Of a stretch of DNA of 64,000 bases, positions 1 to 64,000 are shown piece by piece (position 1 is the stretch's first letter; every line of letters begins with the position of its first letter). A program made the translations under genes and the position numbers. Source of the DNA: Acidobacteriota bacterium (GTDB lineage: Bacteria; Acidobacteriota; Thermoanaerobaculia; UBA5066; Gp7-AA6); NCBI GenBank assembly GCA_027307335.1, contig DAHUXD010000003.1, forward strand, positions 1 to 64,000, written 5' to 3'. The notes below the pieces were generated by a model. The model made no database searches. It saw nothing but the letters and a program-made list of their open reading frames with translations, and was not told where the DNA came from.

Positions 1-128
1 CCTCGGGCAGCAACAACGGCTGGCACCGCGGCGGCGGCAACACGGGCTCGGGCACCGGCTCCGGCTCGGGCACCTCCCGCGGCAACTCCACCGGCACCCG
101 CCCGCTCCCGCCCACCGGCGGCCGCTGA
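1..128 (+). CDS. C-terminal tail of a Gly/Ser/Thr-rich protein (cut by left edge)
   Basis: The frame with codons from position 3 is open to a TGA at 126-128. It encodes about 41 residues dominated by Gly, Ser, Thr and Asn and ends LPPTGGR. The composition is that of a flexible tail or linker. A strong intrinsic terminator follows directly, which supports this being the true 3' end of a plus-strand gene. No domain is visible, so no function can be given. Confidence 0.55.
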   Translation, partial: SGSNNGWHRGGGNTGSGTGSGSGTSRGNSTGTRPLPPTGGR

Positions 129-155
129 TCCCCTCTCCCCCCTCCGTCGTCCTCC

Positions 156-187
156 GCCGCCCGGCGCAAGCCGGGCGGCTTTGTTTG
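156..187 (+). terminator. Rho-independent terminator
   Basis: A perfect 10-bp stem (156-165 pairing with 170-179) closes a GCAA tetraloop and is followed by TTTGTTTG. It lies 28 bp after the stop of the left-edge gene and would end its transcript. Confidence 0.85.
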
Positions 188-189
188 AA

Positions 190-231
190 CCTCACCCCTC
201 TCCCTCCGGGAGAGGGGGCAGGGGTGAGGGG
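190..231. repeat. REP-like palindrome, copy 1
   Basis: An imperfect palindrome of the type CCTCACCCCTCTCCC...GGGAGAGGGGGCAGGGGTGAGG. It is one of four related copies in the window (others at 8548, 38875 and 50229). All contain a CTCTCCC/GGGAGAG core and a GTGAGG-like flank, and all lie at or between gene ends. The rest of 129-257 holds only the terminator. Confidence 0.75.
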
Positions 232-257
232 CGCCCAGCCGCGACCCTCTCTGTTTC

Positions 258-2708
258 TTACTCCCCCCTCAACGCCTCCAGCGGATCCACCCGCGCCGCC
301 CGCGCGGCGGGCACCGCGCTCGCGGCGGCGGCGAGCGCGAGGAGCACGGCGGCCACGATCGCGAACGTCGAGGGATCGTGCGGGGCGACGCCGTAGAGGA
401 GACCCTCGATCGACCGGGCGGCGGCGAACGCGAACGCGGAGCCGATCAAGATGCCCGCGGCCGCGTACGCCATGCCCCGGCGCACCACGAGCGCGAGCAC
501 GCTCGTCCGGGACGCGCCGAGCGCGAGCCGGATCCCGATCTCCCGCCGCCGACGGCTCACGAGGTAGGACAGGACCCCGGCGACGCCGATTCCCGCGAGC
601 AGCAGGGCGAGCCCGGCGAAGGTCGCGAGGAGCGTCCCGGTCAGGCGCGGCGTCGCGAGCGACGCGTCGACGACGTCCGTCATGAGGCGCGGGTTCGCGA
701 CAGGCATCATCGGATCGAGCCGGCGGGCCTCCGCCCGGATCGGCGCGACGAGCGCCATCGGATCGCCTTGCGCCCGGACCACGATCGTCATTCCCCGGAC
801 CGCGTCGCCGCCCCGCGCCTTCGGGAACTGCGCGTAGGGCACGTAGAATTTCTCCTTGATGGCGGCGGTCACCCCGTTGTGCCGCTCGTCGCGGAGCAGC
901 CCGACCACGCGCATCCAGGGGCTGTTCTTCGCGCTCATCCTCAGGCGCCTGCCGATGGGGTCCTGTCCGGGCCAGTACGTTCGCGCGAGAGTCTCGTTGA
1001 CGAGCACGACCGGCAGCGCATCCGCCGTGTCGGACGGCCGCAGGGGACGCCCGCTCAGCAGCCTCTCGCCGAGCGCCTCGAGCGCGCCATCGGAGACGAC
1101 CTGCCAGTCGCCCTTCGCATGCCGCCCCGGCGGGGGCTCGTAGCCCTCGATCTTCAGTCCCCAGTCGCCGATCTCGGCGTCGAGGGGCAGCGAGCGCACG
1201 AGGCCCGCGGCCTGGACGCCCGGCAGCGCGCGCACGCTCTCGAGCAGCGCGCGATCGAAGGCGACGACCGACTCGGGACTGGGATACGCCGCCTCCGGGG
1301 GCCGGACCTGCAGCGTCAGCACGTGCCGCGGCTCGAAGCCGAGGTCGACGGCGAGCAGCTTCGCGAGGCTCCGCAGCATGAGGCCCGCACCGAGGAGCAG
1401 GACGACCGCGAGAGCCATCTGCACGGCGGCGAGCGCGCCGCGAAGGCCCTGCCGGCGGAGTCCGGCCGACGTGCTCGAGGCCGTGTCCTTCAGCGACGCC
1501 GCGAGATCGAGGCGCATCGCCTGCATCGCGGGGGCGAAGCCGAAGAGAAAAGTCGTGAGGACCGCGAGCGCTCCGGCGAACGCGAGGAGGGACTTCTCGA
1601 CGCCGAGCGGCGCGAGGGCCGGCAGCCCGGCCGCTCCCTCGGCGGCGATGAGACGGACGCCGGCCCACGCGAGCCCGACGCCGAGCACGCCGCCGGCGAG
1701 CGCGAGGACGAAGCTCTCGGTGAGGAGCTGCCGGATCAGCCGCGTCTTGCCCGCGCCGATCGCGGCGCGCACGGAGATCTCCCGCTGACGTCCCTCGGCC
1801 CGGGCGAGCAGCAGGTTGGCGACGTTCGCGCACGCCATGAGCAGCAGGAACAGGACGGCGGCGAAGACGAACCGGAGCGCGACCCGCGCCGGACCGCGGA
1901 TCTCGAGGTCGACCGGCTCGGCGAAGGGCTCGAAGCGCATCTCGGGCGGATATTCGCCCCGGGCGGTCAGGCTCGCCGCGAGCGCCCGCAGCTCGACCGT
2001 CGCCTGCGCCGCCGTGGCCCCGCGCCGGAGCAGCCCGGCCGCGTAGTAGCCGTGGTTGCCATGCGAGAGCTCCTTCGGATCGAACTGGACCGGCACGAAG
2101 ACCTGCGACGGCTCGGCCGCTCGGACCGTGAAGTCGGTCGGCAGCGCGAACCCGCGCGGCATCACGCCGACCACCCGCCGCGACACGCCGTCGAGCTCGA
2201 TCGAGCGGCCGAGGACGCCCGGGTCTCCGCCGAACCGGTTCTGCCAGAGGCCGTAGACGAGGACGGCCACGGGCTCGCCGCCGGGCGAATCCTCGGACTC
2301 GGTGAACCCGCGTCCGATGAGGGGACGGGCGCCGAGGGTGTCGAACGTGTTCGCGGTGATCTGGCCGATGCCGACCCGGACGGGCTCGCTGCCGCCTCCG
2401 GTCAAGTTCGCCTCGTCCGTCCCCCACGCGGCGACGCTCTCGAGGCTCGCCACGAACCGGCGGTAGTCCATGACCTCGCCGTCGGAGACCCAGGTCTTCG
2501 GGAAGTCCGTCCAGCGGCTCCAGATCATGACGCGGCGCCCGGGCTCCGCGTAGGGCAGGGGCGCGAGCAGGACCGACCGGATGACCGAAAAGATCGCCGT
2601 GGTCGCGCCCATCCCGAGCGCGAGCGTCAGGACCGCGGCGGCTGAGAAGCCGGGCGATCTCCGGAGCCCGCGGAGCGCGTATCGAACGTCCTGCAGGAAG
2701 ACTTCCAT
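258..2708 (-). CDS. ADOP/MacB-type ABC transporter permease
   Basis: About 816 residues. The start is the ATG at 2708, preceded by GGAGGGG; the open frame runs further upstream but that extension has no homology and would overlap the opposite gene. Residue 1 leads straight into the DVRYALRGLRRSPGF segment, the first membrane helix and a periplasmic MacB-PCD domain. A three-helix FtsX core sits in the middle (LLMACANVANLLLAR), followed by a second PCD/FtsX half ending DPLEALRGE. This duplicated layout is that of acidobacterial ADOP permeases, which are presumed to export or remodel with a separate MacB-like ATPase. The N-terminal DEEL-type cytoplasmic segment and a PadR partner seen in the window's other two ADOPs are absent here. 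The substrate is unknown. Confidence 0.88.
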   Translation of the reverse strand: MEVFLQDVRYALRGLRRSPGFSAAAVLTLALGMGATTAIFSVIRSVLLAPLPYAEPGRRVMIWSRWTDFPKTWVSDGEVMDYRRFVASLESVAAWGTDEANLTGGGSEPVRVGIGQITANTFDTLGARPLIGRGFTESEDSPGGEPVAVLVYGLWQNRFGGDPGVLGRSIELDGVSRRVVGVMPRGFALPTDFTVRAAEPSQVFVPVQFDPKELSHGNHGYYAAGLLRRGATAAQATVELRALAASLTARGEYPPEMRFEPFAEPVDLEIRGPARVALRFVFAAVLFLLLMACANVANLLLARAEGRQREISVRAAIGAGKTRLIRQLLTESFVLALAGGVLGVGLAWAGVRLIAAEGAAGLPALAPLGVEKSLLAFAGALAVLTTFLFGFAPAMQAMRLDLAASLKDTASSTSAGLRRQGLRGALAAVQMALAVVLLLGAGLMLRSLAKLLAVDLGFEPRHVLTLQVRPPEAAYPSPESVVAFDRALLESVRALPGVQAAGLVRSLPLDAEIGDWGLKIEGYEPPPGRHAKGDWQVVSDGALEALGERLLSGRPLRPSDTADALPVVLVNETLARTYWPGQDPIGRRLRMSAKNSPWMRVVGLLRDERHNGVTAAIKEKFYVPYAQFPKARGGDAVRGMTIVVRAQGDPMALVAPIRAEARRLDPMMPVANPRLMTDVVDASLATPRLTGTLLATFAGLALLLAGIGVAGVLSYLVSRRRREIGIRLALGASRTSVLALVVRRGMAYAAAGILIGSAFAFAAARSIEGLLYGVAPHDPSTFAIVAAVLLALAAAASAVPAARAARVDPLEALRGE

Positions 2709-2841
2709 GCACCCCTCCCCTCCAGACGGGTACGCGGCAGCGTTCGAGAGGTTCCGCTCCCCCTCGGTCTCATTCTGTAACGCAGGTCCGCCTCCCCCCG
2801 TTCTCCCGGGTGTAGGCGCCTCGAGAAAGGAGACCTGGAAC

Positions 2842-3312
2842 ATGAGATACCGGATTTCGATCGCGATCGCCGCGGCTCTCGGAGCGGCGGTCGCCCTGCG
2901 CGCGCAACAGAACGGAGGCGGCCCCCATCCTCCGATGGGCATGCACCTCCACGGCCTGGAGAAATGCCTCGCCAGCGCGGACATTTCGACCCCGGCGCGG
3001 GGCAATGCCCAGGCGGCTCTGACCGCCGGCAGGGACGTCTTGAAGGCCGACGGCGCGGCGATGAAGGCCGCGCACGAGCGCATGCAGGCCGACATCGCCA
3101 ACGGCGCCGACAAGTCCGTCATCGGACAGGACGCCATCGACGCCGATACCGCGCGGACGAAGATGCACACCGACGCGCAGACGATCCACGACCAGGTGTT
3201 CGCGGCGCTCTCGCCCGACGAGCAGTCCGCCGTGAACGCGTGCATGGCGTCGAGCGCCGGCCACTGGAAGCACGGGCAGCGCCCGGCGCCTCCGGACGCC
3301 CCCAACCCCTAG
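2842..3312 (+). CDS. Small exported helical protein (Spy/CpxP-like appearance)
   Basis: 156 residues, with ATG at 2842 behind AAAGGAG. An N-terminal signal peptide (about residues 1-22, ending near ALRAQQ) is followed by a His/Met-rich stretch and an amphipathic helical region. It ends with a LSPDEQSAVNACM segment and a Pro-rich tail. Length, export and the LSPDEQ-type element recall periplasmic Spy/CpxP chaperones and metal-resistance sensors, but no diagnostic LTxxQ pair is present. It is transcribed away from the ADOP permease (133 bp divergent gap) and ends at a strong terminator, so it is probably monocistronic. Confidence 0.7.
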   Translation: MRYRISIAIAAALGAAVALRAQQNGGGPHPPMGMHLHGLEKCLASADISTPARGNAQAALTAGRDVLKADGAAMKAAHERMQADIANGADKSVIGQDAIDADTARTKMHTDAQTIHDQVFAALSPDEQSAVNACMASSAGHWKHGQRPAPPDAPNP

Positions 3313-3326
3313 CTGACCCCTCCATC

Positions 3327-3366
3327 GCGGCCCGGGGATGCGAGGCCCCGGGCCGCACTTTTTTGG
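3327..3366 (+). terminator. Rho-independent terminator
   Basis: A perfect 11-bp GC stem (3327-3337 pairing with 3346-3356) is followed by ACTTTTTT. It lies 14 bp after the stop of the small exported protein. The remainder of 3313-3457 shows nothing else. Confidence 0.88.
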
Positions 3367-3457
3367 ACTCGGACTCCTGGCGGGCCGGTTTGCGGCCCAA
3401 CCGACGAGAGAGGGAAAGCCGCGACGGCGCCCTCTCCCAGGACGGTCCAGCCCGGCG

Positions 3458-4546
3458 CTATTCTTCTGCGAGAGCGCCCTTGGCCTCCTGGTACGCCCGA
3501 TCCACCGCCGAGCGCACGAAGAAATCGTCGAAGGCGGCGCCGCGGTCGAAGCGGTCTCCGGCGAACGTCTCCTTCAGCGCCGACAGGTCGACGGCCTCCT
3601 GCGTCTGCTCGAGCGTCGCGCCCCGACGAACCTGCTCCCCCACCTGCTTCTCGATCTCCGCGAGCAGCCCCGCGACCCGCTTCGCGTAGCTCCAGTCGTG
3701 CTGCACCGGCCCGTGCCCCGGCACGATCGCGGCGGCGTCGATCGCGCCGAGCGCGTCGAGCGTCCGGATCCACTCGGCCGGGTGGCAGCCGTACCCGTAC
3801 GGAACCGGCGCGACGAGCAGGTCGCCGGTGGCGACGACCCTCGCGTCCGGCACGATCACCACCGCGTCGCCCTCGGTGTTGCCCGGGCCGAGGAACGCGA
3901 CGCGGACCTCGCGCTTCCCGAGGTGGACGCGGAGCTCCTTCTCGAAGGTGAGCGTCGGAAGGACGATCTCGGCGCCCGCGAGCTCCGCCGCCTCCAGCCG
4001 GACGTCGGCGATCTGCCCCCTGAGGTAGCGCACGAGCTCGTCCGGCATCGGCGAGCCGTCGCGCCGCTTCCCGCTCGCGACGCGCTCCTGCAGGTACTGC
4101 ATGTAGCCCGCATCGGTCTTCTCGAGGTCCCGCACGTACGGGATCTGCTTCTCGGCCATCTTGCGCCGCGTGAACGGGGTCGAGACGAAGACGATGCCGG
4201 GGAACGCCTCGCGAAAGACGGCGTCCGCCGCGATGTGGTCGAGGTGCCAGTGCGTGTGCACGAGGAATCGCACCGGCTTGTCGGTCCGGCGGCGGATCTC
4301 CTCGGCCATCTTCCGCGCGAGCGTCGGGAACCGCCCCGAGTCGACGACGAGCACGCCGTCATCGCCGACCACCGCGAGCACGTTGCCGCTCGGGATCGGT
4401 CCGTTCGTCTCGGGCGCGACGAACGCGTAGACGCCGGGGCCGACCTCGACCGTCTGGTACATCCGCTCGCCCGGGAAATCCGCCCGCACCGCCCCGGCCG
4501 CCGCGAGCCCCACGGCGACCCATATATAGAAGACTGCCGATTTCAT
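3458..4546 (-). CDS. Exported metallo-beta-lactamase-fold hydrolase
   Basis: 362 residues, with ATG at 4546 after GGGAGG. The signal peptide covers about residues 1-22. The MBL metal motif HTHWHLDH is at residues 97-104 (H99, H101, D103, H104); further ligands are expected at the later GNTEGD and PGHG elements, both visible. The sequence resembles broad-specificity periplasmic MBL hydrolases such as quinoprotein-relay/SoxH-like or class B lactamase-like enzymes, so the substrate cannot be assigned. It reads toward the terminator region at 3366 and away from the TonB remnant upstream. Confidence 0.85.
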   Translation of the reverse strand: MKSAVFYIWVAVGLAAAGAVRADFPGERMYQTVEVGPGVYAFVAPETNGPIPSGNVLAVVGDDGVLVVDSGRFPTLARKMAEEIRRRTDKPVRFLVHTHWHLDHIAADAVFREAFPGIVFVSTPFTRRKMAEKQIPYVRDLEKTDAGYMQYLQERVASGKRRDGSPMPDELVRYLRGQIADVRLEAAELAGAEIVLPTLTFEKELRVHLGKREVRVAFLGPGNTEGDAVVIVPDARVVATGDLLVAPVPYGYGCHPAEWIRTLDALGAIDAAAIVPGHGPVQHDWSYAKRVAGLLAEIEKQVGEQVRRGATLEQTQEAVDLSALKETFAGDRFDRGAAFDDFFVRSAVDRAYQEAKGALAEE

Positions 4547-4663
4547 CCGTTTGCCTCCCTCGGAACCCCTGCCATTCAGACGAGAGCGGCAGGGAAGGGT
4601 TTCGGCGCGGCGGGAGCAGACGCCCGTTTTCCGGGACGAACTCCTGGTTCCGGATCCCGGGGC

Positions 4664-4828
4664 GAGATCGTCATCGGAGTTGTTCCGCTCCGCCTGCGGA
4701 AGTCCTCCACCCCGGAGCTCGACATGATGGGGATGGAGGCCGTCGCACCGTGGCGATACCGGCCCGCTCGCCTCAACGGCCGTGCCGTTCGCGTCGAACT
4801 CACGGTCGCGGTCACGCACCGGCTCGGG
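4664..4828 (+). pseudogene. Remnant of a TonB C-terminal domain
   Basis: Between two minus-strand genes, the plus strand encodes a TonB C-terminal signature: STPELDMMGMEAVAPWRY, RPARLNG, then VRVELTVAVTHRL. These are the end helix, the conserved W-RY-PA step and the last beta-strand of TonB-family proteins. There is no start, no N-terminal membrane anchor, no proline-rich spacer, and no stop at the homology end, so it is a decayed fragment. The rest of the 4547-4840 gap shows nothing recognisable. Confidence 0.6.
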
Positions 4829-4840
4829 CGATCGTCGCGC

Positions 4841-6247
4841 CTAGTCCGGCATCACCTCGAACTGCTCGATCTTCCCGTCCGGCATGTCGCGCTCCCAGAT
4901 CGCGAGCGTCTTCGACGGGAACTTGACCTCGAAGAGCCGGAAGCGCATGCCGCCGCGCTCGCTCGTCGACTGCTGCCGCACCGACACCGGCGCGCCGAGC
5001 GGAGCGAGGCTCGCGGCGAAATCCTTCACGGCCTGCTCCGAAAAGTAGAAGCGGCCGTTCTCCGTGAGTTCCGAGCGATCGATCCGGCCCGCCTGCAGCG
5101 TCTCCAGGACCCGCTTCGCGCGCGCCTCCGCCTCGGGAGCGCTCCCCGCGAGGAGCCGGTCCGCAATCCTGCCGGCGATGACGCCCGACGTGTCGATCGA
5201 GTCCTGGTTGACGAGCACCGTGACGGCCGTGCGATCGTCGGGGAAGACCATGTTGGTCGACGTGAAGCCGGACACCTCGCCGCCGTGCTGGATGACGCGG
5301 TGGCCGTTGCGCCGCTTGACCTCGATGCCGAGGCCGTAGCCGATGCCGACGCCGTTCTCGAGGAGCACCTCGGTCTGCATCTGCCGGTAGGACTCCGGCT
5401 TGAGGAGCTTGCGGTCGATCATCCCGACGTTCCAGCGCGCGAGGTCCTCCGCCGTCATCGCGAGCTCGCCCGCGGCGAAGAGCCAGCCCTTTCCCTCCTT
5501 CGGCGCCGGCCGCAGCGGACCGAGCGCGTAGCGGAGATACCCGGTCGGGTCGGTGTCGCCGAGACGGTCCTGGTCGATGTTCGCGACACTCGCCATCTGG
5601 AGCGGCCGGAAGATCCGCGCGGTCAGGAACGGCAGCAGCGGCGTGCCGCTCGCCTTCTCGACGATGACGCCGGCGAGCAGGTAGCCGGTGTTCGAGTACT
5701 GGTACTGCGTGCCGGGAGCGAAGTCGAGCGCCTTCTTGGCCCAGCCGTCGAGGATCGCGCCCGCCGTGGTCGGCTGCAGCATGAAGGGCGGCACGTAGTC
5801 CTGCGGCCAGTAGTCCTGGTAACCCGAGGTGTGCGAGAGGAGCTGCCGGATCGTCACCGACCCGGCGCTCGTCAAGTCCGGCGCGAAGCGCGAGACGGGA
5901 TCGTCGAGCGAGAGCTTCCTCTCCTCCGCGAGCATCAGGACCGCGGTGGCCGTGAACTGCTTGCTGACCGAGCCGATGCTGTAGCGCATGGGCGCGGCCG
6001 CCGGCGCCAGAGGATCGAGGCGCGCCGAACCGTACGCCTGCACGTACGCGATCCGGCCGTCCCGGACGATCGCGATCGAGGCGCTCGGGACGCCGCTCGC
6101 GGCGAGGGCGTCCCGCACGATCCCGTCGATCGCGGAGCGGGAGCCGGGGTCGAGGGCCGGGTCGGCCGCCCGGGCGCGCGAGGGCGAAAGCAGGACGAAC
6201 GCGGCGAGGACCGGGACGAGGACCCGCGGAACCGTCGAACGGCGCAT
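4841..6247 (-). CDS. Exported serine hydrolase (beta-lactamase class C/esterase family)
   Basis: 468 residues, with ATG at 6247 preceded by AAGGAG. A signal peptide ends near ARAAD (about residue 28). The catalytic SxxK motif is SVSK at residues 93-96. The second motif is YSN in the QYQYSNTGY segment, and the third region is QHGGEVSG. A roughly 110-residue C-terminal lipocalin-like extension follows the hydrolase fold. This is the class C/DD-peptidase-like fold that includes penicillin-binding esterases and D-aminopeptidases; a true antibiotic-resistance role is not implied. It is divergent from the M3 peptidase gene with a 142-bp gap. Confidence 0.88.
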   Translation of the reverse strand: MRRSTVPRVLVPVLAAFVLLSPSRARAADPALDPGSRSAIDGIVRDALAASGVPSASIAIVRDGRIAYVQAYGSARLDPLAPAAAPMRYSIGSVSKQFTATAVLMLAEERKLSLDDPVSRFAPDLTSAGSVTIRQLLSHTSGYQDYWPQDYVPPFMLQPTTAGAILDGWAKKALDFAPGTQYQYSNTGYLLAGVIVEKASGTPLLPFLTARIFRPLQMASVANIDQDRLGDTDPTGYLRYALGPLRPAPKEGKGWLFAAGELAMTAEDLARWNVGMIDRKLLKPESYRQMQTEVLLENGVGIGYGLGIEVKRRNGHRVIQHGGEVSGFTSTNMVFPDDRTAVTVLVNQDSIDTSGVIAGRIADRLLAGSAPEAEARAKRVLETLQAGRIDRSELTENGRFYFSEQAVKDFAASLAPLGAPVSVRQQSTSERGGMRFRLFEVKFPSKTLAIWERDMPDGKIEQFEVMPD

Positions 6248-6389
6248 GGCGACTCCTTCTTCGAACGCCGGAAAGGGAATCCTGGAACGCCCTTCATCGT
6301 ATATAAACGCGGCCGCGAAAGCGGAGGACCCACGGCAGGAGCCCTGATCGCGCGCCCCTCCGGCGCTTTTTTGAAGGAAAGAGGTCTCG

Positions 6390-8510
6390 ATGAACTCGCG
6401 CTCCCTCGCTCCCATGTCCCTCGTCCTGGGGGCCGCGCTCGCCGCGCCAGCCGCGCGGGGTGAGCTGCCCGCGTCGAACCCGTTCGCCGCGCCGAGCTCG
6501 CTGCTCTACCAGGCGCCGCCGTTCGACCGCATCAAGGATTCCGACTACCTGCCCGCCTTCGAGGAGGGCATGAGGCAGCAGCGCGCCGAGATCGACGCCA
6601 TCGCGAACAACCCCGCGCCGCCCACGTTCGACAACACGATCGTCGTGATGGAAAAGACGGGCGAGCTGTTGACGCGCGTGGCCAAGGTCTTCTTCAACAT
6701 GGACCAGTCGAACACGAACCCGACGATTCAGAAGATCAAGGGCGAGGTCGCGCCGAAGCTCGCCGCGCACAACGACGCGATCTACCTCGACCCGAAGCTC
6801 TACGCCCGGGTGAAGGAGATCTACGCGAAACGGGATCAGCTCGGCCTCGATCCCGAGTCGAAGTACCTCGTCGAGCGCGACCGGCTCGCGTTCATCCGCG
6901 CGGGCGCGGACCTCTCGGACGCCGACAAGGCCGCGCTGACCCAGCTCAACCAGGAGGAGTCGACCCTCACGAGCGGCTTCATCGACAAGGTGCTCGCGGA
7001 CACGAAGGCGTCCGCCGTCGTCGTCGACGACCGGCGCAGGCTCGCCGGCCTTCCCGAGACGGACGTGGCGGCCGCGGCCGAGGCGGCGAAGGAGAGGAAG
7101 CTCGATGGCCGGTGGGTGCTCGAGCTGCAGAACACGACGCAGCAGCCGCAGCTCGCCTTCCTGACCGACCGCGCCCTGCGGCAGACCATCCTCGAGACCT
7201 CGATGCGCCGGGGCGCCCACGGAGGCGAGGACGACACGCGCGCGACGGTCGCGCGCCTGGCGGAGCTGAGGGCGAAGAAGGCGAAGCTTCTCGGGTTCCC
7301 GACGTACGCGGCGTACGTGCTCGACGACCAGATGGCGAAGATTCCGGCGAACGCCGAGAAGCTCATGACCGACGTCGTGCCGGCGGCCACGGCGAAGGCC
7401 CGCGGCGAGGCGGCGCGCATGCAGAAGGTCATCGATGCCGAGAAGGGCGGCTTCACGCTGACGGCCGCCGACTGGGAGCTCTACGCGGAGAAGGTGCGCC
7501 TGGCCGAGTACGATCTGGACCAGGCGCAGGTGCGCCCCTACTTCGAGCTCGACCGGGTCCTGCAGGACGGCGTCTTCTACGCGGCCAACCAGCTCTACGG
7601 CATCACGTTCAAGCCGCGGCCGGACCTCCCCGTCTACCACCCCGACGTCCGCGTCTGGGAGGTGTTCGACGCCGACGGCAAGTCCCTCGCGCTCTATTAC
7701 GGCGACTACTTCCAGCGCGCGTCGAAGAGCGGCGGCGCCTGGTGCGATTCGTTCGTCGACCAGACCCGCCTGCTCGGCACCCATCCCGTCGTCGTGAACA
7801 ACCTGAACTTCACGAAGCCGGCGCCCGGACAGAAGGCGTTCCTCTCCTCCGAGAACGTGACGGTCCTCTTTCACGAGTTCGGGCACGCGCTCCACGGGTT
7901 CTTCCAGAACGTGAACTACCCGACGCTCGCGGGGACGCCGCGGGACTTCGTCGAGTTCCCGTCGCAGTTCAACGAGCACTGGGCGTTCGAGCCGTCGATC
8001 TTCGCCCACTACGCGAAGCACAGCGAGACCGGCGCGCCGATGCCGGATGCCCTCGTCGCGAAGATCCGGAAGACGAAGACGTTCAACCAGGGATACCTGA
8101 CGACCGAGTACGTGGCGGCCGCCCTCCTCGATCTCGCGTGGCACACGCTGCCGCCGGACGCGCCGAAGCAGGACGTGGCCGCGTTCGAGAAGAGCGCGCT
8201 CGAGCGCTTCCAGGTGAATCTGCCGGCGGTGCCGCCCCGCTACCGCTCGACCTACTTCGCCCACATCTTCGGCGGCGGGTACGCGGCGGGCTACTACGGT
8301 TACATGTGGGCCGAGGTCATCGACGACGACGCGTGGGCCTGGTTCAAGGAGAACGGCGGCCTCTCGCGGAAGAATGGGGACCGCTTCCGCCAGATGATCC
8401 TCTCTCGCGGGCACACGGAGGATCTCGCGGCGATGTATCGCGCGTTCCGCGGCCGCGATCCCATCGTGCAGCCGCTGCTCGAGGAGCGCGGTCTGACGGA
8501 GCCGAAGTAG
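6390..8510 (+). CDS. dcp: M3 family peptidyl-dipeptidase (Dcp-like)
   Basis: 706 residues, with ATG at 6390 and a purine-rich AAGGAAAGAGG upstream. A short signal peptide precedes SNPFAAPSSL. The zinc motif HEFGHALHG starts at residue 495, followed by the FVEFPSQ segment with the third ligand region and the C-terminal YYGYMWAEV block. All are hallmarks of the Dcp/oligopeptidase A branch of M3. The length matches the family (about 680-720). It should release dipeptides from peptide C-termini, probably in the periplasm given the leader. Confidence 0.92.
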   Translation: MNSRSLAPMSLVLGAALAAPAARGELPASNPFAAPSSLLYQAPPFDRIKDSDYLPAFEEGMRQQRAEIDAIANNPAPPTFDNTIVVMEKTGELLTRVAKVFFNMDQSNTNPTIQKIKGEVAPKLAAHNDAIYLDPKLYARVKEIYAKRDQLGLDPESKYLVERDRLAFIRAGADLSDADKAALTQLNQEESTLTSGFIDKVLADTKASAVVVDDRRRLAGLPETDVAAAAEAAKERKLDGRWVLELQNTTQQPQLAFLTDRALRQTILETSMRRGAHGGEDDTRATVARLAELRAKKAKLLGFPTYAAYVLDDQMAKIPANAEKLMTDVVPAATAKARGEAARMQKVIDAEKGGFTLTAADWELYAEKVRLAEYDLDQAQVRPYFELDRVLQDGVFYAANQLYGITFKPRPDLPVYHPDVRVWEVFDADGKSLALYYGDYFQRASKSGGAWCDSFVDQTRLLGTHPVVVNNLNFTKPAPGQKAFLSSENVTVLFHEFGHALHGFFQNVNYPTLAGTPRDFVEFPSQFNEHWAFEPSIFAHYAKHSETGAPMPDALVAKIRKTKTFNQGYLTTEYVAAALLDLAWHTLPPDAPKQDVAAFEKSALERFQVNLPAVPPRYRSTYFAHIFGGGYAAGYYGYMWAEVIDDDAWAWFKENGGLSRKNGDRFRQMILSRGHTEDLAAMYRAFRGRDPIVQPLLEERGLTEPK

Positions 8511-8547
8511 GGCTGGCGAAGTCTCGAGCCGACCACGTCCCCCATAT

Positions 8548-8590
8548 CCCCTCTCCCCCCGGCGGGGGGAGAGGGCCAGGGTGAGGGGGG
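8548..8590. repeat. REP-like palindrome, copy 2
   Basis: CCCCTCTCCCCCC/GGGGGGAGAGG with flank CCAGGGTGAGG. It lies between the convergent ends of the M3 peptidase gene and the membrane-protein gene. The core is nearly identical to copies 3 and 4. It may act as a bidirectional transcript end, though there is no T-tract. Confidence 0.8.
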
Positions 8591-8598
8591 GCGTCTTC

Positions 8599-9252
8599 CT
8601 ACAGCATTCCCACCGCGTGGCTCGCCAGGATCGCCACGATCGACAGCGAGATCAGCGCCTGGACCATGCAGAGGACCTTCGCCCACCGCGACAGGATCGC
8701 CGTGTCGGTCGGCGAGAACGCGGTGCTCGTGTTGAAAGCGAGAAAGAGGTAGTCCACGAAGCGCGGCGACCACGCCCCGGGGTTCTCGATCGGCGCGCCG
8801 TCCATCATCTGCGGAAAGAAGAACGCGCCCTGCGTGTGCTTGCCGCGCGTCTCCCGGCGGTGCGGGCCGCCCGCATCGAGCCGCCAGTACCACATCGCGA
8901 ACACGACGATGTTCGTCAGCCAGAGGATCGTCGCCGCCTTCAGGAGCTCTCCCGGGGAATCGCTCTTCGCGGGCAGCCTCAGGATGAGCAGGAGGAGCGA
9001 CCCGGCGAGCGAGAGAGTCAGGAGGCTGCTGATGGCGTAGCCGAGAATCCGGTCCCACTGGTGCCGGCCGGACCGGTGCAGGACCGTCGTCGGCACGAGC
9101 AGGATGAGGACGAGCGCGAGCAGGAGCCAGCGTGGCCCGAGAACCAGCTTGTGGGGCAGCGCCAGCATGATCCCGCCGACGCCGAGGAGCGCGACGAGGA
9201 CCGGCCACCGCGCCTCCGGGTTGACGGGCTCTTTCGGGGTCGGGTCTCTCAA
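8599..9252 (-). CDS. Integral membrane protein (DUF1345-like)
   Basis: 217 residues from a TTG start at 9252 to a stop at 8599. Five to six hydrophobic helices are visible. The C-terminal part has an FVDYLFLAFNTSTAFSPTDT segment before the last helix, typical of DUF1345 membrane proteins; the match to that family is by eye. No Shine-Dalgarno is visible, and the start codon lies inside the left arm of an inverted repeat (9236-9254), so the true start is uncertain. Confidence 0.75.
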   Translation of the reverse strand: MRDPTPKEPVNPEARWPVLVALLGVGGIMLALPHKLVLGPRWLLLALVLILLVPTTVLHRSGRHQWDRILGYAISSLLTLSLAGSLLLLILRLPAKSDSPGELLKAATILWLTNIVVFAMWYWRLDAGGPHRRETRGKHTQGAFFFPQMMDGAPIENPGAWSPRFVDYLFLAFNTSTAFSPTDTAILSRWAKVLCMVQALISLSIVAILASHAVGML

Positions 9253-9297
9253 AGGTGATCTTCGCGGGCGAAAACGCTCTTTGAGAGACCTGACCTC
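9236..9297. repeat. Inverted-repeat element, GGGGTCAGGTCTCT family, copy 1
   Basis: The arms 9236-9254 and 9279-9297 match over 19 bp with two mismatches and share the core GGTCTCTCAAAG. The same family occurs at 45239-45304. The left arm contains the first codons of the membrane-protein gene. Confidence 0.75.
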
Positions 9298-9303
9298 ATC
9301 CGG

Positions 9304-9789
9304 TTACTGGCCGGGGTCGTCGGCCGAGGGGCCGTAGATCGACGGCACCTTGGCGCCCATCGGCCGCAGGTAGGTCGAGAGCTGGCCGCGGTGGTGGATC
9401 GCGTCGAAGAGGAAGCCGAAGAGCATGTCCCCGAGCGGCGCCTCCCACGCGACGTTGCCGCCCATGGCGAACTGCGCCTTCTTCTCCCAGGCCGCGTCGC
9501 TCAAGCCGTCCAGGCGCTTCTCGATCGCGGCCGCGTTCTTCTGGAAGAGCGTAATGGAATCGCGGACGCCGGCGGCCGGAGGCGGCGCGTAGTCGACCCG
9601 GCCGTGCTCCATGAGCGTGGCGGCGTCCCCCCACTCTCCCGCGATCATCGTCACGATCTCCGACGCGGAGTTCGAGCGGGGGTGCGGACGGTAGCCGGCC
9701 TCCGCCGCCGGCACGGCCTCGAAGACGCGCAGGAACTTGGGCCGCTCGGCCCGGAACGATTCGACGAACATCTCTCGGGCGCTCTTCAT
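9304..9789 (-). CDS. DinB/YfiT-like four-helix protein
   Basis: 161 residues, with ATG at 9789 behind GGAGG. The helices and the closing HHRGQLSTYLR segment are those of DinB-fold proteins, where that histidine belongs to a three-His metal site. DinB members include thiol-dependent transferases, but the reaction here is unknown. The protein is cytosolic, with no leader. Confidence 0.82.
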   Translation of the reverse strand: MKSAREMFVESFRAERPKFLRVFEAVPAAEAGYRPHPRSNSASEIVTMIAGEWGDAATLMEHGRVDYAPPPAAGVRDSITLFQKNAAAIEKRLDGLSDAAWEKKAQFAMGGNVAWEAPLGDMLFGFLFDAIHHRGQLSTYLRPMGAKVPSIYGPSADDPGQ

Positions 9790-9875
9790 GTCGGCTCCTC
9801 CGAAGGAGGTCGATCATATTCCGCCGGGGCCGCGGAGCGCCAAGGACCCTCTTCTACCGCGCGGCCGTTCTGCAG

Positions 9876-9881
9876 TAGCCT
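9876..9881 (+). promoter_or_regulatory. Candidate -10 of a leaderless transcript (PilZ gene)
   Basis: TAGCCT, then 7 bp, then the GTG start at 9889. There is no Shine-Dalgarno and no convincing -35. Confidence 0.4.
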
Positions 9882-9888
9882 TCCCCTC

Positions 9889-10737
9889 GTGAAACGGCTG
9901 GTCGAGCTGACGGCCGAGGACCTCGCGGCCGAACCGGTCTGGCGCTACGAGGGCGGCGCGGGCGCCGCCGCGATGGTGGTCCCGATCCGGCGCGACGCGC
10001 TCTCGCGCTCCGACGACGAGGTCTTCCTCGCGGCGACGGACTTCGGGCTCTTCGACGGCAGCCGCCACGTCGGGTACTGCTTCCCCGCCGACGACTCGGG
10101 GATCGACTACCTGCAGCCGTCGATCGTCGTGCCCGGCGGGCAGGTCGCCTTCTGGACGGAGGGCCCCGCCTCTCCGGCGGAGCTCGCCGAACGCTGGCGC
10201 GTCCTCGGCAAGGAGCCGGGCCAGATCTTTCCCGCCTCGTTCCGTTGCCGCATTCCCGTCGACGGCGGAATCGTGAGCGGCTGGATCGCGGGCATCGAGT
10301 CCTCGCGCGACCTCACCGTCGCGATCCGCGAGCTCGCTCCGGCGTCGGGGGGCCGCCCCGCGCCGCTCCCCGACGAGCTCGAGCGCGCGCCGATGGCTCG
10401 ACCCGCGCCGGCGCGGGCCAAGGCGGGCGCCGCGCCCGACCAGCGCACCGCGCGGCGGCGCAAGGCCAACATCAGCGTCGAGTTCACGCAGGGCGATATC
10501 CACGGCACCGGAGTCGCCGAGAACGTCTCGCGCCGCGGGCTCTTCGTGCGCACCGCCCGCGCCCCGGGCTCGGGCCCGCCGCTGCGGCTGACGGTCAACC
10601 TGCCCGACGGACGCAAGCTCGTGCTGACCGGCCGCGTCGTGCGCGAGGCGGGCCAATCGGCGACGGGCTTCGGCCTCCGCCTCACGGAGGACTGGCCGAA
10701 CTACGACGCGCTGTTCCCGCGGACGAAGCGCGGCTGA
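9889..10737 (+). CDS. PilZ-domain protein
   Basis: 282 residues from GTG 9889. Residues 1-160 form an unassigned N-terminal domain, and about 160-185 are a Pro/Ala linker. A PilZ domain occupies about 186-275, with the basic RTARRRK segment at its start and the NVSRRG motif (residues 212-217), which corresponds to the D/NxSxxG loop that binds cyclic di-GMP. This suggests a cyclic-di-GMP receptor, although the basic motif is not a textbook RxxxR. The start is supported by the TAGCCT hexamer 7 bp upstream. It is convergent with the next gene. Confidence 0.8.
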   Translation: MKRLVELTAEDLAAEPVWRYEGGAGAAAMVVPIRRDALSRSDDEVFLAATDFGLFDGSRHVGYCFPADDSGIDYLQPSIVVPGGQVAFWTEGPASPAELAERWRVLGKEPGQIFPASFRCRIPVDGGIVSGWIAGIESSRDLTVAIRELAPASGGRPAPLPDELERAPMARPAPARAKAGAAPDQRTARRRKANISVEFTQGDIHGTGVAENVSRRGLFVRTARAPGSGPPLRLTVNLPDGRKLVLTGRVVREAGQSATGFGLRLTEDWPNYDALFPRTKRG

Positions 10738-10761
10738 CTCGCGGCCACACGGGCCGGGGGC

Positions 10762-11274
10762 CTACCGGGCCCGGCGATCTCCGAAGCGCCGCTCCATGAC
10801 GCGGCGATCGAAGACGAGCTGATCCTTCGCGGGCGACGACCCCAGCCGCCGGCGATCGCCCTCCCGGCGGTCGCCGCGCCGCCGCTCCGGATGCGTGAGC
10901 GTGTACGGCCAGGGCGAGATCGGCTCCTCCCGAGCCGGCGCGGAGACGGCACCGTCGGGAGGCGCGACGGCGAACGGGGACGCGTCCGGCTCCGCCAGCG
11001 CGACTTCGAGGTCCGGGCGGGTCACGGGATCCGAGACGTCCTGGACGAGCCAGTTCTCGAGCGCCTCGGTGGGAATGTCGCGCGTCGCGTTGATCGCCGC
11101 GGCGATCCGCCGCGCATCGGCGGCGGTGCGGCCGCGCACGACGATCGCCCCTCGCGCATCCCGGATGTAGCGGCCGTCGTGGGTCCAGGGCTCCGGGGAG
11201 TGGAAGGTGTCGATCTCGTCCTCGGGGAACGGATCGGAGTGGTCCGTCGTGCCGCCGCGCGGTTTGATGCTCAT
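10762..11274 (-). CDS. Hypothetical protein with Arg-rich tail
   Basis: 170 residues, with ATG at 11274. The N-terminal third contains a DGRYIRDARGAIVVRG segment, followed by a short helix with AINATRDIP. The C-terminus is a charged tail with repeated RRxGDRR/DRR units. GATAAT at 11293-11298 is a plausible -10. No family is recognised. The tail resembles linkers found beside nucleic-acid- or nucleotide-binding domains, but that is only an impression. Confidence 0.65.
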   Translation of the reverse strand: MSIKPRGGTTDHSDPFPEDEIDTFHSPEPWTHDGRYIRDARGAIVVRGRTAADARRIAAAINATRDIPTEALENWLVQDVSDPVTRPDLEVALAEPDASPFAVAPPDGAVSAPAREEPISPWPYTLTHPERRRGDRREGDRRRLGSSPAKDQLVFDRRVMERRFGDRRAR

Positions 11275-11337
11275 CGAGCGGGTGCTGGCCGCATTATCGC
11301 ACGACGCCGCGCTCGGATCCGTGCGTCGCGCGAATCG

Positions 11338-11892
11338 CTACGGGTTCGCGGACTCGAGCAGGAGAGTCTGGATCGCCCGGTCGCAGGCGGCGCGGTCGAT
11401 CACGCCCCGGTAGGTCGCGGCCACGCGCCCCTGCCGATCGATCAGCACCGTCATGGGCATGGACTCCAGACCGTACGCCTTCGTCAGGTTCTCGTCCGCG
11501 ATGACGACCGGGTAGTTCAGCGGCTTCTTCGCGAGGAAGGGCCGGACCTTCTGCCATCCCTCGGCGTCCGTCGAGGCGCCGACGACCGTCAGGCCGCGGC
11601 TTCCGTACCGCTTCTCGAACTGGACGAACCAGGGCAGCTCGGCCTTGCAGCCGTGGCACCACGTCGCCCAGAAGTTGAGGACGACGACCTCGCCTCGGTA
11701 ATCGTCGAGGCTCACCGCGCGCCCCGACGCGTTCTCGAGCGAGAAGGTGGGCGCGGCCGAGCGCTCCGCCGCGGGGGTGAGCGGCGCCGTCGCGGCCGGA
11801 GATCGCCCCGCGCCGGCGACGAACGGGGCAGCGGCCAGGAAAGCGAAGAGGCGGACCGATCGCAGGGCTGACCTTCTCGGAAACGACGTCAC
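11338..11892 (-). CDS. TlpA/ResA-like periplasmic thioredoxin
   Basis: 184 residues, with a GTG start at 11892 that overlaps the stop of the upstream O-methyltransferase gene by 4 bp (GTGA), so the two are translationally coupled. The N-terminus is a hydrophobic leader. The redox motif WCHGC has cysteines 79 and 82 in the AlkC/TlpA context FWATWCHGCKAE. The cis-proline region is SMPMTVLID. It is expected to reduce exported disulfides or to support cytochrome c maturation. Confidence 0.85.
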   Translation of the reverse strand: MTSFPRRSALRSVRLFAFLAAAPFVAGAGRSPAATAPLTPAAERSAAPTFSLENASGRAVSLDDYRGEVVVLNFWATWCHGCKAELPWFVQFEKRYGSRGLTVVGASTDAEGWQKVRPFLAKKPLNYPVVIADENLTKAYGLESMPMTVLIDRQGRVAATYRGVIDRAACDRAIQTLLLESANP

Positions 11893-12935
11893 GCGGGCCG
11901 CGTCTCGAGCAGCGAGAACGGGCTTCGCGTCGGAATGATCCGCGCCTTGACGTAGCCCGACGCCTCGAAGAGGGCGTCGTACTCCTTCGCGGTCCGCTCA
12001 CGGCCGCCGGTCATCACGAGCATGTTGAGGTCCATGAGCGTCACCAGGCCGGGACCCGTCTCTTCGGGCACCAACATCTCGACGACGACGAGCCGCCCCT
12101 CCGGCGCGAGCGCCGCGCGGCAGTTCTTCAGGAGCCGCACGCACTCCTCGTCGTTCCAGTCGTGCAGGACCGACTTCATCAGGTGCAGGTCCGCGCCCGC
12201 CGGAACCCGTTCGAAGAAGCTGCCCGCCTCGAAGTCGCAGCGGCCCGCGGCGCCCGCCGCCGCGATGGCCGACTTCGCCTGCGGCTCGATGTACGGGAGG
12301 TCGGCGATCTTCCCCTTCATCCCGGGATGGCGGCCGAGGATCGCGAGCGCCAGGCTTCCGTTGCCGCCGCCCACGTCCAGGATCGTCCGCACGCCCGCGA
12401 AATCGTAGGCCTCGACCACCGCCAAGGCCGCGACCTGCGAGACGTTCTCCATCGCGCGGCCGAACTGCTCGCCCTCCTCGCGATTCTGCGCGTAGTAGTC
12501 GAAGGCCGGCAGGCCGAAGACCTGAACGGGGCGAGGCCGGCCGGTGCGCACCGCCTCGTCGAAATTTTCCCAGGAACGCCAGTGCAACCGATCGGACTCC
12601 GCGATGAAGAAGTCGCGGAACGTGCCGGGGACGCCCTTGCGGAGCCGTTCCCCGGCCTCGGTCAGGCCGAATCGGCCGTCGTCCTTTCGCTCGAGGGTCC
12701 CGAGGCTCGAGAGCGCGCGCAGCAGCCGGCCCGTGGCGAGCGGCTCCGCGTGGATCTCGCGCGCGACGGCCTCCGCGCTCCGCGGTCCGCCGCCGAGCGC
12801 GTCGAAGATGCCGAGCCGCGCTCCCGCCGCCACGCTCTGCATCGCCCACATTCCGGTCAGGAGCCGGGCGAGCGTCTCTTCGACGGAGGATCCGCCGTGG
12901 GCCGCCGTGTCTCTCGTCGTTTCCGTCGCCATCAT
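11889..12935 (-). CDS. SAM-dependent O-methyltransferase (dimerisation domain + Methyltransf_2)
   Basis: 348 residues, with ATG at 12935 (ATGATG, first codon chosen) behind GGAGGG. The N-terminal winged-helix dimerisation domain (about 20-100) is followed by a Rossmann SAM domain with DVGGGNGSLA and the SVLHDWNDEEC segment. These are typical of acetylserotonin/hydroxyneurosporene-type small-molecule O-methyltransferases. It is paralogous to the gene at 52857-53897. It forms an operon with the TlpA-like gene; the shared purpose is unclear. Confidence 0.87.
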   Translation of the reverse strand: MMATETTRDTAAHGGSSVEETLARLLTGMWAMQSVAAGARLGIFDALGGGPRSAEAVAREIHAEPLATGRLLRALSSLGTLERKDDGRFGLTEAGERLRKGVPGTFRDFFIAESDRLHWRSWENFDEAVRTGRPRPVQVFGLPAFDYYAQNREEGEQFGRAMENVSQVAALAVVEAYDFAGVRTILDVGGGNGSLALAILGRHPGMKGKIADLPYIEPQAKSAIAAAGAAGRCDFEAGSFFERVPAGADLHLMKSVLHDWNDEECVRLLKNCRAALAPEGRLVVVEMLVPEETGPGLVTLMDLNMLVMTGGRERTAKEYDALFEASGYVKARIIPTRSPFSLLETRPA

Positions 12936-13230
12936 TCCCTCCGCGGTTTTCCGCGCGCGGAGGATACTAAACGGCGGACGGCGGCACCGATTGGACCGGC
13001 GGATCTCGGCCGCCGGTTTTCGACGCGGGCGCCGTTTCGGCGCGACCGAGGGGTTGACGAGCCGCCCGCGGCCTCCGGTCGCAAACGGCGCGTACGCACC
13101 CGAGCGATCGCGGCCGCGATCAACGCTTCGACCTCCGGCCGCGCCGGCAACGCCGCCGAGGGCAGGCGGAGAAACCCGAGGCTTCGTCGCGGACGCCGGA
13201 CGGCGACGCTCGATCCGGCGACGGCGCTGC

Positions 13231-13483
13231 GCGCCGAGTGAGGCAGAGGTGAGCGGCGCGTTCGTGGAGGGCCGGCCGCCGGGCGAAAGACCCCGGATTC
13301 CGCATCTACGTCATGGTCGCGGACGCCGAAGCCACGCTGCGCCGGGTCGCTGCGCACGGCGGCGAGATCGTGGAGCCCGTGCACCCGGGCGCGGCGGAGA
13401 TCGTGGCGCTGTTCCGGGACCCCGGCGGCAACCTGCTCGGCATCTACCAGGAGCGGGCGCTCGGCGGATCCGGCCCGCGCTAG
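13231..13483 (+). pseudogene. C-terminal remnant of a VOC (glyoxalase-fold) gene, frameshifted
   Basis: Codons from 13249 read VSGAFVEGRPPGERP in one frame. The homology continues in the +1 frame from about 13289 as PGFRIYVMVADAEATL, then GGEIVEPV and FRDPGGNLLGIYQE, ending with TAG at 13481. Together these are the second half of a VOC protein, but a one-base shift near 13290 and the lack of any N-terminal half show decay. The stretch 12936-13230 upstream shows nothing recognisable. Confidence 0.6.
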
Positions 13484-16400
13484 GGCAAGCCGAACGTCTT
13501 CGACAGGAACACCGCCATCTGCGCGCGCGTGTTCGGGTTCGACGGGCAGTAGTCGCCGTTGCCGCAGCCGCCCGTGATCCCCTCGTCGTAGAGCTGCTCG
13601 ATCCAGCTCGCGAACGGCGAGTTGCAGGGAACGTCGCCGAAGATGCCGATGCAGGGCGGCGGCGTGAAATTCGAGCCGTGCTCCGCCTTCAGCAGGAACA
13701 CGGCCATCTGCTGGCGCGTGACGGCCGCGTCCGGGCAATAGTTCCCGCCGCCGCACCCGCCCGTGATCCCCTCGTTCGAGAGCTGCTCGATCCAGTCCGC
13801 GGCGAAGGCGCCGGGGCACCCCACGTCCCCGAAGATCCCCGTGCACGCCGGCGGAACGTAGAAGAAGCCGTGCTGGGCCTTCAGCAGGAACACCGCCATC
13901 TGCGCCCGCGTGACGGAGCCGTTCGGGCAGTAGCTCCCGCCCCCACAGCCCGCGGTGATGCCGGCACGCAGCACCTTCATGACGTCCGCGTAGAAGGGAT
14001 TCGAGGACGGCACGTCGAGGAAGTCGGCGGCGAACGCGCGCAGCAGTTGGCCGTACCGGCCGTCCGGGTTGACGACCAGCACGTCGGCGACGGTGCCCGG
14101 TGAAAGCGCCGGCGTGGTGGCCTGGAGCTCCGACGCGCTCTCGAAGACGACGCCGGCCGCCGGCAGGCCGCCGATCGAGAGCGCCGCGCTCGAGTCGAAC
14201 TTCGTTCCCGAGACGACGACGGGAGCGCCGGCGCCCGGGCCCGAGCTCGGCGCGATCGACGCGACCGTCGGCGCGAGGCACGACGGATCGAACGGCACGA
14301 TCGTCACGGCGCCGCGGACGCGACAGGGCGTGCCGTCGTTTAGGACGACGCCGTACGGAGTCGGCTCCGTCGGATCCACGACGATCTGCGCCGTACTCTG
14401 GCCGCCGGGCAGCCAGTCGTAGGACGCGTAGCCGCCGTCGACCGACAACGTCAGCTGACACGCGTCGTCGCGCGTGAGCGTGACCGGCACGAACGGCCCA
14501 CCGGCGCCGACCGCGAGCGTGAAGTCGCGGGTCGCCTTCGCCGTCGTGGCGTCCTGCACCTGCACGGTGAACGCGAAGATGCCCTCCTCCTGGGGCGTTC
14601 CGATGAGATCCCCGGTCGCGCCGAGCACGACGGCGGGAGGCGGACCGCCGCCGGCGATGCTCCACGTGTACGGCGGCGTGCCGTTGGCGGCCCCGAGCGG
14701 GACGTCGATCGCGTGGCCGCACGAGACGGCCGGCAGCGCGCCCGGGAGCGTCACGATGCCGAGCGACTCGTCGATCGCGTCGACGATGTAGCCGAGGTCC
14801 TGACGCGTGGCGCCGACGTAGACGGTGCTCCCGGAGGCGGTGAGGCCGTTGACGGAGTCGCGTGCGATGTTTCGGCCGACCGGGCCCCAGCGCAGGGCGC
14901 CCGTCGCCCCGTCGTAGGAGAGCGTCGCGGTGCGGAGCTCGCTCGACGCATCGACGGATACTCCGGTCACGACCGCGTTGCCCGAGCCGTCCGCGACGAT
15001 GCCGTACGGATAGTCCTTCCCCCCCCCGTCGTACGTGACCGGGCCCCAGATCAAGCTGCCGTCGCTGTCGCGATACTTGGCGACCGCATAGTCGAAGGTC
15101 TGCCCGTTGTAGAGGCTGCCCGTCACGAAAAAGTCCCCGGCGGGGTCGAACGCGATCTCGCCTCCGTAGGCCGATCCCTGGGACCCGATGGACACCGGGC
15201 CCCAGAGGAGAGCACCCGTGCTGCCGCTGTACTTGGTGGTCGTGATTCCCAGCGACCAGCTTTCCAGGAGAATGTCGCCGGCGGGGTCGATCCCGAAACC
15301 GGTCGGGTAGTCTTCCTGGGTCGTTGGTCCCCAGGCGACCGATCCACTGGCCGACGCGTACGCGACGAGAAAGCCGAGCGGCCCCATGACGCTGGATTGG
15401 CCGGCCACGATGACCTTGCCGGACGAATCGGTCCCGACGAAGCTCGGGTAGTCGTCCGAGCCGCTGTCGTACGTGACGGGTCCCCACATCGTCGCGCCGT
15501 TGGCGCCCGAGAGCTTCGCGGTGACGGCGTCCTCGTTGCTCCCGTTATAGACGTAGCCGACGATCACGGCATTCCCGGCCGAGTCGACCGCGAGTTCGGT
15601 CGCGTTCGCTCCCGCCGCCACCGATGAAGCCCAGAGCTGAGTCCCGTTCGCGCCCGAATACTTGACGACCGTCATCCCGTTGACGGTCGTGCCCCCGACC
15701 AGGACGTCTCCGGCGGCATCGGTCATGACCCGCCACGGCGAATACGTCGAGGGGAACAGACCGGTGGGGAAGTAGATCGGACCCCACAGCGTGGCTCCGG
15801 TCGCCCGGTCGTACTTGAGCGTCGCCCATGCGCCGTACTCGTCCGGTGCCGTGACCTGTCCGGTCACGACGGCGTTACCGTCGGAGCCGGCGGTGAGGTC
15901 CCACAGGTACGCGTAACCACCCGCGACGCCGGTGAAACTCGTGGGCCCCCACGCCGGGACACCGGTCGCACCGTCGCGCTCGAGCACCACTGCGTCGTCG
16001 TCGGTCCCATCGAATACGCCCAGTCCGACGAACACGCGCCCGTTCGAAGCCACGAAGGCGGCCGCGACGCCCCCGTTCGCGGTCACCGCGGGTCCCCACA
16101 CGACACCGCCGGTTTTCCCGTCCAAGCGCCAAAGCTTCGCGTCCGCAGACGACTGTCCGGTCTGAATCTGCGCGCTCACGACGGGGTCGCCGTTGCCGGC
16201 GAGCGTCAGAGTGGATCCCCACACGATCGTGCCGGGGTCGGTCATCGGAATCGGGCCCCACAGCAGCGCCCCGTCAGCGCCGCGGAACTCCAGCAGCTCC
16301 TGTGTCGACTGGTTGTTGGCGTAGGTGTGCCCGAAGATCACCACGCTCCCGTCCGAACCGACGGCGGCACGATCGGGTGCCGTGCCGTAGTTGCCGCTCG

Positions 16401-17271
16401 GCGGCGTCCAGATCGCCGGCCCCCAGATCCTCTGCCCCGTTGCCCCGGAATACTTGTCCGCTTCGAAGCTGCCGGACGGCGAGGTCGCTCCGCCGCTGAC
16501 GACCACGTTCCCCGAGCCGTCGACTCCGACACTGACGGGCTTCAGGTCGTGGCCCGGTTCGACCACCTGCCAGACGACGGCGCCCGTCGGCCCCGCGTAC
16601 TTCGTGAAATAGAAGGTCCCGCCGGACGTTCCGTCGTGACCGGCGACGTAGAGGTCGCCCGCGGAATCGAGATTGCTGATCAAGGACGAGTTGCCCGTGT
16701 TCACAGGACCCCAGATCGGCTGCCCGTTCCCTCCGCTGAACTTGGAGACGAGCGATGAGGGGCTGACACTGCTCGACCAGTGGATGATCACGTCGCCCGC
16801 CCCGTCCTCCATCAGCTCGAGAGGAGCGTCATCGGCATTGTTGCCAGCGCCGAGTATTACCCCCGAGGCCCAGAGAGCGGCGCCGGTGAGCCCGTCGTAC
16901 TTCATCATCCAGACGTCCGAGGCGGGCGCGACCCCCTGCGATGTCGGCGCGGCGAAGAACACCGCGCCGAACGGGTCGATGGAGACGAGCGACGGATATT
17001 CGAAGTACACCGGATAGAAGGTGGCGCTTCCCAGTTGATTCCCGGAATGGTCGTACTGCAGCGTCGTGAAGCCGTAGTTGTCCTGCACGACGACGAGCGT
17101 CGTACCGTCGGCGAGCTCGCGCGCTGTGAACACCGACTGATAGCCGAAGCCCGGCAGCGGCCGGCGGAACGTGTTCTCCCAACGGACCACCCCCGATGCT
17201 GCCAGCAATGGCGACGACACGCACAGCGTGAACCAGAGGAGGGTGCGACCGGGAAGGCTCCGCGCTTTCAT
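13480..17271 (-). CDS. Giant exported beta-propeller/TIG/SLH protein (paralogue 1)
   Basis: 1263 residues, with ATG at 17271 behind AAGGAG (upstream in-frame codons lack homology). A signal peptide covers about 1-28. A long run of PQQ/WD-like blades follows, with recurring TGA-x-LWGP and DxxGDVxV elements. Next come a putative Ig-like domain (GTPPYTWSI), a beta-sandwich segment, and an IPT/TIG domain (about 1002-1083, SIAPSSGPGAG). Three SLH repeats close the protein (about 1084-1263). Each SLH repeat carries a GCGGGxYCP cysteine pair, with a further pair between repeats. It probably anchors to the envelope and displays a propeller. Its stop overlaps the VOC remnant by 4 bp. It is highly similar to 18942-22619. 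Confidence 0.88.
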   Translation of the reverse strand: MKARSLPGRTLLWFTLCVSSPLLAASGVVRWENTFRRPLPGFGYQSVFTARELADGTTLVVVQDNYGFTTLQYDHSGNQLGSATFYPVYFEYPSLVSIDPFGAVFFAAPTSQGVAPASDVWMMKYDGLTGAALWASGVILGAGNNADDAPLELMEDGAGDVIIHWSSSVSPSSLVSKFSGGNGQPIWGPVNTGNSSLISNLDSAGDLYVAGHDGTSGGTFYFTKYAGPTGAVVWQVVEPGHDLKPVSVGVDGSGNVVVSGGATSPSGSFEADKYSGATGQRIWGPAIWTPPSGNYGTAPDRAAVGSDGSVVIFGHTYANNQSTQELLEFRGADGALLWGPIPMTDPGTIVWGSTLTLAGNGDPVVSAQIQTGQSSADAKLWRLDGKTGGVVWGPAVTANGGVAAAFVASNGRVFVGLGVFDGTDDDAVVLERDGATGVPAWGPTSFTGVAGGYAYLWDLTAGSDGNAVVTGQVTAPDEYGAWATLKYDRATGATLWGPIYFPTGLFPSTYSPWRVMTDAAGDVLVGGTTVNGMTVVKYSGANGTQLWASSVAAGANATELAVDSAGNAVIVGYVYNGSNEDAVTAKLSGANGATMWGPVTYDSGSDDYPSFVGTDSSGKVIVAGQSSVMGPLGFLVAYASASGSVAWGPTTQEDYPTGFGIDPAGDILLESWSLGITTTKYSGSTGALLWGPVSIGSQGSAYGGEIAFDPAGDFFVTGSLYNGQTFDYAVAKYRDSDGSLIWGPVTYDGGGKDYPYGIVADGSGNAVVTGVSVDASSELRTATLSYDGATGALRWGPVGRNIARDSVNGLTASGSTVYVGATRQDLGYIVDAIDESLGIVTLPGALPAVSCGHAIDVPLGAANGTPPYTWSIAGGGPPPAVVLGATGDLIGTPQEEGIFAFTVQVQDATTAKATRDFTLAVGAGGPFVPVTLTRDDACQLTLSVDGGYASYDWLPGGQSTAQIVVDPTEPTPYGVVLNDGTPCRVRGAVTIVPFDPSCLAPTVASIAPSSGPGAGAPVVVSGTKFDSSAALSIGGLPAAGVVFESASELQATTPALSPGTVADVLVVNPDGRYGQLLRAFAADFLDVPSSNPFYADVMKVLRAGITAGCGGGSYCPNGSVTRAQMAVFLLKAQHGFFYVPPACTGIFGDVGCPGAFAADWIEQLSNEGITGGCGGGNYCPDAAVTRQQMAVFLLKAEHGSNFTPPPCIGIFGDVPCNSPFASWIEQLYDEGITGGCGNGDYCPSNPNTRAQMAVFLSKTFGLP

Positions 17272-17372
17272 CGACGTCTCCTTGTCGCGAACGAGCTTGC
17301 TTATGATTTCGCAACCATGAAGGTCGGGCAACCCGGGGTTTTTCCGGTTTCCCAGAATCGAGCGCGCCGGTC

Positions 17373-18212
17373 ATGACGGACCCCGGCTCGGACGCGACGA
17401 AGTTCACCGGCGCGGTGCCGCGCTCGTACGAGACCTGGCTCGTTCCGCTACTCTTCGCGCCGTACGCGGACGAGATGGCCGGACGGATCCAGGCCCTGCG
17501 CCCGCGGCGGGTCCTCGAGGTCGCGGCCGGGACCGGCGTCCTGACCCGGGCGATGGCTTCCCGGCTCCCGCCCGGCGTCGAGATCGTCGCGACCGACCTC
17601 AATCCACCGATGCTCGAGCACGCCGCGGCGCTCGGCACGGCGCGCCCGGTCGAATGGCGCCCGGCGGATGCGCAGTGCCTCCCCCTGGGCGACGCGGAAT
17701 TCGACGTCGTCGTCTGCCAGTTCGGGGCGATGTTCTTCCCCGACCGGCCCGGCGCCTATGCGGAAGCGCGCCGCGTGCTGCGCCCGGGAGGCACCTTCGT
17801 CTTCAGCACGTGGACGTCGATCGAGGAAAACGAGCTCGCGCTCGTCGTGCAGGGGGCGCTCGCGGCGGTGTTCCCGCACGATCCGCCCCTCTTCATGGAG
17901 CGGACGCCCCACGGCTACTTCGACGCGGCGCGAATCGGAACCGACGTCGTCGCCGCGGGCTTCACCGCTTCTCCGCGCATCGACACGGTCGCGCTGCGGA
18001 GTCGGGCAAAGACCGCGCGCGTCGTCGCGATCGCCTTCTGCCAGGGAACGCCGCTCCGCGGGGAGATCGAGGCGCGAGGCGCCCCCGGCCTCGAGGCGGC
18101 GACCGACGCGGCCGAGCGCGCCATCGCGGCGCGGTTCGGCGCGGGCCCGGTCGATGCGTCGATGCGGGCCCACATCGTCACGGTCGCGCGCGGAGACGCC
18201 GCGTCAGGGTGA
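17373..18212 (+). CDS. Class I SAM-dependent methyltransferase (UbiE-like)
   Basis: 279 residues, with ATG at 17373. SAM motif I is VLEVAAGTGVLTRA; the acidic loop is ATDLNPPML; motif IV is FDVVVCQFGAMFF; the post-motif is RRVLRPGGTFVF. These are Methyltransf_11 features. The substrate is not predictable. No clear ribosome binding site was seen. It lies between the two giant SLH genes, divergent from paralogue 1 by 101 bp. Confidence 0.82.
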   Translation: MTDPGSDATKFTGAVPRSYETWLVPLLFAPYADEMAGRIQALRPRRVLEVAAGTGVLTRAMASRLPPGVEIVATDLNPPMLEHAAALGTARPVEWRPADAQCLPLGDAEFDVVVCQFGAMFFPDRPGAYAEARRVLRPGGTFVFSTWTSIEENELALVVQGALAAVFPHDPPLFMERTPHGYFDAARIGTDVVAAGFTASPRIDTVALRSRAKTARVVAIAFCQGTPLRGEIEARGAPGLEAATDAAERAIAARFGAGPVDASMRAHIVTVARGDAASG

Positions 18213-18277
18213 CGACCGCGCATCCCTCCCGGGGGTGCGAAGTCGTGCCGGATTCCGGGCCGTTCGCCCGGGCCGCC

Positions 18278-18871
18278 TCACCGCCCCCGGCTCGCCGGAG
18301 GCACGATCCCGTTCATCCGCAGGTACTCGATCATCTGCCCGTAGTGGTCGTACGCATGGGCGACCGCCTGCGTCGCGCGCTGCAGACGCACGGCGCTGCC
18401 GCTCCCGGCAACCTGCAGCAGGTTCTCCGGCGTCAGCGATGCGGCGGCCCGGTGCCCGAGCGCGTAGGAGTCCTTCAGGAACCGGACGATCTCGGCCTTC
18501 GTGCGGAGGGTGTCCGGTCCGTTGCCGCCCCTGAAATTGTCGGGGATGGCGTCGCTCGTCAGCGGTCCCCAGTACGCGTAGTTCGACGCCGCGACGTGCC
18601 GCACCTGCTGTCCGAAGGTCCGCACGCCGTCGTACTGGCTCCCGGGAATCTTCAGGCTCTCCGGCGAGAAGGCGTACTTCTCCTCCGGCATCGCCTCGGC
18701 CGCCTCGACGACGAGCTTCTCGATCCGGGAGACCTGGGCGTCCACCGCCGCCGCCACCGTCGCGGGCGGCGCGGGCGTCGCCGCCGGGGCACCGGGAGTG
18801 CTTCTCGGGTCCTGGGCGGTCGCCCAGGCGGTCAGGCCGAACAGGGCGAGAGCGAGCGAACGAGTCTTCAT
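18278..18871 (-). CDS. Exported DinB-family protein
   Basis: 197 residues, with ATG at 18871 after GAGGAGG. A signal peptide covers about 1-19 and is followed by a Pro/Ala-rich spacer. The DinB four-helix domain includes FGQQVRHVAASNYAYW and the terminal HAYDHYGQMIEYLR helix with its metal-site histidines. Export distinguishes it from the cytosolic DinB at 9304. A decayed copy of its C-terminus lies at 53941-54048. Confidence 0.83.
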   Translation of the reverse strand: MKTRSLALALFGLTAWATAQDPRSTPGAPAATPAPPATVAAAVDAQVSRIEKLVVEAAEAMPEEKYAFSPESLKIPGSQYDGVRTFGQQVRHVAASNYAYWGPLTSDAIPDNFRGGNGPDTLRTKAEIVRFLKDSYALGHRAAASLTPENLLQVAGSGSAVRLQRATQAVAHAYDHYGQMIEYLRMNGIVPPASRGR

Positions 18872-18941
18872 GAAGCCGTCCTCCTCGAAATGTCTCAATC
18901 GCGGCGAGGAGGCGTTTGTTCCGCCACGCCTGAAAATTCCC

Positions 18942-21900
18942 CTAGGGGAGCAAGAAGGTCTTGGTAAGGAACACGCCCATCTGACCACGCGTGTTGGAGC
19001 TCGAGGGACAGTAGTCACCACCGCCGCATCCGCCCGTGATGCCCTCCTGGTACAGCCGCTCGATCCAGTCGGCGAAGGGCCCGGGACAGGGCACGTCTCC
19101 GAAGATCCCGGCGCAGCTCGGCGGCTGATAAGACGGTCCGTGCTCGGTTCTCAGCAGCAGGGCGGACATCTGCGCGCGGGTCACGACGCCGTTCGGGCAG
19201 TAGTTGCCGGCGCCGCAGCCTCCTGTGATCCCCTCGGCGGCGAGCTCCTCGATCCAGTCGACCGCGAAGCCTGCGGGACACGGCACGTCGGCGAAGACGC
19301 CGGTGCATGCGGGCGGCACGTGGAAGAAGCCGTGCTGGGCCTTCAGCAGGAAGACCGCCATCTGGGCGCGGCTGACCGACGCGAGCGGGCAGTAGCTCCC
19401 GTTGCCGCAGCCCGCGGTGATCCCGGCGCGCAGCACCTTCATGATGTCGCCATAGAACGGATTCGATGACGGGACGTCGAGGAAATCGGACGCGAAGCTC
19501 CGCGGCAGCATCGCGTAGCGCCCGTCCGGATTGACCACCAGGACGTCCGCGACGGTCGCCGGCGCGAGGGCGGGCGTCTCGGCGGAGATCGACGTGGCTC
19601 CGCCGACGACGACGCCCGTGCCGGGTTGGCCGCCGATCGCGAGCGCGGCCGACGGGTCGAACTTCGTGCCCGTCAAGACCACCGGCGTGCCCGCACCGGG
19701 ACCCGAGCTCGGGGAGATCGTGGCGAGGGTGGGGGCGAGGCATGCCGGGTCGAACGGCGTGATCGTGACGGCGCCGCGGACGGCGCACGTCGAGCCGTCG
19801 TCCAGGACCACACCGTACGTCGTCGGCTCCGCCGGATTCACGACGATCGTCGGCGTCGACTCGCCGCCGGGCAGCCATTCGTAGGAGGAGTAGCTTCCGG
19901 GAGTCGACAGCGTGAGCTGGCAAGTCGCGGGGTCGCGCGCCACGGAGATCGCGACGAGCGGTCCGCCCGGCCCGACCGCCAAGGTGAAGTCACGAGTCGC
20001 GGTTGCCAGCACCGAGTCCTGCACCTGGACGCGGAAAAAGAAGACGCCTTCCTCGGACGGCGTGCCGATGATGTCGCCGCTCGCCCCGAGGACGACGGCC
20101 GGCGGAAGGCCTCCGCCGACGATGCTCCAGGAATAGGGCGGGGTTCCGTTGACGGCGCCCAGGGAAACGACGAGCGCGTGGCCGCACGAGGCGGCGGGCA
20201 ACGCGCCCGGGAGCGTCGCAATGCCGAGCGTCTCGTCGATCGCATCGACGACGTATCCCAGATCACCGCGGGTCGCGCCCACGTAGACCGTGCTGCCCGA
20301 CACCGAGAGTCCGTTGACCTCGTTACGCGCGATGTTCCGGCCGACAGGTCCCCAGCGCAGGGCGCCCGTGACTCCGTCGTACGAGAGGGTCGCCGTTTTC
20401 AGCTCGTCCTCGCCCGCGTCGGAGGTACCGGTGACGACGGCGTTGCCGGAGCCGTCCACGACGACTTTGAACGGAACATCGTCGCCACCGCCGTCGTAGG
20501 TCACCGGTCCCCAGAGAACGGAGCCGTCGCTGTCCCTGTACTTGATGAGCGCATAGTCGACGTTCGCGCCATTGGACACGCCGCCAGCCACGATGATGTT
20601 CCCGGAGGGCTCCAGGGCCAGGGCGACCGGAGTCGCCGATGCGGCGTCACCGACCGTCACGGGACCCCACATCGTCTCGCCCGTCGCGCCGCTCAACTTC
20701 ATCGTTGTGATTCCGCCGCCCGAGCTCTCCCGAAGAATGTTCCCGGCCGAGTCGACGGCCAGCCCGACCACCGTGTCGGTCTGTAGCACGCGGAACCAGA
20801 TGATGGACCCGTCCGACGCGGCGAGCTTGCTGACCTGGTCGTACGTCGCGACGACCACGTTTCCGGATGGGTCCGTCGCGATCCCGTTCGGAAAGGGAAA
20901 TCCGACGCTGGTGACCGGACCCCACACCACCGTCCCGGTCGCGCCCGAGACTTTGACGGTCCCGCCGCTCGCACCCACGATCACGTCGTCATTCGGGTCG
21001 AACACGAAGCCGGCGAAATCGACCGGAGGCGCCAGCGCCGAGTTCCAAAGCTCGGCTCCCGTCGAGCCCGAATACTTGACCAGCGTCGTCCCGGCGTCCG
21101 TCTGCCCCGCGACCACGACATCACCCGAAGCGTCGCAGAGGATCTTCCAGGGCGAGGCGTAGGTAATCGAGCTCGACCCGAAGAGCATCGGCCCCCAGAG
21201 GACGGCTCCGGTCGTCCGGTCGAACTTGAGGGTCGCCCAGGCGACGGTGTTCGGTGAGAGCTCGACCTGGCCCGTCGCGACGACGTTGCCGTCGGCCGAA
21301 GCCGTCAGGTCCAACAGATTGGCCAGTCCCGCCGCGACGCCGGTGAAGTTGGCCGGACCCCATGCCGGAGCCCCCGTCGCGCCGTCGAGCTCGAGGATCA
21401 CGGCGGGTGTGTCGTCGATCCCGGCGAGGCCCTGGTAAACGTTGCCGTTGGACTCGACGAAGACGACGTCGAAGTATTCGCTGCTGGAAGAGACTTCGGC
21501 CTCCCACAGGAGGCTTCCGCTGTTGCTGTCGTACCGCCACGTCTTGATTTTCGGGGAGCCGCCGCCCGGCTCGTCGGCAACCGATCCGCTCAGAATGGGA
21601 TCGCCATCGCCGGCGAGGGTCAGGGCGCCGACGCTGGCCAGAACCGGACCCCACTGCAGGGCGCCGTCGGCGCCCCGAAACTTCAGCAGCACTTGATCGA
21701 CGATCTGAGAGCCCTCGAACGTCGCTCCGGAGATGACGACGCTGCCGTCGGAGCCGACCGTCGCCGCTGCCAGACTGACCGCGCCCGTGGGCGAGGTCCA
21801 GATCGCCGGGCCCCAGATTTCTTGACCGGTCCGACCTGAGTACGTGACGGCCTCGAGTTGCCCGGGAGGGTTTCCCACGAGGACGACGTCACCGGCCGCG

Positions 21901-22619
21901 TCGAACCCGATGTTCTCGGCGCTGGTGGGCGAGACGGTCTGCCACACGATCGCGCCCGTCGAGCCGGAGTATTTCGTCAGTGAGTCCCTCAACAGATACA
22001 CGTCCCCGGAAGGGTCCACAGCGGCGACGTACGAATACGGTCCCTTGACGCCTCCCCACAGCACCTGACCATCCGTGCCGCGAAACTTGGTGACAACCGT
22101 CTCGACGGAGATCGAGCGCTGAGAGACCATGATCAGATCGCCGGTCCGGTCGAGGAAGAACTGAAGGCCGATGTCGTCCGATTGGTTTCCCGCACCGAAG
22201 ATGACGGCGGCCGGCCAGAGTCCCGCTCCGGTCAGGCCGTCGAACTTCATCAGCCAGATGTCGATCTCGGTGTTTGGCGTGTGGGCCAGGGACCCAACGA
22301 AGACGGCACCGAAGGAATCGATCGCTACGGTCTGCGGTATGTCCCTGGGATAGGCGGAGTAGAACGTGGCCGTCCCGAGACGGTTGCCGGAGTGGTCATA
22401 GTGAAGCGTCGTCAGACCGAAATTGTCGCCGACGACCGTCAGGGTCGTACCATCGACGAGCTCGCGCGCGGCGAGCAACCACTCCCGCTCGCCCAATGTG
22501 TCGGCCGGGTGAAATGTGTTCTCCCAGACCGTCACGCCAGAGACGGCGAATAGCGGCAGAGCCACCGCGAGGAGAAAGAGAAGGAGGGCCCAGCGGGCGA
22601 CCGGGACCGTCGACTTCAT
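18942..22619 (-). CDS. Giant exported beta-propeller/TIG/SLH protein (paralogue 2)
   Basis: 1225 residues, with ATG at 22619 behind AGGAG (upstream in-frame codons overlap the PAP2 gene and were rejected). The layout matches paralogue 1: leader (about 1-25), propeller blades with LWGP endings, Ig-like segment, TIG domain (TISPSSGPGAGTPVV), then three SLH repeats with GCGNGSYCP-type cysteine pairs. The two genes have the same orientation with a methyltransferase and a DinB gene between, so duplication is likely. It is probably an envelope-anchored display or sensing protein. Confidence 0.88.
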   Translation of the reverse strand: MKSTVPVARWALLLFLLAVALPLFAVSGVTVWENTFHPADTLGEREWLLAARELVDGTTLTVVGDNFGLTTLHYDHSGNRLGTATFYSAYPRDIPQTVAIDSFGAVFVGSLAHTPNTEIDIWLMKFDGLTGAGLWPAAVIFGAGNQSDDIGLQFFLDRTGDLIMVSQRSISVETVVTKFRGTDGQVLWGGVKGPYSYVAAVDPSGDVYLLRDSLTKYSGSTGAIVWQTVSPTSAENIGFDAAGDVVLVGNPPGQLEAVTYSGRTGQEIWGPAIWTSPTGAVSLAAATVGSDGSVVISGATFEGSQIVDQVLLKFRGADGALQWGPVLASVGALTLAGDGDPILSGSVADEPGGGSPKIKTWRYDSNSGSLLWEAEVSSSSEYFDVVFVESNGNVYQGLAGIDDTPAVILELDGATGAPAWGPANFTGVAAGLANLLDLTASADGNVVATGQVELSPNTVAWATLKFDRTTGAVLWGPMLFGSSSITYASPWKILCDASGDVVVAGQTDAGTTLVKYSGSTGAELWNSALAPPVDFAGFVFDPNDDVIVGASGGTVKVSGATGTVVWGPVTSVGFPFPNGIATDPSGNVVVATYDQVSKLAASDGSIIWFRVLQTDTVVGLAVDSAGNILRESSGGGITTMKLSGATGETMWGPVTVGDAASATPVALALEPSGNIIVAGGVSNGANVDYALIKYRDSDGSVLWGPVTYDGGGDDVPFKVVVDGSGNAVVTGTSDAGEDELKTATLSYDGVTGALRWGPVGRNIARNEVNGLSVSGSTVYVGATRGDLGYVVDAIDETLGIATLPGALPAASCGHALVVSLGAVNGTPPYSWSIVGGGLPPAVVLGASGDIIGTPSEEGVFFFRVQVQDSVLATATRDFTLAVGPGGPLVAISVARDPATCQLTLSTPGSYSSYEWLPGGESTPTIVVNPAEPTTYGVVLDDGSTCAVRGAVTITPFDPACLAPTLATISPSSGPGAGTPVVLTGTKFDPSAALAIGGQPGTGVVVGGATSISAETPALAPATVADVLVVNPDGRYAMLPRSFASDFLDVPSSNPFYGDIMKVLRAGITAGCGNGSYCPLASVSRAQMAVFLLKAQHGFFHVPPACTGVFADVPCPAGFAVDWIEELAAEGITGGCGAGNYCPNGVVTRAQMSALLLRTEHGPSYQPPSCAGIFGDVPCPGPFADWIERLYQEGITGGCGGGDYCPSSSNTRGQMGVFLTKTFLLP

Positions 22620-22672
22620 GAGCGCTCCTGTTGATCGGGGTGCAAGGAGCATGATCGTCGACTCCCGCTCCC

Positions 22673-22720
22673 CGGGCAAGGTGCGTTCGAGTGAAGGCAC
22701 ACCGGGAAAGGTGCGTTTCG
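22673..22720. repeat. Short direct repeat, 30-bp period
   Basis: CGGGCAAGGTGCGTTCG at 22673 recurs as CGGGAAAGGTGCGTTTCG at 22703. Both lie in the gap between the PAP2 gene end and the start of SLH paralogue 2. It may be an operator pair or chance. Confidence 0.4.
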
Positions 22721-22735
22721 GCGGTGACGCTGCGC

Positions 22736-23431
22736 CTAGCGAGCCTTCTTCCGAGCCTTCGCCCTCTCCATCGTCTCGGTCGTCGCCGAGAACACGACGA
22801 CCCAGACGAGACCGGTCAGCATCCCCGCGAACGTGTCGGTCGCCCAGTGCGCGCCGAGATAGACGCGCGACGTCGCCACCGCGACGACGATCGCGGCGGC
22901 CGTGAACGCGGCCGCGATCCGGGGCACGGGCTTCTTCGTGACGTGAAAGACGATCGCCGCGAGACCGCCGAAGAACACCGTCGCCATCGTCGTGTGGCCG
23001 CTCGGGAAGCTGTAGGTGGTCTCCTTCACGAGCGCGGCCCACTGCTCGGGCCGCGCGCGCGCGAGCGCGATCTTCAGGAGGGAGGAGAGCCCGAAACCGC
23101 CGAGCACGCTGCCCGCGAAGAGGAGGGCCGAGACGTGGCGCCGCCGCGCCCAGAGCGCCCCGGCGACGACCGGCATCGCGAAGAGGAAGAAGCGCTGGTC
23201 GCCCACGGCCGTGACCGCCCGCATCTCCCGCGTCCGCTCCGGGGACCGCTCGGCGACGATCGCGTTCCGGATCCGCGTGTCGACGGGCTGCGGCAGGCCC
23301 TTGTCCTCCCGGATCTCGTGCGCGAGCAGCCCCAGGGCGACCGCCAGCGCGGCGCACGTCAGGAAGCTCAGCGTGAAGGAGAGGCCGACCACCTCCTCGC
23401 GCGAGAACCGGCGGCGCAGAAACTCCCGCAT
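22736..23431 (-). CDS. PAP2-family membrane phosphatase
   Basis: About 231 residues from ATG 23431 (a longer form from ATG 23494 is possible, but neither start has a clean ribosome binding site). Several membrane helices are visible. The three acid-phosphatase motifs are KIALARARP, PSGHTTM and SRVYLGAHWATD, in order and complete. Members hydrolyse undecaprenyl pyrophosphate or phosphatidylglycerol phosphate-type lipids on the outer face of the membrane. It is divergent from the sigma-factor operon. Confidence 0.88.
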   Translation of the reverse strand: MREFLRRRFSREEVVGLSFTLSFLTCAALAVALGLLAHEIREDKGLPQPVDTRIRNAIVAERSPERTREMRAVTAVGDQRFFLFAMPVVAGALWARRRHVSALLFAGSVLGGFGLSSLLKIALARARPEQWAALVKETTYSFPSGHTTMATVFFGGLAAIVFHVTKKPVPRIAAAFTAAAIVVAVATSRVYLGAHWATDTFAGMLTGLVWVVVFSATTETMERAKARKKAR

Positions 23432-23538
23432 GCGGGCATCGTAACGTCTCCGCGGGGCCCCGAATTCGTGCGGCACGGGACCGATCCCTGTCATAGAAAG
23501 GAGCCCGCCGAGCCACTCAGAGACGACAGGCCGACGCG

Positions 23539-24033
23539 ATGACGCCAGCCGAGACCCGAGCCGAGATCGAGAGGTTGCATCCCGCGGGTTTCGCGTGGTC
23601 CATGGCGTGCTGCGGCCGGGAACGGGAGAGGGCCGAGGACGTGCTCCAGACGAGCTACCTGAAGATCCTGGAGGGGCGGGCGCGGTTCGAGGGGCGCTCG
23701 AGCTTCAAGACTTTCCTCTTCGGGGTGATCCGGAGGACCGCCGCGGAGGAGCGGCGCCGCGCGGCCCTCGCCGCCGTCTTCCTCGGGCGCGACGGCGCGC
23801 GGCCGGAGCCGGTCGCGGCCGGCGCCGACCCGGTCGAGCGGCTCGCCTTCGCCGCGGCGCTCGCGCGCCTGCCGTGGCGGCAGCGCGAGGTCCTCGAGCT
23901 CGTCTTCGCCCACGGGCTGACCGTCGGGGAGGCGGCGGCGACGCTCGAGATCGCGCCCGGTTCGGCCGCGGCGCACTACGCCCGCGGCAAGGGGCGCCTC
24001 GCCCACATCCTGCGCCGGAGGAAGTCTCCATGA
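23539..24033 (+). CDS. ECF-type RNA polymerase sigma factor
   Basis: 164 residues, with ATG at 23539. Region 2 includes ERAEDVLQTSYLKIL and the FKTFLFGVIRR element. Region 4 holds LPWRQREVLELVFAHG followed by the LTVGEAAATLEI helix-turn-helix. Length and domain order fit ECF sigma factors. Its stop overlaps the next start (ATGA), so it heads a four-gene coupled operon. Confidence 0.9.
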   Translation: MTPAETRAEIERLHPAGFAWSMACCGRERERAEDVLQTSYLKILEGRARFEGRSSFKTFLFGVIRRTAAEERRRAALAAVFLGRDGARPEPVAAGADPVERLAFAAALARLPWRQREVLELVFAHGLTVGEAAATLEIAPGSAAAHYARGKGRLAHILRRRKSP

Positions 24034-24431
24034 CCCGGGACGACTCCGATCTCGATCTCGAGGAACGCTTCGCCGAGAGGCGGCGCGCCGACGAGCTCGC
24101 CGCGCCGGACCTGGACCGGCTGCTCGCCCGACCGCGCCCGAGCCCGTCGCCCGCCCCCGGACGCCGCCTCGCGCTCGCCGCCGCGGCGCTCGTCTTCGCC
24201 GCCGCCGCGGCCGCGCTCTTTTTCCGCTCGCGGACGCCCGTCCGCGGTGCCCGCGACGCCGCCGCACTCCCACCCGCCGCCGCAGAGCTCGCCGCGTGGA
24301 AGTCGCCGACCTCTTCCCTGCTCTCGACGCCCGGCGCCGAGCTCTGGCGCCGCGTCCCGGCGCTCGTGCCGCGCGTTCCCGTCTTCGCCTCCGTGCCGCT
24401 GCCCCAGGCCACGAAAGGAGCCGACCGATGA
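24030..24431 (+). CDS. Small single-span membrane protein, probable anti-sigma factor
   Basis: 133 residues, with ATG at 24030 overlapping the sigma-factor stop by 4 bp. The N-terminal about 50 residues are cytoplasmic and charged (RFAERRRADEL). One Ala-rich membrane helix (about 50-70) is followed by a periplasmic tail of about 60 residues. No zinc-finger HxxxCxxC motif is present, so the anti-sigma assignment rests on gene order and topology, as in CnrY-like or other short anti-sigmas. Confidence 0.65.
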   Translation: MTRDDSDLDLEERFAERRRADELAAPDLDRLLARPRPSPSPAPGRRLALAAAALVFAAAAAALFFRSRTPVRGARDAAALPPAAAELAAWKSPTSSLLSTPGAELWRRVPALVPRVPVFASVPLPQATKGADR

Positions 24432-24844
24432 AAGTCGTCCGCGGAATCTGCCTCGCCCTCCTGCTCCAGGGACTCGCCCTCGCCCAGGGCGGCGACGATC
24501 CGTTCGCCGCCTATCTCTACCCGCCCGAGCGCGTCATGGGCCATGCCATGGAGATCGGCCTCGACGACGCGCAGAAGGCGGCGATCAAGAGCGAGGTGAT
24601 GAAGGTGCAGGGCCGCTTCACCGACCTCCAGTTCGAGCTGCAAGGCGAGTCCGAGAAGATGGTCCGTCTCCTCCAGGAGAAGCCGGTCGACGAGGCGCGG
24701 GTGCTCGCGGAAGTGGACCGGATTCTCGCGATCGAGAAGGACGTCAAGAAGATGCAGGTGGCGCTGCTGGTGCGGATCAAGAACGTGCTGACGCCCGCGC
24801 AGCAGGCGAAGCTGACCGAGATCCAGAAGGCGGGCGGGAAGTGA
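24428..24844 (+). CDS. Periplasmic Spy/CpxP/CnrX-like helical sensor protein
   Basis: 138 residues, with ATG at 24428 overlapping the previous stop (ATGA). The leader is about 1-19. A long helical hairpin contains YPPERVMGHAMEIGLDD and an LLQEKPVDEA segment, ending LTPAQQAKL, the LTxxQ-type signature of the CpxP/Spy/Metal_resist group. Position after an ECF sigma and a membrane protein parallels the cobalt/nickel CnrYXH layout, in which the periplasmic member senses the signal. Confidence 0.78.
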   Translation: MKVVRGICLALLLQGLALAQGGDDPFAAYLYPPERVMGHAMEIGLDDAQKAAIKSEVMKVQGRFTDLQFELQGESEKMVRLLQEKPVDEARVLAEVDRILAIEKDVKKMQVALLVRIKNVLTPAQQAKLTEIQKAGGK

Positions 24845-24846
24845 GG

Positions 24847-25962
24847 ATGCGCGCCGCAGCGCTGGCCGTCGGCGCCGCGTGCACCGCCGCCGCCGCGGCG
24901 CTCGCGCAGGACCTCGGCGGGTCGAATCGGGGACCCGTCGCGAGGGCGGAGGAGCCGGCGCCGGTGCGCGCCATCGCGGAGCGCCGGTCCCCGCCGCAGA
25001 TCGTCTTCACGGCGCCCGGCATCCCGGGCGACGACGTCGTCCAGGAGGTCTATGCGATGAACCTCGACGGGTCGAACCGGCGGCAGATCACGCGGGACGG
25101 GCGGAGCAAGTTCCTCCCGCACTTCTCGCCGGATGGGAAGCGGCTCGTCTACTCGAAGTTCTACGCGGGCAAGTACGGCGACCCGGATCCCGTGACGGAC
25201 GTCGCGATCTTCGACTTCGCGGAGAACGCGGAGGAGCGCCTGACCGGAACGGGGAAGGCCTTCGCGGCCGCCTGGTCGCCCGACGGCACGCGCATCGCGT
25301 ACGGCACGTATCACGGCGAGGGACTCTGGATCATGAACGCCGACGGCTCGAACCCGACGCTCGTCGGCCGTCCCACGGGACGCGACGACGACCAGCGGTG
25401 GAACGACATCGCCTGGTCGAGCGACGACTGGATCTTCTTTACCGTCGGACAAACCGTCGCCGGCTGCTTCAACGTTCGCGTCGACAAGATCCGCCCCGAC
25501 GGCACGGGGCGAGCGATGACGAGCGACGGCGGTCCGTACTGCACCCCGCCCGGACGCGAGCAGAGCGGCGACGCGGATCCCGGGATCAGCCCCGACGGTC
25601 GGACGATCTACTCCTCGCGCGGCTTCCCGTTCCCGCCGCCCGGCTTCCCCGGCTCGGTCGTCCGCAAGCTCTACGCCTTCGCGAGCGGCGCGTGGGCGCC
25701 CGGCAAAGCGGAGGCGGACCTGAGCCTCGCGTCCGCGCCGGACTGCATCGAGGGCGTCCCGAAGGCCTCGCCCGACGGCGCGCACATCCTGCTGTTCCGC
25801 GCCTGCGCCGGCGAGCCGCACATGGGCGTCACGCTGACGGATTCCGCCGGCTCGTACCGGCGGTGGATCGCCGACGGGTTCGGCGCCGACTGGAACCCGG
25901 CCTACCGCGGCGACGCGGACAGGAACGGCAGCGAGGACTCGGGCAGCCGCGTCATCCGGTAG
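24847..25962 (+). CDS. Exported PD40/TolB-like beta-propeller protein
   Basis: 371 residues from ATG 24847; GTG 24841, in the same frame, would overlap the upstream stop as GTGA and is equally possible. A leader is present. Repeated TolB-type blades include AMNLDGSNRRQIT, FSPDGKRLVYS, WSPDGTRIAYG and MNADGSNPTLV. It is the last gene of the sigma operon and may be an effector or regulated product. Its 3' end overlaps the convergent arylsulfotransferase-like gene by 61 bp. Confidence 0.82.
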   Translation: MRAAALAVGAACTAAAAALAQDLGGSNRGPVARAEEPAPVRAIAERRSPPQIVFTAPGIPGDDVVQEVYAMNLDGSNRRQITRDGRSKFLPHFSPDGKRLVYSKFYAGKYGDPDPVTDVAIFDFAENAEERLTGTGKAFAAAWSPDGTRIAYGTYHGEGLWIMNADGSNPTLVGRPTGRDDDQRWNDIAWSSDDWIFFTVGQTVAGCFNVRVDKIRPDGTGRAMTSDGGPYCTPPGREQSGDADPGISPDGRTIYSSRGFPFPPPGFPGSVVRKLYAFASGAWAPGKAEADLSLASAPDCIEGVPKASPDGAHILLFRACAGEPHMGVTLTDSAGSYRRWIADGFGADWNPAYRGDADRNGSEDSGSRVIR

Positions 25963-27182
25963 ATGCCGTCGCGGAAGCCCTGCGGGGACACCGCGGGGTT
26001 GGCGAACTTCCAGACCCTCCGCCCATCCTCCGTGACCTCGACGGCGTAGCCCGTCTGCGACAGCGTGATCAGCGTGTCGCCGTTGGGCAGGCGCTGGCAC
26101 GCCCCGCGGATGCCCGAGAAGAAGTCGTCGTCGGGCGGGGCGTACCGCCACGTCACCGAATCGGTCCGGGGATCGACCTCGACGATCTGGGAGCGGGAGG
26201 TCCCGTTGTCGAAGATCAGCACGTGGCCGTTGCCGAGAATCGTCGGATGGTGCGGCAGCGTCAGGTTCGTCGGTCCCCAGAGCCAGATCACCCTTCCGGT
26301 GCGCCCGTCGACGATCGCGACCGCGTTGAGGTTCTTCATGCCGAGGAGGAGGTTGCCGCGCGCGAACAGCGGCGAGAGCGCCGCGAGCGAGCCGTCGTAC
26401 ACCTCGACGTGGTTCGCGTGCAGGACGTCGACCGCATCGACGCCCTCCGGCAGCGCGAGTCCGAGCGTCTTCGGCAGCAGGAAGGCGTACGGCGAGTCCC
26501 GGACCGCGTCGAACAGGGAGATCACGCGGCGCACCTCTCCCTCGGGCGACAGCACCAGCACGTCGTCGAGGAGCAGACGATGTCGGGGATCGATCGCCGG
26601 GACTTGGCGGGTCGAGTGGACGAGCGCGTAGATCTCGCCGTCGTCGGCGACGAAGGCGTCGTGGTGGGCGAGCGCGTCGCGGCGCCAGAGGAGCCGCGAG
26701 TCCTTGTCGAGCTTGAAGAACGCCTTCTCGCCGAGGAAGGCGATCACGTCGCCGTTCGGATACACGTGGGTGAACCCGAAGTCGATGCCCGGCTTGACCT
26801 CGAACTCCGTGAAGAGCTTGCCGAGAGACCAGCGCCAGAGCAGCCTGCCCCGGGCGTCCACCAGGAAGGCGTCGCCGCGCCCGAGCGTCGAGTAGAAGTT
26901 GACGCCCGGCGCGACGGCGCCGGCGGCCGCCTCGATCACCCCGGTCGCCTTCGCATTGGGGTCGACGGACCCGGAGAGATACGGCACGTTCTTCAGGGCC
27001 GCGAGCGCCGGAGAGGCCGAGCGCATCTCGAAGGGCTCGCTCCAGCCGCGCAGACCGACGAGGACCGCGCCGCGCTTGATCCACTGGATCGGGAAGATCC
27101 GGTAGCGCTCCGTCGCGAATCCCCAGACGAACACCCCCGCGAGGACCGCGAGCGCGAGGAGAAGGGCGGCCAGGCGTTTCAA
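25902..27182 (-). CDS. Membrane-anchored arylsulfotransferase-like protein (paralogue 1)
   Basis: 426 residues from a TTG start at 27182. An N-terminal membrane anchor (about 5-22) is followed by WGFATERYRIFP. A six-bladed propeller-like region contains GDAFLVDARGRLLWRW, HHDAFVADDGEIYALVH, HPTILGNGHVLIFDNG and RGACQRLPNGDTLIT. These match the arylsulfotransferase (ASST/Arylsulfotran_2) group, but catalytic histidines were not verified. The start is inferred by alignment with paralogue 2, which also starts with TTG. Its end overlaps the PD40 gene. Confidence 0.78.
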   Translation of the reverse strand: MKRLAALLLALAVLAGVFVWGFATERYRIFPIQWIKRGAVLVGLRGWSEPFEMRSASPALAALKNVPYLSGSVDPNAKATGVIEAAAGAVAPGVNFYSTLGRGDAFLVDARGRLLWRWSLGKLFTEFEVKPGIDFGFTHVYPNGDVIAFLGEKAFFKLDKDSRLLWRRDALAHHDAFVADDGEIYALVHSTRQVPAIDPRHRLLLDDVLVLSPEGEVRRVISLFDAVRDSPYAFLLPKTLGLALPEGVDAVDVLHANHVEVYDGSLAALSPLFARGNLLLGMKNLNAVAIVDGRTGRVIWLWGPTNLTLPHHPTILGNGHVLIFDNGTSRSQIVEVDPRTDSVTWRYAPPDDDFFSGIRGACQRLPNGDTLITLSQTGYAVEVTEDGRRVWKFANPAVSPQGFRDGIYRMTRLPESSLPFLSASPR

Positions 27183-27192
27183 AGCGGCCGCG

Positions 27193-27198
27193 ATCCTA
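27193..27198 (-). promoter_or_regulatory. Candidate -10 of a leaderless transcript
   Basis: On the minus strand TAGGAT lies 10 bp before the TTG start of arylsulfotransferase paralogue 1. The neighbouring paralogue has TACGAT in the same place. Confidence 0.4.
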
Positions 27199-27289
27199 CA
27201 CCGCGGCGAAGGAACGCCGCGCCGGAAGGCCGGGCCGAGCGGAGCGAGGGACGGGCTTCCGGAGGATGAACTCCGCGCCGGAAGCCGGG

Positions 27290-28564
27290 TTACGGCGCGG
27301 AGTCCCCGAGGAAGGTCAGCGGAGCGGCCGCCACGCGCGTCATCTGGAAGATGTTCTCGCGGATCCCTCCCGCCTTGACCGACGGGTTCGCATACTCCCA
27401 GACCGTGCGACCGGCCGGAGTGACCTCGAGCACGCGGCCGCCCTCCGACAGCGTGATGAGCGTGTTCCCGTTCGAGAGGCGCTGGCAGGCGCCGCGGCTC
27501 GCCGAGAAGAAGTCCTTCTCCGGCGCGTATCGCCACGTCACCGCGTTCGAGCGCGGATCGACCTGAACGACCTGCGAGACGCGGGTGCCGTTGTCGAAGA
27601 GGAGGATGTGGCCGTTCTCCAGGATGGTCGGGTAGTGCTGGAGCGACAGGTTCGTCGGGCCCCAGAGCCACAGCACCTGCGACGTCGCGCCGTCGAGGAT
27701 GGCGATCGCGTTGAGGCTCCGCATCGACACGAGCAGGTTGCCGCGGCGAAACAGCGGCGAGAGGTGCGCGAGGCGGCCGTCGTACACCTCGACGTGATTG
27801 GTGTGGAGCACGTCCACGACGTCCGTGTCCTCCCGCAGCCGGAGCCCCTCGGTGCGCGGCATGAGGAACGCGTAGGGCGAGCGCTCGATCGCGTCGAAGA
27901 TCGAGATCGTCCGGAGCCGCTCGCCGCCCGGGGAAAGCACCACGACGTCGTCGAGGAGCGACGGATGGCGGGCACTGATCGCCGGGAGCGAGCGCGTCTC
28001 GTGAACGAGCGCGTAGATCGTGCCGTCGTCGGCGACGAACGCGTCGTGGTGCGCGAGCGCGACGTGCCTCCAGAGGAGCCGCGACTCCCGGTCGAGCTTC
28101 ACGATGCCGAACCCGTCGACGAACCCCAGCACGTCGCCGTTGGGGTACAGGTGCGTGAACCCGAACGCGATGCCCTGCCCCAGCACGGCGGAGGACAGCT
28201 CGCGCGACAGCGACCACCGCCAGAGCAGCCTGCCCTCGCCGTTGACCAGAAACGCGTCGCCGCGCCAGAGCGTCGAGAAGAAGTTGAGCCCGGGAGCGAC
28301 GCTCCCCGCCTCGTTCACCATGACGCCCATGTCCTGAGGGTTCGGATCCAGCGACCCGCTCAGATAGGGAATGGACTTCAGGGAAACCAGCGAAGGCGAC
28401 GGCGGATTGAGGACGGCCGCGCGGTTCCAGCGCTGGCCCAGCAGGACCGCGCCGCCGCGGATCCAGGGTCTCGGAAAGATCCGGTAGCGCTCGGTCGCGA
28501 AGCCCCAGACGAACGCGCCCACGAAGACGGCGAGCGCGAGGAGCAAGGCGGACCGCTTCTTCAA
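27290..28564 (-). CDS. Membrane-anchored arylsulfotransferase-like protein (paralogue 2)
   Basis: 424 residues from a TTG start at 28564. It shares the N-terminal anchor, the FVWGFATERYRIFP stretch and all the propeller elements with paralogue 1 (HHDAFVADDGTIYALVHE, HYPTILENGHILLFDNG, GACQRLSNGNTLIT). The two lie in tandem with about a 107-bp gap, so they are a recent duplication. ASST enzymes transfer sulfate between phenols in the periplasm; the membrane anchor and divergence leave the actual reaction open. Confidence 0.8.
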   Translation of the reverse strand: MKKRSALLLALAVFVGAFVWGFATERYRIFPRPWIRGGAVLLGQRWNRAAVLNPPSPSLVSLKSIPYLSGSLDPNPQDMGVMVNEAGSVAPGLNFFSTLWRGDAFLVNGEGRLLWRWSLSRELSSAVLGQGIAFGFTHLYPNGDVLGFVDGFGIVKLDRESRLLWRHVALAHHDAFVADDGTIYALVHETRSLPAISARHPSLLDDVVVLSPGGERLRTISIFDAIERSPYAFLMPRTEGLRLREDTDVVDVLHTNHVEVYDGRLAHLSPLFRRGNLLVSMRSLNAIAILDGATSQVLWLWGPTNLSLQHYPTILENGHILLFDNGTRVSQVVQVDPRSNAVTWRYAPEKDFFSASRGACQRLSNGNTLITLSEGGRVLEVTPAGRTVWEYANPSVKAGGIRENIFQMTRVAAAPLTFLGDSAP

Positions 28565-28572
28565 GCGGCGCG

Positions 28573-28578
28573 ATCGTA
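28573..28578 (-). promoter_or_regulatory. Candidate -10 of a leaderless transcript
   Basis: TACGAT on the minus strand, 8 bp before the TTG start of arylsulfotransferase paralogue 2. The rest of the 28565-28763 gap shows no recognisable gene. Confidence 0.42.
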
Positions 28579-28763
28579 CTTCAAGCCGTCGATGAAACCG
28601 CTCTCGCGATGGGGAGACGCCGCCTCGTGGGGAACCAGTTCAATCCGCCGCGCCGAGACCGATCTCGATGCGATCGAGGATCTTCTCCAGACGGTGTTCG
28701 GCCTGAACGTTCACGGCCCTCCCGGGTGCACGTCTCTCCTGTAAGGTACGCGCCGGAGGCAGC

Positions 28764-29201
28764 ATGGGCAGGCACATCGAGAAGATCGAGGCGATGCTGC
28801 GAGGGGAAATTCCGGGACCCCCCGCCGCGCGGCTGATCGGATTCGACCTCCTTCGATACGAGCCGGGCAAGGCCGTGTTCGAGATGGTCGCCGGCCCCCA
28901 GCACGCGAACCCGATGGGGACGCTCCACGGCGGGATCCTCTGCGACCTCGCGGACGCCGCGATGGGGATCGCCTGGGCCACCGAGCTCCGCGAGGGCGAG
29001 AGCTTCACGACGCTCGAACTGAAGATCAACTTCCTCAGACCGGTCTGGAACGCGCGCCTGACCGCCGAGGCCAGGGTGGTTCAGCGCGGCAGGACCGTCG
29101 GGCTCGTCGAGTGCGACGTCTTCGACGAGGCGCGCCGTCTCGTCGCGCGCGCCAGCAGCACGTGCCTCACGCTCGCGGGCGAAAGCGCCGAGGGCCGATA
29201 G
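28764..29201 (+). CDS. Hotdog-fold acyl-CoA thioesterase (PaaI/4HBT family)
   Basis: 145 residues, with ATG at 28764 behind GGAGG and a TAAGGT hexamer further upstream. The signature NPMGTLHGGILCDLADAA spans the hotdog helix with the catalytic-type HGG and acidic residue. Length and layout fit the PaaI group, which hydrolyses aryl- or acyl-CoA thioesters. Its TAG stop is followed in the same frame by the next gene. Confidence 0.87.
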   Translation: MGRHIEKIEAMLRGEIPGPPAARLIGFDLLRYEPGKAVFEMVAGPQHANPMGTLHGGILCDLADAAMGIAWATELREGESFTTLELKINFLRPVWNARLTAEARVVQRGRTVGLVECDVFDEARRLVARASSTCLTLAGESAEGR

Positions 29202-29210
29202 GCGGCGCCG

Positions 29211-29996
29211 ATCCGGACGCTCGTCCTCGTCCTGTGTCTCGCGGCCGCCGCGGCGACGGCGAGGGCGCAGCTTCCGTTCCTGACGGACGACGCCGAGGTG
29301 ACCCCGAAGGGCCACTTTAACTTCGAGTACTCGAACTACTACGCGGTCCTGCCGCGGAGCGCCGCGCCCGACCACTGGCAGGACACGAACAACTTCGTGA
29401 TCCAGTACGGCCTTCTCGGGAATCTCGAGCTGAACGTCGATTTCCCGATCATCCTGATCAACCGCTACACCGCCGGCGAGCTGCCGGACGCCTTCGGCTT
29501 CGGCGACATCGACTTCGCCGCCAAGTACAAATTCTTCGAGGAGGACCCGCGGGGATGGCGGCCGGCCTTCACGATGAGCGCGGCCGTCGAGGTGCCGAGC
29601 GGAGATCCGGCGACGCAGCTCGGCTCGGGCTACACCGACTTCGTGGTGAACACGATCGGGCAGAAGACGGTCCGGGAGGGAACCGTCGTCCACGTCAACG
29701 TCGGCTACCAGAGCAACGGCAACACGCTGACCGGCGCGATCGGCATCCGCACTCCAGGAAAGATCGTCTCCGAGGGGCTGTCGATCACGACCGACGTGAC
29801 CCCGACACTCAACCTCGGCGCCGACATCAACGGCGCGCAGATCCACACCCCGCATGGCCACGAACGCCAGCTGCAGCTGACGCTCGGGGGCACGCAGGCG
29901 CTCGGTCCGAACACGAGCTTCGCGTTCTCCATGTTCACCGGCTGGTACCGCAGCCCGCAGTGGGGCGTCCTCGCCGGCCTGGTGTGGACCCCGTAG
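29211..29996 (+). CDS. Outer-membrane beta-barrel-like protein with possible ATC start
   Basis: The frame encodes a classic signal peptide (IRTLVLVLCLAAAAATARAQ) directly after the thioesterase stop, but no ATG, GTG or TTG precedes it. The first codon that keeps the charged N-region is ATC at 29211, about 5 bp after AGGCGG. The mature part has alternating beta-strands (LELNVDFPIILINRYTAG, AAKYKFFEEDPRGW, AAVEVPSGDPATQLGSGYTD) and ends VLAGLVWTP, like MetA-pathway/transporter barrel proteins. GTG 29298 is the first canonical start, but it would lose the leader. Start confidence is low; the gene itself is secure. Confidence 0.72.
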   Translation: MRTLVLVLCLAAAAATARAQLPFLTDDAEVTPKGHFNFEYSNYYAVLPRSAAPDHWQDTNNFVIQYGLLGNLELNVDFPIILINRYTAGELPDAFGFGDIDFAAKYKFFEEDPRGWRPAFTMSAAVEVPSGDPATQLGSGYTDFVVNTIGQKTVREGTVVHVNVGYQSNGNTLTGAIGIRTPGKIVSEGLSITTDVTPTLNLGADINGAQIHTPHGHERQLQLTLGGTQALGPNTSFAFSMFTGWYRSPQWGVLAGLVWTP

Positions 29997-30037
29997 GATC
30001 CGCCCGGGCCCTCTGATTTAGACTCGCGGCGCATCCC

Positions 30038-31234
30038 ATGACGAGCGCTTCCCGGAGCTCGACCAGGGCCACGACCCTCTCCCTCTCCGCGGCCTCGCCG
30101 TCCGCGCGCGGCAAGGCTCTGCTCCTCCCGCAGGAGATCGTCACGAGCCCCGAGACGAAGCTCCGGTATCGGGTCGACAGCCTGCTCGGCCAGGGTGGAT
30201 TCGGCCAGGCCTATCTCGCGCGGCGCATGACGCCCTCGCGCACGGTGCCCCCGGTCGTCGCGCTGAAGGCCAGCCGCCACATCGACGGCTGGCTGCGCGA
30301 GGCGTACTTCGGCCAGCTTCTCGAGGAGCACCCGCACGCGATCCGGGTGTTCGACGCGTTCCCGCTCCCGCAGGCGGACGGCGGCGTCCTCTACTGTCTG
30401 GCGCTCGAGTGGGCGCGGCTCGGCGACCTGCGGGCGTTCCTCGATCGCACGCGCAAGGGCTGGGCCGAGCGGACGGCGCGACGGGAGATCGCCGGGATTC
30501 TCGAGGTCCTCGGGCGCCTTCACCGCGGACAGCTCCTCCACCGGGACCTCACCCCGATGAACGTGTTCGTCTGCCGGGATGGGAGCCTGAAGCTCGGCGA
30601 TTTCGGCATCGTGCGGCACCAGAGCGACCGGCGCGGCATCAAGACGAAGACGCTCAACCCCTGGGGCGTGCCGAGCGAGATCCGGGACGCCGCGGCGCCG
30701 AAGTGGCAGGCGCGGGACGACGTCTACCAGGTCGGACAGCTGATCGGGATGCTCATCAAGGGAACGGCGAAGGCGCGGATCCGGACCGGCGAGGTGCGCG
30801 GGCTCCGCTGCACCGATCACCTGAAGGAAATCGTGTACCGCTGCATCGGCGAGCGCGGGAAGCGATACGAGAGCGCGCAGGAGCTGATCGAGGCGCTGCG
30901 GAATCCCCCGGCGACGCTCAAGGCGGGGCGACTGCGGACGCTCGACGGCGCCCACCTCGCCTTCACGGGCATCCTCACGCGCAAACGCAGCGAGGCGGCG
31001 AAGGCCGCGCGCCGCGCGGGAGCCACGATCCACGGCGCGCCGTCCGCGAAGACGAACGTCGTCGTCCGCGGCCGCCCGAATCCCCTGCAGGCCGCCGGCC
31101 GCGACGCGGGACGGAAGCTCATCGAGATCAAGCGCCTCCGGGAGAAGGGCCACCGCATCACGATCCTGAACGAGGCGCAGTTCTGGCGTCTGGCCTCGCC
31201 TTCCCCTCGCTCACGCTCCCGCTCGAGCGGGTGA
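30038..31234 (+). CDS. Serine/threonine protein kinase fused to a BRCT domain
   Basis: 398 residues, with ATG at 30038; TAGACT lies 13 bp upstream. The kinase domain (about 43-290) has a Gly loop GQGGFG (51-56), VALK with K77, HRD (168-170) in HRDLTPMN, and DFG (188-190). About 302-386 forms a BRCT domain: LDGAHLAFTGILTRKRSEA, GATIHGAPSAKTNVVVRG and an ITILNEAQFWRL end, as in NAD-dependent DNA ligase. No membrane helix is present, so it is soluble. In bacteria BRCT is known mainly from LigA and a few repair proteins; a kinase fusion suggests signalling to DNA or poly-ADP-ribose/phospho-protein partners (inference). Confidence 0.85.
   Translation: MTSASRSSTRATTLSLSAASPSARGKALLLPQEIVTSPETKLRYRVDSLLGQGGFGQAYLARRMTPSRTVPPVVALKASRHIDGWLREAYFGQLLEEHPHAIRVFDAFPLPQADGGVLYCLALEWARLGDLRAFLDRTRKGWAERTARREIAGILEVLGRLHRGQLLHRDLTPMNVFVCRDGSLKLGDFGIVRHQSDRRGIKTKTLNPWGVPSEIRDAAAPKWQARDDVYQVGQLIGMLIKGTAKARIRTGEVRGLRCTDHLKEIVYRCIGERGKRYESAQELIEALRNPPATLKAGRLRTLDGAHLAFTGILTRKRSEAAKAARRAGATIHGAPSAKTNVVVRGRPNPLQAAGRDAGRKLIEIKRLREKGHRITILNEAQFWRLASPSPRSRSRSSG
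31218..31231. repeat. 14-bp perfect palindrome at kinase gene end
   Basis: CCCGCTCGAGCGGG overlaps the last codons of the kinase-BRCT gene, just before the S9 peptidase gene. It has no T-tract and could be an operator or an end-of-gene hairpin. Confidence 0.4.
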
Positions 31235-31273
31235 AAGTGCGGATATGCTCCGCGGTCTTCCGGAGGTGACGGG

Positions 31274-33373
31274 ATGACGACATCCGTTTCGCATCGGGTA
31301 CCCCTGTCGGCGCTCTTGCTGCTGGTGGCGGGGCTCGCGGTCATGAAGGCAACGCCGACGGCCGGCGACGACCCGTATCAGTGGCTCGAGGACGTCGAGG
31401 GCGAGAAGGCGCTCTCCTGGGCGAAGGCGCAGAGCGCGAAGGCCCTCGCGGTGCTCCAGGCTCGGCCGGAGTACGCTCCGATCTACAAGAGGACCCTCGA
31501 GATCCTCGACTCGAAGGAGAAGATCCCGACGCCCGAGCTCCTCGGCGATGCCGTCTACAACTTCTGGAAGGACGAGGTCCACGAGCGCGGCATCTGGCGG
31601 CGCACCACGCTCACCTCCTACCGCACGGCGAACCCCGAGTGGGAAACCGTGATCGACGTCGACGCGCTCGCGAAGGCCGAGGGCAAGAGCTGGGTCTGGC
31701 ACGGCGCGACCTGCCTGCCGCCCGCCTACGAGCGCTGCATGGTCAACCTCTCCCCCGGCGGCTCCGATACCCACGTGTACCGCGAGTTCGACACGAAGAA
31801 GAAGGAGTTCGTCGCAGGCGGCTTCACCCTGCCCGAAGCGAAGTCGCGCGTCGCCTGGCGCGACGAGAACACGCTGTGGGTCGGCACCGACTTCGGAGCG
31901 GGCTCGCTGACGACCTCCGGATACCCGCGGATCGTCAAGCTCTGGAAGCGCGGCACGCCGCTCGCCGACGCGAAGACGATCTTCGAGGGCAAGGCCGAGG
32001 ACGTTGCCTCGGGCGGCGAGACCGAGATCCTGCCGGACGGCCGCTGGGACGTCGTCACCCGCGTGCCGGCGTTCTTCCGGCAGGAGACGTTCCTCCTCCG
32101 TGACGACAAGCTCGTCAAGCTCGACATCCCCGAGGACAGCGAGCCGCGCGCCTTCTTCCGGGGCCACCTTCTCCTCTCGCTTCGGAGCGACTGGACGGTG
32201 GACGGCAGGACCTACCGCGAGGGCTCGCTCCTCTCCGCGGGTCTCGACGACCTCCTCCAGGGCAGGCACAGGCTCGAGGTGCTCTTCGAGCCGAGCGCCC
32301 GCGTCTCGCTCGCCGCCGTCGGGAATACGCGGGACCGAGTGGTCCTCCAGACGCTCGACAACGTCCAGAGCAGGCTCTCCTCCGTCTCGCTCGATGGCGC
32401 CGCCTGGAAGCACGGCGAGATCGCCACGCCCGGGCTCGGCACGGCGGAACTCGCGGCGATGAACGACTGGTCGACGACCTGGTTCTTCACGTACGAAGAC
32501 TTCACGACCCCGATGTCGCTGTGGCTCTCGGAGAACGGGGGCAAGGCCGAGAAGGTCAAGACGATGCCCGCGTTCTTCGACGCGGCCGGAATGACGACCG
32601 AACAGTACGAGGCGACCTCGAAAGACGGCACGAAGGTCCCGTACTTCGTCGTGCGCCCACCGGGCGTGAAGAACGACGGCACCGCGCCCACGCTCCTCCA
32701 CGGATACGGAGGGTTCGAGATCTCCGAAGTCCCGACCTACAACGGCGCCCGCGGGGCCGCATGGCTCGCGCGCGGCGGCGTGTACGTCGAGGCGAACATC
32801 CGCGGCGGAGGCGAGTTCGGCCCGGCGTGGCACAAGGCCGCGATCAAGGAGAAGCACATCCACAACTTCGAGGACTTCGCGGCCGTCGCGCAGGACCTGA
32901 TCGCGCGCAAGATCACGTCGCCGCGCCACCTCGGGATCATGGGCGGCTCTCAGGGCGGCCTCCTCGTCGGCGGCACGTACGTCCTCTACCCCGACCTCTT
33001 CCACGCGGTCGTGGTGCAGGTCCCGCTCGCCGACATGAAGCGCTACACGCACCTTCTCGCGGGCGCGAGCTGGATGGCGGAGTACGGCGACCCCGACAAG
33101 CCCGAGGACTGGGCCTACATTCAGACCTGGTCGCCGTACGAGCTGGTGAAGAAGAACGCCGCCTATCCGACGCCCTTCTACTGGACCAACACGCGCGACG
33201 ACCGCGTCCACCCCGCGCACGCACGCAAGATGGTCGCGAAGCTCGAGGCGCAGGGCCACCCGGTCTACTACTTCGAGAACACCGAGGGCGGCCACGGCGC
33301 CGGCGCGGTCAACAAGCAGACCGCCGAGGTGACGGCGCTCCAGTACGCGTACCTCTGGATGATGCTGAAGTGA
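31274..33373 (+). CDS. Prolyl oligopeptidase (S9A) family peptidase, exported
   Basis: 699 residues, with ATG at 31274 preceded by GGAGG. A leader/anchor covers about 8-28. The N-terminal propeller carries DDPYQWLEDVEG near its start. The C-terminal alpha/beta hydrolase holds the catalytic triad: S559 in GGSQGG, D642 in TRDDRVHP, H674 in GGHGAG. Length and motifs match prolyl endopeptidase. It is expected to cleave short peptides after proline in the periplasm. Confidence 0.92.
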   Translation: MTTSVSHRVPLSALLLLVAGLAVMKATPTAGDDPYQWLEDVEGEKALSWAKAQSAKALAVLQARPEYAPIYKRTLEILDSKEKIPTPELLGDAVYNFWKDEVHERGIWRRTTLTSYRTANPEWETVIDVDALAKAEGKSWVWHGATCLPPAYERCMVNLSPGGSDTHVYREFDTKKKEFVAGGFTLPEAKSRVAWRDENTLWVGTDFGAGSLTTSGYPRIVKLWKRGTPLADAKTIFEGKAEDVASGGETEILPDGRWDVVTRVPAFFRQETFLLRDDKLVKLDIPEDSEPRAFFRGHLLLSLRSDWTVDGRTYREGSLLSAGLDDLLQGRHRLEVLFEPSARVSLAAVGNTRDRVVLQTLDNVQSRLSSVSLDGAAWKHGEIATPGLGTAELAAMNDWSTTWFFTYEDFTTPMSLWLSENGGKAEKVKTMPAFFDAAGMTTEQYEATSKDGTKVPYFVVRPPGVKNDGTAPTLLHGYGGFEISEVPTYNGARGAAWLARGGVYVEANIRGGGEFGPAWHKAAIKEKHIHNFEDFAAVAQDLIARKITSPRHLGIMGGSQGGLLVGGTYVLYPDLFHAVVVQVPLADMKRYTHLLAGASWMAEYGDPDKPEDWAYIQTWSPYELVKKNAAYPTPFYWTNTRDDRVHPAHARKMVAKLEAQGHPVYYFENTEGGHGAGAVNKQTAEVTALQYAYLWMMLK

Positions 33374-33416
33374 AGGCCGGCGGCCTGGGATACAGTCTGC
33401 TCAAGAGGAGAACGAG

Positions 33417-33905
33417 ATGAAGAAGCTTCCGGCCTGGAGCCTCGTCGTGCTCTCGATTGTCGCCGCCACGGCGGTTTTCGCCCAGCCCGCCTCTCCGGTC
33501 GTCGCGACGGTGAACGAAGCGAAGTGGGGACCCGCGCCGCCGATGCTTCCTCCCGGGGCGCAGATCGCCGTCCTTGCCGGCAACCCGATGGGCACGGGCT
33601 TCTACTCGGTGCGCCTGAAGTTCCCGGCGAACTACACGATTCCCGCGCACTCCCACCCGACCGACGAGAACGTCGTCGTCACGAAGGGCGACATGACCTT
33701 CGGCATGGGGGACAAGCTGTCGAAGACGGCCGCCGGCAACAAGAAGATCCGCGTCGGCGGCTACGCGCTGGCCCCGACGGGAATGAATCACTACGCGTAC
33801 GCGGGCGCGTCGGGCGCCGAGATCGTCCTCTACGGACAGGGGCCCGTCGAGTTCAAGTACGTCAACCCGGCCGACGACCCGCGCAACGCGAAGCCCGCCA
33901 AGTAG
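33417..33905 (+). CDS. Exported cupin protein
   Basis: 162 residues, with ATG at 33417 after AGAGGAG. A signal peptide covers about 1-22. The cupin motif 1 histidines are in PAHSHPTDENVVVTKGDM, and motif 2 is the PTGMNHYAYAG segment. The layout resembles DUF4437/ChrR-type single-domain metal cupins. It follows the S9 peptidase by 43 bp in the same direction. Confidence 0.84.
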   Translation: MKKLPAWSLVVLSIVAATAVFAQPASPVVATVNEAKWGPAPPMLPPGAQIAVLAGNPMGTGFYSVRLKFPANYTIPAHSHPTDENVVVTKGDMTFGMGDKLSKTAAGNKKIRVGGYALAPTGMNHYAYAGASGAEIVLYGQGPVEFKYVNPADDPRNAKPAK

Positions 33906-33935
33906 AGCTCGGGAAGTTGGAGCGCCCGGTCGGGC

Positions 33936-36035
33936 TCAGCGGGGAGCCGAGACCGCCGGGCGCACGCCCAGCGCCGCGTAGAGCGCGGCGGCGTCGTACA
34001 CGTTGCCTCCCTGGATGACGGTCACGACGCGGCGGATCTCGGCGATGCGGGCGGTCGGGTCGCCGTCCACGAGGATGACGTCCGCCGCCTTGCCGGGGGC
34101 GATCGAGCCCGTCTCGGCGTCGCGCTTCATCACCCGCGCCGCGCCGAGCGTCGCGATCCGGAGAACCTGGGGAGCCGGAATCCCCGCGGCGACGTACTCC
34201 TCGAGCTCGCTGTGCAGCTCGAACCCGGCGAGCGCATCCGTCCCCGCCACGATCGGGATGCCGGCGTCGGCCATCATCTTCAGCATGCGGCGCATCGCCG
34301 CGTAGGAATCGCGGTAGCGCCGGTCCATTCCCTCGGGAACGGGGAGGCCGCCGTCGAGCGCGCCGCGGCGGACCTGCGCGGGGAGGCGGTCCGCGACCTC
34401 GACGAGCGTCGGCGCGACGACGCCGGGCCTCGCCACGAACATGTCGTCGAAGACGTTGACGGTCGGATCGAGGACGGTGCCGTGCTCCCGCAGGAACTGG
34501 ACGAACGCCCGGACGCGCTCGGAGCCGAGGTCGAGCTCGGCCGCGTGCTGCGCGACCGCGCTGAAACGGTCGGGCGTGCGCGTGTCCGGAACGGTGTCGA
34601 AGAGGAAGTTCAGGAACCAGAAGTTGGCGTGCTGGACCTCGTCGTATCCCTGCGCCACCGCCTGCTGCATGGTCATGAACGCGGGCACGTGGCCGCTCAC
34701 CCGCAGGCCGGATCGGTGCGCCTCCGCCGCGATCACGGGCACGAGCTCCGGCTTGACCGAGCTGTAGATCTTGATCTGCACGTAGCCGAGCGACTGGTAG
34801 CGATCGACGTCGGCCTTCGCCTCTTCCGGCGTGTCCGCGAAGACCTTGGTCGGCCCCTGGTACGGCCCGCGTCCGTCGATGAACCCCGCCTTGAGCACGT
34901 GCGGGCCGACGAGCGCGCCCGACTCGAACTGCGGCACGAGCTCGTTCAAGTGATCGATGTCGTTCGCCATGTCGCGCACGGTCGTCACGCCCGCGGCCAT
35001 GTGCAGCAGACCGTCGTCCCAATCGCCGAGGTGGACGTGCATGTCCCAGAGCCCGGGAAGGACCATCCGGCCCCTCGCATCGAGGATCTCGTCCCCTTTC
35101 GCGGCCGCGATCGTCGCGTCCGGTCCGACGGCGGCGATGCGGTTCCCGACGATCCGGACCGAGATGCCGTCGCGGGCCGCCGCGGTCTCGCTGTCGAAGA
35201 GGCGCGCGTGCCGGATGAGGAGCGGCGCGGCGAGCTTCTTCCGGAGCCGCTTCGCGGTCTCCGCGCCCCGGGCAGCGGCGCGCGCCTTCTGAGCGGCGAG
35301 CATCTCGGGCCACGCGGACTCGGCACCCTCCCGGACGATCGCGAACCAGTCGCTGCCGCTGGCGACGAGCCGCCGATCCGCGTCGAGCCAGATGGCGCTC
35401 GGCGTGAAACCGAAGCCCGACTCCTCGTAGAGCGTGGCCCTGACCTTCTGGCCCGCGATCTCGATCTCGCGGTCTTCCACGCGCTCGATCGACGCCTCGC
35501 CCTCGGGCAGGAGCGGGAGCCGGTGGCCGGGAGCCGCGAGGAGGGCGCCCTCGATCTCGTCCGGCATCGTGGCGTCGAGCGGTGCGTAGAGCATCGGCGA
35601 GCGCGCGGCCTTCTCGCCGTGCTCCGCCTTGTTCTTCCAGGTGGCGGTGCCGCCGGCGAGACGAAACCGTTCGTTCACCGGGTTCTTGTAGTAGTCGTTG
35701 CCGGTCGCGTCGAGCTCCGTGATCAGCCCGGACCCGTCGACGACGACGCGGGTGGTCAGGTTCGGTCCGCGGCCGCGATCGTTGAAGGCGAAGAACGAAT
35801 GCCGCGCGCCGTCGGGCGACGTCCACGTCGCGAGCACCCCGGCCCGGTTGTCCGCCATCCGAATGGCGTAGCGGCGCGCGTCGGCGGGCACCTCGGCCGG
35901 CACGGCGACGAGCGACGCCGGTGCGCCCGTTCCGGGCGTCTTCGTTTCCTGGGCCGCCGCCCGCGGGCCGGGAGAAGAGAGGAGAACGATGGCGGCGCAG
36001 AACGCCGCGAGCCTGCCGGTTTGCCACAGGTTCAT
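33936..36035 (-). CDS. Exported amidohydrolase-superfamily enzyme
   Basis: 699 residues from ATG 36035 (an in-frame GTG lies two codons earlier). A signal peptide covers about 1-29. A roughly 220-residue N-terminal beta-rich domain precedes the metal-dependent TIM barrel. The first ligand pair is in PGLWDMHVHLGDW (about 332-334); later histidines are in SGHVPAF and VQHANFWF; the distal Asp is in VAGTDALAG. It is similar to imidazolonepropionase/prolidase-like periplasmic amidohydrolases. The substrate is unknown. It is divergent from the TPR-kinase gene. Confidence 0.86.
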   Translation of the reverse strand: MNLWQTGRLAAFCAAIVLLSSPGPRAAAQETKTPGTGAPASLVAVPAEVPADARRYAIRMADNRAGVLATWTSPDGARHSFFAFNDRGRGPNLTTRVVVDGSGLITELDATGNDYYKNPVNERFRLAGGTATWKNKAEHGEKAARSPMLYAPLDATMPDEIEGALLAAPGHRLPLLPEGEASIERVEDREIEIAGQKVRATLYEESGFGFTPSAIWLDADRRLVASGSDWFAIVREGAESAWPEMLAAQKARAAARGAETAKRLRKKLAAPLLIRHARLFDSETAAARDGISVRIVGNRIAAVGPDATIAAAKGDEILDARGRMVLPGLWDMHVHLGDWDDGLLHMAAGVTTVRDMANDIDHLNELVPQFESGALVGPHVLKAGFIDGRGPYQGPTKVFADTPEEAKADVDRYQSLGYVQIKIYSSVKPELVPVIAAEAHRSGLRVSGHVPAFMTMQQAVAQGYDEVQHANFWFLNFLFDTVPDTRTPDRFSAVAQHAAELDLGSERVRAFVQFLREHGTVLDPTVNVFDDMFVARPGVVAPTLVEVADRLPAQVRRGALDGGLPVPEGMDRRYRDSYAAMRRMLKMMADAGIPIVAGTDALAGFELHSELEEYVAAGIPAPQVLRIATLGAARVMKRDAETGSIAPGKAADVILVDGDPTARIAEIRRVVTVIQGGNVYDAAALYAALGVRPAVSAPR

Positions 36036-36107
36036 GAACACACCCCCGCGGCCGAGGCCGTTCTCCGGATCATGTCACGGGAGATCTTCTCGCTCCCTCC
36101 CCCGCGA

Positions 36108-36113
36108 TACGAT
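36108..36113 (+). promoter_or_regulatory. Candidate -10 of a leaderless transcript (TPR kinase)
   Basis: TACGAT, then 10 bp, then GTG 36124. No Shine-Dalgarno lies between. Confidence 0.42.
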
Positions 36114-36123
36114 CCCGACGATC

Positions 36124-38685
36124 GTGAGCGACGTCCCCCGCGAGACGCAGTTTCCGACGATCGGACTCCCGGAAACCTCGGCCGAGCTCCCGCCGCCGGC
36201 CGAGATCGGCGAGTTCCGGATTCACTCCGTTCTCGGGCGCGGCGGCATGGGCGTCGTCTACGAGGCCGAGCAGCAGAATCCGCAGCGCCGCGTCGCGCTC
36301 AAGGTGCTGCGCGGCGGCCGCCTCGCGGACGAGATGCAGCTGCGCCTCTTCCGGCGCGAGGCGCAGACGCTCGCCCGGCTGATCCATCCGAACATCGCGG
36401 CGCTCTACGAGGCCGGCCGCACCGACGACGGGCTGAGCTTCTTCACGATGGAGCTCGTCCGCGGCCAGCCGCTCGACGAGTACGTGCTCGAGCGCATGGG
36501 CGGCGAACGTCCGACGCCCGCGCAGCTGCGCGATCGGCTCCGGCTCTTCGCCTCGATCTGCCGGACCGTCGCCTACGCCCACCAGCGCGGCGTGATCCAC
36601 CGGGACCTGAAGCCCTCGAACATCCTCGTCGTCGGCGACGAGAAGCCCGAGGGATCCTCGTCGGCCTCGCACACGGGGCCGGCGGTGCCGACGGTGAAGA
36701 TCCTCGACTTCGGCCTCGCGCGCATCGCCGACACCGACGTCGAGGCGACGCAGCTCTCGCAGGCCGGAGACATCCGCGGCACGCTCGCGTACATGAGCCC
36801 CGAGCAGGCGCGCGGCGACGTCCGCGAGATCGACCTGCGCAGCGACGTGTACTCGCTCGGCGTGACGCTCTACGAGACGATCACCGGGCGCTTCCCCTAC
36901 GACCTCAAGACGAGCTCGCTCATGGGCGTGCTCAGGATCATCGTCGACGAGCCGCCGAAGCCTCTGCAGCAGGCGTTCCGCGGAGGCTACCGGCTCGATC
37001 CCGATCTCTGGACGATCTGCGGCAAGGCGCTCGAGAAGGACCCCGACCGGCGGTACGCGAGCGCCGACGCGCTCGCCGAGGACATCGAGCGCTCCCTCGC
37101 GAACCGGCCGATCCTGGCTCACCCGCCGAGCACCGCGTACCAGATGCGCAAGCTCGTCTCCCGCCACCGGTTCGGGTTCGCGACGGCGGCCGGCTTCGCC
37201 CTCCTCCTCGTCGCGGGCGCCGTCGTCCTCGGCTTCCAGGCGGACAAGATCCGCCGCGAGCGCGACCGCGCGACGCAGGAGGCCGCGCGCGCGACGGCGA
37301 TCAACCTCTTCCTCCAGAAGACCCTCGGCGCGGCCGACCCGTGGCAGCGCGGCTCGCGCGGCGTCTCGCTCGTCGAGGCGCTCAAGCAAGCGGAGAAGCA
37401 GGCGCACGGCTCCTTCGCCGGACAGCCCCTCGTCGAGGCCGACGTGCTCGAGACGATCGCGCGCACCTACCACGGCCTCGGCGAGTACGCGGACGCCGAG
37501 CGGCTGGAGCGCTCGGCGCTGAAGATCCGGATCGCGACCGAGGGACCGGACGGCGACCGCGTCGCCGAGGCGCTCATCACCCTGGGCGGGACGCTCCAGG
37601 TCGAGCGCAATGCGGAGGAGTCGGAGAAGCTGCTCCGCCAGGCCGTCGCGATCCGCGAGAAGCGGCACGGGAGGGAGAGCGCCGAGACGGCCGCCGCGCT
37701 CAACGAGCTCGCGCGGACGCTCGTCAGCAAGGGCGCCTATCCGGAGGCCGAGAAGCTGGCGCTCGAGTCGCTCGCGATTCGCGAGCGGATCTTCGGGCCG
37801 AAGTCGAGCGAGGTCGCCGACAGCCTCAAGGCGCTCGGCAGCCTGTACACCGAGGAGAACGAGTGGAAGCGCACGGTGGAGGCGGCGACCCGGCAGGTCG
37901 CGATCCTGCGCGACCTGCACGACGAAGGCCCGCTGCTCGAGGCGGCCTTGAACGACCTCGCGGTCGCGCAGACGCAGCTCGGCGAGTACGACGCGGCGGA
38001 AAAGAACTTCACCGAGTCGATCGCGATCGGCGCGCGGGTGCTCGGGGAAGACCACCCCGAGTACGCGAGCAGCCTCGAGAACCGCGGCAACGTCTGGTAT
38101 CGGAAGGGCGAGTACGCGAAGACCGCGGAAAACCTGGAGAAGGTCCTGGCGATCCGGCGCAAGGCGCTGGGCGACGACGCCGAGCCGGTCGCGCGGACGA
38201 CCGCGAACCTCGCGACGGTTTACGGCGCCTCGGGCAACGACGCGGCGGCGCTCCCGAAGTTCCAGGAGGCGCGGGAGCGGCTGACGAAGTTCCTCGGTCC
38301 GGACCACCCCGACGTCGCCTCCGTGCTGACCGGAGAGGCCGGATGCCTCATGCGTCTGGGCCGGCTCGACGAGGCCGAGGCCGCGGCGCGAAGCGGACTC
38401 CGGATCCGGCTCGCGAAGTTCCCGCCGACGAGCATCCCCGTGTCGCTCTCGCGCCTGCGGCTCGGCCAGATCCTGACGGCGAAGAAGCGCTATGCGGAGG
38501 CGGACGCGGAGCTGCGCGTCGCGGCGGACCAGTTGGCGTCCGCCGGCGCGGCCGCGGAGACGTTCCACCGCAACGCGATCAAGGCGCGCGTCGAGCTCTA
38601 CAACGCCTGGGGCAAGCCCGCCGAGGCGGCGGCGCAGCAGGCGCTCCTCGCGCCGGAGGCCGGGGGCAAGAGCGCGGCGAAGTAG
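36124..38685 (+). CDS. Membrane Ser/Thr protein kinase with C-terminal TPR array
   Basis: 853 residues from GTG 36124; the longer ATG forms upstream overlap the amidohydrolase promoter region and lack homology. The kinase domain is about 30-325: GRGGMG (38-43), K60, HRD (159-161), DFG (195-197), SPEQARG activation-segment end. One membrane helix is at about 350-371. About ten TPR/Kinesin-light-chain-type repeats extend from about 400 to 840 (for example YPEAEKLALESLAIRERI), predicted periplasmic. This is the common acidobacterial and myxobacterial PknB-like receptor layout. Confidence 0.92.
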   Translation: MSDVPRETQFPTIGLPETSAELPPPAEIGEFRIHSVLGRGGMGVVYEAEQQNPQRRVALKVLRGGRLADEMQLRLFRREAQTLARLIHPNIAALYEAGRTDDGLSFFTMELVRGQPLDEYVLERMGGERPTPAQLRDRLRLFASICRTVAYAHQRGVIHRDLKPSNILVVGDEKPEGSSSASHTGPAVPTVKILDFGLARIADTDVEATQLSQAGDIRGTLAYMSPEQARGDVREIDLRSDVYSLGVTLYETITGRFPYDLKTSSLMGVLRIIVDEPPKPLQQAFRGGYRLDPDLWTICGKALEKDPDRRYASADALAEDIERSLANRPILAHPPSTAYQMRKLVSRHRFGFATAAGFALLLVAGAVVLGFQADKIRRERDRATQEAARATAINLFLQKTLGAADPWQRGSRGVSLVEALKQAEKQAHGSFAGQPLVEADVLETIARTYHGLGEYADAERLERSALKIRIATEGPDGDRVAEALITLGGTLQVERNAEESEKLLRQAVAIREKRHGRESAETAAALNELARTLVSKGAYPEAEKLALESLAIRERIFGPKSSEVADSLKALGSLYTEENEWKRTVEAATRQVAILRDLHDEGPLLEAALNDLAVAQTQLGEYDAAEKNFTESIAIGARVLGEDHPEYASSLENRGNVWYRKGEYAKTAENLEKVLAIRRKALGDDAEPVARTTANLATVYGASGNDAAALPKFQEARERLTKFLGPDHPDVASVLTGEAGCLMRLGRLDEAEAAARSGLRIRLAKFPPTSIPVSLSRLRLGQILTAKKRYAEADAELRVAADQLASAGAAAETFHRNAIKARVELYNAWGKPAEAAAQQALLAPEAGGKSAAK

Positions 38686-38696
38686 GAGCCTCGAAG

Positions 38697-38912
38697 ATTC
38701 CGCCCGCGGACGGCGAGGACGAGGTCGACCGGAAGCCCTTTCCGAAGAGCCTCTGCCATCGCTGCGCGGCGCCGCCGCAGTACATCCACACGGAGCGCTC
38801 GACGTTCATCCGCTGCCCGATCCTGAGGAAGTACCCGCCCCAGCCGGTCGTCGCCTGCGACGCCTTCGAGGAATCACCCTCTCCCCCCACCGGGGGGAGA
38901 GGGCAAGAGTGA
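38697..38912 (+). CDS. Small Cys-containing protein with possible ATT start
   Basis: About 71 residues following the kinase stop. No ATG, GTG or TTG is available. GGAG at 38685-38688 lies 8 bp before ATT 38697, which is the best start. The core KPFPKSLCHRCAAPPQYI, then STFIRCP, LRKYPPQPVVAC, has four cysteines that could bind zinc, and ends DAFEE. I recall similar small C-x2-C proteins with a KYPPQPV motif, but no family name. The last about 13 residues and the stop codon are encoded by a REP-like palindrome. Confidence 0.55.
   Translation: MPPADGEDEVDRKPFPKSLCHRCAAPPQYIHTERSTFIRCPILRKYPPQPVVACDAFEESPSPPTGGRGQE
38875..38912. repeat. REP-like palindrome, copy 3
   Basis: CACCCTCTCCCCCC/GGGGGGAGAGGG with flank CAAGAGTGA, in the same orientation as copy 2. 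It forms the 3' end of the small Cys-protein frame, including its TGA. Confidence 0.8.
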
Positions 38913-38922
38913 CGGAGAGTCG

Positions 38923-39405
38923 TCAGCGCGTCGCGCGCGCGATCGTGATCTTGAACCCGTCGGGATCGGTGACCGAGATGTCCCGCACGCCCCAGGGCTG
39001 ATCGGTCGGACCGCTGTCCAGCCGGCCGCCCTTCGACTCGATCCGCTTCGCCAGGTCGTCGACGCTCTTCTTCGTCTCGCAGTAGATGCGGAAGCCCTCG
39101 CCCTTGCTGCGGTCGCGGCCCTTCTTCCAGTCGTCCTGGCCGATCATGAACGACACGTCGCCCGCCTTGAGCGAGATCCCCATGACCTTCCCGTCCGGAG
39201 TCTTCCAAGTCTCCTCGACGTCGAAGCCGAGGACGTCGCGGTACCACCCGAGGCTCTTCTCGAGATCGTTCACCGTGAAGCTCGGCGAGGCGGAGCGCAG
39301 CGCCAGCACGTCTCGCCCGTTTCCGGGCTCCCGGGCCGCCGCCTTCGCCCGCGGCGGAGCCTTCTTCGTCGTACGACGGTTCTTCGCGGTCTTCTTCGCA
39401 GCCAT
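38923..39405 (-). CDS. VOC (glyoxalase/bleomycin-resistance) family protein with basic N-terminus
   Basis: 160 residues, with ATG at 39405 behind GGAGGAC. The first about 28 residues are Lys/Arg/Ala-rich (a possible nucleic-acid-binding or unstructured tail). A VOC fold follows with SFTVNDLEKSLGWYRDVLGF, the RIYCETKKSVDDL half-repeat and VTDPDGFKITI at the end. Metal ligands are partly visible (E in the last strand is replaced by K/T), so a binding rather than catalytic role is possible. Confidence 0.83.
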   Translation of the reverse strand: MAAKKTAKNRRTTKKAPPRAKAAAREPGNGRDVLALRSASPSFTVNDLEKSLGWYRDVLGFDVEETWKTPDGKVMGISLKAGDVSFMIGQDDWKKGRDRSKGEGFRIYCETKKSVDDLAKRIESKGGRLDSGPTDQPWGVRDISVTDPDGFKITIARATR

Positions 39406-39427
39406 TTCTGTCCTCCCGCCGCGGAGG

Positions 39428-39610
39428 CTACGACTCGGAGAAGCATCGAGTCAAAGTGTGCCGCTTCGTCTCGCCTCCCCCCGTGACGTCGATGAAGACG
39501 TCCGCGACGTAGGGCAGGGCGTCGCGAACGCGCCGGTCGAGGTCGTCCCTCGCGCGGCTCAGCCGGTCGATGTCGAGCGACCGCGACGGCCGGATCTCCG
39601 GGACGGCCAC
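39428..39610 (-). pseudogene. Possible remnant of a CDF cation transporter C-terminus
   Basis: The minus-strand frame ending at 39428 reads SLDIDRLSRARDDLDRRV, then RDALPYVADVFIDVT. This resembles the end of the cytoplasmic domain of cation diffusion facilitators. No membrane helices precede it, because the frame runs into the PadR promoter. It is taken as a truncated fragment; the family call is tentative. Confidence 0.4.
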
Positions 39611-39635
39611 TCGAGCGGCTGTAGACGCTCGAGTG
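39608..39635. promoter_or_regulatory. Perfect 10-bp inverted repeat upstream of PadR gene
   Basis: CACTCGAGCG (39608-39617) and CGCTCGAGTG (39626-39635) are separated by 8 bp. It lies just upstream of the TAGGAT hexamer of the PadR/ADOP operon, in the position of a repressor operator or -35 region. Confidence 0.55.
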
Positions 39636-39642
39636 CCGGAGG

Positions 39643-39659
39643 ATGTAGGATCTCTACAT
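39643..39659. promoter_or_regulatory. PadR-box-like operator overlapping -10 and start codon
   Basis: ATGTAG and CTACAT form a perfect 6-bp inverted repeat with 5 bp between. Known PadR sites are ATGT-N8-ACAT; here the spacing is N9. It covers the TAGGAT hexamer (39646-39651) and the first two bases of the ATG at 39658, so bound PadR would block its own promoter. Confidence 0.55.
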
Positions 39660-40020
39660 GCCTGCCGGCAAGGCGTCCGCGTCACGCATCGAGCTCCTCC
39701 AGGGAACGCTCGACCTCCTGGTTCTGCAGACGCTGCTCTGGGGACCGGACCATGGGTACGGAATCACGCAGCGGCTCCGCGCGGTTTCGGGAGACGCCCT
39801 GCGGATCGAGACCGGCTCGCTGTATCCGGCCCTGCACCGCCTCGAGCGCCGGGGAGCGATCTCGGCCGAGTGGAAGACGTCCGAGAACCGACAGCGCGTC
39901 CGCGTCTATCGGCTGACGGCCGCGGGCCGGAAGCTCCTCGGCTCGGAGCGCTCGCGGTGGCAGCAGCTCGCCGACGCGATCTCCGTCATTCTCGCGCGGA
40001 CCGCCGAGACCGAGCCGTGA
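39658..40020 (+). CDS. PadR-family transcriptional regulator
   Basis: 120 residues, with ATG at 39658 only 6 bp after the TAGGAT hexamer. The winged helix has LLQGTLDLLVLQTLLWGP, HGYGITQRL, the TGSLYPALHRLERRG recognition helix and the wing YRLTAAGRKLL. The stop overlaps the ADOP start (GTGA), so regulator and permease are coupled. PadR proteins repress until a phenolic or toxic ligand binds. The operator-like sequence at its own start points to autorepression. Confidence 0.92.
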   Translation: MPAGKASASRIELLQGTLDLLVLQTLLWGPDHGYGITQRLRAVSGDALRIETGSLYPALHRLERRGAISAEWKTSENRQRVRVYRLTAAGRKLLGSERSRWQQLADAISVILARTAETEP

Positions 40021-42656
40021 GATATCCCTGGTCCCGCTTCGGTCGGCGCGTTCGCGACGAGGAGCTGGACGACGAGCTCCGCAGCCATCTCCACATGGCC
40101 GAGGAGGACCGGATCGCCGGCGGGGAATCGCCCGAGTCGGCGGCCGCTTCGGCGCGGCGCGAGTTCGGCAACGTCGAGATCGTCCGCGAGTTCACCCGCG
40201 AGGCCCGGGGAGGCGTCCGGCTCGAGCGGCTCGCGCAGGACGTCCGCTTCGGACTGCGCCTCCTCCGGCGCGCGCCCGGCTTCGCGGTGCTCGCGATCCT
40301 CTGCCTGACGATCGGCATCGGCGCGAATGCCGCGGTCTTCGGGTGGATCGAGGGGATCCTGCTGCGGCCGTATCCCAAGGTCGCCCACCAGGAGACGCTG
40401 TTCGCGCTGGCCGGAACCTCCCAGGGCTCGCCGGACTTCGACGTCATCTCCTGGCCGGACTTCGTCGACCTGCGCCGCAGCGGCACGCTCTACGAGCCGA
40501 TCGCCGAGAAGATCACGAGCACGACGCTCTCGGTGGGCGACCGGGCGGAGCGCGTGCACGGGAGCGTGGTCTCCGCGAACTACTTCGACGCGCTCGGCGT
40601 GAAGCCCCTCCTCGGGCGCGGCTTCGAGGCGGAGGAGGAGACCGGCCGCAACGCCCACCCCGTGACCGTGATCAGTCATCAGCTCTGGAAGCGGCGATTC
40701 AACGGCGATCCCGCGATCCTGGGGAAGACGCAGAAGATGAACGGCGTCGAGCACACGATCGTCGGCGTCGCGCCCGAGGGGTTCTTCGGGACCTTCGTCG
40801 GCTACGCGTTCCAGTTCTGGGTCCCCGTGTCGATGCAGGAGACGTTCGAGTCGAACGTGTACAAGCTGGAGGACCGGGGTCAGCGCTGGATCGAGGGCTT
40901 CGTCCGCGTGAGGCCGGGGGCGACGCTCCCGCAGGCGCAGGCCGAGATCTCGGCCGCGGCGAAGCGGCTCGAATCGGATTTCCCGGCGACGAACCTCGGC
41001 CGCGGCGCCCGCCTCCTGCCCCTGTGGCGGTCGCCGTTCAACAACGCCGGCGCCCTCCTGCCGACGCTCCGCATCGCGCTCGGGGTCGCGATCGTCCTCC
41101 TGCTCATCGCGTGCGCGAACGTCGGCAACCTGCTGCTCGTCCGCTCCTTCGCGCGGCGGCAGGAGATGACCATCCGGCTCGCGATCGGCGCCGGCGGCGG
41201 ACGGCTGGCGGCGCAGCCTCTCGTCGAGAGCCTCGTCCTCGCCGCCTTCGCCGCCGCCGGCGGCCTCCTCGCCGCGTACTGGCTCCGCGACGCGCTGGTC
41301 CTGCTGATTCCGCCGCGGGGCGTCCCGATGAGCCTGGCCGGTCGGCTCGATGCGAGGGTCCTCGCCGCCTCGATCGGCGTGTCCGTCCTCGCGACCGTGC
41401 TCGTCGGCCTCGTGCCGGCGGTCCAGGCGAGGCGGCTCGACCTCGCCGGCGCGCTGCGTTCCGGGTCCGGCGGCGTCGTCGGGCAGGGCCGCCGTCGTCA
41501 CCCGCGCTCGGGCCTGGTGGTCCTCCAGGTGTCGCTGTCCTTCCTGCTCCTCGTCGGCGCGGGACTGCTGCTGCTCTCCATGCGGCGGATCCACGACTCC
41601 CGCCCGGGCTTCGCGACGGACGACGTCCTCACGGCCGGCATCGATCTCGCCGCCGCGGGCTGCGGCCGCCCGCGCGCGGCGCTCTTCGAGGACACGCTGC
41701 TCGAGCGGGCGAGGGCGATCCCGGGAGTGCGATTCGCGGCCCTGTCGCGAATCCGTCCGTTCGGCTACCGGACGTACTCGTCGGCTTCGATCGAGACCGC
41801 CGCCTACCGGCCGCGCCCCGACGAGGAGCCGACCGTCGAATTCAACGAGGTCAGCCCGTCCTACTTCGAGACCGCGGGGATTCCCCTCGCGGCCGGGCGC
41901 GAGTTCATGCGCAAGGACGATGAAACCGCGGCGCCGGTCGCCGTCGTCAACGAGGCCTTCGTCGCGCGGTACTTCCGCGGCGAGGATCCGATCGACCGGA
42001 GCTTCCGGGCCGACGGCCGGTCGATCCGGGTCGTCGGCGTCGCGCGCCAGTCGAGGTACGAGAATCTCCTCGAGGCGCCGAAGCCGTTCTACTACGTGCC
42101 GCTCCGGCAGAGCTTCTCGGCCTCCGTCAACCTGTACCTGCGCACCGCGGCGCCTCCCGAGACCGTCCTGCCGGCGCTGTCGCGGGAGATCCAGGCGCTC
42201 GACCGCGACCTGACGCCGTCCGAGCTGATCACGATGCGCGAGCAGGTGCGGCGGTCCGCGGCGCCGCAGCGCGTCGCGGTCACGCTTCTCGCGGTCTTCG
42301 GCGGCGTCGCGCTGCTGCTCGCCGCCATCGGCCTCTACGGCGTCGTCTCCCACGCCGTTTCGCAGAGCGAACGCGAGCTCGGCTTGCGCCTGGCGCTCGG
42401 CGCCTCCGCGCCGAACCTGATGGGACACGTCATGTCCCAGGGGCTGCGGCTCGCCGCGGCCGGAGTCGTGTTGGGGGCCGCGGCGGCGATCGGCCTCACG
42501 CGGCTCCTCGGCTACCTGCTGTACGGAGTCGGTCCGCGGGATCCGGTGGTGTTCGCGTCGGCCGGCCTCGTCATGCTGGCCGCCGCGCTCGCCGCGTGCC
42601 TCCTCCCCGCGTGGCGCGCGATGCGCACCGATCCGGTCGAGGCGCTGCGGGGCTGA
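40017..42656 (+). CDS. ADOP permease coupled to PadR
   Basis: 879 residues from GTG 40017, overlapping the PadR stop by 4 bp. The N-terminal DEELDDELRSHLHM cytoplasmic helix region is the ADOP signature. Next come LRLLRRAPGFAVLAIL with the first helix, the MacB-PCD domain, the FtsX core (LLIACANVGNLLLVRSFARR), and a second PCD/FtsX half ending AMRTDPVEALRG. It probably acts with a MacB-type ATPase encoded elsewhere. Substrate unknown; control by PadR suggests export of a toxic compound. Confidence 0.92.
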   Translation: MRYPWSRFGRRVRDEELDDELRSHLHMAEEDRIAGGESPESAAASARREFGNVEIVREFTREARGGVRLERLAQDVRFGLRLLRRAPGFAVLAILCLTIGIGANAAVFGWIEGILLRPYPKVAHQETLFALAGTSQGSPDFDVISWPDFVDLRRSGTLYEPIAEKITSTTLSVGDRAERVHGSVVSANYFDALGVKPLLGRGFEAEEETGRNAHPVTVISHQLWKRRFNGDPAILGKTQKMNGVEHTIVGVAPEGFFGTFVGYAFQFWVPVSMQETFESNVYKLEDRGQRWIEGFVRVRPGATLPQAQAEISAAAKRLESDFPATNLGRGARLLPLWRSPFNNAGALLPTLRIALGVAIVLLLIACANVGNLLLVRSFARRQEMTIRLAIGAGGGRLAAQPLVESLVLAAFAAAGGLLAAYWLRDALVLLIPPRGVPMSLAGRLDARVLAASIGVSVLATVLVGLVPAVQARRLDLAGALRSGSGGVVGQGRRRHPRSGLVVLQVSLSFLLLVGAGLLLLSMRRIHDSRPGFATDDVLTAGIDLAAAGCGRPRAALFEDTLLERARAIPGVRFAALSRIRPFGYRTYSSASIETAAYRPRPDEEPTVEFNEVSPSYFETAGIPLAAGREFMRKDDETAAPVAVVNEAFVARYFRGEDPIDRSFRADGRSIRVVGVARQSRYENLLEAPKPFYYVPLRQSFSASVNLYLRTAAPPETVLPALSREIQALDRDLTPSELITMREQVRRSAAPQRVAVTLLAVFGGVALLLAAIGLYGVVSHAVSQSERELGLRLALGASAPNLMGHVMSQGLRLAAAGVVLGAAAAIGLTRLLGYLLYGVGPRDPVVFASAGLVMLAAALAACLLPAWRAMRTDPVEALRG

Positions 42657-42668
42657 AGCCCCTCCCGC

Positions 42669-44114
42669 TCAGAGCTTCACGCACACGTTCTTCGCCTCCG
42701 TGAAGAACGCGAGCGAGTCGAAGCCGCCCTCGCGTCCGACGCCGCTCTCCTTCATGCCGCCGAAGGGAACGCGGAGATCGCGCAGCAGCCACGTGTTGAC
42801 CCACACCGTCCCGCTGTCGATGGCCGCCGCGACCCGGTGCGCCTTCTGGAGGTCCCGCGTCCACACGCTCGCGGAGAGGCCGTAGCGCGTCGAGTTGGCG
42901 AGGGCGATCGCCTCCTCCGGGGAGTCGAACGGGGTGACGGTGACGACGGGCCCGAAGATCTCCTCCTGCATGCAGCGCGTGCCCCCGTCGAGGCCGGCGA
43001 TCACCGTCGGCTCCAGGAAGTAGCCGCCGCGGACGCGCTCCGGGAGATCCGCGGGACGCTTCCCGCCGAGGAGGATCTCGCCGCCCTCTTCCTTCGCGAG
43101 CGCGACGTAGCCCTCGACCTTCCGCCGGTGCGCCTCGCTCACGAGCGCGCCCACCTCGGTCGACGCCTCCCGCGGATCTCCGATCGCGAGCTTCTTCGTT
43201 CCCGCGAGGAAGCGGTCGAGGAACTCGTCGTAGATCGGCCTCTCGACGAACAGCCGCGAGCCGCAGAGGCAGATCTCCCCCTGGTTCGAGAAGCTCGACG
43301 GAATCGAGGTCGCGACGGCCTGCTCGAGGTCGGCGTCCGCGAACACGACGTTCGGATTCTTGCCGCCGAGCTCGAGCGACACCTTCTTGAAGAGCGGCCC
43401 GGCGTGCGTCATCACGTCGGCGCCCGTCTTCGTGCCGCCGGTGAACGAGATGAGCGGCACGTTCGGGTGCGACGTGAGCGCGCGGCCGGCGCTCGCGCCC
43501 GTGCCGTGCACGATGTTGACGACGCCGGGGGGAATCCCCGCCTCCGCGATCAGTCCGGCCAGCCGGTCGGCGGTCAGGGGCGTCAGCTCCGAGGGCTTCG
43601 CGACGCAGCAGTTCCCCGCCGCGATCGCCGGCGCGATCTTCCAGCTCAGGAGATAGAGCGGCAGGTTCCAGGGCGAGATGAGCCCGGCGACGCCGAGCGG
43701 CTGCCGGAGCGTGTAGTTGAGCGCGCGGTCGTCGGTCGCGTGCGCGGAGGTCTCGGCGTGCAGGATCGCCGTCGCGAAGAAGCGGAAGTTCAGGATCGCG
43801 CGCGGGATGTCCATGCGGCGGGCGAGCGAAACCGGCTTGCCGTTGTCGTCCGACTCGAGCCGCGCGAGCTCGTCGAAGTTCTCCTCGATGAGGCCGCCGA
43901 CGCGGAGGAGAAGGCGGGAGCGCTCCTCGGCGGGCGTCTTCCGCCACGACGCGAAGGCCCGGGATGCCGCGGCGACGGCGGCGTCCACGTCCTCGGGCTC
44001 GCTGTCGGCGATCTCCGCGATGACCTGGCCGGTCGCCGGCTCCACGTCCGGGATGTACCGGCCGGAGCCGGGCGGCCGGAACTGCCCGTCGATGAAGTTG
44101 AGAACGCGTTTCAC
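42669..44114 (-). CDS. nbaE: 2-Aminomuconate-6-semialdehyde dehydrogenase (ALDH8-like)
   Basis: 481 residues from GTG 44114, with TAAGAT 8 bp upstream. It is a full ALDH: N150 in SPWN, Glu248 in LELGGKN, catalytic Cys282 in NQGEICLCGSR, EEIFGPVV and the C-terminal GFDSLAFFTEAKNVC. The GEICLCGSR form is that of ALDH8A1/hydroxymuconic-semialdehyde enzymes. It should oxidise 2-aminomuconate semialdehyde to 2-aminomuconate with NAD+. It is divergent from the tryptophan dioxygenase gene with only 33 bp between, so the two promoters overlap. Confidence 0.85.
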   Translation of the reverse strand: MKRVLNFIDGQFRPPGSGRYIPDVEPATGQVIAEIADSEPEDVDAAVAAASRAFASWRKTPAEERSRLLLRVGGLIEENFDELARLESDDNGKPVSLARRMDIPRAILNFRFFATAILHAETSAHATDDRALNYTLRQPLGVAGLISPWNLPLYLLSWKIAPAIAAGNCCVAKPSELTPLTADRLAGLIAEAGIPPGVVNIVHGTGASAGRALTSHPNVPLISFTGGTKTGADVMTHAGPLFKKVSLELGGKNPNVVFADADLEQAVATSIPSSFSNQGEICLCGSRLFVERPIYDEFLDRFLAGTKKLAIGDPREASTEVGALVSEAHRRKVEGYVALAKEEGGEILLGGKRPADLPERVRGGYFLEPTVIAGLDGGTRCMQEEIFGPVVTVTPFDSPEEAIALANSTRYGLSASVWTRDLQKAHRVAAAIDSGTVWVNTWLLRDLRVPFGGMKESGVGREGGFDSLAFFTEAKNVCVKL

Positions 44115-44122
44115 GACCGGGA

Positions 44123-44128
44123 ATCTTA
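44123..44128 (-). promoter_or_regulatory. Candidate -10 for the dehydrogenase, overlapping one for kynA
   Basis: On the minus strand TAAGAT lies 8 bp before GTG 44114. On the plus strand TATGGT (44127-44132) lies 15 bp before the kynA ATG. The divergent promoters thus overlap in a 33-bp gap. Confidence 0.4.
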
Positions 44129-44147
44129 TGGTACGAAGCGCAGCAGC

Positions 44148-45254
44148 ATGGAAAACGAGAAGCCGCGCAGCCCTCTCTACTACGCCGATTACCTACAGCT
44201 CGACCGGCTGCTCTCAAGCCAGAAGCTGCAGAGCGCCTCGCGCGGACGGCCGGCGCACGACGAGATGCTCTTCGTCATCGTGCACCAGGCCTACGAGCTC
44301 TGGTTCAAGCAGATCCTCTGGGAGCTCGACGCCGTGCTCGCCACCTTCCGCGGCGCGTCCGTCGCCGAGGAGGCGCTCGGCCAGGCCGTCCTGCGGCTCG
44401 GGCGAATCGTCGAGATCCAGCGCGTCCTGATCCAGCAGGTCGACGTCCTCGAGACGATGACGCCGCTCGACTTCCTCGACTTCCGCGACGACCTGTTCCC
44501 GGCGTCGGGCTTCCAGAGCGTGCAGTTCCGTCTGATCGAGAACGAGCTCGGGATGCGGCGCAAGGACCGCCTCCAGATCAACGACGCGCCCTACACGTCG
44601 CGCTTCACGGCCGAGCACGCCGCCCGCGTCGAAGCCTCGGAGAAGGAGCCGTCCCTCTTCGAGCTGATCGAGGACTGGCTCGAGCGGACGCCCTTCCTCC
44701 ACTTCGGCGACTTCGACTTCTGGCGCGAGTACCGGCGCGCGGTCGACGCGATGCTCGCCGCCGACCGGGCCTCGATCCGCGCGAACCCCACGCTGACCGA
44801 CGACGAGAAGGCGAAGCAGCTCGCGGGCGTCGACTCGACCTCGGCCAAGTTCGCGGACCTGTTCGCGCCCGAGACCGGGGAGCCCGACGCGTCGCCGGGC
44901 CGCCATTTCTCCAAGCGCGCGCTCCAGGCGGCGCTCCTGATCCATCTCTACCGGGACGAGCCGATCCTGCACCTGCCGTTCCGGCTGCTCGCGCTCCTCG
45001 CCGACATCGAGCGCAACTTCACGACCTGGCGCCAGCGCCACGCGCAGATGGCGATGCGGATGATCGGCACGCGCATCGGCACGGGCGGCACGTCCGGGAG
45101 CGAGTACCTCGATCGCGCCGCCGAGCGCCACCGGGTCTTCTCGGACCTCTCGGCGCTCTCGAGCTTCTTCATCCCGCGGTCGAAGCTCCCCGCGCTCCCG
45201 CCGGAAGTCCGCAGCCGGATGGGCTTCCGTTTCACGATGGGGTCAGGTCTCTGA
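44148..45254 (+). CDS. kynA: Tryptophan 2,3-dioxygenase
   Basis: 368 residues, with ATG at 44148. The active-site base H46 is in FVIVHQAYELWFKQ, and the heme-ligand H298 is in WRQRHAQMAMRMIG, followed by GTGGTSGSEYL. The length exceeds that of the short bacterial enzymes (about 280-300) and is closer to the long, eukaryote-like form with an inserted helical segment around 190-240. It opens the indole ring of tryptophan to N-formylkynurenine. The last four residues and the TGA are contributed by the inverted-repeat element at 45239. Confidence 0.95.
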   Translation: MENEKPRSPLYYADYLQLDRLLSSQKLQSASRGRPAHDEMLFVIVHQAYELWFKQILWELDAVLATFRGASVAEEALGQAVLRLGRIVEIQRVLIQQVDVLETMTPLDFLDFRDDLFPASGFQSVQFRLIENELGMRRKDRLQINDAPYTSRFTAEHAARVEASEKEPSLFELIEDWLERTPFLHFGDFDFWREYRRAVDAMLAADRASIRANPTLTDDEKAKQLAGVDSTSAKFADLFAPETGEPDASPGRHFSKRALQAALLIHLYRDEPILHLPFRLLALLADIERNFTTWRQRHAQMAMRMIGTRIGTGGTSGSEYLDRAAERHRVFSDLSALSSFFIPRSKLPALPPEVRSRMGFRFTMGSGL

Positions 45255-45304
45255 AAGTGTGACTTTCAAAAAACTGAAGTTCACGCTTTCAGAGACCTGA
45301 CCCC
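45239..45304. repeat. Inverted-repeat element, GGGGTCAGGTCTCT family, copy 2
   Basis: 24-bp arms (45239-45262 and 45281-45304) match with one mismatch around an 18-bp loop. It sits between the convergent ends of kynA and the RidA gene. Both frames enter an arm and end identically as G-S-G-L-stop, so the element supplies both stop codons. It is related to 9236-9297. Confidence 0.85.
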
Positions 45305-45702
45305 AACTCCGCGATGACCTTCAGCTCGATCGAGATCGGCACCGGGAGGGCGACGACACCGACGGTCGTGCGCGTCGGGCGGATCTCGCCGAAGAACTCG
45401 CCGTAGACGCGGTTGAACGCCGCGAAGTCGCGCTCGATGTCGGTCAGGAAGACTGTCACGTCGACGACCTTCTCGAGCGCGCTCCCCGCGTCCTCGAGGA
45501 TCGCCCGGACGTTCTCGATGCACGCGCGCGTCTGCGCCTCGATGCCGCTCGGGATCTCCTCGGTCACGCGGTGCCGCGGGCCGATGCCGGAGAGGAAGAG
45601 CAGGCTTCCGACGCGGCGCGCGTGCGGATAGGGACCGAGGGGCCGCGGCGCGCGCGACGAGACGACGCCCCCGTTCTTCGGCGGGGTGGAATCCACGCGC
45701 AT
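45289..45702 (-). CDS. nbaF: RidA-family protein, probable 2-aminomuconate deaminase
   Basis: 137 residues, with ATG at 45702. RidA core: [46 protein letters not shown], and [13 protein letters not shown] with the substrate-binding arginine. The NbaF/AmnD aminomuconate deaminases belong to this family, and the setting in a kynurenine cluster supports that role over generic imine hydrolysis. TAGTAT abuts the ATG; a leaderless start at the in-frame GTG two codons later (45696, 6-bp gap) is an alternative. Confidence 0.82.
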
Positions 45703-45718
45703 ATACTACCGAGGCTTG

Positions 45719-45737
45719 CGCGGCGTCGAACGCCGCG
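45719..45737. promoter_or_regulatory. 8-bp inverted repeat in the nbaF/nbaC divergent gap
   Basis: CGCGGCGT, a CGA loop, then ACGCCGCG. It lies 14 bp before the dioxygenase ATG. It is a possible operator for a divergent regulator or a short hairpin in the leader. Confidence 0.4.
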
Positions 45738-45750
45738 AGAGACGAACGCG

Positions 45751-46275
45751 ATGCTGCCGAAAGCGCTCAATTTCCAGCGGTGGATCGACGAGCACCGTGG
45801 GCTCCTGAAGCCGCCCGTCGGCAACAAGAAGGTCTTCGAGGACGACGAGTTCATCGTGATGGTCGTGGGCGGGCCGAACCAGCGCAAGGACTACCACATC
45901 GACGAGGGCCCGGAGTTCTTCTACCAGCTCGAGGGCGAGATGGTCCTGAAGACGATCCAGGGCGGCAAGGTCGTCGACATTCCCATCCGCGCCGGCGAGG
46001 TGTTTCTCCTCCCGGGCCGCGTCCCGCACTCGCCCCAGCGGATGCCGAACTCGGTCGGTCTCGTCATCGAGCGCCGGCGCCTCCCGCACGAGAAGGACGG
46101 CCTGCAGTGGTACTGCGACAACTGCACCTCGCTCCTCTACGAAGAGTTCTTCACGCTCCAGAACGTCGAGAAGGATTTCCCGCCGATCTTCGACCGGTTC
46201 TTCGCCGACGAGAAGAGGCGCACGTGCACGAAGTGCGGCACGGTGATGCCCCGGCCCGCTGCGCCCGGCGCCTGA
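45751..46275 (+). CDS. nbaC: 3-Hydroxyanthranilate 3,4-dioxygenase
   Basis: 174 residues, with ATG at 45751. Cupin iron ligands H49, E55 and H93; substrate-contact arginines R45 and R97; E107 in the VIERRR strand. A C-terminal rubredoxin-like knuckle has C122, C125, C159 and C162, the mark of the bacterial homodimeric type. It cleaves 3-hydroxyanthranilate to 2-amino-3-carboxymuconate semialdehyde. It heads the operon with ACMS decarboxylase, kynureninase and KMO. Confidence 0.96.
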
Positions 46276-46276
46276 C

Positions 46277-47293
46277 TTGCTGAAGATCGACGTCCACACC
46301 CACATCCTTCCGGAGACCCTGCCCGACTTCCGCCGGTCGCCGGGCGGGGAACGGTTCGTTCGCCTCGAGCGTCCGGCGCCAGGAAGCGATCGCGCGCGGA
46401 TGATCGTCGACGGCTCCGTGTTCCGCGAGATCGAGAAGAACACCTGGGACGCCGAGGCGCGGCTCTCCGACTGCGACGCGGCGGGCGTCGGCGTGCAGGT
46501 CCTCTCGACGGTGCCCGTCATGTTCAGCTACTGGGCGGAGCCGCAGGCCGCGCTCGCGCTCGCGCGGCACCTCAACGACCACATCGCCGGCGTCGTGGAG
46601 GCGCACCCCCGGCGCTTCGTCGGGCTCGGCACGATCCCGCTGCAGAGCCCCGAGCTCGCGATCCGCGAGCTCGAGCGCTGCGTGCGGGAGCTCGGCTTCG
46701 CCGGAGTCCAGATCGGCTCGAACGTCAACGGCGCGAACCTCGACGCCCCGGAGCTCTTCCCGGTTCTCGAGGCCGCCGCGTCGCTCGGCGCGGCCGTCTT
46801 CGTGCACCCATGGGAGATGGCGGGCCGCGAGCGGATGACGCGATACTGGCTCCCCTGGCTCGTCGGGATGCCCGCGGAGACGTCGCTCGCGATCTGCTCG
46901 CTCGTCTTCGGCGGCGTGCTCGAGCGGCTGCCGAAGCTGCGGATCGCGTTCGCCCACGGCGGCGGCGCGTTTCCGGCGACGATCGGGCGAATCACCCACG
47001 GCTTCGACGTGCGGCCGGACCTCTGTGCGGTCGCCAACGACGTCTCGCCGCGCGAGTACCTGAAGCGCATCTACCTCGACTCGCTCGTCCACGATCCGCT
47101 GGCGCTGCGCTACCTCGTGGACCTGATGGGCTCCGACCGCGTCGCGCTCGGCAGCGACTATCCCTTCCCGCTCGGCGAGGCGCAGCCGGGGGCGCTGATC
47201 GACGCGTGCGGATTCCCCGAGAGGACCCGCGCGCGCCTCCTTCACGGGACGGCGCTCGAGTGGCTCGACCTTCCCGCGGCGCGCTTCGAGTGA
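46277..47293 (+). CDS. nbaD: 2-Amino-3-carboxymuconate-6-semialdehyde decarboxylase
   Basis: 338 residues from TTG 46277, one base after the dioxygenase stop. Zinc-site H7 and H9 are in [10 protein letters not shown]; a further His is in FVHPWEM (about 176); [13 protein letters not shown] carries the next; and the distal Asp is in GSDYPFPLG. The length matches ACMSD (about 335). It decarboxylates the unstable ring-cleavage product, steering flux away from quinolinate/NAD and into catabolism. Confidence 0.94.
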
Positions 47294-48540
47294 GCGAGGA
47301 GTTTCGGGCCGGCCGCGACTTCGCGGTCGCCCTCGATCGAGCCGACCCGCTCGGGCGGCTCCGGAACGAGTTCCACGTCCCGCGGCGCGGCAACGGCGAG
47401 GAGGAGATCTACTTCGCCGGCAACTCGCTCGGGCTCCTCCCGAAGCGCACTCGAAAGTACGTCGACGACGAGCTCGACAAGTGGAGCCGCTTCGCCGTCA
47501 AGGCGCACTTCTCCGGCGAGAACCCGTGGATGCCGTACCACGAGCTCCTCGCGGCGCCGATGGCGCGGCTGGTGGGCGCGAAGCCGGGCGAGGTCGTGAC
47601 GATGAACTCGCTCACCGCCAACCTCCACCTGATGATGGCGAGCTTCTACCGGCCGACGCGCGAGCGGCACCGGATTCTCCTCGAGGAGCGCGCGTTCCCG
47701 TCGGACGACTACGCGCTCGAGTCTCAGGCGCGGTTCCACGGGTTCGATCCGGACGAGGCGCTCGTGCGCGTCCGGGCGGAGGACGTCGCGAGCGGGCTCG
47801 AGCGCGACGGCGCATCGATCGCGCTGGTGCTGCTTCCCGGAGTCCAGTACTACTCCGGCGAGGCCTTCGACCTCGAAGCGATCACCCGGCTCGCCCACGC
47901 GAAGGGCTGCGTCGCCGGCTTCGACCTGGCGCACGCGGCGGGGAACCTCGTCCTGCGGCTCCACGACTGGGACGTGGATTTCGCCGTCTGGTGCACGTAC
48001 AAGTACCTGAACTCCGGTCCGGGCTCGGTCGGCGCGTGCTTCGTCCACCAGCGGCACGGCGCGCGACCGGATCTGCCGCGGTTCGCCGGCTGGTGGGGCC
48101 ACGACAAGGAATCGCGCTTCCGGATGGAGCCCGGATTCCGGCCGATCCCGGGCGCCGAGGGCTGGCAGCTCTCGAACCCGCCGATCCTCTCGCTCGCGGC
48201 GATCCGCGCCTCGCTCGACGTCTTCACGGAGGCGGGCGGCATGGAGCCCCTGCGGGAGAAGTCGGTGCGGCTGACCGGCTATCTCGAGTGGCTGCTCCGG
48301 GGGGAGCTCGCCGGCTCGGTCGAGATCCTCACGCCCGCGGATCCGAACCGTCGCGGCTGCCAGCTCTCGCTGCGCGTCCAGGCGGCCGGCTCGGGGAAAA
48401 GCGTGTTCGAGAAGCTCGACGCCTCCGGCGTCACGTGCGACTGGCGCGAGCCGGACGTGATCCGCGTCGCGCCGGTGCCGCTGTACAACCGGTACGAGGA
48501 GGCCTGGCGGTTCGTCGAGATCTTGAGGGAATCGCTTTGA
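47290..48540 (+). CDS. kynU: Kynureninase
   Basis: 416 residues from GTG 47290, overlapping the decarboxylase stop by 4 bp (GTGA). PLP fold: [10 protein letters not shown] near the start, phosphate-binding [18 protein letters not shown], and the PLP lysine K238 in [19 protein letters not shown] follows. It hydrolyses 3-hydroxykynurenine to 3-hydroxyanthranilate and alanine. Translational coupling fits a shared pathway. Confidence 0.96.
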
Positions 48541-48547
48541 GCAGCTC

Positions 48548-49885
48548 TTGAAGACCCCTCGCTCCACTCCCGAGATCACCCTGGTCGGTGCCGGGCTCGC
48601 GGGGTCGCTGCTCGCGATCTACCTCGCCCGCCGCGGCTTCCGCGTGACGCTCCTCGAGCGCCGCCCCGATCCCCGCAAGACCGGCGCGTCCGGCGGCCGC
48701 TCGATCAACCTGGCCCTCGCCAATCGCGGCATCGCGGCGCTCGAGGAGATCGGCGTCATGGCCCGCGTGCGGCCGGAGCTGATTCCGATGGCGGGCCGGA
48801 TGCTCCACGACGAGGAGGGGCGGCTCAAGCTCATCCCCTACGGCAACAAGCCGCACGAGGTCATCCACTCGGTCTCGCGCGCCGGGCTGAACGCGCTGCT
48901 CCTCGACGCCGCCGAGGCGACCCGCCGGGTCTCCGTCCGCTTCGGCGAGACGGTCGACGGCGTCGATTTCACCCGCCGTCGCGTTCTCCCCCAGCAGGCA
49001 CCCTACGACGTCCTCATCGGCACCGACGGCAGCGCCTCGGCCGTCCGCGCCGCGATTCTCGAGCGAACCGGAGGACGCCTCGACGAGGAGCCGCTCGGCC
49101 ACGGCTACAAGGAACTGTCGATCCCGCCGGCGGACGGCGGGGGCGGCGGCTTCCGCATGGAGAAGAACGCCCTGCACATCTGGCCGCGCGGCGAGTACAT
49201 GCTGATCGCGCTCCCCAACATCGACGGCAGCTTCACCGTTACCCTCTTCCTGCCGACTCATGGCGACGAGAGCTTCGACGCCCTCACGACTCCGATGGCG
49301 GTGCTCGCGCTCTTCGAGCGCCGCTTCGCCGACGCGATCCCGCTGATGCCGCGCCTGACCGAGGACTTCTTCGAGAACCCCACCGGCCACCTCGAGACGA
49401 TCCGGTGCGCGCCCTGGTCGTTCGAGGACCAGGCGCTCGTCCTCGGCGACGCCGCGCATGCGATCGTGCCTTTCCACGGCCAGGGCATGAACGCGGCGTT
49501 CGAGGACTGCAGCGCGTTCGACCGGTGCCTGGAGGATCCGGATCGCCCGTGGAACGAGGTCTTCGCGGAGTTCGAGCGCCGCCGCCGGCCGAACACCGAC
49601 GCGATCGCCGACATGGCGCTCGAGAACTACGTCGAGATGCGCTCGACGGTCCGCGAGCCCAAGTTCCAGCTGAAGAAGGACCTCTCGTTCCGCCTCGAGG
49701 AGCGCCACCCCGGCCGCTTCATCCCCCGCTACTCGATGGTCATGTTCCACACGATGCCGTATGCCGAGGCGCAGCGCCGCGGCGCGATCCAGGAGGAGAT
49801 CCTCGACGACTTGACGGGCCGGGCATCGAGCGTCGACGACGTGGACCTCGCCCGCGCCGACCGCCTGATCGCCGAGCGGCTCTAG
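48548..49885 (+). CDS. kmo: Kynurenine 3-monooxygenase
   Basis: 445 residues from TTG 48548. FAD-binding GAGLAGS (14-20), the KMO-specific GRSINLALANRG, FAD motif GDAAHAIVPFHGQGMNAAFEDC, and a C-terminal helical region that in other KMOs attaches to membranes. It hydroxylates kynurenine with NADPH and O2. It lies 7 bp after kynU and is the last gene of the operon; its stop overlaps the opposite DUF2277 gene by 4 bp. Confidence 0.95.
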   Translation: MKTPRSTPEITLVGAGLAGSLLAIYLARRGFRVTLLERRPDPRKTGASGGRSINLALANRGIAALEEIGVMARVRPELIPMAGRMLHDEEGRLKLIPYGNKPHEVIHSVSRAGLNALLLDAAEATRRVSVRFGETVDGVDFTRRRVLPQQAPYDVLIGTDGSASAVRAAILERTGGRLDEEPLGHGYKELSIPPADGGGGGFRMEKNALHIWPRGEYMLIALPNIDGSFTVTLFLPTHGDESFDALTTPMAVLALFERRFADAIPLMPRLTEDFFENPTGHLETIRCAPWSFEDQALVLGDAAHAIVPFHGQGMNAAFEDCSAFDRCLEDPDRPWNEVFAEFERRRRPNTDAIADMALENYVEMRSTVREPKFQLKKDLSFRLEERHPGRFIPRYSMVMFHTMPYAEAQRRGAIQEEILDDLTGRASSVDDVDLARADRLIAERL

Positions 49886-50184
49886 CCGATCGGCTCGATC
49901 GGCGTTCGCTTCGGCTCCTTGCCGAACCGGATCCGCGAGCGCTCGATGTGCTTTCGGATCTCGACGTCGCGGTCCCTGGGCGTCGCGGTCGTGACCCATC
50001 CCCGGATCAGCCGCTCCGCGGCCGCGGCGACCTCGTCCACCGCGCGCCGAAACAGCTCCTCGTTCGCCTTCGACGGCTTGTTGGCGCCGCTGATCTTGCG
50101 GACGAACTGGAGGGAGGAGGCCCGGATCTCGGCCTCGGTCGACGGCGGGGCGAAATTGGCGAGCGTACGGATGTTCCGGCACAT
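49882..50184 (-). CDS. DUF2277 family protein
   Basis: 100 residues, with ATG at 50184. The family opening MCRNIRTLANFAPPSTEAEI, then LQFVRKISGANKPSKANE, is unmistakable, with the conserved Cys2. The function of DUF2277 is unknown. TACAGT lies 7 bp upstream of the start with no Shine-Dalgarno, a leaderless arrangement. Confidence 0.88.
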   Translation of the reverse strand: MCRNIRTLANFAPPSTEAEIRASSLQFVRKISGANKPSKANEELFRRAVDEVAAAAERLIRGWVTTATPRDRDVEIRKHIERSRIRFGKEPKRTPIEPIG

Positions 50185-50191
50185 GGAGAGA

Positions 50192-50197
50192 ACTGTA
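50192..50197 (-). promoter_or_regulatory. Candidate -10 of a leaderless transcript (DUF2277)
   Basis: TACAGT on the minus strand, 7 bp before ATG 50184. Confidence 0.4.
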
Positions 50198-50228
50198 ATC
50201 CCGGAACGCCCGGTGGGACGAGCAACAG

Positions 50229-50270
50229 CCCCCTCACCCTTGCCCTCTCCCCCCGCTGGGGGGAGAGGGA
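50229..50270. repeat. REP-like palindrome, copy 4
   Basis: CCCTCACCCTTG then CCCTCTCCCCCC/GGGGGGAGAGGG. It has the same core as copies 2 and 3 but inverted. It lies upstream of the DUF2277 gene and downstream of the S9 peptidase gene. Confidence 0.8.
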
Positions 50271-50316
50271 TTCCCGAGGAGGAGCGGAACGGTGAGAGGG
50301 TCTCTCTTCCAGTCCG

Positions 50317-52860
50317 CTAGTTCTTCGCGGCCGCGCCCGCCTTTGTCTCTGCCGGAGCACTCCCCTTCGGCGACGCGTTCTTGACGTACTTGTCGAACCA
50401 CCGCAGCTCCTCGTAGGCGAGCTGCTCGTTCGACTCCATCGCCGCGTACCAGTGCGGCTCGTGCGGCAGCATCACGAGGCGCGCCGTTCCCCCGTTGCCG
50501 CGAATCCCTTCGTACAGCTTGACGGACTGGATCGGGGTCGTGCCGGGGTTCGCGTCGTCGGCGCCGTGCACGATCAGGAGCGGCAGCTTGATCTTGTCGG
50601 CGAAGAAGAAGGGCGACACCTGCAGGTACACGTTCTGCCCCTTCCACACCGAGCGCCGCTCGTTCTGGAACCCGAACGGCGTGAGCGTCTTGTTGTAGGA
50701 ACCGCTGGTCGCGACGCCCGCGCGGAAGAGGTCGCAGTGCGCGATCAGGTTCGCCGTCATCAACGCGCCGTGGCTGTGCCCGGTGACGCCGATCCGGTCG
50801 GGGTCGACGACCCCCGTCGCGACGGCGGCATCGACGGCCGCCTGCGCGTCGTCGACGAGCTGCTCGAGGTACGTGTCGTACGCCTTCTTCGGGTCGCCCA
50901 CGATCGGAAACGCCGCGCTGTCGATGATCGCGTAGCCGGACAGAAGCAGCAGGCGATAGTTCCGGAGCATCAGGAACTTCTGCTCGGAGCCGCTGACCTG
51001 GCCGGCCGTCGAGGCGCTCGCATAGTCGAGCGGGTACGCGTAGAGGATCGCCGGGATGCGGGTGCCCTCCTTGTACCCGGGCGGCGTGACGAGGGTGAAC
51101 GACAGCGGGGTTCCGTCCTTGCGCGTGTACTTGATCAGCCGCTGCTTGACCCCTCGCACGACGGGCGTCGGATCCGGAATGTGCGTCACGGCCCGAGCCG
51201 AGGACGCGTAGTCGGCCTCTCCTGCTTTCGCGGAGGAGACGCGCTTTCCGAGCGTGCGGAGCACCGCGTTCGGCGGCTCCGTCGGCGACTGGCGCCAGGT
51301 CAGAAACGTGCGGCCTCTGGCGTCGGTCAGCCGCAGGTAGTATTCGAGCGCGGTCGGCTCGCTCCGGAAGAGCCGGACCGTCCGGCGTGACCCGAGGTCG
51401 AAGCGGTCGAGAAACGGCCGGTCCCCCTCGGCCGACGCGCCGTCGCCCTCGAGGAAGATCGCGTCGCCGTCCTGCCGCATGACCCTCCGTCCGTTCGGCA
51501 GCGTCTTGTAGACCGGCTGGCCCGGATCCTTGTACCGCTCGTCGCTCGACAGGTCCCAGATGACCGGGAGCCTGGCCGCCGGATGATCGACGTCGATGAG
51601 GAACGTCTTCCGCCAGTGCTTGTTCTCGTCGTACTCGCCGAGCAGCGCGGTGCCGCGCCGTTCGCTCCAGTCGAAGCCCGCGTAGCGCTGTTCGACGCGC
51701 GCGACCTCCGAAGGCGTGGCCGTGAACGGCGCCGCGAGCATGAGGACCTTGTCGCGCTGCGGGACGGTGACGTTCCAGTCGCCGTTGTCGAGCGCCTCGG
51801 CCCAGACGAGCGTCGCCGGCTCCGTCGGACGCCAGTCGAAGTCGCGCGGCCCCGTCGGCACGCCCGCGATCGGCACGCGGTCGGCGAGCGGCAAGGACGC
51901 GATCGTCCTGAGCTTCCTGCCCGAGCGGTCCCAGACCTCGACGTCGTGCGGGAAGTTCGGGTACGTCGTCACGTACGAGTAGGGTTTGTGGATCGTCGTG
52001 ACGAGCAGGTACTGCCCGTCCGGACACGGCTCGACGTCGGTGACGATCGCCGGCTCGCCGAGCGGCGTGATCGCGCCCGAGTCCGCGTCGACGAGCGCGA
52101 GCTGGCTCGACGCGTAGTAGTCGAAGAGGTCCTCGTCGTGCTGGTTCGAAAGCGTGTCGCGCGTCTCGTACGTGCTGCTCTCGCCGCTCTGTCCGGTCGA
52201 CTCCTGGATGCCGGGGCCGATCGAGGCCGCCGAGTCCGCCGGAGCCGCTCCGGCGTTCGCGGGCACGAGTTTCACGAGCAGCGACTTCTGGTCCGGCATC
52301 CACTGATGCGAGCTTCCGAGCATCGGGTTCAGCCGAGCGTCGCCGAGCCGCCGGATCGCGCCGCTCGAGGCATCGCCCACCCAGAGCTCGACCGCGTCCT
52401 TCGCCGTGTTCCGGAACGCGAAGCGCCGCCCATCGGCGGACCACGCGAGGCTGTCCACGCAGCCATCCGCGGGCAGAGTCACCTTCGTCTCGCGGCTCGT
52501 CTTCACGTCGACGAGCGCGATCGTCTGGGCGCACGGCGCGATCCCGTAGCCGCCGGGCGTGTCGTGCTTGCGGCGAGTTCTCGGCTCGACGCGGACCCCG
52601 GCGAGCTTCAGAAACGGCTCGGCGACCTGAGCGATGGGCGGGTACCAGACCCACGAGACGAGGAGGATCCGATCGTTCGTCGGACTGACGTAGGGGTTCG
52701 GCGGCGCCGGCGCGTGCATCACGTCGAGGACGTACTGCGGCGGCTTGTCGTAACGGGAGGCTTCCGCTCGGCCCGGTTCGGCGGCGGCGGCGGCGCACAG
52801 AATCGCCAGGATGACGGCGGGCGGGCGAGTGGAGAGCGGGGTCCGCGGGCGCATCTTCAT
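50317..52860 (-). CDS. S9 family peptidase (glutamyl-endopeptidase-like), exported
   Basis: 847 residues from ATG 52860, which overlaps the O-methyltransferase stop (ATGA) and has AGGGG upstream; a second ATG lies two codons on. Signal peptide about 1-30. Propeller domain, then alpha/beta hydrolase with nucleophile S696 in TGHSHGALM, Asp in VHGADDANPGTTP and His in LPHEPHWY. This set fits the S9C/S9D plant-CGEP-like branch. A Lys/Ala-rich tail follows. It probably degrades peptides in the periplasm. Confidence 0.9.
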   Translation of the reverse strand: MKMRPRTPLSTRPPAVILAILCAAAAAEPGRAEASRYDKPPQYVLDVMHAPAPPNPYVSPTNDRILLVSWVWYPPIAQVAEPFLKLAGVRVEPRTRRKHDTPGGYGIAPCAQTIALVDVKTSRETKVTLPADGCVDSLAWSADGRRFAFRNTAKDAVELWVGDASSGAIRRLGDARLNPMLGSSHQWMPDQKSLLVKLVPANAGAAPADSAASIGPGIQESTGQSGESSTYETRDTLSNQHDEDLFDYYASSQLALVDADSGAITPLGEPAIVTDVEPCPDGQYLLVTTIHKPYSYVTTYPNFPHDVEVWDRSGRKLRTIASLPLADRVPIAGVPTGPRDFDWRPTEPATLVWAEALDNGDWNVTVPQRDKVLMLAAPFTATPSEVARVEQRYAGFDWSERRGTALLGEYDENKHWRKTFLIDVDHPAARLPVIWDLSSDERYKDPGQPVYKTLPNGRRVMRQDGDAIFLEGDGASAEGDRPFLDRFDLGSRRTVRLFRSEPTALEYYLRLTDARGRTFLTWRQSPTEPPNAVLRTLGKRVSSAKAGEADYASSARAVTHIPDPTPVVRGVKQRLIKYTRKDGTPLSFTLVTPPGYKEGTRIPAILYAYPLDYASASTAGQVSGSEQKFLMLRNYRLLLLSGYAIIDSAAFPIVGDPKKAYDTYLEQLVDDAQAAVDAAVATGVVDPDRIGVTGHSHGALMTANLIAHCDLFRAGVATSGSYNKTLTPFGFQNERRSVWKGQNVYLQVSPFFFADKIKLPLLIVHGADDANPGTTPIQSVKLYEGIRGNGGTARLVMLPHEPHWYAAMESNEQLAYEELRWFDKYVKNASPKGSAPAETKAGAAAKN

Positions 52861-53897
52861 TTCTTCACCCCTTCGACGACGCTCGCGGCGGACCGCGTCG
52901 GCACCACGCGCGTGAGACGGAACCCGGCCCGGTCGAGGAGGGCCCCGTACTCCGCCTCGGTCCGCTCCTGCCCGCCGGGCATGACGAGCATCGTCAGGTC
53001 GAGGAGCTTCCCGGGATGCATCTCGTCGCCCGCGGGGAGGACGAACTCGACGATCAGGAGCTTCGCATCCGGCTTCATCGCCCGGTGGCAGTTGCCGAGA
53101 ATCGTCAGGCACTGCTCCTCGTTCCAGTCGTGGATCACGTGCGAGATGACGTAGGCGTCGCCGAACGCGGGGACCGAGTCGAAGAAGCTCCCGCCCTCGG
53201 CGCGGAAGCGATCCGCGAGGCCGAGCGCGCGAAAGCGTTCCGGCGCGTCGCGCACGACGTGCGGCAGGTCGAACAGGACGCCGCGCGGGCCGGGATGGCG
53301 CCTCAGGATCTCGACCAGCATGTTGCCGGACGCGCCGCCGACGTCGACGATCGTCCCGAATCCCGAGAAGTCGTACGCCTCGGCGATCGCCGGCGGCTCG
53401 TCGCCGTGGACGCCGATCATCGCCTTCGTGAAGTTCGCGGCGTCCTCGGGATGCTTCGCGATGTAGTCGAAGACCGGCATCCCGAAGGCCTTCTCGAATC
53501 CCGTCTTCCCCGTCTCGAGCGCGTGCATGTATTCGCCGAAGGCGCCCCAGCCCATCGGTCCGCCGAGAACGAGCAGCGTCTCGCGCGCGTAGCCGTGGGC
53601 ATTCGACTTCAGCGCCTCGCCGAGGGGCGCCAGGGAGAACCGCTGCCCGTCGCGCTCGGTGTTCAGGACGCCGAGCCCGGCGAGGAGCCGCATCAGGCGA
53701 TGCAGCGCGGGCGCATGCGTGCCCGTCTCATTCGCGAGATCCGCCGCGCTGCGCGGTCCGGCGACGAGCCGGTCCGGGAGCGCGAGCTTCGCCGCGGCGT
53801 AGATCGCCCGCGAGACCCAGTAGCCGAATCCCATCTGGATGATCTGGACGTGAGGCGGTGGCGGCGCGTCCGGGTGTCTGGCCTCCGGGTTGGCCAT
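52857..53897 (-). CDS. SAM-dependent O-methyltransferase (Methyltransf_2)
   Basis: 346 residues from ATG 53897 behind GGAGGA (longer in-frame start rejected). N-terminal dimerisation winged helix (ALPDRLVAGPRSAADLA), then SAM motif VDVGGASGNMLVEIL and the catalytic-region segment VISHVIHDWNEEQC. It is paralogous to 11889-12935. Translational overlap with the S9 peptidase gene indicates one operon; the reason for pairing is unknown. Confidence 0.88.
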   Translation of the reverse strand: MANPEARHPDAPPPPHVQIIQMGFGYWVSRAIYAAAKLALPDRLVAGPRSAADLANETGTHAPALHRLMRLLAGLGVLNTERDGQRFSLAPLGEALKSNAHGYARETLLVLGGPMGWGAFGEYMHALETGKTGFEKAFGMPVFDYIAKHPEDAANFTKAMIGVHGDEPPAIAEAYDFSGFGTIVDVGGASGNMLVEILRRHPGPRGVLFDLPHVVRDAPERFRALGLADRFRAEGGSFFDSVPAFGDAYVISHVIHDWNEEQCLTILGNCHRAMKPDAKLLIVEFVLPAGDEMHPGKLLDLTMLVMPGGQERTEAEYGALLDRAGFRLTRVVPTRSAASVVEGVKK

Positions 53898-53940
53898 GCG
53901 GTCCTCCGAAGAAGGCCGAAGCCTACCGCGTCCGGTCGTT

Positions 53941-54048
53941 CTCGCCTTCACGCACGCCATGGATCACTACGGACAGATGGTCGAGTACCTCCGGCTCAGT
54001 GGAACCGCCCCTCCAGGGAGCCGGCCGGCCGCCCGGCCTCACCCATAA
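53941..54048 (+). pseudogene. C-terminal fragment of an exported DinB-like gene
   Basis: The frame reads LAFTHAMDHYGQMVEYLRLS then GTAPPGSRP and stops at TAA 54046. It closely matches the end of the DinB protein at 18278-18871 (VAHAYDHYGQMIEYLRMN). Nothing of the preceding about 150 residues remains; the fragment abuts the start of the divergent O-methyltransferase gene. Confidence 0.7.
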
Positions 54049-54130
54049 AGCGGCCCCGGGGTGCTCCCGGCCGCTGTGATAGCCTGACCCCAGGTCACGT
54101 TTCGTACCTTTCCGATCGACGAGGTGGGTA

Positions 54131-55576
54131 ATGACGATGCTTCGCTCCGGGCGAGCCTGTGCCCTGTCCGTGACCGCCGGCCTCCTGCTGTACGCGGCCT
54201 CTCCATTCGCGCTGCCGGCGGCGACCTTCGTCGTCACGAAGACGGCGGACACCAACGACGGGACGTGCGACTCCGACTGCTCGCTCCGCGAAGCGATCAT
54301 CGCCGCCAACGCGAATCCGGGCGCGGACGTCATCACGCTTCCGCCCGGCACCTACACCCTCACGATCGCCGGACAGAACGAGGACGCCGGAGCCAGCGGG
54401 GACCTCGATATCACGGACAGTCTCACGATCAACGGAGCGGGGGCGTCGACCACCATCGTCGACGGCAACGCGCTCGATCGCGTGTTTCACGTCGTTTCGG
54501 GGGCGGCGGTCGTGACGATCAACGGCATCACGATCACCGGCGGGCTCGCCAACATCTCAAACGGCGGCGGCATCCTGAATGAAGGAACCCTGAACCTCAA
54601 CAACTGCATCGTCACCGGGAACTCGACCCCGGGTGGCAACGGCGCGGGCGTCTACAACGATTTCATCTTCTCGGTCTCGGGCTGCACGATCTCCGGAAAC
54701 ACGGCCTCGGCCGGCGACGGTGGCGGCATCTACGACAACGGGAATTCCGGAACGATCACGAACAGCACGATCAGCGGTAACTCGACCCCGAACGGCGACG
54801 GCGGCGGGATCTTCGTCAACGGAAACCTGACGACGATCAGCCAGTGCACCATCAACGGCAACACCACGACGAACGGCGACGGCAGCGGGATCTACAACAA
54901 CGGGAACGATCTCGAGATCACGAACTGCACGATCGCAGGGAACAGCGGGGTCGACGGCGCCGGCATCTACCATGGCGGCCTCACGCTGAACGCCACCACG
55001 CTGACGATCGCGAACAACACGGCATCCAACACGGGCGGCGGCATCGAGAGCATCGGCCAGGCCCCGCAGCTGACCGGCACGATCGTCGCGAACAACACGG
55101 GTGGAAACTGCAACGGGGTGTTCACCGACGGCGGTACGAACCTGCAGTTTCCGGGAACGACCTGCGGACTGTCGATCACGACGGCCGATCCGCTGCTCGG
55201 CCCCCTCGCCGACAACGGCGGCCCCACGCAGACGATGGCGATCGGACCCGGCAGCCCGGCGATCGACGCCAACACGGAGATCTGCCCTCCGACGCCCCCG
55301 ACCGATCAGCGAGGGGTGGCGCGGCCGCAGGGTGCGGCTTGCGACATCGGCGCGTTCGAGTTTCAGGCGGGTGGCGCCCCCACGCCGACGCCCACCGTCA
55401 CGCCGGCCGTGACCTCGTCGCCGACCCCGACACCGACGGCGGCGGGCGTCCCGACGCCGACGCGGACACCGGGACCGGGTCCCGTGGCCGCGGTGCCGAC
55501 GCTCTCGCGGCCGCTGCTCGCTTTGCTCGGCCTGCTCCTCGTCGTCTCGGCCGCGGTCCTGCTCCGGCGTCACTAA
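54131..55576 (+). CDS. Exported CSLREA/right-handed beta-helix protein with IPTL-CTERM-like tail
   Basis: 481 residues, with ATG at 54131 behind GAGGTGG. Signal peptide about 1-31. The CSLREA motif is in TCDSDCSLREAIIAANA. Parallel-beta-helix repeats follow, rich in NxTISGNS and GGGIYxNG units (about 120-340). Next come choice-of-anchor-Q-type LADNGGPTQTM and DQRGVARPQG, then a Pro/Thr tail (PTPTPT). The C-terminus is VPTLSRP, a membrane helix and RRH, an IPTL/PEP-CTERM-like sorting signal. It is a surface or matrix protein. Confidence 0.88.
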   Translation: MTMLRSGRACALSVTAGLLLYAASPFALPAATFVVTKTADTNDGTCDSDCSLREAIIAANANPGADVITLPPGTYTLTIAGQNEDAGASGDLDITDSLTINGAGASTTIVDGNALDRVFHVVSGAAVVTINGITITGGLANISNGGGILNEGTLNLNNCIVTGNSTPGGNGAGVYNDFIFSVSGCTISGNTASAGDGGGIYDNGNSGTITNSTISGNSTPNGDGGGIFVNGNLTTISQCTINGNTTTNGDGSGIYNNGNDLEITNCTIAGNSGVDGAGIYHGGLTLNATTLTIANNTASNTGGGIESIGQAPQLTGTIVANNTGGNCNGVFTDGGTNLQFPGTTCGLSITTADPLLGPLADNGGPTQTMAIGPGSPAIDANTEICPPTPPTDQRGVARPQGAACDIGAFEFQAGGAPTPTPTVTPAVTSSPTPTPTAAGVPTPTRTPGPGPVAAVPTLSRPLLALLGLLLVVSAAVLLRRH

Positions 55577-55662
55577 GTCCGTCGAGATCCGGGCCCTCCA
55601 TCGGACCGATGGATACGCGGGCACCCCGGCCTGAGATAATCAGACCCGACAGGAGGCCTGTC

Positions 55663-56219
55663 ATGACTCGACCGGGCTTTCGTCTCGCCGCGCTCGTCTC
55701 CCTCGCGCTCTCCGTTCCCCTCCTCGCGGAAACGCTCTCCGATCTCTTCCAGGAGGCCAAGGCGCAGGTGAAGAGCCAGTCCTGGCAGGAAGCTCTGACG
55801 ACCCTCGATCGGCTCGACGTCGAATCCGCCGCGCCCGGCAACGAGGCCGCGCGCCGGCAGCTCGCCGCGCCCATCGCCTTCTACCGCGGCGTGTGCGAGG
55901 CCAACCTCGACCAGAAAGAGAAGGCCGAGGCCGACATGGCGGCGTCCCCGGATACTGGTACATGGCCGCCACGAACTCGGTCCACTTCGACGGCTTCACG
56001 ACCACCGACGCCTCGAGCGGTTTTCGAGAGACCTGGTACTACCGGCGCGAGACGCTGCCGAAGGCGGTCTCCGCGAGCGAGGTGGAGGCGACGTTCGTCA
56101 CCAAGGTCCGGCTCGGCCAATTCGTTCTTCAGCGTCAGCCCGCGATCCTCTCCGCGCTGGCGGCGGCTCGCTCCGGAGCCGCGGAGGCTCGCGTCGCCGG
56201 CGGGACGACTCCGCAATGA
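55663..56219 (+). pseudogene. Frameshifted gene for an exported TPR-like protein
   Basis: ATG at 55663 has AGGAGG 6 bp before it and GATAAT further up. The first frame encodes a leader and a helical repeat (FQEAKAQVKSQSWQEALTTL, FYRGVCEANLDQKEKAEADM). After about 55935 that frame turns to low-complexity Arg/Ser. The continuation YWYMAATNSVHFDGFTTTD through VRLGQFVLQRQPAIL lies in another frame and ends at 56219. An internal deletion or frameshift near 55940 is likely; an assembly error is possible. Confidence 0.55.
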
Positions 56220-56259
56220 CAACTCCGTAATATTTCGTCCTGCGTCGAAGGGAGACAGC

Positions 56260-56730
56260 ATGCGCTCGAGACTCATCGCGGCCGCCATCGTTCTCGCCAC
56301 GACGGCCAGCCTGTCCGCGGCCGCGGAGAACAAGGGTCCCAAGCCGGACGTCGGCGACGGCCACGCGGCCTGGTTCGACATCACGACGACCGATCTCGCA
56401 CAGTCGAAGGCGTTCTACGCCGGGCTCTTCGGCTGGGAGTTCACGTCGGTGAACGGATACGAGAACCTGGCGGCCGAGATCGTCTCCGGCGGCCGAGCCA
56501 TCGGATCGCTCCGCAAGGCCGAGGGCAAGATCAGCCCCTACGACGGCGTGGTCTACATCCAGGTGAAGGACCTGCCCGCCCTCTGCGGGAAGGCGAAGGA
56601 GCTCGGCGGCACGGTCGTCCCCGGGTTCCCGTTCAACCTCGAAGACGGCCGGGGCGCGATCGCCCTCGTCGTCGACCCGGCGGGACACCCGATCGGGATG
56701 TATTCGCGGACCGCGCTGCCGAAGAATTAG
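56260..56730 (+). CDS. Exported VOC-family protein
   Basis: 156 residues, with ATG at 56260 behind AGGGAG. Signal peptide about 1-22. VOC fold with AWFDITTTDLAQSKAFY, LFGWEF, a VVYIQVKDLPALCGKA half and a terminal VVDPAGHPIGMYSR. Export is uncommon for this superfamily. The ligand is unknown. It overlaps the convergent small membrane-protein gene by 4 bp. Confidence 0.85.
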   Translation: MRSRLIAAAIVLATTASLSAAAENKGPKPDVGDGHAAWFDITTTDLAQSKAFYAGLFGWEFTSVNGYENLAAEIVSGGRAIGSLRKAEGKISPYDGVVYIQVKDLPALCGKAKELGGTVVPGFPFNLEDGRGAIALVVDPAGHPIGMYSRTALPKN

Positions 56731-56966
56731 CGGGGAAAGAAGAGCGCGAGGGTCAGGGCCGACCCGATCGCGAGCGAGACCCACGCGTTCGTGACGAAGT
56801 AGCCGTACGCCATCAGCGCGATGCCGAGGAGCAGCGGCCGGGGCTCGCCGTTCTTGCGGCCGTAGCGGAAGGCCGCGAAGCCGACGAGGCCGAAGAGGAC
56901 GGCCAGCAGAATCGTGTAGAGAGAAAACCCGCCGAGCAATCCGCCGAGATCCAGGCCGCCGTCCAT
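56727..56966 (-). CDS. Small two-helix membrane protein
   Basis: 79 residues from ATG 56966. Two membrane helices, TILLAVLFGLVGFAAF and a second around GYFVTNAWVSLAIGSALTLALFF, are joined by RYGRKNGEPRP. It resembles short conserved membrane proteins of unknown role. TATTCT lies 7 bp before the start with no Shine-Dalgarno. Confidence 0.72.
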   Translation of the reverse strand: MDGGLDLGGLLGGFSLYTILLAVLFGLVGFAAFRYGRKNGEPRPLLLGIALMAYGYFVTNAWVSLAIGSALTLALFFPR

Positions 56967-56973
56967 CGCCGTC

Positions 56974-56979
56974 AGAATA
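56974..56979 (-). promoter_or_regulatory. Candidate -10 of a leaderless transcript
   Basis: TATTCT on the minus strand, 7 bp before ATG 56966. The opposite gene 57028 has the same arrangement. Confidence 0.42.
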
Positions 56980-57015
56980 CGCGAGTTCGAGCCACTCCTC
57001 GACACCCCGTTTCGA

Positions 57016-57021
57016 TAGCAT
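57016..57021 (+). promoter_or_regulatory. Candidate -10 of a leaderless transcript
   Basis: TAGCAT, 6 bp before GTG 57028, forming a divergent leaderless pair with 56966. Confidence 0.42.
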
Positions 57022-57027
57022 CCCTCC

Positions 57028-57327
57028 GTGGCCGACAAGCCCAAGTCCTCCTACGAGCTCGCGATGGAACGGCTGAGGGCGGCCGATCCGGATGCCGGCA
57101 GGGAGAAGCCTCTGACCGCCGGGCAGAAGGAGAAGATCGCCGAGGCGCGGCGGGTCGCCGCCGCGCGGCTGGCGGAGATCGAGATTCGATTCCATGACGC
57201 GTCGAAGCGGCGCCGGGACCCCGCCGAGCAGGAGAAGGCCGAGGCGGAGTACCAGATCGACCGGCAGCGGATCCACGCGGACCTCGAGCGCGCGATCGCC
57301 GGCATCCGGCGCGGCCGTAAGGCGTAA
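57028..57327 (+). CDS. Small charged helical protein of unknown function
   Basis: 99 residues from GTG 57028. Opening SYELAMERLRAADPDAG, then LTAGQKEKIAEARRVAAARL and a coiled-coil-like Glu/Arg/Ala helix to the end. I recognise this as a conserved hypothetical type (SYELAMERL start) seen in several phyla, with no known role. Cytosolic. Confidence 0.75.
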   Translation: MADKPKSSYELAMERLRAADPDAGREKPLTAGQKEKIAEARRVAAARLAEIEIRFHDASKRRRDPAEQEKAEAEYQIDRQRIHADLERAIAGIRRGRKA

Positions 57328-57376
57328 AGATCGCTTCTGGCTTCCTCACAGCGGACTCCGACTCCGAACCACCTCG

Positions 57377-58144
57377 ATGGCGCGCGTCTTCATCACCGGC
57401 TCCACGGACGGCCTCGGCCTCGCCGCCGCCCGCACTCTCTTAGACGAGGGACACGAGGTCGTGCTGCACGCGCGCAGCCGGAAACGCGCTGCCGCCATGT
57501 CCGACCTCGCCCCGCGCGCAAGAGGTGTGGCCATCGGCGATCTCAGCAGCAAGCGCGACACGCGCGCCATCGCCGACCAGGTCAACTCGCTCGGCCGCAT
57601 GGACGCCGTCATTCACAACGCCGGCGTCTATCTCGAGCCCGCGCGCGGATCGACGCCCGAGGGCCATGCGCAGACCCTCGCCGTGAACGTCCTCGCTCCC
57701 TGGATGCTGACGGCGTGGATCGACCGTCCGGGCCGTCTGATCTATCTCAGCAGCGGGCTGCACCGCGACGGCGGCGGATCGCTCGACGACATCGACTGGA
57801 CCAAACGGCGGTGGAACGCCGGCAAGGCCTATGCCGAGAGCAAGCTCTACCTCGTCGCGCTCGCGCTCGCGGTCGCGCGCCGCTGGCCGGACGTCTCGAG
57901 CAACGCCGTCGATCCGGGATGGGTCCCGACCAGGATGGGCGGCCCCGGCGCGACCGACGACCTCGAGGAGGGCCACCTCACCCAGACCTGGCTCGCCGTG
58001 AGCGAGGATGCGGCGGCGAAATCGAGCGGCGGCTACTGGCACCACCGCAAGAGGGAAAAGCCGGCGGCGGAGGCGCTCGATCCGGACTTCCGGGAGAAAC
58101 TCGTCGAGAAGCTCGAACAGCTGACCGGGGTTCGAGTCGTCTGA
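57377..58144 (+). CDS. Short-chain dehydrogenase/reductase
   Basis: 255 residues, with ATG at 57377. Cofactor motif TGSTDGLGLAAA, NAGVYLE in strand 4, catalytic Ser in YLSSGLH and YAESK with the Tyr/Lys pair, then VDPGWVPT. A complete active site; NAD(P) preference and substrate are not predictable. No ribosome binding site is evident. It leads a same-strand run with the next VOC, MBL and YcaQ-like genes. Confidence 0.88.
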   Translation: MARVFITGSTDGLGLAAARTLLDEGHEVVLHARSRKRAAAMSDLAPRARGVAIGDLSSKRDTRAIADQVNSLGRMDAVIHNAGVYLEPARGSTPEGHAQTLAVNVLAPWMLTAWIDRPGRLIYLSSGLHRDGGGSLDDIDWTKRRWNAGKAYAESKLYLVALALAVARRWPDVSSNAVDPGWVPTRMGGPGATDDLEEGHLTQTWLAVSEDAAAKSSGGYWHHRKREKPAAEALDPDFREKLVEKLEQLTGVRVV

Positions 58145-58167
58145 ACTGAATGGAAGGAGATCCCGAC

Positions 58168-58644
58168 ATGAAGCCGAAGAACACGATCTGTCTCTGGTAC
58201 GACAAGGACGCGGAGGCGGCGGCGCGCTTCTACGCGGCGACGTTTCCGAACAGCCAGGTCACCGCCGTTCACAAGGCGCCTGGCGACTACCCGAGCGGGA
58301 AGAAGGGCGACGTCCTGACGGTCGAGTTCACCGTCCTGGGCATTCCCTGTCTCGGCTTGAACGGCGGCCCGATGTTCAAGCACACGGAGGCGTTTTCCTT
58401 CCAGGTCGCGACGGACGATCAGGCCGAGACCGACCGTTACTGGTACGCGATCGTCGGCAATGGCGGCCAGGAAAGCGACTGCGGCTGGTGCAAGGACCGC
58501 TGGGGCCTCTCCTGGCAGATCACGCCGCGCGCGCTGACCGACGCGCTCGCCGCGGGCGGAGCCGAGGCGAAGCGGGCGTTCGAGGCGATGATGACGATGC
58601 GGAAGATCGACGTCGCCGCCATCGAGGCCGCGCGGCGGGGCTGA
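58168..58644 (+). CDS. PhnB/3-demethylubiquinone-methyltransferase-like VOC protein
   Basis: 158 residues from ATG 58168, which has AAGGAG 8 bp upstream (an earlier in-frame ATG at 58150 has none). Opening TICLWYDKDAEAAARFY, FPNSQV, FSFQVATDDQAETDRYW and WGLSWQITP place it in the PhnB-like VOC group. The group's role is mostly unknown. It follows the SDR by 23 bp. Confidence 0.87.
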   Translation: MKPKNTICLWYDKDAEAAARFYAATFPNSQVTAVHKAPGDYPSGKKGDVLTVEFTVLGIPCLGLNGGPMFKHTEAFSFQVATDDQAETDRYWYAIVGNGGQESDCGWCKDRWGLSWQITPRALTDALAAGGAEAKRAFEAMMTMRKIDVAAIEAARRG

Positions 58645-58667
58645 CGGCCCCGGCTGACGATCCGCGC

Positions 58668-59579
58668 ATGCGTGCGTCGCTGCCGGCCGTTCTTCTGGCG
58701 CTGACCTCCCTGTCCGCTGCGGGGCCCCGGCCCTGCGGCACGAAGGGAATCGCCGTCCAGGTCCTCGGCTCGGGCGGCCCCGAGATGCAGGACCAACGCG
58801 CCTCGGCGAGCTACCTCGTCTGGCGGGACGGCCGCGCCCGAGTGCTCGTGGACGCGGGCGGAGGAAGCGCGCTGCGCTTCGGCGAGAGCGGCGCGACGAT
58901 GTCGCAACTGGACGCGATCCTGTTTTCCCACTTCCACGTGGACCACAGCGGCGACTTCGCCGCGCTCGTCAAGTCGTCGTGGTTCGAGGACCGAACGCGC
59001 CCGCTGCCGGTCTATGGACCGCACGGCAACGACTTCATGCCGTCCACGACGGAATTCGTCCGCGACCTCTTCGGCGCAGAGCACGGCGCGTACCGGTACC
59101 TGAGCGACCTCTACGAGCCGAGGGAGCGAGGCAGCTACAAGCTCCAGCCCCACGACGTCGCCGGCGGCGCGCCGAGGACCGCGGCCTTCCGCGGCGAAGA
59201 CCTCGCGGCCTACCCGGCCCGCGTCGTCCATGGCGGCGTTCCCGCGCTGGCGTGGCGGATCGAGGTTTCGAGCGCGGTCATCGTCTTCAGCGGCGACACC
59301 AACGGCGAGGGCGGCCTCGCCGATCTCGCATCCGGCTCCGATCTGTTCGTCGCCCACAACGCCGTGCCGGAAGGCGCGACGGGAGTGGAGCGGAACCTGC
59401 ACATGCCGCCGTCCGTCATCGGCCGGATCGCCGCCGACGCCCGCGTCAAACACCTGGTTCTGTCCCACCGGATGCTTCGGACTCTCGGCAAGGAGGATCG
59501 GACGAGGGCCGAGATCCGGAATCACTACGACGGGCCGCTGGAGTTCGCGAACGATCTCGACTGCTTCGCGGTTCCCTGA
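58668..59579 (+). CDS. Exported metallo-beta-lactamase-fold protein (RNase Z/arylsulfatase-like)
   Basis: 303 residues, with ATG at 58668. Leader about 1-20. Metal motif SHFHVDHSGD with H88, H90, D92 and H93; a GDTNG element; and a LVLSHRM histidine near the end. The layout is closer to RNase Z/alkylsulfatase-like MBL proteins than to the one at 3458. Substrate unknown. Confidence 0.82.
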   Translation: MRASLPAVLLALTSLSAAGPRPCGTKGIAVQVLGSGGPEMQDQRASASYLVWRDGRARVLVDAGGGSALRFGESGATMSQLDAILFSHFHVDHSGDFAALVKSSWFEDRTRPLPVYGPHGNDFMPSTTEFVRDLFGAEHGAYRYLSDLYEPRERGSYKLQPHDVAGGAPRTAAFRGEDLAAYPARVVHGGVPALAWRIEVSSAVIVFSGDTNGEGGLADLASGSDLFVAHNAVPEGATGVERNLHMPPSVIGRIAADARVKHLVLSHRMLRTLGKEDRTRAEIRNHYDGPLEFANDLDCFAVP

Positions 59580-59608
59580 GTCTGCGGCTTCGCGGACCCC
59601 GGCTGACG

Positions 59609-59614
59609 TATCGT
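59609..59614 (+). promoter_or_regulatory. Candidate -10 of a leaderless transcript
   Basis: TATCGT, 8 bp before the TTG start at 59623; no Shine-Dalgarno. Confidence 0.4.
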
Positions 59615-59622
59615 CATCGCCG

Positions 59623-60717
59623 TTGCCTGACTCCCCCACCCTCCGCCAGCTTCGCCGCTACGCGATCGCGCGCAGCCTCTTCCCGCCGACCACGCTGCCT
59701 CGGGCCATCGCGCGCCTGGGCTTCGTCCAGGCCGACCCGATGCGCGCCCCCGCTCGCGCCCAGGACCTGATCCTGGCGCACCGCGTCCGGGACTATCGCG
59801 CCGGCGATCTCGAGCGCCGCTACGAGCGGCTGGACGTCGAGGAGGCGTTCTTCATCAACTACGGCTTCCTCCCGCGCGAGACCGTCGCCCTGCTGCATCC
59901 GCGGCCGGCGCCTCGCAGCTGGGACGCCCGGATGCGGGCGCGCGCCCGGAAGGTCCTCGCCTTCGTGCGGGAGCGTGGCCCCACGTACCCGCGCGACGTG
60001 CAGGCGCACTTCGATCATGGTCGCATCCATCGCTGGGGCGCCGACCTGGACGTCGGCAAACACCTGCTGGAGGGCCTGCACTATCGCGGGGAGCTGCGCG
60101 TGGCGCGGCGCGAGTCGGGCACGCGAGTCTACGTGGCGACCGGGCACGCGCCGCACGGCGACGGACGGGAGGCCCGTCTCGCACGCGCCGGAAGCCTGCT
60201 CGACGTCGCGGTCCGTCTCTATGCGCCGCTGCCGGCGTCCAGCCTGGCCTACGTGTGCGGACTGCTGCGCAACGGCGTGCCGCCGGTGGCCGCCGAGACG
60301 CGGCGGTTTCGGCAGCAGGCCGGATCCCGTTATGCGCATGCGAAGGTCGACGGCCGGCTGTGGTTCTGGCCGCCGGACGAGAACCCCCTCTCCGCTCGAC
60401 ACCAGGTGGACGATCGGCTGCGCATCCTCTCGCCGTTCGACCCGCTCGTCTGGGACCGACGCCGCTTTCACCTCTTCTGGGGCTGGGAGTACAAGTTCGA
60501 GGCCTACCTGCCGGCGCACAAGCGCCGCATGGGCCACTACGCGATGCCGGTGCTCTGGGGCGAGTCGGTCGTGGGCTGGGCCAACGTGAGGGTCGTCGAC
60601 GGCCGGCTGCGACACGACCTCGGCTTCGCCGGACGCCGTCCGGCCGGCCGCGCCTTTCGACGGGCGCTCGACGACGCGCTGGAGCGGATGCAGGAGTTCC
60701 TGACGGGGACGGGCTGA
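59623..60717 (+). CDS. YcaQ/HTH_42-family winged-helix DNA glycosylase-like protein
   Basis: 364 residues from TTG 59623. The opening LRRYAIARSLFPPTTLPRAI and LGFVQADPMR corresponds to the QxD active-site region of YcaQ/AlkX interstrand-crosslink glycosylases (Q-A-D here). FFINYGFLP, ILSPFDPLVWDRRR and YKFEAYLPAHKRRMGHY are HTH_42 hallmarks. A role in unhooking alkylation crosslinks is likely by homology. Confidence 0.86.
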   Translation: MPDSPTLRQLRRYAIARSLFPPTTLPRAIARLGFVQADPMRAPARAQDLILAHRVRDYRAGDLERRYERLDVEEAFFINYGFLPRETVALLHPRPAPRSWDARMRARARKVLAFVRERGPTYPRDVQAHFDHGRIHRWGADLDVGKHLLEGLHYRGELRVARRESGTRVYVATGHAPHGDGREARLARAGSLLDVAVRLYAPLPASSLAYVCGLLRNGVPPVAAETRRFRQQAGSRYAHAKVDGRLWFWPPDENPLSARHQVDDRLRILSPFDPLVWDRRRFHLFWGWEYKFEAYLPAHKRRMGHYAMPVLWGESVVGWANVRVVDGRLRHDLGFAGRRPAGRAFRRALDDALERMQEFLTGTG

Positions 60718-60741
60718 CGCGGCTCCGCCGGGATCAGCGAA

Positions 60742-60755
60742 TCAGGACTGACCCC
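60742..60755. repeat. TCAGGACTGACCCC motif, copy a
   Basis: A 14-bp sequence repeated exactly at 62224-62237. It lies between the convergent YcaQ-like and SLH genes. Confidence 0.55.
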
Positions 60756-60770
60756 TGGCGCGCTCCTGTC

Positions 60771-61478
60771 TCAGCGGAACACGACGTAGCTCAGGCCGAG
60801 CGCCCTGGCCAGAAAGATCGCCATCTGCCGGCGCGTCACCGGATTGTCCGGGCAGAAGTTGCCTCCCCCGCAGCCGCCCGTGATGCCGGACAGCGCGAGC
60901 GCCTCGATGTACGGGTATCCGAAATCGGTCGTCGGGACGTCGTTGAAGGTCGGAGAGCCGGGTGCCGGGCTGACGGCGGGCCGCCACCAGACCTGGACGG
61001 CTCCGATGTACTGGTAGTTCGCGCTGGCGTCGAATTCGAGACGAAGCAGGTACGTGTTGAAGTTCGGGCTTTCCAGAGTGATCCCGAACGGCGCGTCGTT
61101 GAAGTCGGTGTACCAGTAGGCATGCGGCGTATTCGAAGAGCCGGCGACATAGGTCAGGTCCCCGTTGACCGAACGGACGTACAAGGCGGCGCCGACCACC
61201 AGTGGCGTGCCGTCGTTGAGGTTGTTGATTCCGATGTAGTCGACGATGGCCCCGGGGGGAACGGGAAGCGCGGTCCAGAAAAACTGCTGCTGATTGTTCG
61301 GTATGAACCGCCCGGCGCTCCCGGAGAGGAAATACTGCTGACTGCTCTCCGCCGGCTGGAAGGCCGTCGCGGAAATGTTCGTCACCGTGTAGGGGTACGG
61401 CTGCGCGGCGGCGACGGCCGCCAAGAAGAGGCCGGACAGAGCGATTGCGGCGACGCAACGGGACCAGACTCTCGGCAT
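60771..61478 (-). CDS. Exported protein with a single C-terminal SLH repeat
   Basis: 235 residues, with ATG at 61478 behind GGAGG. Signal peptide about 1-25. A beta-sandwich-like domain (about 30-165; FIPNNQQQFFWTALPV, LEFDASANYQYIGAV) is followed by one SLH repeat (FNDVPTTDFGYPYIE, GITGGCGGGNFCP, RRQMAIFLARAL). It shares the cysteine-paired SLH style with the giant proteins but has only one repeat, so it may dimerise or trimerise to form a complete anchor. Confidence 0.83.
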   Translation of the reverse strand: MPRVWSRCVAAIALSGLFLAAVAAAQPYPYTVTNISATAFQPAESSQQYFLSGSAGRFIPNNQQQFFWTALPVPPGAIVDYIGINNLNDGTPLVVGAALYVRSVNGDLTYVAGSSNTPHAYWYTDFNDAPFGITLESPNFNTYLLRLEFDASANYQYIGAVQVWWRPAVSPAPGSPTFNDVPTTDFGYPYIEALALSGITGGCGGGNFCPDNPVTRRQMAIFLARALGLSYVVFR

Positions 61479-61639
61479 CGAGGCCTCCTCGGTGGCTTTG
61501 GGATTTCCGGAGCCCGCAGCCTATCCCTTCCCCTGCCATCCCGAGCGCAGCGACGGATCCCTTTCTCCGGACACGGCTGCTCCAGTCCGTCGAACCCTTC
61601 CGCGGCGTCCGCGTGTATTTGGGCGTGACGGGAGGCCCC

Positions 61640-62218
61640 ATGCGGAAGCTGATCGCCGGAATGAAGATCTCGCTCGACGGAAAGTACGAGGGCGCCGACG
61701 GAATGGCGGACTGGGTCGAGGCCTGGTCCAACGACTACGACGTGCTGCCGGAGATCGACGCCTGCATCCTCGGCGCGGGCATGTACTCCGGCTACGAAGG
61801 CTACTGGACGGGAATCGAGAACGAGCCCGAGAAATCCCACTGGATCACCGGCAAGGCGCCGACGGCGGGCGAGCTCGAATGGGCGCGCGTCGGAGCGAAG
61901 CTGCCGCACTACGTGCTGTCGAGCAGGCCGATCTCCGCGAAGTGGCCGAACACGCGGCAGCTTCGGAGCGTCGACGAGGTCGCGGCGCTGAAGCGTCAGC
62001 CGGGCAGGAGCATCTATCTCGTCGGCGGCGGGCGCACCACGGCGGGCCTCATCGATGCCCGCCTCGTGGACGAGCTGCGGCTCATCGTCTATCCCGTGAT
62101 CGCCGGAAAAGGGAAGGAGCTGTTCGCGAGCGCCGCGCGACGGCAGGCTCTCGAGCTGAGGACGGTGAAGCCGGTCGACGGTGGGAAGGCGCTGCTGACC
62201 TACGGGATGGCCTCCTGA
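61640..62218 (+). CDS. RibD C-terminal/dihydrofolate-reductase-like reductase
   Basis: 192 residues, with ATG at 61640 behind GGAGG. Opening KLIAGMKISLDGKYEG, GAGMYSGYEGYW, then IYLVGGGRTTAGLIDARLVDEL and YPVIAGKGKELF, all RibD_C hallmarks. It is similar to YyaP/YwjB-type proteins rather than true FolA. The natural substrate is unknown. Confidence 0.87.
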   Translation: MRKLIAGMKISLDGKYEGADGMADWVEAWSNDYDVLPEIDACILGAGMYSGYEGYWTGIENEPEKSHWITGKAPTAGELEWARVGAKLPHYVLSSRPISAKWPNTRQLRSVDEVAALKRQPGRSIYLVGGGRTTAGLIDARLVDELRLIVYPVIAGKGKELFASAARRQALELRTVKPVDGGKALLTYGMAS

Positions 62219-62223
62219 ACAAG

Positions 62224-62238
62224 TCAGGACTGACCCCC
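62224..62238. repeat. TCAGGACTGACCCC motif, copy b
   Basis: Exact second copy, 6 bp after the stop of the RibD-like gene. Confidence 0.55.
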
Positions 62239-62266
62239 GAAGGAGCGTCGTATCATTTCTAGCCAG

Positions 62267-62674
62267 ATGGAGGCGAAGCATCCGCGATTCTCGTCGCTGG
62301 CGCGCGCGGTGAAGGCTGGCATCCAGCTCATTCCGGACGAGGCGCCCCGCGGCCGCTACTTCGGGGTTTCGCCGGCCACCGGTCGTCTCGGGTGCGATGC
62401 GCTGGCGGCGGCCTGGTTCGCCGAGTACTACGACGGCGAGCGGCCTGACCACGAAGACCGCGGCCTCGATCTGTTCCTCGCTCGACCGCTTAACCAGGCC
62501 TATCCAGTGTTGGCCGAGGAGATGGGGCCCGGCTGCGCGTTGGGCGTCCCCGGATGCCCCGCTCCGGATCGGCCGCCTGGGCAGGTCCTCGAAGCGAAGA
62601 TCATCCACCTTGAGGATCAGCACGGGTTTACTCGCGAGCAGGTCTCGCAGTGGCTCGACGACCGGAACCTCTGA
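62267..62674 (+). CDS. Hypothetical protein
   Basis: 135 residues, with ATG at 62267; TATCAT is 10 bp upstream. Visible elements: LARAVKAGIQLIPDEAPRG, a CDALAAAWFAEYY segment with a single Cys, and a C-terminal helix-turn-helix-like DQHGFTREQVSQWLDD. Further cysteines lie in GPGCALGVPGCP. It is vaguely similar to short hypothetical proteins with an AIRxGAxLxPQ opening. No function is assigned. Confidence 0.65.
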   Translation: MEAKHPRFSSLARAVKAGIQLIPDEAPRGRYFGVSPATGRLGCDALAAAWFAEYYDGERPDHEDRGLDLFLARPLNQAYPVLAEEMGPGCALGVPGCPAPDRPPGQVLEAKIIHLEDQHGFTREQVSQWLDDRNL

Positions 62675-62683
62675 CGGGGCTGA

Positions 62684-62775
62684 GAGGGTCAGTCCGAGTT
62701 GTTGATCTCCGCCTGACGAGACGAGGGCCCGACGCTCGGCAATGAGCGACGTCGACGAGTCGGGACTGAACCCTC
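62684..62775. repeat. Inverted-repeat element ending in GGGTCAGTCC-type arms
   Basis: GAGGGTCAGTCCGAG (62684-62698) and GAGTCGGGACTGAACCCTC (62757-62775) are imperfect inverted arms around a 58-bp centre. The arms share the GGACTGACCCC motif of 60742 and 62224. The right arm overlaps the stop codon of the SLH remnant. Confidence 0.55.
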
Positions 62776-62943
62776 ACATCAGCTGGAACGTCTTGACCAG
62801 GAACACGGCCATCTGCCCGCGGCTGTTGGGAGTCGAGGGGCAGTAATTCCCACCGCCGCAGCCGGCCGTGATGCCTTCCGCGGACAGCTCCTCGATCCAG
62901 TCGGCGAAAAGACTCGGGCAGGCCACATCCTGGAAGAGGCCGC
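62774..62943 (-). pseudogene. Truncated SLH-protein 3' end
   Basis: The minus-strand frame ending with TGA at 62774 encodes LFQDVACPSLFADWIEEL, then GITAGCGGGNYCPST and GQMAVFLVKTFQLM, a perfect last SLH repeat of the window's giant-protein type. The homology stops at about 62943 with no upstream domains, leader or start. It is a relic of a third long SLH gene or a translocated 3' end. 62944-63109 holds a GTCGAC palindrome (62977-62992) and the PadR promoter. Confidence 0.68.
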
Positions 62944-63097
62944 CGCGGGGAGAGCCTATATATCGGAAGGGGGTCAGTCGACTTGTCGACTTCCACGCGC
63001 CGGCCGATCGGCCTGGCGTCGCGATGCCCCTGCTCCCGGGCGGATCGGTGCCGGGGCGGGCCCCAAAACCTCGGCGAACCTTTCGCGGGCGCCGGCG

Positions 63098-63103
63098 TAT
63101 CCT
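63098..63103 (+). promoter_or_regulatory. Candidate -10 of a leaderless transcript (second PadR)
   Basis: TATCCT, 6 bp before GTG 63110. Confidence 0.4.
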
Positions 63104-63109
63104 CCCTTT

Positions 63110-63478
63110 GTGATGGCCAAAGGAAAGCCCGATGCCCGCAAGAAATCGGACGTGCTGCAGGGCACGCTCGACCTGATGATCCTGAAGACGCTCCAGGGGA
63201 TGGGGCCGCTGCACGGGTTCGGGATCGCCCGCCGGCTCGAGCAGTTGAGCGAAGAAGTGCTCCGTCTGAACGAAGGCACGGTCTACACCTCCCTCCTGAG
63301 GCTGCAGCAGGCGGGGTGGATCGTCGCGGAGTGGGGCGCCTCGGAGAACAACCGTAAGGCGAAGTTCTACTCGATCACGAAGAGCGGCCGGAAACAGCTG
63401 GCGAAGGAGACCGAAGACTGGGAGCGGATCTCCGGCGTGATCGGCCGCGTCCTGCGGCTGGCGAGCGAGGAGTCATGA
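63110..63478 (+). CDS. PadR-family transcriptional regulator
   Basis: 122 residues from GTG 63110 (ATG 63113 is the next codon; the hexamer spacing fits the GTG). Winged helix: SDVLQGTLDLMILKTL, GPLHGFGIARRLEQ, the NEGTVYTSLLRLQQAGW recognition region and FYSITKSGRKQL. The stop overlaps the ADOP start (ATGA). Unlike the first PadR, no ATGT/ACAT box lies at its promoter. Confidence 0.92.
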   Translation: MMAKGKPDARKKSDVLQGTLDLMILKTLQGMGPLHGFGIARRLEQLSEEVLRLNEGTVYTSLLRLQQAGWIVAEWGASENNRKAKFYSITKSGRKQLAKETEDWERISGVIGRVLRLASEES

Positions 63479-64000
63479 CCGGCCGGCTGCGGACACTGTG
63501 GACGCGGCTCCGCGGCACGGTTCGCCGTGAGGATGAGGAGCGCGACCTCGAGTTCCGGGACGAGATCGAAGAACACGTCCGACTCCTGGCCGAGCGATAC
63601 CAGCGCGAGGGCATGGCGGCGGACGACGCCGTGCTCGCGGCGCGGCGGCAGTTCGGCAGCACCACGCTGCTCGAGGAAGACCGGAGGGACATGCAGGTGA
63701 TTCCGGCCCTCGAGGCGCTCCGCGCCGATCTGATCTATGCGCTCCGGATGCTTCGAAAGAATCCCGGCTTCGCGGCGGCGGCCATATTGACGCTGGCGCT
63801 CGGGATCGGCGCGAACACGGCGATCTTCACCGTGTGCAACGCGGTGCTGTTCAAGCCGCTGCCCTACGCCGAGCCGAATCGCATCGTGACGCTCTGGGAA
63901 AGGCAGAAGGACGGGGCGCTCGGCGAAGTGGCGCCGGCGAATTTCGTGGATTGGCAGAATTCCAGCCGGTCCTTCAGCGCGATGGGGGCGATGAGGGCGC
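63475..64000 (+). CDS. ADOP permease, N-terminal part (cut by right edge)
   Basis: ATG at 63475 overlaps the PadR stop. The visible 175 residues show the DEERDLEFRDEIEEHV cytoplasmic signature, FGSTTLLEEDRRDM, YALRMLRKNPGFAAAAILTL with the first helix, then LPYAEPNRIVTLWERQ at the start of the periplasmic PCD domain. It is clearly the partner of the second PadR and is homologous to 40017-42656. Confidence 0.93.
   Translation, partial: MTGRLRTLWTRLRGTVRREDEERDLEFRDEIEEHVRLLAERYQREGMAADDAVLAARRQFGSTTLLEEDRRDMQVIPALEALRADLIYALRMLRKNPGFAAAAILTLALGIGANTAIFTVCNAVLFKPLPYAEPNRIVTLWERQKDGALGEVAPANFVDWQNSSRSFSAMGAMRA

Follow-up and report, generated by a model that had tools for sequence, protein, structure and literature searches.

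In the window, that is, the whole 64,000-nucleotide stretch of DNA that was analysed, two convergent genes run into the two arms of one short inverted repeat (Table 1). Over their outermost 24 nt, the arms of this element match at 23 of 24 positions, inside the arms there is a small internal stem followed by a six-base loop, and folded as RNA the whole has a minimum free energy of -51.4 kcal/mol. An earlier note, made from the letters alone, had described a 66-bp repeat with 24-bp arms that supplies identical ends to both genes, and the reading frames bear this out: kynA as found ends in ...RFTMGSGL with its stop at 45254, and the RidA gene in ...VIAELGSGL with its stop at 45289 on the minus strand, i.e. 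both in Gly-Ser-Gly-Leu-stop.

Table 1. Features of the two loci in the window.
Feature	Position	Strand	Remarks
66-bp mini-element	45239..45304	.	subfamily A (GGGG...CCCC)
left arm GGGGTCAGGTCTCTGAAAGTGTGA	45239..45262	+	source of the GSGL-stop of kynA
right arm GGGGTCAGGTCTCTGAAAGCGTGA	45281..45304	-	differs by one base; source of the GSGL-stop of RidA
kynA, tryptophan 2,3-dioxygenase (PF03301)	44148..45254	+	final four codons and TGA within the element; start approximate
RidA/L-PSP family gene (PF01042)	45289..45702	-	final four codons and TGA within the element
62-bp mini-element	9236..9297	.	subfamily B; sits between AT and G of the downstream gene's ATG
gene with split native ATG	8599..9252	-	ATG at minus strand 9299-9297; TTG at 9252 is the candidate new start

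The orthologous loci were then compared. In four relatives, from related genera, the convergent kynA/RidA pair is present, the element is absent and the C-termini are different. Where the repeat is lacking, the last residues are NPPQ, RSPR or others in the kynA orthologues and AEG, AAS or others in the RidA orthologues; GSGL ends in such genes, which the earlier note had named as the finding that would speak against it, did not occur among the orthologues compared. In-silico excision of exactly 66 bp gives kynA ending in ...GFRFTITPR-stop and RidA ending in ...KVIAELS-stop, with both frames restored, and the restored ends resemble those of the relatives (FRFNPPQ-stop and FEFRSPR-stop for kynA, AEG-stop for RidA). 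An ungapped alignment to the relatives had given an insertion of 69 bp, a reading that was dropped since exactly 66 bp restores both frames. No target duplication was seen at the reconstructed insertion sites. Since both frames regain ordinary ends once the 66 bp are taken out, this element is a precise insertion between two genes without target duplication. The opposite possibility, that the GSGL tails are ancestral and that the inverted repeat arose from duplicated coding ends, would account for a tail common to both genes, but it is already refuted by the tailless orthologues in the four related genomes, and the same sequence is found at dozens of unrelated sites.

The related element that had been noted at 9236-9297, with a gene start inside it, is also real. 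It has the same 14-nt head as the element at 45239-45304, with one mismatch in each arm, and the TTG used as the start of the ORF 8599-9252(-) lies within it. With its 62 bp removed in silico, AT and G are adjacent again and the sequence reads ATG-AAA-GAG-CCC, with the ATG of the homologues at that very place; those from the same order begin M-x-S/A-P-K immediately beyond the matching boundary. The G of the split ATG now serves as the element's first base, and the start codon has been split without obvious loss of the reading frame. It can also be observed that the native ATG opens a short frame across the element (9299-9252, minus strand). Since the TGA of this frame overlaps the TTG at 9252, re-initiation there, coupled to the short frame, would be possible.

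A genome-wide search for the arm sequence, which the earlier note had proposed and for which an absence of further copies would have been an adverse outcome, gave many copies. The 12-mer core GGTCAGGTCTCT, with at most one mismatch, occurs 106 times in the 4.37-Mb draft genome, compared to 4 times for the reversed control, and the exact paired pattern was not found by exact matching in 40 relatives; on both grounds the repeats are not due to chance. This bacterium has about 50 distinct paired-arm copies, of which 48 were analysed (23 of subfamily A, 22 of B and 3 of C). When the ends are taken more broadly as GGGGTCAGGTC/GACCTGACCCC, paired elements are present in 13 of the 396 genomes of the phylum. 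Exact GGGGTCAGGTCTCT pairs are found in metagenome-assembled genomes labelled Planctomycetes, Deltaproteobacteria, Elusimicrobia, Gaiellaceae and Gammaproteobacteria. Three further occurrences deserve mention. In G091, a distant genome of the same phylum, there are 35 paired GGGGTCAGGTC elements whose subterminal sequence is another one (TTGAA...), and these would lend themselves well to testing a second family. Five GGGGTCAGGTC mini-elements of equal length are found on a 7.4-kb contig that is classified as viral (IMGVR_UViG_3300029286_003067, L355), and around another TIRYT gene in genome G035 (L126:1086-2604) there is a group of several mini-elements that carry the cognate subterminal sequence.

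The identity of the arms between copies is 0.89-0.94, while that of the interiors is 0.42-0.67, compared to 0.39-0.44 for shuffled sequences; interiors and loops are thus near random between copies, except in the 66-bp subgroup. Compensatory changes in the inner stem, beyond the conserved part of the arm, are weak in subfamily A (P=0.03) and absent in subfamily B. In the ten positions past the common head, the two arms of any one copy are never identical: subfamily A has 0 copies with identical arms against 4.6 expected (P=0.003), and in subfamily B the Hamming distance from arm to arm is 5.1 compared to 3.8 (P=0.0004). This lack of identity within a copy indicates that the left end is distinct from the right one and that the element is not a perfect palindrome. 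The constant terminus is GGGGTCAGGTC and not a GTAG or GT[AG]G foot. A GTAG foot next to the ends was considered and rejected, as GTAG occurs in the flanks sporadically and at no fixed position, and so was a fixed register of stop trinucleotides next to the ends, the positions of which vary. Among the 37 intact-ended copies, a T precedes GGGG in 19 and an A follows CCCC in 22, which for a background of 0.145 is a clear preference for a T/A target (P below 1e-6).

The search for Y1/RAYT transposases, also suggested in the earlier note, led to one Y1 gene on contig 16 that is bounded by the same arms as the mini-elements (C16:106381(+), 107400(-) and 107438(-)). The motif GGGGTCAG is present at both ends of this unit, fits GGGGWSAS, and is also found in homologues. 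The 336-aa protein matches PF01797 (E=1.4e-11) and scores 98.2 bits against NF047646 (cut-off 80), for which the NCBIfam name is REP-associated tyrosine transposase. The HUH residues H73/H75 and Y132 are invariant among the transposase homologues, and TnpAREP (4er8, E=0.0015) is the only solved relative found by sequence. The C-terminus has no Pfam match of its own. It can be aligned with that of the homologue L123, one of several that match Bac_DnaA_C (35.7 for L123, cut-off 31.5), and its fold is assigned provisionally, from relatives. A single copy of the transposase was found in the draft, which is 96.5% complete, and none with ends matching subfamilies B and C was found in this assembly.

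Homologues with 40-55% identity, from the class and the phylum, are bounded by matched ends too, and where the terminal motif varies (GGGGTCAGATC, GGGGTCACATC, GGGGCCAGGTC) it does so at both ends alike. Altogether, the phylum has over 40 homologous Y1 genes that lie between matched, co-varying GGGGTCA...-type ends. These data bear on the possibility that the palindromes are MITEs of an ordinary DDE insertion sequence, with the RAYT-like gene located between two insertions by chance. Their inverted terminal repeats and small size are indeed MITE-like, but the reconstructed sites lack a target duplication and a chance neighbourhood cannot give matched ends around so many Y1 genes, and we thus consider this origin highly improbable. 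The idea of the earlier note that a RAYT-type transposase spreads a small mobile palindrome is upheld as regards the Y1 gene with the same ends and the precise insertion. It has to be refined in two respects, namely that the transposase is of the TIRYT branch and not of the GTAG-REP type, and that the palindrome has distinct left and right ends. The movement itself, with the contig-16 transposase acting on the GGGGTCAGGTCTCTGAAA... ends, is what we infer from the shared ends.

There is a second, shorter Y1 gene in the genome, on contig 60 (L034:2458-2922), which encodes 154 aa and scores strongly as a REP-associated tyrosine transposase. It was considered and rejected, as it is not bounded by matching ends. 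Nearby is a weak, unrelated inverted repeat of 25 nt that starts with GTAGGGGCGGGG, and the locus is perhaps the remnant of a GTAG-type REPtron.

As to their setting, the neighbouring genes are convergent for 17 of the 48 copies, tandem for 22 and divergent for 5, and the other 4 copies are inside called ORFs. With stops inside the element scored as distance 0, and with genes called by a simple codon model trained on the window, 36 of the 39 convergent and tandem copies overlap the upstream stop or lie at most 9 bp from it. With insertion uniform over intergenic DNA, the null, taken from the window only, is 8.9%, and with gaps drawn uniformly it is 47%, the maximum of 5000 draws being 82%. That the palindrome has become part of coding ends, as had been suggested from the one locus, applies more widely: nine copies give GSGL-stop to ten gene ends. 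Stops within subfamily-A elements are found in frames 0, 1 and 2 in 45, 42 and 32 of 46 entries, respectively, and on each strand two of the three frames meet a stop within 24 nt of the arm. Two more loci have empty sites, each in two relatives with different C-termini. One is a gene with a thiolase-like C-terminus, ending in ...VLFERGSGL-stop here and ...VLFER-stop in relatives, and the other ends in MLGGSGL-stop here and LLG-stop in a relative. At L214 and L208, GSGL-stop ends supplied by the element are seen in genes whose C-terminal sequence is of the kind typical for seryl-tRNA synthetase and for a thiolase; both enzymes are named from this sequence.

One can ask whether the palindromes are host elements, i.e. 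bidirectional transcription terminators or stabilisers of mRNA 3' ends that are selected at gene ends, with any mobility incidental or long past. The strong hairpin (-51 kcal/mol), the 17 of 48 copies between convergent genes and the 36 of 39 at or over stop codons would fit such a role. However, there is no U-tract, so that they are not standard intrinsic terminators, and it is the primary sequence of the arms that is conserved, not pairing alone, with loops that are near random. Furthermore, a transposase gene lies between the same ends and the elements are missing from the same junctions in relatives. A host function as the origin of the palindromes is thus unlikely.

A separate question is why the copies cluster at stops. 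That this is owed more to target choice, i.e. to steps rich in AT or to single-stranded DNA that is exposed at gene ends, than to counter-selection is a reading to which we give slightly less than an even chance, and which is compatible with a mini-TIRtron. In its favour are the AT/AT preference in a genome that is GC-rich, the fact that elements adjoin the stop of the upstream gene also when a long distance separates them from the next called gene (for example L017, L025, L192), and the skewed orientation of the ends relative to the upstream gene (6:1 in subfamily A and 6:2 in subfamily B). These orientation counts are small, though, long gaps may conceal uncalled genes, and purging from coding and promoter DNA must contribute.

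The relation between ends and protein was examined for 53 non-redundant transposases with both ends, 46 of which have consistent ends. The terminal 11 positions are mostly near-constant among the 53, and positions 12-24 agree by 82% between the ends of one element and by 34% between elements. In partial Mantel tests on the 46, the subterminal sequence follows the distance in the C-terminal domain with Y1 removed (r=0.335, P=0.0005), while the reverse test, against Y1 with the C-domain removed, gives r=0.065 (P=0.12). The terminal 11-mer follows the Y1 distance with the C-domain removed (r=0.254, P=0.0065) and not the C-domain (r=-0.084, P=0.92). These correlations are modest, the method leaves some shared ancestry in them, and they express covariation and not contact. 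In a sliding window the peaks are at residues 253-332 for the subterminal and 53-112 for the terminal sequence. The subterminal effect holds under a second control region and when restricted to distant pairs; the terminal effect holds under a control region and is weaker in distant pairs (r=0.138, P=0.09). A rate-matched middle region leaves a weak residual (r=0.094, P=0.03). For the group with a long C-terminus alone, an earlier set of 32 gave r=0.12 (P=0.09), and with more members r=0.366 (P=0.0005) is obtained. A resemblance of the subterminal sequences to DnaA boxes was discarded, with 4 elements matching at least 8/9 against 1.8 expected (P=0.10). Since the terminal 11-mer follows Y1 and the next 13 nt follow the C-terminal HTH-type domain, the covariation suggests a two-part end code.

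The explanation that we favour, with a probability of roughly 85%, builds on what is observed, namely the copies, the ends shared with the transposase unit, the empty sites, the stop supply and the end/domain correlations. The palindrome would be a mini-transposon that is not autonomous and consists of the left and the right end of a TIRtron, with only a short variable loop between them. The contig-16 transposase probably recognises these ends. In the two-part recognition proposed here, the near-constant GGGGTCAGGTC at the terminus would be read by the Y1 domain, and the roughly 13 nucleotides that follow, which are specific to the lineage, by the helix-turn-helix-type domain at the C-terminus. 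The transposase would excise or copy the hairpin as single-stranded DNA, which would insert at AT-rich steps (A-T/A-T) without target duplication, and the surviving insertions would be those located at gene ends. There, because two of the three frames of either strand meet a stop within the 24 nt of a subfamily-A arm, such an arm could swap the last codons for a GSGL tail plus a new stop, and the gene would stay active. The chemistry of transposition, the contacts between domains and DNA and the tolerance of the tails are the parts of this scheme that we infer. The wider proposition has in our judgement even odds: TIRtron transposases in general would have a two-part code (a near-universal terminal GGGGTCAGGTC read by Y1 and a fast-changing subterminal address of ~13 nt read by an exchangeable C-terminal HTH), by which the mini-elements of a genome would stay private to its own transposase, and insertion would be directed to the close vicinity of stop codons.

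The empty sites document a mobile palindrome becoming the end of working genes, apparently including those of a thiolase and a seryl-tRNA synthetase. The two-part code, in turn, is a testable answer to the role of the extra C-terminal domain in the largest RAYT-like proteins, which would be to read the subterminal sequence that distinguishes one repeat family from another. If this is true, the swap of a single domain should redirect a small single-strand transposase.

A literature search on the terminal sequence returned only titles on unrelated subjects. Judged by its sequence features, the system belongs to the TIRtron/TIRYT group, which has been described but is little studied. The passages of Di Nocera 2013 (PMC3733652) used here describe TIRtrons/TIRYT, in which a RAYT-like gene lies between terminal inverted repeats with a common GGGGWSAS motif, and TIR repeat families, often dimers, in species without GTAG REPs; according to the same passages, REP termini often supply stop codons. 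The present system shares with those TIRtrons a Y1 transposase between TIRs, the GGGGWSAS motif (here GGGGTCAG) and dispersed TIR dimers. It differs in being a new family in another lineage, and in having empty sites, distinct ends, stop clustering and a proposed two-part code; TIR empty sites do not appear in those passages. What is new here is thus the precise empty sites, the clustering at stop codons and the proposed code. In the 2018 survey of HuH enzymes (PMC6006769), TnpAREP subclass 2.1 was suggested to be TIRYT, no REP-like sequences were reported near it, and the target of the C-terminal HTH was left open. Its members are long Y1 proteins, as here, and the subclass has HTH/Bac_DnaA_C-like C-terminal extensions; the difference is that the C-terminal domain here correlates with the subterminal end sequence.

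With REPs/REPINs and their GTAG-type RAYTs (PMC2817692, PMC3116915) the elements have in common the paired inverted ends, the variable spacer, the hairpins, a single transposase gene and the location mainly downstream of genes, REP termini also being reported as a source of stop codons. However, there is no GTAG foot here, long inverted repeats bound the unit and the insertion runs cleanly from GGGG to CCCC. The Y1/HUH catalytic domain and the absence of target duplication are shared with IS200/IS605, whose canonical members lack terminal inverted repeats and have a short transposase, in contrast to the 24-nt inverted ends and the 336-aa protein found here. Finally, the Rickettsia palindromic elements, as cited in the same passages of PMC3733652, are likewise palindromes turned coding sequence, but they are CGTC-tagged or unrelated and lie in frame inside genes, whereas the present elements end genes.
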